From Brachyspira catarrhinii (GTDB lineage Bacteria > Spirochaetota > Brachyspiria > Brachyspirales > Brachyspiraceae): a stretch of DNA of 14,818 bases. The translations under genes and the position numbers were made by a program. The DNA is taken from NCBI RefSeq assembly GCF_005518285.1, contig NZ_SJDU01000014.1, positions 1 to 14,818 of the forward strand. The letters are read 5' to 3'. This document shows positions 1 through 14,818 of this stretch, one piece after another (the first letter of the stretch is position 1; the number at the start of each line of letters is the position of its first letter). Below the pieces are notes generated by a model. It ran no database searches. It was not told the origin of the DNA and saw nothing but the letters and a program-made list of their open reading frames with translations.

Positions 1-1
1 A

Positions 2-436
2 ACGGCTACGGGAGACCCAGCAACGGATTTAACGGACGCTTACTATAAAGGCGCTATTTCACTTACATCCCATAGCGTAAATGCAACAAGCGGAATTACT
101 AAAGAAGAATTAGAAAATTCTATTTTAAGTTCAAGTAATATGGCATTTTATTTGAATATTACAAATAATAATTTAACATGGGCAGACTATCATATTGACG
201 AGTTCGAGGTCGTAACTGATGAACAAGTGCAACAGTCTCTTGAAAGTCGTGTCCCTGTTCAACTGTTAAAATCTGGTTCTAAATATTCCGTGAGCGAAGT
301 AGCCGATTATAGTAGCGATGAAGGTTATATAAATAAATTATATATAGAGTTTACTATCTCTGGCGACAATATATTAATTACATATATATATATATGGAGT
401 ATCAGCGGATTATGTGGTAGATGGGGTAAATTATAA
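2..436 (+). CDS. Unrecognised protein, 5'-truncated, 3' end apparently frameshifted
   Basis: The frame is open from base 2, so the gene begins before the window. The ATG at 140 is internal and not a credible start, because reading is continuous upstream of it. About 144 residues are visible. They are rich in Ser, Thr, Asn and Tyr, with acidic patches and no recognisable catalytic motif; this composition fits an exported or surface protein of beta-rich fold, but that is inference. The frame reaches a stop at 434-436, shortly after an (AT)7 tract at 382-395. The last residues in this frame (WSISGLCGRWGKL) look unlike the rest. The frame shifted by one base continues with similar Tyr/Thr-rich composition to a TAA at 501-503, just before a terminator. 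The original product therefore probably ended at 503. Function unknown. Confidence 0.6.
   Translation, partial: TATGDPATDLTDAYYKGAISLTSHSVNATSGITKEELENSILSSSNMAFYLNITNNNLTWADYHIDEFEVVTDEQVQQSLESRVPVQLLKSGSKYSVSEVADYSSDEGYINKLYIEFTISGDNILITYIYIWSISGLCGRWGKL
382..395 (+). repeat. (AT)7 dinucleotide tract inside a coding region
   Basis: Seven uninterrupted AT units lie at the exact point where the coding frame switches. Dinucleotide tracts inside genes are prone to slipped-strand changes. Adding one unit here would restore a longer frame to 503, and removing two would do the same. The tract could be a phase-variation switch, a fixed mutation or a sequencing or assembly artefact; the sequence alone cannot separate these. 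Confidence 0.7.
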
Positions 437-503
437 ATATAGTTATAAAACTACTTACGAGGGAACTTTGACTAATTATACTCCCACTACTTCTGGAAGT
501 TAA
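396..503 (+). pseudogene. Displaced 3' end of the preceding gene (out of frame)
   Basis: Reading in frame from 396 gives about 35 residues starting GVSADYVVDG and ending TPTTSGS before TAA at 501-503. The composition (Tyr, Thr, Asn, Ser) matches the upstream part of the gene, and the stop lies 29 bases before the terminator stem. It lacks its own start and ribosome binding site, so it is best read as the natural C-terminus separated by a frameshift in the AT repeat. One extra AT unit (eight instead of seven) would join the two frames. Confidence 0.55.
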
Positions 504-532
504 TATAGTTTTTGTTTAAACTTCTTAAGATT

Positions 533-563
533 AAAAGACATCGCAATAAGCGGTGTCTTTTTT
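533..563 (+). terminator. Rho-independent terminator, probably bidirectional
   Basis: A 12-base stem (533-544 with 550-561, one G-T wobble) surrounds an AATAA loop and runs into six T residues. It lies 29 bases after the TAA at 503. The left arm begins AAAA, so the minus-strand transcript also ends in a U run, and the same hairpin could stop transcription arriving from csaA. Confidence 0.85.
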
Positions 564-571
564 ATTTAATA

Positions 572-647
572 GTCGTTGCGAGGCTATTTTATAGCCGAAG
601 TAATCTATTTAAATTGGATTGCTACGACTTTTGCCGCACAATGACGG
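572..647. repeat. Dispersed palindromic repeat, copy 1
   Basis: The ends GTCGTTGCG (572-580) and CGCACAATGAC (635-645) are imperfect inverted repeats. Inside them GAAGTAATCT (597-606) opposes GGATTGCTAC (616-625), again inverted. A small perfect hairpin GGCTAT/ATAGCC (582-587 and 591-596) sits between. The pattern 'cattgcgag...gaagcaatc...gattgcttc...cgcaatgac' is a widespread intergenic repeat type in many bacteria, and this is a decayed copy. No coding potential was seen. Confidence 0.6.
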
Positions 648-657
648 TAAAATACTT

Positions 658-769
658 GCCATTACGAGCGACTGATAAGGAAGAGAAGTAATCTACAAAA
701 AAGAAAATTTATTATTTTGGATTGTTCGCCGTATTCGGGCAAAAGTCTCATCAGAGCTTTGCAATGACT
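658..769. repeat. Dispersed palindromic repeat, copy 2
   Basis: This second, longer copy shares GAAGTAATCT (685-694) and TTGGATTG (717-724) with copy 1 in the same order. Its ends CCATTACGAG (near 659-668) and TTTGCAATGAC (near 758-768) are inverted. The two copies lie head to tail in the space between the terminator and the 3' end of csaA. The 504-784 stretch contains only the terminator and these two repeats; I see no gene in it. Confidence 0.55.
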
Positions 770-784
770 AAATTTATTCAATAA

Positions 785-1132
785 TCAACCTATCGGAATT
801 CCATTTTCGCAATCTTCATTAATAGTCAATAATGCCACTTCTCCATTTTCTTTTACCGCGCCCAAAATTAAACATTCCGAGAAAAAATTCGCTATTTGTT
901 TTTTAGGAAAGTTTACGACAGCGACTATTCTTTTCCCTATCAAATCCTCTTTTTTGTATAATTTTGTGATTTGAGCCGAAGAGACTTTTATTCCCAAACT
1001 TCCGAAATCTATCTTCAATTTATAAGCGGGCTTTTTTGCCTGTGGAAAATCTTCCGCTTCGATTATAGTTCCCGTTCTTATATCTAAAGCCGAAAAATTA
1101 TCGAAAGAGCATTCTTCTTTTATAGAGTTCAT
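785..1132 (-). CDS. csaA: CsaA-type tRNA-binding-domain protein (putative export chaperone)
   Basis: This 115-residue protein consists of a single tRNA-binding OB-fold domain, the usual length for CsaA. It shows the family signatures: FSALDIRTGTIIEAEDFP (residues 13-30), AKKPAYKLKIDFG (32-44), SSAQITKLY (51-59), IGKRIVAVVNFP (65-76) and SECLILGAVKENGEVALL (85-102), ending NGIPIG. The domain is homologous to the C-terminal domain of methionyl-tRNA synthetase. Bacillus CsaA has been described as a dimeric cytosolic chaperone that binds SecA and preproteins, but most members are untested. The start is fixed by AAAAGGA six bases upstream of the ATG on the minus strand. The gene is divergent from the ATP-grasp gene and stands alone. 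Family assignment is sure; cellular role is less so. Confidence 0.93.
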   Translation of the reverse strand: MNSIKEECSFDNFSALDIRTGTIIEAEDFPQAKKPAYKLKIDFGSLGIKVSSAQITKLYKKEDLIGKRIVAVVNFPKKQIANFFSECLILGAVKENGEVALLTINEDCENGIPIG

Positions 1133-1163
1133 TTTAAATCCTTTTAAATTTTTTATTATTATA

Positions 1164-1192
1164 ATTATACAATAGTTTTATATATATTTAAA
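1164..1192 (-). promoter_or_regulatory. Likely csaA promoter
   Basis: On the minus strand a perfect TATAAT (1164-1169) is preceded, after 17 bases, by TTTAAA (1187-1192), four of six matches to the sigma-70 -35 box. Transcription would start near 1157, giving a leader of about 25 bases that includes the AAAAGGA site. In such AT-rich DNA chance matches are common, hence moderate confidence. I found no convincing -35/-10 pair for the divergent gene in the same 136-base gap. Confidence 0.4.
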
Positions 1193-1268
1193 TTTATTTT
1201 GTTTACATATAAAATAAAAGTTAATAAAAAATATTAACGAATAAAAATTATAAATACAAGGCATATAA

Positions 1269-3449
1269 ATGAAAAATAAAAAAATAATTATAATAGGGGC
1301 GGGACTTTTGCAAGTTCCAGCTATACAGATAGCTCAAGATATGGGATTATATACAATCGTTTTTGATTATAATAAAGACGCGCATGGAATGAAAATAGCC
1401 GATTTGCCAATGGTTGTTTCGACTCGAGATGTTGACGGAAGCGTTAGAGCGGCGCGGGATTTAAGCAAACAGATGGAAATAAACGGAGTAATCACGGTTG
1501 GAACGGACGCGTCAACCACAGTAGCCGCAGTCGCAAACGCGCTCGGACTCCCTGGAAATAGATTTGAAGACGCTTACGCCGCCTCGAATAAAATCAGAAT
1601 GAGAGAGAGATTCAAAAAAAATAATGTTCCGCAACCAAATTTTTTCCCCGTTTGGAATTACGAAGAAACTATCGAAGCGTTTAGACATTTGAATAAACCT
1701 GTCGTTTTAAAACCCGCCGACAATATGGGAGCGAGAGGAGTAATGAAAGTGGAAAACGAAAGTGATATACTTGCAGCTTTTAATAGAGCGAAAAGTTCTT
1801 CTCCTTCTGGCGAGGTTATAATAGAAGAATATATGGACGGTCCCGAACTTTCGATAGATATGCTTATATACGATAACGAAATTTATGTTACGGGAGTAGC
1901 GGACAGAATAATAGAATATCCGCCATTTTTTATAGAAACGGGACATATTATGCCTTCCAATTTGGATAAAGATAAAATAGACGATGCGATTAAAGTTATG
2001 AAGGACGGAATAAAAGCGCTTAATCTAAAAATCGGAGCGGCTAAAGGAGATATTAAAGTAACAAAAAACGGCGCTATGGTTGGAGAAATTGCCGCAAGAT
2101 TGTCGGGCGGATTTATGAGTGCGTATACTTATCCTTTATCGACTGGAGTCAATTTGATTAAAAACGCGATAGAAATAGCCTTGGGAAATCCTCCGAGCGA
2201 CTTAAAACCAAAATGGAATAAAGTTTCTGTGGAAAAAGCATTTTTGCCGGGAACGGGAATAATTGAATCCATAGACGGAATTGAAAAAGCAAAAAATATA
2301 AACGGAATTAAAGAAGTATTTATAAAAACTAAAGTTGGAGATATACTCGTTCCTCCGACAAATAATCTCGATAAAGCTGGAAATGTTATCGCCGTTGGAA
2401 GCACGAGAGACGAGGCTATAGCGATTGCAAATAAAGCGATTGATTCCGTTCATTTTAGATTAACGGACGAAAAAAACTTGACTATGGAAGAGATAAAGAG
2501 ATTGGCTCAAGAAAAATTGGCTTCAAAATTTAATCTTTCTTATTTGTTTAGATATTGCACGGATGAAGAAACGGGACTTTCAAATTATATTTTCTGCCCG
2601 AATATAATTCATGAAGAAAAACCGATAAAATTAGAAACTACGATTTTCAATACTCATGTCGCTCAACCTATAATAATCGACACAATTCATAATCTTAAAG
2701 ACGCTTTAGACGGAATAATGGATATAAGAGAATATTATCAAATAACGATGGATGTCGCTTCGAGCTGCGAAGTCCTTGCAATTTTAAACGATTTTAATAA
2801 CGAGGAATTATTCGAACTTTCAATTAAAATAATCAAAGAGCATAAAAGAGGAATAATCATGCTAAACGGCAATAACTCCGAAGAAGTTTTGACGCATAGA
2901 GCGAAAGAATCTCAAAAAAACGGAGCATGCGCGGTAGGAATAGATTTGTCGTATTGTTATGATATTAATTCTATAGAAAAAAATAAAATATTTATAAAAA
3001 CCGAAAAAGAATTGAATAATTTAAGAAAAAGTTTGGAAATTCCGCTTATAATAAAAGGCTTGTCAAACGATAAAGATATAGAAAATATATTTAATAAGAA
3101 TATAAATAATCTATATTTTTCAAATAATAACAAGTATTTATTAAAAGGTATAAAAAAAGTTTCCGATACTATAAATAAGATTGCATTAAATTTACATGGC
3201 AGTCGTCATAAACCTCAAATAAACGCGCTTGCCGAATCTCCAAGATTTGGAAGCGATTTGTTTAAGTATTTTACGCTTGGAGCGAACGCCGTTTGTATAA
3301 CGGAAGAGAGTTTTATCGCAACTGTGAGTAAAGGCAGAAAAGGTTTGGAGTATATGATATATTCCAATAAAGAAGAACTTGAAAAAATGATGAAAGTTTT
3401 TGGGAAATCGGAATTAAAATTCGACAGCGATATTATTTATAGAAATTAG
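1269..3449 (+). CDS. ATP-grasp ligase fused to degenerate FMN alpha-hydroxy-acid oxidase-like barrel
   Basis: 726 residues in two modules. Residues 1-398 are a complete ATP-grasp enzyme of the CarB/PurK/biotin-carboxylase-like group: Rossmann start IIIIGAGLLQVPAI (6-19), ATP-lysine segment PVVLKPADNMGARGV (144-158), VIIEEYMDGPELSIDM (183-198), metal/ATP segment GEIAARLSGG (272-281) and a C-terminal piece GNVIAVGSTRDEAIAIA (371-387). Such enzymes join a carboxylate to an amine or thiol through an acyl phosphate; the substrate here is unknown. Residues about 402-715 follow the layout of lactate/glycolate oxidases (LTMEEIKRLAQEKL, ETTIF..AQPIII, IPLIIKG at 591-597, PRFGSDLFKYFTLGANAV at 658-675). 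The phosphate-binding Arg (659) and a Lys (596) remain, but the catalytic SNHGGRQ motif reads SNNNKYL (618-624), losing the His and Arg. AAGG lies seven bases before the ATG. It is first in a three-gene cluster. Confidence 0.8.
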   Translation: MKNKKIIIIGAGLLQVPAIQIAQDMGLYTIVFDYNKDAHGMKIADLPMVVSTRDVDGSVRAARDLSKQMEINGVITVGTDASTTVAAVANALGLPGNRFEDAYAASNKIRMRERFKKNNVPQPNFFPVWNYEETIEAFRHLNKPVVLKPADNMGARGVMKVENESDILAAFNRAKSSSPSGEVIIEEYMDGPELSIDMLIYDNEIYVTGVADRIIEYPPFFIETGHIMPSNLDKDKIDDAIKVMKDGIKALNLKIGAAKGDIKVTKNGAMVGEIAARLSGGFMSAYTYPLSTGVNLIKNAIEIALGNPPSDLKPKWNKVSVEKAFLPGTGIIESIDGIEKAKNINGIKEVFIKTKVGDILVPPTNNLDKAGNVIAVGSTRDEAIAIANKAIDSVHFRLTDEKNLTMEEIKRLAQEKLASKFNLSYLFRYCTDEETGLSNYIFCPNIIHEEKPIKLETTIFNTHVAQPIIIDTIHNLKDALDGIMDIREYYQITMDVASSCEVLAILNDFNNEELFELSIKIIKEHKRGIIMLNGNNSEEVLTHRAKESQKNGACAVGIDLSYCYDINSIEKNKIFIKTEKELNNLRKSLEIPLIIKGLSNDKDIENIFNKNINNLYFSNNNKYLLKGIKKVSDTINKIALNLHGSRHKPQINALAESPRFGSDLFKYFTLGANAVCITEESFIATVSKGRKGLEYMIYSNKEELEKMMKVFGKSELKFDSDIIYRN

Positions 3450-3457
3450 GCGGCTTT

Positions 3458-4465
3458 ATGGAGTCAAAAAAAATTAATTTATCGAAATCGTATTTATACG
3501 GATTTTTTGCTTCTATGATATGCGCATTGATATATAGCGCAGTATTTATTCCGATTTATATTCTTTTAATATCTTCCAATCCTCAAAATTTTTTCGTATA
3601 TTTATTATACACTCTCGATATTTGGGTTTGGATTTGGATTGCGGTTTCAATATTATACGCTTTTATAATAGTTTTGATGTTTAATATAGAAAACGATTTT
3701 ATAAACGGGGCGAGCAATTTTTTATTTTTTATCGTGACATCGGCGATAGTTTTGCTTTCTTTAAGCTATATTCCAGAAATACAAAAGATTTTATACAGAG
3801 GAGAATATACTTTTTATTTTGTAATACTTTCAGTAGCTTTATTTTTTATATCTATACAACTTACTTATTCTATAAAAAAAATGATAGTTTTCATGTATAA
3901 AACAATTATTTATAATTTGGGATACGAAAACGAAAATAACGAAGAATTTGGAGAAGAAAACATTAACAATGTTGAATCGGAAATATTTTTTGACACTCTA
4001 AAAAATATTATTTCTTTTTCACAAAGACATGAATACGCTATAGGACTTATCGGTTTTAAAATATCAAACCATAAAAAAATAATGGAAAAATGCGGAGATT
4101 TGGGTTATAAAAATATTAAAGAAGAATTGATAAAATTTATAAAACAAAATTCGAGGACGGGCGAAAATCAATGTTTGATAGAAAATAACACGATATACGC
4201 TTATATTTATTCGGACGAGGAAGACGCTTGGAAAACCATTAGAAGATATTTTAAGGGATTAAAGAATTATAATTTTGAATATAACGGCGAAAATATCGAT
4301 ATTGAAATAACTATGGCGATAAGCGGTTATGACTTTTCAATTAATAAAATGAATAAAATATCGACTTTTGTGATTAAAGATAATTTGATTTCCAAACTTC
4401 AAGAGGCTTTGATTGAAGCGGAAGAAACGGATAATCCTGTCGTATTTTATGAAAAAGGAATATAA
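3458..4465 (+). CDS. Membrane protein with degenerate GGDEF-like cytoplasmic domain
   Basis: 335 residues. Four hydrophobic segments (about 12-38, 46-76, 86-104, 118-136) form a compact membrane unit, followed by an acidic linker (155-175). Residues about 180-333 have the layout of a GGDEF domain: AIGLIGFKISNHKKIMEKCG (194-213) corresponds to the LDIDxFKxINDxxG strand-helix, a regular alternation follows, and the end (LQEALIEAEETDNPVVFYE) matches the LxxADxALYxAKxxGRNRV tail. At the hairpin where GGDEF should be, the protein reads ENNTI (242-246), and the metal-binding acidic residues are not evident. Cyclic-di-GMP synthesis is therefore unlikely; ligand sensing or a structural role is possible. 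It starts eight bases after the ATP-grasp stop, with the AGG of its ribosome site overlapping that stop, and is followed two bases later by the TPR gene. The domain call is by pattern and moderate. Confidence 0.6.
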   Translation: MESKKINLSKSYLYGFFASMICALIYSAVFIPIYILLISSNPQNFFVYLLYTLDIWVWIWIAVSILYAFIIVLMFNIENDFINGASNFLFFIVTSAIVLLSLSYIPEIQKILYRGEYTFYFVILSVALFFISIQLTYSIKKMIVFMYKTIIYNLGYENENNEEFGEENINNVESEIFFDTLKNIISFSQRHEYAIGLIGFKISNHKKIMEKCGDLGYKNIKEELIKFIKQNSRTGENQCLIENNTIYAYIYSDEEDAWKTIRRYFKGLKNYNFEYNGENIDIEITMAISGYDFSINKMNKISTFVIKDNLISKLQEALIEAEETDNPVVFYEKGI

Positions 4466-4467
4466 TT

Positions 4468-5829
4468 GTGGAAGTTTCATTAATATTTATAATAATCTTT
4501 ATAGTCATATTGGCTGTTTCTACTAATTATATAATTAGAAGCGGAACTTACGGAAATAAATTAAAAAGAATAACTCAATTATACAACGAAAATAATTATG
4601 ACGCGGCTATGCGCGAGATAAACGAACTCGACCCTAAACATAAAAAAGAACCTTATATATTGTGGGTTAGCGCGAATTTATATTATAAACAGCAGCAATT
4701 TATACTAGCTATGGCGGCTTTGCAAAATATAATAGATTCGGGAGCTTATACGAAAGAAGTAAGTCAATTAAATGTGCGAGAATTTTTAGCGAAAATCTAC
4801 GAAGAGACGGGAAATTATAAAAAAGCTATAGACGAATATAACGAAATAATAAGATTGAAAGACCAAGATTTTGATTCTTTATATAAAGCGGGAACTATTT
4901 CCTACGAAGCGGGAGAATGGGCTTTGGCTCAACAATATTTTAGTTTGGCGGTAGCTCGAAACGACAGCAATCCTCAATTACTTTATATGCTTGCAAATTG
5001 TTATTATCAAATGCGTTCTTATCATGCGGCTCAACAGCATATTCAACATGCTTTGGATTTGGACCCTACTAACGTTCAATATCATTTGCTTATGGGAGAG
5101 GTTTTATCGGCATCGAGAGATTTTCAAAACGCCGTTGTGGAATTGGAAATCGCTTACGGAAGCAATACTTTGGAAAATAAAGACGCCATTTCTTTACAGC
5201 TTGCCAATTCTTATTTCGAGCTTGGAAATTACGATAAAGCGAAAAGTTATTACGAGCAGGTTTTGAATAAAGAAGATATACCGAACGAGAAAGTGGTTGA
5301 CGAAAGATATAGATACGCCGAGACTTTGGTAAAAAATAAGCAGTTTGAAAACGCCGTTCGACAGTGGGAAATAATAAAAGCGACAAGAAATATTTATTTG
5401 GATATAGACCATAAACTAAAAACCTACAGTTCGATTATCGCAAATAACGCTTTAAGAACCGCTTTGGAGATGGATGTTGTAGATTATTTGGAAAAACATT
5501 TTTATAGAGTGCTTACTTTGAACGGATATATAGTGACCGACCATAGCAAAAAATCCGATACTTTGGTATTTTTCGTTACGATAAAGAAATTCGGCTCGGA
5601 AGGACAATCTTATAAAAGCACATTCGCTCTCGATACTTCGGGCTATCCTATGAGGCAGGATACGGTTGACCAATTTGTAGATTACGCGAGAGTTTATAAA
5701 AGCGCGCACTCTTTCTTAATCAGTATCGGCGGTTTCGCTCCAAATTTAAAAACGGACGACACTATAGCGATAATAGAGCCAGACAGATTCGAGGCTATAA
5801 TCGAAGGCGTAATATCGTTTAGCGATTAA
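4468..5829 (+). CDS. Membrane-anchored TPR protein with possible Mrr-like C-terminal domain
   Basis: 453 residues. Translation probably begins at GTG 4468, two bases after the previous stop, with AAGG nine bases upstream; translational coupling is likely. Residues 3-22 form one hydrophobic segment, so the rest probably faces the cytoplasm or periplasm as a tethered domain. Residues about 31-305 carry some eight tetratricopeptide repeats; the clearest are 105-130 (LAKIYEETGNYKKAIDEYNEII), 171-202 (LLYMLANCYY...ALDLDPTN) and 242-268. These serve protein-protein contacts. Residues about 332-450 (DVVDYLEKHFYRVLTLNGY, TFALDTSGY, DQFVDYARVYKSAHSFLISIGGF, IAIIEPDRFEAII) resemble the order of elements in Mrr-type restriction-endonuclease folds. 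The QxK catalytic strand is replaced by ALD, so no nuclease activity is expected. That last assignment is tentative. Confidence 0.7.
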   Translation: MEVSLIFIIIFIVILAVSTNYIIRSGTYGNKLKRITQLYNENNYDAAMREINELDPKHKKEPYILWVSANLYYKQQQFILAMAALQNIIDSGAYTKEVSQLNVREFLAKIYEETGNYKKAIDEYNEIIRLKDQDFDSLYKAGTISYEAGEWALAQQYFSLAVARNDSNPQLLYMLANCYYQMRSYHAAQQHIQHALDLDPTNVQYHLLMGEVLSASRDFQNAVVELEIAYGSNTLENKDAISLQLANSYFELGNYDKAKSYYEQVLNKEDIPNEKVVDERYRYAETLVKNKQFENAVRQWEIIKATRNIYLDIDHKLKTYSSIIANNALRTALEMDVVDYLEKHFYRVLTLNGYIVTDHSKKSDTLVFFVTIKKFGSEGQSYKSTFALDTSGYPMRQDTVDQFVDYARVYKSAHSFLISIGGFAPNLKTDDTIAIIEPDRFEAIIEGVISFSD

Positions 5830-5868
5830 TTTATAATCTAATCTTTATAAAATTAAATAAAAAATCTA

Positions 5869-5897
5869 TTGAAGTTTATCAAATTATTAATTATAAT
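5869..5897 (+). promoter_or_regulatory. Promoter of the Gfo/Idh/MocA gene
   Basis: TTGAAG (5869-5874) and a perfect TATAAT (5892-5897) are separated by exactly 17 bases, the optimal sigma-70 layout. The start would be near 5904, about 64 bases before the ATG at 5968. The pair lies in the 138-base gap after the TPR gene, so the oxidoreductase is probably a separate transcription unit. Confidence 0.6.
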
Positions 5898-5967
5898 CTT
5901 CTTAAAATAAATAAATTTTATTAAATTTTATAAATTAAAGAAATCAAAAAATAGGAATTTTTATTTT

Positions 5968-6930
5968 ATGGAAAAAGTTAATATAAGTCTTATCGGCGTT
6001 GGAAGAATGGGACAATTTCATCTCAATGTTATAAATCAAATAAACTCCGTCAATTTAACTGGAATTTACGATGCGGACGAAAAACATTTAAACGAAATTT
6101 CAAGCAAATATAATTTAAATAGTTTTAAAAGTTTGGACGATGCTATAGACAAATGCGATGCCGTTATAATTGCAAGTCCGACAAAATTTCATTTCGATAT
6201 AGCGAAAAAATCCGTTCAAAAAGGAAAACATGTTTTAGTGGAAAAACCTATGACGGAAAATTTTATTCAAGCCGAAGAATTGGAAGCGATTGTAAAAGAA
6301 AAAAATATTATATTTCAAGTCGGGCATGTCGAAAGATTCAACGGAGCGGTTCAAGAATTGCATCATATAATAGAAAATCCTTATTTGATAGAGGCGAGAA
6401 GATTAGCTCCTTTCACTCCTCGCATAACCGATGTGGGAGTCGTATTCGATATTATGATTCATGATTTGGATATTGTAACTTCTTTGGTGAAAAAACCTAT
6501 AATAAGATTTTCTGCGAGCGGGAAAAGAATAAAAACTAAAAACGAAGATATTGCGAGTGCGTTATTGGAATTTGAAGGAAATACAATCGCCACGATAAGC
6601 GCAAGCAGAGTGACGCAGGAAAAAATCAGAACTTTAGCGATTAGCACGGATGAGGCTCATTTTATATTGGATTACGCCACGCAGGATATTACTATACATC
6701 GTCAGGCGGCGAGTCAAAGCAAAATAAAAACTTCGATAGGAATAAATTATACTCAAGAATCGATAATAGAGAGAGTGTTTATTCACAGAGATAATCCGCT
6801 CAAATTGGAAGACGAACATTTTGCCAACTGCATATTAGGAAAAGATAAAAAATTGGTTTCGATAGAAGATGATGTCCGCACGATTAAACTTACCGAAGAT
6901 ATTTTAAATAAAATAAAAGAAACTTGGTAA
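5968..6930 (+). CDS. Gfo/Idh/MocA family NAD(P)-dependent oxidoreductase (possibly nucleotide-sugar dehydrogenase)
   Basis: 320 residues, full length for the family. The N-terminal Rossmann fold carries GVGRMG (10-15) with DADEKHL closing the second strand. The family EKP motif is at 92-94 (VLVEKPMTENF), with its catalytic Lys93. The substrate domain has VFDIMIHDLDIV (159-170) containing the Asp and the HD pair expected at the active site. The FTPRITDVGVVFDIMIHDLD stretch recalls members that sit beside lpx genes in Gram-negatives, including GnnA, the UDP-GlcNAc 3-dehydrogenase that leads to diaminosugar lipid A in Leptospira and Acidithiobacillus. A nucleotide-sugar substrate is therefore a reasonable inference, not a demonstration: no transaminase or lpx gene is visible here. 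The start is supported by AGGAA ten bases upstream. Its neighbours give no pathway clue. Confidence 0.85.
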   Translation: MEKVNISLIGVGRMGQFHLNVINQINSVNLTGIYDADEKHLNEISSKYNLNSFKSLDDAIDKCDAVIIASPTKFHFDIAKKSVQKGKHVLVEKPMTENFIQAEELEAIVKEKNIIFQVGHVERFNGAVQELHHIIENPYLIEARRLAPFTPRITDVGVVFDIMIHDLDIVTSLVKKPIIRFSASGKRIKTKNEDIASALLEFEGNTIATISASRVTQEKIRTLAISTDEAHFILDYATQDITIHRQAASQSKIKTSIGINYTQESIIERVFIHRDNPLKLEDEHFANCILGKDKKLVSIEDDVRTIKLTEDILNKIKETW

Positions 6931-6948
6931 TAATTTTTTGTAATAATA

Positions 6949-6976
6949 TTGACATTAAAATCTATTAAACTATAAT
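6949..6976 (+). promoter_or_regulatory. Near-consensus promoter of the mgl operon
   Basis: A perfect TTGACA (6949-6954) and a perfect TATAAT (6971-6976) are spaced by 16 bases. The start is expected near 6983, giving a leader of only about 23 bases that carries GGAGAG (6995-7000) five bases before the ATG of mglB1. The strength suggests high basal expression unless a repressor acts; I see no clear operator palindrome over it. Confidence 0.8.
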
Positions 6977-7005
6977 TTAAATATATTTCAAATTGGAGAG
7001 AAAAT

Positions 7006-8043
7006 ATGTTAAAAAAAATTATTGCCTTATTTTTTGCTTTCATTATTTTATTAGTTTCATTTATAGGTTGTTCTGAAAACGAAACCCAAAAAGACGGGCA
7101 GCCTCGACTCGGAATAACGATTTACAGCTATAACGATAATTTTTTGTCTTTTATGAGAAGAAATATCGAATCGATGCTAACGGGTAAAGCTTCTTTTATT
7201 ATGAACGATTCGGAAAACGACCAAGCGAAACAATACGACCAAATAGACGCGGCGATTCAAAGAAAAGTTGACGCTTTGGCTATCAATTTAGTCGACCCGA
7301 TGTCAGCGAATATGGTTATCGATAAGGCGAAAGCTTCTGGAATTCCCGTGATATTTTTTAATATAGAACCTCGATTGGAACATATTATGAGTTACGATAA
7401 AGTTTGGTATGTCGGAACGAGAAGCAGAGAATCGGGAGATATTCAGGGAGAGATGGTATTAAACGCATGGAAGTCAAATCCTAAATGGGATAAAAACGGA
7501 GACGGAAAAATTCAATATCTTTTATTAAGAGGTTTGGCGGGACATCCAGATACGGAAGGAAGAACGGAAAGAATAAAAGCGGTATTGACAAATAACGGCA
7601 TAGTTTTAGAACAGCTTGACGAACAAACCGCCAATTGGGATATTCTTCAGGCTCAAAATATAGCTAACACTTGGATAAAAAAATTTGGAGACAGTATAGA
7701 GTTTATTTTTTCAAATAACGATTCTATGGCTTTGGGCGCTTTAAAGTCCATTCAAGCGCAAGGCTATAATATAGGAAACGAAAATAAATTTATTCCAATA
7801 GTGGGAGTTGACGCTATTCCAGAAGTTATAGAAGAGATAAGAAAAGGCTCGATACTCGGAACTGTTTTACAAAGTCCTAAAGACCAAGCGAGAGCGGTTG
7901 TCGATATGGTTTTAAATGTCGCTTCGGGAAAAGATGTTTTGGACGGAACGGATTATACGCTTGACGATGTGAAAGCGGTTAGAGTTCCTTATAAAGCGAT
8001 TACGAAAGAGAATATAGAAGAGGCTTTGGAGGCTTATAATTAA
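7006..8043 (+). CDS. mglB: Galactose/glucose-type ABC transporter substrate-binding lipoprotein, paralog 1 (MglB1)
   Basis: 345 residues, periplasmic-binding-protein type 1 fold. A lipoprotein signal (MLKK, hydrophobic 5-20, SFIGC with Cys22) anchors it to the membrane. It is clearly related to E. coli MglB: YSYNDNFLSF (41-50), ALAINLVDP (90-98), AGHPDTEGRT (178-187), NWD (210-212), FSNNDSMALGA (235-245), IVGVDAIPE (265-273). Of the E. coli sugar contacts, Asp14, Phe16, Asn91, His152, Asp154, Arg158, Trp183, Asn211 and Asp236 have counterparts (D44, F46, N119, H180, D182, R186, W211, N238, D269). Asn256 is Gln289 and Lys92 is Ile120. The calcium loop DKNGDGKIQ (162-170) and its Glu232 are kept. 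It delivers sugar to MglC/MglA. Ligand may differ from paralog 2. Confidence 0.92.
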   Translation: MLKKIIALFFAFIILLVSFIGCSENETQKDGQPRLGITIYSYNDNFLSFMRRNIESMLTGKASFIMNDSENDQAKQYDQIDAAIQRKVDALAINLVDPMSANMVIDKAKASGIPVIFFNIEPRLEHIMSYDKVWYVGTRSRESGDIQGEMVLNAWKSNPKWDKNGDGKIQYLLLRGLAGHPDTEGRTERIKAVLTNNGIVLEQLDEQTANWDILQAQNIANTWIKKFGDSIEFIFSNNDSMALGALKSIQAQGYNIGNENKFIPIVGVDAIPEVIEEIRKGSILGTVLQSPKDQARAVVDMVLNVASGKDVLDGTDYTLDDVKAVRVPYKAITKENIEEALEAYN

Positions 8044-8089
8044 AATTATAATAAATACTTTATATAGAAATATAATAAAGTAGAAAAAC

Positions 8090-8117
8090 TTGATTTAAAA
8101 ATAAAAATGTATATACT
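8090..8117 (+). promoter_or_regulatory. Likely second promoter, before mglB2
   Basis: TTGATT (8090-8095) and TATACT (8112-8117) are 16 bases apart, four and five of six matches to consensus. The start would be near 8124, about 42 bases before the ATG of mglB2. The gap of 122 bases between the two binding-protein genes, with no strong terminator, lets mglB2 be read both from here and from the first promoter. Confidence 0.5.
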
Positions 8118-8165
8118 TAATAATTAGAATATTAATTAAATTTATTTTCAAGGAGAATTTAAATC

Positions 8166-9212
8166 ATGAGAAAATCTTTAATCTTTATTGTAAGCGCGAT
8201 GCTTATAATATCCTCCGTTTTGATAATGTCATGCGGAGACAATGGCGGAACTACCGTGAGCGCGGACGCGCCGACTATCGGAGTTACAATATACCGATAC
8301 GATGACAATTTTATGTCTTTCGTTAGAAGGAATATTGAAAGTCTTATTTCTGGAAACGCTCATTTGATAATGAACGATTCTCAAAACAATCAGGCTCAGC
8401 AAAACGACCAAGTGGATGTTATGCTAAACAGAGAGGCTAAAGCTTTGGCGATTAATTTGGTTGACCCTCAAGCGGCTCAAACTATAATCGATAAGGCGAA
8501 AGCGAAAGACATTCCCGTAATTTTCTTCAACAAAGAAGCGAGTCCTCAAGCTATGGCAAGCTACGATAAGACTTGGTATGTGGGAACTAAAAGCGAAGAA
8601 TCGGGCGATATGCAAGGGCAGGTTGTGGTAAATACTTGGAGAGCGAATCCTTCTTGGGACAAAAACGGAGACGGAGTCATACAGTATGTTTTGATAAAAG
8701 GCGAACCTGGACATCCCGATGCCGAAGCGAGAACATCGCATGTAACGAAATATATAACGGAAAACGGAATCAGAGTTCAAAGATTGGAAGAATTAAACGC
8801 AAATTGGGATACTGCGAGAGCGAAAGATATTGTTGACGCTTGGATGCAAAAACATGGCGATAAAATAGAATTCATATTCTCAAATAACGATTCTATGGCT
8901 TTGGGCGCTTTGCAATCCATTCAGGCTTTGGGATACAATCAAGGCGACAATAATAAATTTATTCCAATCGTGGGAGTTGACGCTATTCCAGATATGTTAA
9001 ACGAAATCAAAAAAGGCACGATTGTAGGCTCTGTTTTAAATGACGCTTTGAATCAGGCAAAAGCCGTTGTCGATTTGGCTTTGAATGTTTCGACTGGAAA
9101 AGAACCTTTGGAAGGAACGGATTGGACATTGGACGAAGTTAAAGCGGTTAGAGTTCCTTATGTTCCTATAACGATAGACAATATAGAAGTTGCAGAAAAT
9201 ACTTATAAATAA
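8166..9212 (+). CDS. mglB: Galactose/glucose-type ABC transporter substrate-binding lipoprotein, paralog 2 (MglB2)
   Basis: 348 residues with a lipoprotein signal ending LIMSC (Cys23). It is closer to E. coli MglB than paralog 1: IGVTIYRYDDNFMSFVRR (38-55) and KGEPGHPDAEART (178-190) are almost or wholly the same. All the sugar contacts I could align are present: D47, F49, N122, K123, H183, D185, R189, W214, N241, D272 and N292. The calcium loop DKNGDGVIQ (165-173) with Glu235 is intact. Binding of D-galactose and/or D-glucose is therefore well supported. It shares long stretches with paralog 1, including a 32-base identical run (8880-8911 against 7711-7742), showing tandem duplication. AAGGAG lies ten bases before the ATG. 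A terminator hairpin follows, before mglA. Confidence 0.94.
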   Translation: MRKSLIFIVSAMLIISSVLIMSCGDNGGTTVSADAPTIGVTIYRYDDNFMSFVRRNIESLISGNAHLIMNDSQNNQAQQNDQVDVMLNREAKALAINLVDPQAAQTIIDKAKAKDIPVIFFNKEASPQAMASYDKTWYVGTKSEESGDMQGQVVVNTWRANPSWDKNGDGVIQYVLIKGEPGHPDAEARTSHVTKYITENGIRVQRLEELNANWDTARAKDIVDAWMQKHGDKIEFIFSNNDSMALGALQSIQALGYNQGDNNKFIPIVGVDAIPDMLNEIKKGTIVGSVLNDALNQAKAVVDLALNVSTGKEPLEGTDWTLDEVKAVRVPYVPITIDNIEVAENTYK

Positions 9213-9227
9213 ATTCTCATAACTTTA

Positions 9228-9261
9228 GGGGGTATTAAATTCTTTAATATCCCCGTTTTTT
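9228..9261 (+). terminator. Intra-operon terminator/attenuator between mglB2 and mglA
   Basis: Twelve bases (9228-9239, starting GGGGG) pair with 9243-9254 (ending CCCC) across a TTC loop with one G-T wobble; G then six T residues follow (9255-9261). It begins 16 bases after the mglB2 stop. I found no good promoter between it and mglA (9296), so it more likely lowers than ends transcription, giving more binding protein than ATPase and permease. Confidence 0.85.
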
Positions 9262-9295
9262 ATATTATAAGTTTTAGTTGTAAGGAAAATGATTT

Positions 9296-10801
9296 ATGAG
9301 TAATGATAAAAAAGTCATTCTTGAAATGAAAAACATCTCCAAACGATTTCCCGGCGTTCAGGCTTTGGATAACGCTCAATTAACCGTTAAAGAGGGCGAA
9401 GTTGTGGCTCTTATGGGAGAAAACGGAGCGGGAAAATCAACTTTAATGAAGTGTTTATTTGGAATTTATCATAAAGACGGCGGCGAAATATTTTTGGACG
9501 GAAAAGAGGTTAATTTTACATCTCCTAAACAGGCTTTGAATAACGGCGTGGCAATGGTGCATCAGGAATTAAATCAAGTGAGGCAGAGAAGCATCGCCGA
9601 CAATATTTGGCTTGGAAAATATCCGACTAAATTGTTTATGGTTGACGAAAAAAAGATGTTTGACGCCACTAAAGAAATTTTTGATGATTTGGAAATTCCG
9701 TTAAATCCAAAAACTAAAGTAAATACTTTGTCAGTATCCGAAATGCAAATGGTTGAAATTGCAAAAGCGGTTTCCTACAATTCTAAAATATTGGTGCTTG
9801 ACGAACCTACAAGTTCTCTAACCGAAAAAGAAGTTGCAAAATTATTCAAAATCATAAGAAAACTTCAGAGTAGGGGAGTCGGTATGATTTATATCTCTCA
9901 TAAAATGGAAGAGATACTTCAAATTTCGGACGAAGTGACTATAATGCGAGACGGAAAATATGTGGCGACAACTCCGTCAAAGGATTTAACTACAGATATT
10001 ATAATCAAGCAGATGGTTGGACGAGATTTGACTAATAGATTTCCTCCAAAAACCAATGCTCCCGCGGAAAACATTTTGGAGATTAAAAATTTTACGGCTT
10101 ATTATCAGCCTTCATTAACCGATGTCAATTTTAATGTAAGAAAGGGCGAAATATTCGGAATTGCGGGATTGGTAGGAGCTAAAAGAACGGAAATACTTGA
10201 AAGCATTTTTGGTATGCGAACTTTATCGAGCGGGCAGATAGTCAAAAGAGATATGATGATAAAAAATAATACAACGAGAAAGGCTATAAAGCATGGTTTT
10301 GCGCTTGTGACAGAAGAGAGAAGACAGACGGGAATATTCGCTATGCTTTCTATTAATTTTAATTCGATTATAGCTAATATCGACAATTATAAAGGTAATT
10401 TCGGATTTTTGAATAATAAGAAAATGCATGACGACACGATGTGGGTAATAGACAGTATGCAAGTTAAAACTCCTTCGGAAAAAACTATGATACAGTCGTT
10501 ATCGGGCGGGAATCAGCAGAAAGTTATACTCGGAAGATGGCTTTTAAGCGCTCCAGATATTTTAATGCTTGACGAACCTACTCGTGGAATAGATGTCGGC
10601 GCAAAATACGATATTTATAAATTAATTATAGATTTGGCTACGGAAGGAAAAACTATTATTATGGTAAGCTCCGAGATGCCCGAATTGTTGGGAATAACGG
10701 ACAGAATAATGGTTATGAGTAACGGAAAGGTTGCGGGAATAGTCGATACGAAAGACACAAATCAGGAAGAGATAATGTCTTTGTCGGCTAAATATTTATG
10801 A
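9296..10801 (+). CDS. mglA: Sugar ABC transporter ATP-binding protein MglA (two ATPase domains)
   Basis: 501 residues with the two fused nucleotide-binding domains typical of Mgl/Rbs/Ara/Xyl importers. Domain 1: Walker [10 protein letters not shown] (41-49), Q-loop VHQE (88-91), signature region [14 protein letters not shown] (145-158; the usual LSxGxxQ is modified, as is common here), Walker [12 protein letters not shown] (165-175), switch His202. Domain 2: degenerate P-loop [10 protein letters not shown] (291-300) without the usual GKST, intact signature LSGGNQQKV (402-410) and Walker [14 protein letters not shown] (421-433). An imperfect second P-loop is normal in this family. It acts on the cytoplasmic face to drive uptake through MglC. 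AAGGA lies nine bases upstream; an ATG at 9289 is followed at once by a stop and is not the start. The 63-base gap to mglC suggests co-transcription. Confidence 0.95.
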
Positions 10802-10864
10802 TTTAAAATTTATTTAAAATAAATTTTTTAAAATAATTAAAAAATAAAAAATAAGGAAAATATT

Positions 10865-11887
10865 ATGTCGGAAGAAAAATCTAATCTTAAAACAATCAAA
10901 ACTTTTATACTAAATAACGCGATATTTGCGGCTTTGCTTATAATATTAATCGGTATTATAATCAAAGAGCCTTCGTTTTTCAGGTTAAGCAATTTTTTAA
11001 ATATATTCGCTCAAGCCTCGACTCGTATGATTATCGCGGTTGGAATCGGAACTTTGCTCGTCACTCAGGGAAACGACCTCGGAGCGGGCAGAGCGGTTGG
11101 ACTTGCGGCAGTGGTGAGTGCGTCTTTGTTGCAATCGCTCGACAATCCGACAAGAATGTATCCTAATTTGCCTTTGCTTCCCGTTATTCTTCCAATACTT
11201 TTGGTTATGATTATACTTATGGTTTTCGGGCTTATAAACGGAATAATAATTTCAAAATTGTATGTGACGCCTTTTATTGCCACTTTGGGAATGCAGCTTA
11301 TTCTTTACGGAGTGACAAGCACTTATTTTGACAGACCTCCTTACGGCGCGCAACCAATAGGCGGACTCGACCCGAGATTTACGAATTTGGCTCAAGGCGG
11401 AATAAGAATCGGAAACTATACGATTTCATATTTGATAATATTTGCCGTGATAATAACTCTTATAATGTGGGTTATTTGGAATAAAACGAAACTTGGAAAA
11501 AATATTTTTGCAGTCGGTGGAAATCCAGAAGCCGCCGCGGTATCGGGCGTGAATATTCCTCTAACTTTAATGATTGTCTACACTATGGCGGGCGCGTTAT
11601 ACGGAATAGCTGGCTCTTTGGAAGTTGCGCGTGTGGGTTCGGCTACAAACAATTTGGGAAACGGCTACGAACTTGACGCTATTGCCGCATGCGTTGTCGG
11701 AGGCGTTTCATTTTCTGGCGGAATAGGTTCTATTTTGGGAATAGTTTCGGGCGTTTTAATATTTCAGGTTATAAACTACGGCATGTCATTTGTCGGCATC
11801 TCTCCTTATATGCAATATATAATCAAAGGAGCGATAATAATAGCCGCAGTCGCAGTCGACACTCAAAAATACTTGAAAAAGGTTTGA
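10865..11887 (+). CDS. mglC: Sugar ABC transporter permease MglC
   Basis: 340 residues, the usual size for the MglC/RbsC permease family (BPD_transp_2). Many hydrophobic segments are visible (about 17-34, 55-90, 105-130, 135-152, 186-206, 232-250, 270-302, 310-332). Family landmarks include RMIIAVGIGTLLVTQGNDLG (54-73), FGLINGIIISKLYVTPFIATLG (121-142, the conserved TPFIxTLG), the ATPase-contact loop GKNIFAVGGNPEAAAVSGV (211-229) and AIAACVVGGVSFSGGIGSILG (272-292). It forms the membrane channel, probably as a dimer, with MglA on the inside and MglB lipoproteins outside. AAGGA lies seven bases before the ATG. It is followed after six bases by a small membrane-protein gene, without a terminator. 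Confidence 0.95.
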   Translation: MSEEKSNLKTIKTFILNNAIFAALLIILIGIIIKEPSFFRLSNFLNIFAQASTRMIIAVGIGTLLVTQGNDLGAGRAVGLAAVVSASLLQSLDNPTRMYPNLPLLPVILPILLVMIILMVFGLINGIIISKLYVTPFIATLGMQLILYGVTSTYFDRPPYGAQPIGGLDPRFTNLAQGGIRIGNYTISYLIIFAVIITLIMWVIWNKTKLGKNIFAVGGNPEAAAVSGVNIPLTLMIVYTMAGALYGIAGSLEVARVGSATNNLGNGYELDAIAACVVGGVSFSGGIGSILGIVSGVLIFQVINYGMSFVGISPYMQYIIKGAIIIAAVAVDTQKYLKKV

Positions 11888-11893
11888 TTATTT

Positions 11894-12031
11894 ATGACGG
11901 AAGATAACGGCCCTTTTAATAGAGAATTTAACAAGCGAGAAACCAGTAGAAGAACTATAAAATCTTGGCTATTTTTAGGTTTGATTTTTCTTATATTCGT
12001 TATTGTAGAGTTGATATATAGATTTGGATAA
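11894..12031 (+). CDS. Small single-span membrane protein (45 residues)
   Basis: An ATG six bases after the mglC stop opens a 45-residue frame ending in TAA at 12029-12031. The protein has a polar, charged N-terminus (about 1-24, net basic at RETSRRTIK) and one hydrophobic segment, WLFLGLIFLIFVIVELIY (25-42), then RFG. By the positive-inside rule the N-terminus would be cytoplasmic. An AAGG sits about 12 bases upstream, inside the mglC end, which is far for an initiator and suggests coupling to mglC. The position and sensible composition argue for a real gene. It may be an accessory subunit or regulator of the transporter, but no family is recognised. Confidence 0.6.
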   Translation: MTEDNGPFNREFNKRETSRRTIKSWLFLGLIFLIFVIVELIYRFG

Positions 12032-12055
12032 ATTATTTTAATTAAGGCGATATTA

Positions 12056-14476
12056 ATGTTGGATTTTGATTTTTCATTATTGGACGATAAGGATTTTAAA
12101 GAGGATTCGGTTCGAGAAGATATAATAGCTCCTTTATTAAAAGAATTGGGATTTGAAAGCAAAAAATCGCAGGAAGGATTAACTCTCAAACGTTCGGTTG
12201 CCTTAAATAGCGATACCATTTTGGGTTCTAATAAATCTATAAAAGCGAAAGATTTGATTATTCCAGATTATGTTTTATATATAGATGGCAAACCCCAATG
12301 CGTATTGGACGCTAAAAAACCTGATGTTAATATAAGATATAAAACAAAAAGCGAGAGACAAGCCTTTTATTATGCAAGCAATCCTAAAATGAAAGCTCCT
12401 TTTTACGCTTTATGTAATGGCAGAAGTTTAATATTATATCAAACTTCAAGCCAAGAATTAATATTAGAGATAGATTTGGAGAATGAATTAGACGATAAAT
12501 TTTATATATTAAGAAAATATATTATTACTCCTATAGAAGATTTAAAACAATATAATAACCCAAAAAATCCTAAAAAACCTGACGAATGGTATCTTCGTAG
12601 AAAATTGCCAAGACCTATCGAGAAACCTCAAAAACAGTCCGAGTCTAGATATTATGGATGTATGGCTTATTTTACTCGTCAAAGTTGGGATATTGTTACT
12701 CAAAATATTAAAAATTTTACGGGAGAAAAAGATATAGTTTTTGACCCTTTCGGCGGAACGGGAGTAACGGCAATCGAAGCTATGATGAATAATCGCTTGG
12801 GAATTCATACGGATTTAAATCCTCTTTCCATATTTATGACAAAGGCTTTGACTTCAAAAGTCGATTTGGGCGATTTATACGATTTGGGCGAAGATATTTT
12901 AAGCGAATTTGAAAAATTAAGACCTAAAAACGAAAAAGAAGCGAAAGCGATATTAAAAAACGCTAAATATTTTCCAAACGCTATAGATAGAGAATTTGGC
13001 GAAACGGCAAGCGTAAAAAAGCAGGAAGAAATATTATGGATACCGAAAGACGAGATTTTGCCGAAAGGAAGCGATGTCGAAACCGTATTAAAATTATTTT
13101 CGCCTATTCAATTATCGGAGTTGGCTATTTTAAGAAAACTTATAATAAGAAAAACCACTAAAAAAAGAGAAATGCGATATTCTTTACTTTTGGCTTTTTA
13201 TAATACGATTACTTTAATTAATTTAACATATCATAATACGCCAAGCGGAGGACCCGCTTCAGCCGTCATTCGATATTATAGATATAGAATTGCGCCAAAA
13301 CCAGATTTTTTAGATACTGCAAAGGTTTATAGACAAAAATTAAAAAGAGTTATAAAAGGCAAGCAAGAACTTGATTCTTCCTCTCATTATTTTTATAAAA
13401 CTTATTTTGAGCCATTAAGCGAAACGATTAAAAATTTTAAAGGTTCTATGATTTCCCAAAGAGACGATTTGAATAATGTCGGAACAAAAGAAAATGTTAT
13501 AAACGGAGAGAAATTTTTTCAAGCGGACGCTACAAATCTTAAAGAGATTAACGATAAAAGCATAGATTATATTTATACCGACCCGCCTTACGGGGCTAAA
13601 ATTCCATATTTGGATTTAAGCGCTATGTGGAACGCTTGGCTCGATTTTCCTGTAGATAAAAGTTTGAAAGAAAAAGAATGCATAGAAAAAGGAAGTTTGA
13701 ATAAAAGCAGAGACGAATATTATACTTTAATGAAAGAAAGCCTTAAAGAAATGTATAGAGTTTTGAAATTTAATCGTTGGTTAAGTTTCGTGTTTCAACA
13801 TCAAGACCCGAAACTTTGGCAACTTTTGGTTGACGCCGCCGAAGAAGTAGGTTTTGAATATGCGGGAAGCGTTAGACAAAATAACGGACAAACTACATTT
13901 AAGAAGAGACAAAATCCTTTTTCCGTATTAAGCGGACAATTAATTTTGCATTTTAAGAAAGTAGATAATCCGAAAACGAGAGCGAGAGAGGTTTTGGGAG
14001 ATTTAAGCTACGATTTGGTTTTAAATGATATTGAAGCTACGATAGTTAAATATAACGGAGCTACAATCGAAGAGCTTTACGGAGATTTGACAAAAAGAGG
14101 ATTGGAAAACGGATATTTGCATCTTTTGGCAAAAATGGGAGATAATTTTTTAATTTTCGTCAATCAAAATTTTGAATATAATATGCAAGATAAAAAATAT
14201 AGAATTAAATCGGGAACTAAATTCAAAGGTTCTTCCGTTCCGCTTGAAGATAGGACGAGATATTTTATAGTTTCTTATCTTGGAAGATGCGAAATCGAGG
14301 GAAGAAAAGCGATTTTTGACGAGATTTGCCTTGAAGTCATACCTTTATTGAAAAACGGAGTGACGCCAGACGATAGATTTATTAAAGAAATTTTGGAAGA
14401 AGTCGCCACTTTAAATAAAAAAACTGGCGGTTGGAAATTGAAAACGAGCGAACCAAAATTATTTGACGATATTTAG
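12056..14476 (+). CDS. Restriction-modification fusion: HsdR_N-like nuclease plus DPPY DNA methyltransferase
   Basis: 806 residues. Residues 15-145 resemble the N-terminal nuclease domain of type I HsdR: SVREDIIAPLLKELGF (18-33), then PDYVLYIDGKPQCVLDAKKP (70-89), a PD-(D/E)XK core with D71, D85 and K87, then RQAFYYASN (101-109), the Q-containing helix. Residues 200-635 form an amino-methyltransferase: YFTRQSW (205-211), AdoMet motif I FDPFGGTGVTAIEA (229-242), motif II-like HTDLNPLSIF (251-260), catalytic motif IV YTDPPYGAKIPYLDLS (507-522) and SVRQNNGQTTFKKR (605-618). The order I then IV, about 275 residues apart, leaves room for a target-recognition region between. DPPY suggests N6-adenine. 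Residues 640-806 are unassigned. No helicase is present. AAGG lies before the ATG (12044-12047). It is 24 bases after the small membrane gene and 18 before a second methyltransferase. Confidence 0.82.
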   Translation: MLDFDFSLLDDKDFKEDSVREDIIAPLLKELGFESKKSQEGLTLKRSVALNSDTILGSNKSIKAKDLIIPDYVLYIDGKPQCVLDAKKPDVNIRYKTKSERQAFYYASNPKMKAPFYALCNGRSLILYQTSSQELILEIDLENELDDKFYILRKYIITPIEDLKQYNNPKNPKKPDEWYLRRKLPRPIEKPQKQSESRYYGCMAYFTRQSWDIVTQNIKNFTGEKDIVFDPFGGTGVTAIEAMMNNRLGIHTDLNPLSIFMTKALTSKVDLGDLYDLGEDILSEFEKLRPKNEKEAKAILKNAKYFPNAIDREFGETASVKKQEEILWIPKDEILPKGSDVETVLKLFSPIQLSELAILRKLIIRKTTKKREMRYSLLLAFYNTITLINLTYHNTPSGGPASAVIRYYRYRIAPKPDFLDTAKVYRQKLKRVIKGKQELDSSSHYFYKTYFEPLSETIKNFKGSMISQRDDLNNVGTKENVINGEKFFQADATNLKEINDKSIDYIYTDPPYGAKIPYLDLSAMWNAWLDFPVDKSLKEKECIEKGSLNKSRDEYYTLMKESLKEMYRVLKFNRWLSFVFQHQDPKLWQLLVDAAEEVGFEYAGSVRQNNGQTTFKKRQNPFSVLSGQLILHFKKVDNPKTRAREVLGDLSYDLVLNDIEATIVKYNGATIEELYGDLTKRGLENGYLHLLAKMGDNFLIFVNQNFEYNMQDKKYRIKSGTKFKGSSVPLEDRTRYFIVSYLGRCEIEGRKAIFDEICLEVIPLLKNGVTPDDRFIKEILEEVATLNKKTGGWKLKTSEPKLFDDI

Positions 14477-14494
14477 AAAATTATAAAAAAATTC

Positions 14495-14818
14495 ATGAAT
14501 TATATCGGTTCTAAATTTACGCTTTCGTCTTTTTTGGAAGAAAATATAAAACAAACTCTTAAAGAAAACGATTCAAAAAATTTGTCCGAATGTATATTTT
14601 GCGATTTGTTTACGGGAACTGCGGCGGTAAGCAAAATATTCAAAACTCAAGTCAAAAAAATTATAGCGAACGATAAAGAATATTACAGTTTCGTTTTGGC
14701 AAAAAATTATATCGGAAATCATAAAACTATAAAAAGAAAAAACGAACTTATAGAAAAATTAAATAATTTAGAAAAAGTAAAATCAAAAATCAGTTTTAAT
14801 TATTCGACATGCGGAAAA
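14495..14818 (+). CDS. D12-class N6-adenine DNA methyltransferase, 3' end beyond window
   Basis: The frame opens at ATG 14495 and remains open for 108 codons to the window end. It begins MNYIGSKFTLSSFL, the usual start of D12-class (Dam/FokI-type) adenine methyltransferases, followed by AdoMet motif I CDLFTGTAAVSKIFK (residues 36-50) and ANDKEYYSFVLAKNYI (59-74), where the acidic residue would bind the AdoMet ribose. The visible end, FNYSTCGK, would lead into the family's conserved block before motif IV; the catalytic DPPY lies outside. It sits 18 bases after the nuclease-methyltransferase gene, without an obvious Shine-Dalgarno, so it may be translated by coupling or leaderless-type re-initiation. 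Its likely role is protection of the second strand or half-site of the same target. Confidence 0.85.
   Translation, partial: MNYIGSKFTLSSFLEENIKQTLKENDSKNLSECIFCDLFTGTAAVSKIFKTQVKKIIANDKEYYSFVLAKNYIGNHKTIKRKNELIEKLNNLEKVKSKISFNYSTCGK

Follow-up and report, generated by a model that had tools for sequence, protein, structure and literature searches.

Restriction-modification enzymes of Type IIG are gamma-class methyltransferases with N-terminal cleavage domains, and the monomeric members Eco57I and BpuSI have accompanying methyltransferases, according to the available part of PMC3874165. A second lineage, that of the Type-3 BREX methyltransferases, is called less explored in the portion of PMC12839542 at hand, which describes the architecture of the BrxXI-type and DUF1156 methyltransferases and has the TRD of BrxXI inserted between the second and third strands of the core. 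Movement of specificity determinants is reported both for Type I HsdS, whose specificity segments move independently of the core (PMC3874165, same part), and for H. pylori methyltransferases, whose specificity domains move (PMC3983042, as far as its available text extends).

The window analysed here is a stretch of 14,818 nucleotides from Brachyspira catarrhinii. It contains a reading frame with an ATG start and no internal stops whose 806-residue product joins an HSDR_N PD-(D/E)XK nuclease to a DPPY amino-methyltransferase (Table 1). The sequence-only reading had proposed a compact nuclease–methyltransferase fusion at this position, and the presence of both a PF04313 and a PF01555 match within the one frame confirms it. 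We consider it likely, judging from the sequence comparisons below, that the fusion is a complete, stand-alone, single-chain restriction-modification enzyme of Type IIG-like character with recombining target modules. Its N-terminal architecture looks like that of Type IIG, while its back half resembles methyltransferases of BREX type or their Type II relatives.

Table 1. Features of the fusion gene and its surroundings (positions in the window; residues of the 806-residue protein)
Feature	Position	Strand	Basis
46-aa ORF common to the window and a second Brachyspira genome (G021)	11894..12034	+	local alignment
Single-chain nuclease–methyltransferase gene, 806 aa	12056..14476	+	ORF, Pfam, 145-homologue alignment, AF2 model
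N-terminal PD-(D/E)XK nuclease domain (HSDR_N), residues ~10-140	12083..12475	+	PF04313, PADLOC, Foldseek
Nuclease active site D71, D85-x-K87, Q102xxxY106	12266..12373	+	kept in 144-145/145 homologues
Methyltransferase motif I, DPFGGTG, residues 230-236	12743..12763	+	sequence
Insert of ~220 residues between core strands 2 and 3, residues ~267-486	12854..13513	+	model secondary structure, hhalign to PglXI
Variable module A, residues ~386-430, candidate target-recognition module	13211..13345	+	pairwise identity, module correlations
Third variable stretch, residues ~461-480	13436..13495	+	pairwise block identity
Methyltransferase motif IV, DPPY, residues 509-512	13580..13591	+	sequence
Variable module B, residues ~641-760, C-terminal domain, candidate target-recognition module	13976..14335	+	
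D12 methyltransferase neighbour, first 108 codons; judged outside the enzyme	14495..14818	+	PF02086 E 2.9e-14

Domain architecture and active sites

The nuclease assignment rests on several searches. The HSDR_N model PF04313 matches residues 62-132 (E 3.6e-8, scoring 33.9 bits where the cut-off is 25.1), and the PADLOC model for Type IIG REase-MTase proteins covers residues 10-133 of the fusion only (E 2.8e-9). By sequence, the fusion matches solved structures only in short methyltransferase-motif stretches. When the AF2 model of the whole protein (mean pLDDT 82.4) was compared with the PDB using Foldseek, an HsdR fragment, 3h1t, was the top match (E 5e-4) and the only one below E 0.001.

Conservation was assessed in an alignment of 145 proteins, comprising the window protein, 26 locus ORFs and 118 of 120 database proteins (P0029 and P0032, at less than 700 residues, were excluded, as were the copies at 9 of 35 loci that are split, short or at a contig edge). 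All but one of the 145 have D71, the exception having a gap; position 85 is acidic throughout (142 D, 3 E); K87 and Q102 are kept in all and Y106 in 144. The stretches beside the site vary among homologues while these residues stay fixed. D71, D85 and K87 are located where the sequence-only reading had put them, and its alternative, that the N-terminus is a mere DNA-interaction module, is made unlikely by the conservation of the active site. The HSDR_N domain and the fold match to 3h1t are shared with Type I HsdR, but the fusion has no helicase domain by Pfam and no separate M and S subunits. The Type I combination of an SF2-helicase HsdR with HsdM and HsdS was not found at the locus, where the upstream neighbours encode a galactose ABC transporter.

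In the methyltransferase half, N6_N4_Mtase (PF01555) matches with E 7.7e-16 (best stretch 168-255) and UPF0020 matches around the DPPY motif (residues 486-516, E 2.3e-6). Residues D230, F232, G233, G234 and G236 of motif I and D509, P511 and Y512 of motif IV are invariant across the 67 rows of alignment A1. In the AF2 model the Rossmann strands follow one another in unpermuted order, interrupted by a single large insert, and sequence and model together give the alpha-class layout, X, I, TRD, IV, with DPPY. The MethyltransfD12 model reaches only E 0.033, and the gamma-class model PF02384 is absent among Pfam matches up to E 1. The earlier view of a non-gamma methyltransferase with motif I before motif IV is thus borne out. 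Profile searches of the kind that reading had suggested also place PF02086 in the next gene, which is, as it had stated, a methyltransferase of a different class, D12.

The profile comparisons identify the methyltransferase as kin of PglXI/BrxXI from Type-3 BREX. PglXI is the best PADLOC model for the fusion (E 5.2e-34, best stretch 436-630), and an hhalign comparison of 67 family members with 30 PglXI proteins gave a probability of 99.9 and E 8e-35 over 416 columns (residues 196-662). In this alignment and in the secondary structure of the model, the insert occupies the place of the BrxXI TRD insert. Type II methyltransferase models come next in PADLOC, headed by PDLC03312 (E 1.8e-28); in the copy from the second Brachyspira genome, G021, the two are close (PDLC03312 E 4.4e-33 versus PglXI 5.5e-34), and in four family members PDLC03312 and PDLC03319, which share the same core and were compared by model scores alone, have E-values near that of PglXI. 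Because several Type II models score so near PglXI, this half of the fusion may be as closely related to a stand-alone Type II methyltransferase as to BrxXI.

These affinities set the fusion beside two described types. With Type IIG (IIC; Eco57I, BpuSI, MmeI and the phase-variable enzyme of C. jejuni) it shares a single chain in which an N-terminal nuclease precedes an amino-methyltransferase, and its nuclease part matches the N-terminus of the PADLOC Type IIG model; it differs in having DPPY and an insert before motif IV in place of the gamma-class feature. Cleavage at a fixed distance from the site and stimulation by SAM are further marks of Type IIG. With BrxXI/PglXI and the DUF1156 methyltransferases of DUF499 systems it shares the core, the insert between strands 2 and 3 and a C-terminal helical region, but it differs from BrxXI/PglXI in carrying an N-terminal nuclease, in an insert without the four-cysteine Zn motif of BrxXI (there is no cysteine between residues 202 and 542) and in the absence of BREX genes alongside. 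It is set apart from both because the gamma-class feature fails and BREX genes are absent despite a BrxXI-type methyltransferase. The C-terminal 167 residues, which had been left unassigned in the sequence-only reading, are mostly helical in the AF2 model and contain most of variable module B; modelled by itself and without an alignment, the C-terminal domain had a pLDDT of 47.7, and that model was set aside.

Two modules that vary independently

Module variation was compared in 720 pairs among the 145 proteins with a core identity of 0.85-0.995, taking residues 381-440 as module A and 646-760 as module B and scoring a module as alike at an identity of at least 0.8 and as different below 0.6. 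Identity in both modules is bimodal across these pairs. Both modules are alike in 318 pairs and both different in 172, while A alone differs in 68 and B alone in 17; the other 145 are intermediate in one or both. The pairs share proteins and are not independent, there being 15 distinct proteins in the B-only, 43 in the A-only and 71 in the both-different class. Among 31 Brachyspira-like proteins there is one set in which all four combinations of A and B allele classes occur, and the full 145 likewise yield no other four-gamete set; its rarest combination is represented by one protein, P0012, and it depends partly on the metagenome proteins P0013 and P0015, which could be assembly chimeras. Taken from sequence comparison, modules A and B vary independently of each other.

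Copies within one genome or bin give the same picture at close range. Two copies in a single H. muridarum genome (L022 and L025) have an identity of 0.51 over residues 381-440 and 0.29-0.33 over 646-760, whereas seven of the remaining 11 blocks before 646 are at 0.87-0.98 and the others at 0.56-0.77. A second pair (L027 and L028) is 0.52 identical over 381-440 and 0.33-0.46 over 646-760, with the linker 131-175 also at 0.50, and three copies in a Chitinivibrionia bin are 0.37-0.45 identical in module A and 0.59-1.00 over 646-760. Weaker variation continues past module B to residue ~790.

The third variable stretch, residues 461-480, has a mean identity of 0.25-0.39 in the 17 pairs that differ in B and are alike in A, and its correlation is 0.65 with module B and 0.60 with module A. 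It often, but not always, diverges together with module B: the block 441-490 is 0.98 identical between L022 and L025, although module B differs in that pair. Treating the stretch as part of module B was dropped as a rule on the strength of this pair and the nearly equal correlations.

In a set of 923 pairs, identity falls below 0.5 in 238 for module A and 251 for module B, compared with 2, 1, 0 and 0 for other stretches of 45-46 residues at 66-110, 266-310, 300-344 and 336-380, respectively; the count is 21 for residues 761-806 and 352 for the linker 131-175. Variability by itself is no proof of target recognition, since the linker is highly variable too. Modules A and B resemble recombining target-recognition modules and are likely to read DNA. 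They recall Type I HsdS and the H. pylori methyltransferases in that specificity segments are mobile independently of the core, and differ from them in that both modules lie inside one nuclease–methyltransferase chain of another lineage.

Genomic context and distribution

The fusion gene lies downstream of a galactose ABC transporter operon, and the upstream part of the window contains transporter and other genes. The galactose permease MglC that adjoins it shares 98% identity with the Brachyspira aalborgi protein. Among 25 genomes of the genus with MglC, compared over ~1.5 kb (one, L096, ends too soon), the fusion stands beside MglC in the window only. The local alignment of the window with the corresponding, gene-free site in G021 stops at 12039, 16 bases before the fusion start codon, so that the acquired stretch has its left edge at the 46-residue ORF common to both. 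G021 has a full-length copy at another site (76% identical to the window protein), with a beta-type methyltransferase and an ORF that resembles HNH by eye as neighbours; the latter has no Pfam match at cut-off and no PADLOC match. On the downstream side the D12 gene begins 18 bp after the fusion on the same strand and is only 108 codons long here because the contig ends at 14818. The source assembly consists of 987 contigs.

Neighbouring genes were scanned at 34 related loci from Helicobacter, Bacteroidota, Ignavibacteria, Treponema, Chitinivibrionia and others. As many as two ORFs per side, fewer at contig ends, were selected (117 in total), and 110 were scanned, the seven left out being longer than 900 residues (by eye metH-, uvrA- and carB-like, among others); the scan does not include the neighbours of the G021 copy (L002/L055) and their methyltransferase. 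The 110 ORFs matched 23 PADLOC families with 1-3 members each, none of them a methyltransferase or BREX component, and BrxC, PglZ and BrxHII genes were absent from these neighbours. A conserved helicase partner, whose absence had been anticipated, was indeed not seen: one of the 110 weakly matches a helicase model (GajB, a UvrD-helicase model, E 3.3e-6). Two Type II REase families have one match each. One of these is in H. muridarum (L025:12183-12839), where a methyltransferase lies behind the REase, one gene farther out. BREX or Type I partners beside the fusion were considered and rejected, none being present among the 110 neighbours of the 34 loci. The fusion gene thus stands mostly solitary in its loci.

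Full-length fusions occur in 2 of 26 genomes of the genus (that of the window and G021), and of 121 Helicobacteraceae genomes 29 have a match, in several cases a fragment or a copy with stops; this patchy spread fits gain and loss. In a 36-protein tree the Brachyspira copies group with Helicobacter, apart from two Treponema copies (split 100/100), and their exact position among Helicobacter is weakly supported (88/79). Because they group with Helicobacter and not with Treponema, the tree points to movement of the gene between phyla, in either direction. Among the 29 matches listed for viral-contig loci at least one is full-length, a 755-residue copy (L105) between terminase and portal genes; searches of plasmid and phage records returned no homologue at E 1e-20 or better in either collection.

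Breaks were inspected at five loci (L024, L030, L035, L045 and L053) that have a split or an additional ORF. A poly-G tract is at the break in one of them only, a Helicobacter copy (L045) in which the ORF is split at G11, and another Helicobacter copy (L050) has G10 and an intact ORF. The break in L053 is a masked run of N, that in L035 has no long homopolymer, and the extra ORF in L024 and L030 amounts to a short 3'-terminal piece. Positions 12001-14818 of the window hold no run of seven or more G/C or nine or more A/T. Cj0031 is the gene of the phase-variable Type IIG enzyme of C. jejuni. An enzyme of this kind is reported from that species (PMC4889913, in the part available).

Proposed mechanism and alternative explanations

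We propose that the methyltransferase core methylates an exocyclic amino group, most likely of adenine, in a specific site, and that the N-terminal PD-(D/E)XK domain would cut near unmodified sites in a Mg2+-dependent, helicase-free and ATP-independent manner. The target would be set by at least two modules, the insert segment (A) and the C-terminal domain (B), with the second insert stretch, 461-480, perhaps contributing to target choice. If recombination swaps A and B independently, the family would be able to form new specificities combinatorially. In this scheme the fused nuclease would replace the ATPase/helicase partners on which Type-3 BREX relies, as do its relatives, the DUF499/DUF1156 systems.

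The sequence-only reading had paired the fusion with the adjacent D12 gene as one system for an asymmetric site, in which D12 would protect the second strand. Their close spacing on one strand suits this idea, as does the precedent of BpuSI-like monomeric Type IIG enzymes, which are accompanied by methyltransferases modifying both strands (PMC3874165, available part), and the G021 copy is also near a methyltransferase gene, though of another class. However, that copy has no D12 gene there, the genome having only a 31-residue D12 match elsewhere, and none of the 110 flanking ORFs of the 34 relatives matches a methyltransferase model. That the fusion family, unlike Eco57I and BpuSI, is mostly without a nearby methyltransferase also counts against the Type IIG-like reading. 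D12 relatives in the genus (41-51% identical) are present in 11 of the 12 stretches retrieved for D12, at other sites; one of them (L076) has an upstream companion ORF with an EVE domain match below its cut-off (E 4e-4). Given these sites and the contexts of the related loci, the D12 gene is a neighbour and not a proven partner, the pairing is not supported, and we regard it as quite unlikely.

An orphan regulatory or phasevarion-type methyltransferase, in which the nuclease-like domain aids DNA binding and cuts no longer, would agree with the mostly solitary gene and with the poly-G interruption of the Helicobacter copy, which is as in phase-variable methyltransferases. We judge this improbable, though less so than the D12 pairing: the full PD-(D/E)XK and QxxxY residues are kept in 144-145 of 145 proteins while adjacent stretches vary, and variable modules together with patchy, partly decayed copies suit restriction better than conserved regulation. 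Kinship to BrxXI and a nuclease domain that takes its name from the R subunit of Type I enzymes might also suggest a subunit of a BREX- or Type I-like complex with ATPase/helicase partners elsewhere in the genome, yet the 110 scanned neighbours of the 34 loci include no BREX component and only the one weak GajB match, and the copy on the phage contig lies between structural genes without such partners; a larger complex seems to us very improbable indeed. A stand-alone, single-chain enzyme with exchangeable target modules is the explanation we prefer.

A further proposal, which we put forward tentatively, is that the fusion represents a distinct class: a helicase-free, one-gene restriction-modification system built on a BrxXI-type methyltransferase, the smallest working BREX3/BR form, with exchangeable A and B modules reading a two-part target. 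If so, recombination would give rise to new specificities, which sequence could then predict. If the fusion cuts, the one-gene solution of Type IIG would have arisen again from another methyltransferase lineage, related to that of Type-3 BREX, and would offer a small handle on target finding and marking by the BREX3-type lineage. The natural module differences among existing relatives allow a direct test of how reading of the target is divided between the modules.

Among the papers listed in a literature search conducted outside REBASE and most subscription journals, none describes the fusion of an HSDR_N nuclease with a methyltransferase of PglXI type. Members of the family may well figure in REBASE as putative enzymes, and the database names of two of the proteins, P0090 and P0120, already mention the HsdR N-terminal domain.

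Viral and nuclease-free relatives of the fusion enzyme

The gene for the fusion enzyme (HSDR_N nuclease joined to DPPY methyltransferase) also lies on a viral contig, IMGVR_UViG_3300001580_001338, together with a terminase gene, a small ORF resembling an excisionase, and a portal gene; here the fusion gene is a predicted one-gene restriction system, borne as cargo amid the head genes. A Zixibacteria relative of the methyltransferase core lacks the N-terminal nuclease and has a C-terminal extension that differs from that of the fusion. This extension matches DruA weakly (E 0.0076), and the gene includes a masked run of N. This architecture hints that effector domains are swapped on the core.

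Coordinates of the features discussed (L, fetched loci)
Feature	Coordinates
Ligase/FMN_dh-like protein gene	window:1269-3449
Two sugar-binding protein genes	window:7006-9212
46-aa ORF	window:11894-12034
Viral contig	L105:1-5317
D12 gene match, G021	L071:6414-6506
Core relative, Zixibacteria	L053:7926-10252
Stretch with purB-like gene, Helicobacter	L023:10676-12711
Stretch with purB-like gene, Helicobacter	L025:10652-13716
G11 tract, Helicobacter	L045:8931-8941
G10 tract, another Helicobacter	L050:8939-8948

Helicobacter copies

At two Helicobacter loci a purB-like gene, identified by eye, lies 3' of the fusion gene, and in L025 a Type II restriction endonuclease and a methyltransferase follow beyond it. 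The purB flank is possibly a restriction-gene hot spot. Tracts of G occur inside the fusion gene in two copies, with the frame split at G11 and intact at G10; in L021, G9 stands directly behind an ATG close to the fusion gene start.

Brachyspira loci

G021, the other Brachyspira genome with a full-length fusion copy, matches the window's D12 methyltransferase gene over 31 residues (81% identical); the match falls within a 45-aa frame that lies behind genes read by eye as hsdM and hsdS of Type I. Common to both genomes is DNA behind mglC, the galactose permease gene, that holds the 46-aa ORF with its hydrophobic stretch. Elsewhere in the window, tandem periplasmic sugar-binding protein genes (Peripla_BP_4) precede one ABC transporter, and a 726-aa protein combines an ATP-grasp/LAL_C2 ligase with a C-terminal FMN_dh-like domain in what looks like an unusual fusion.
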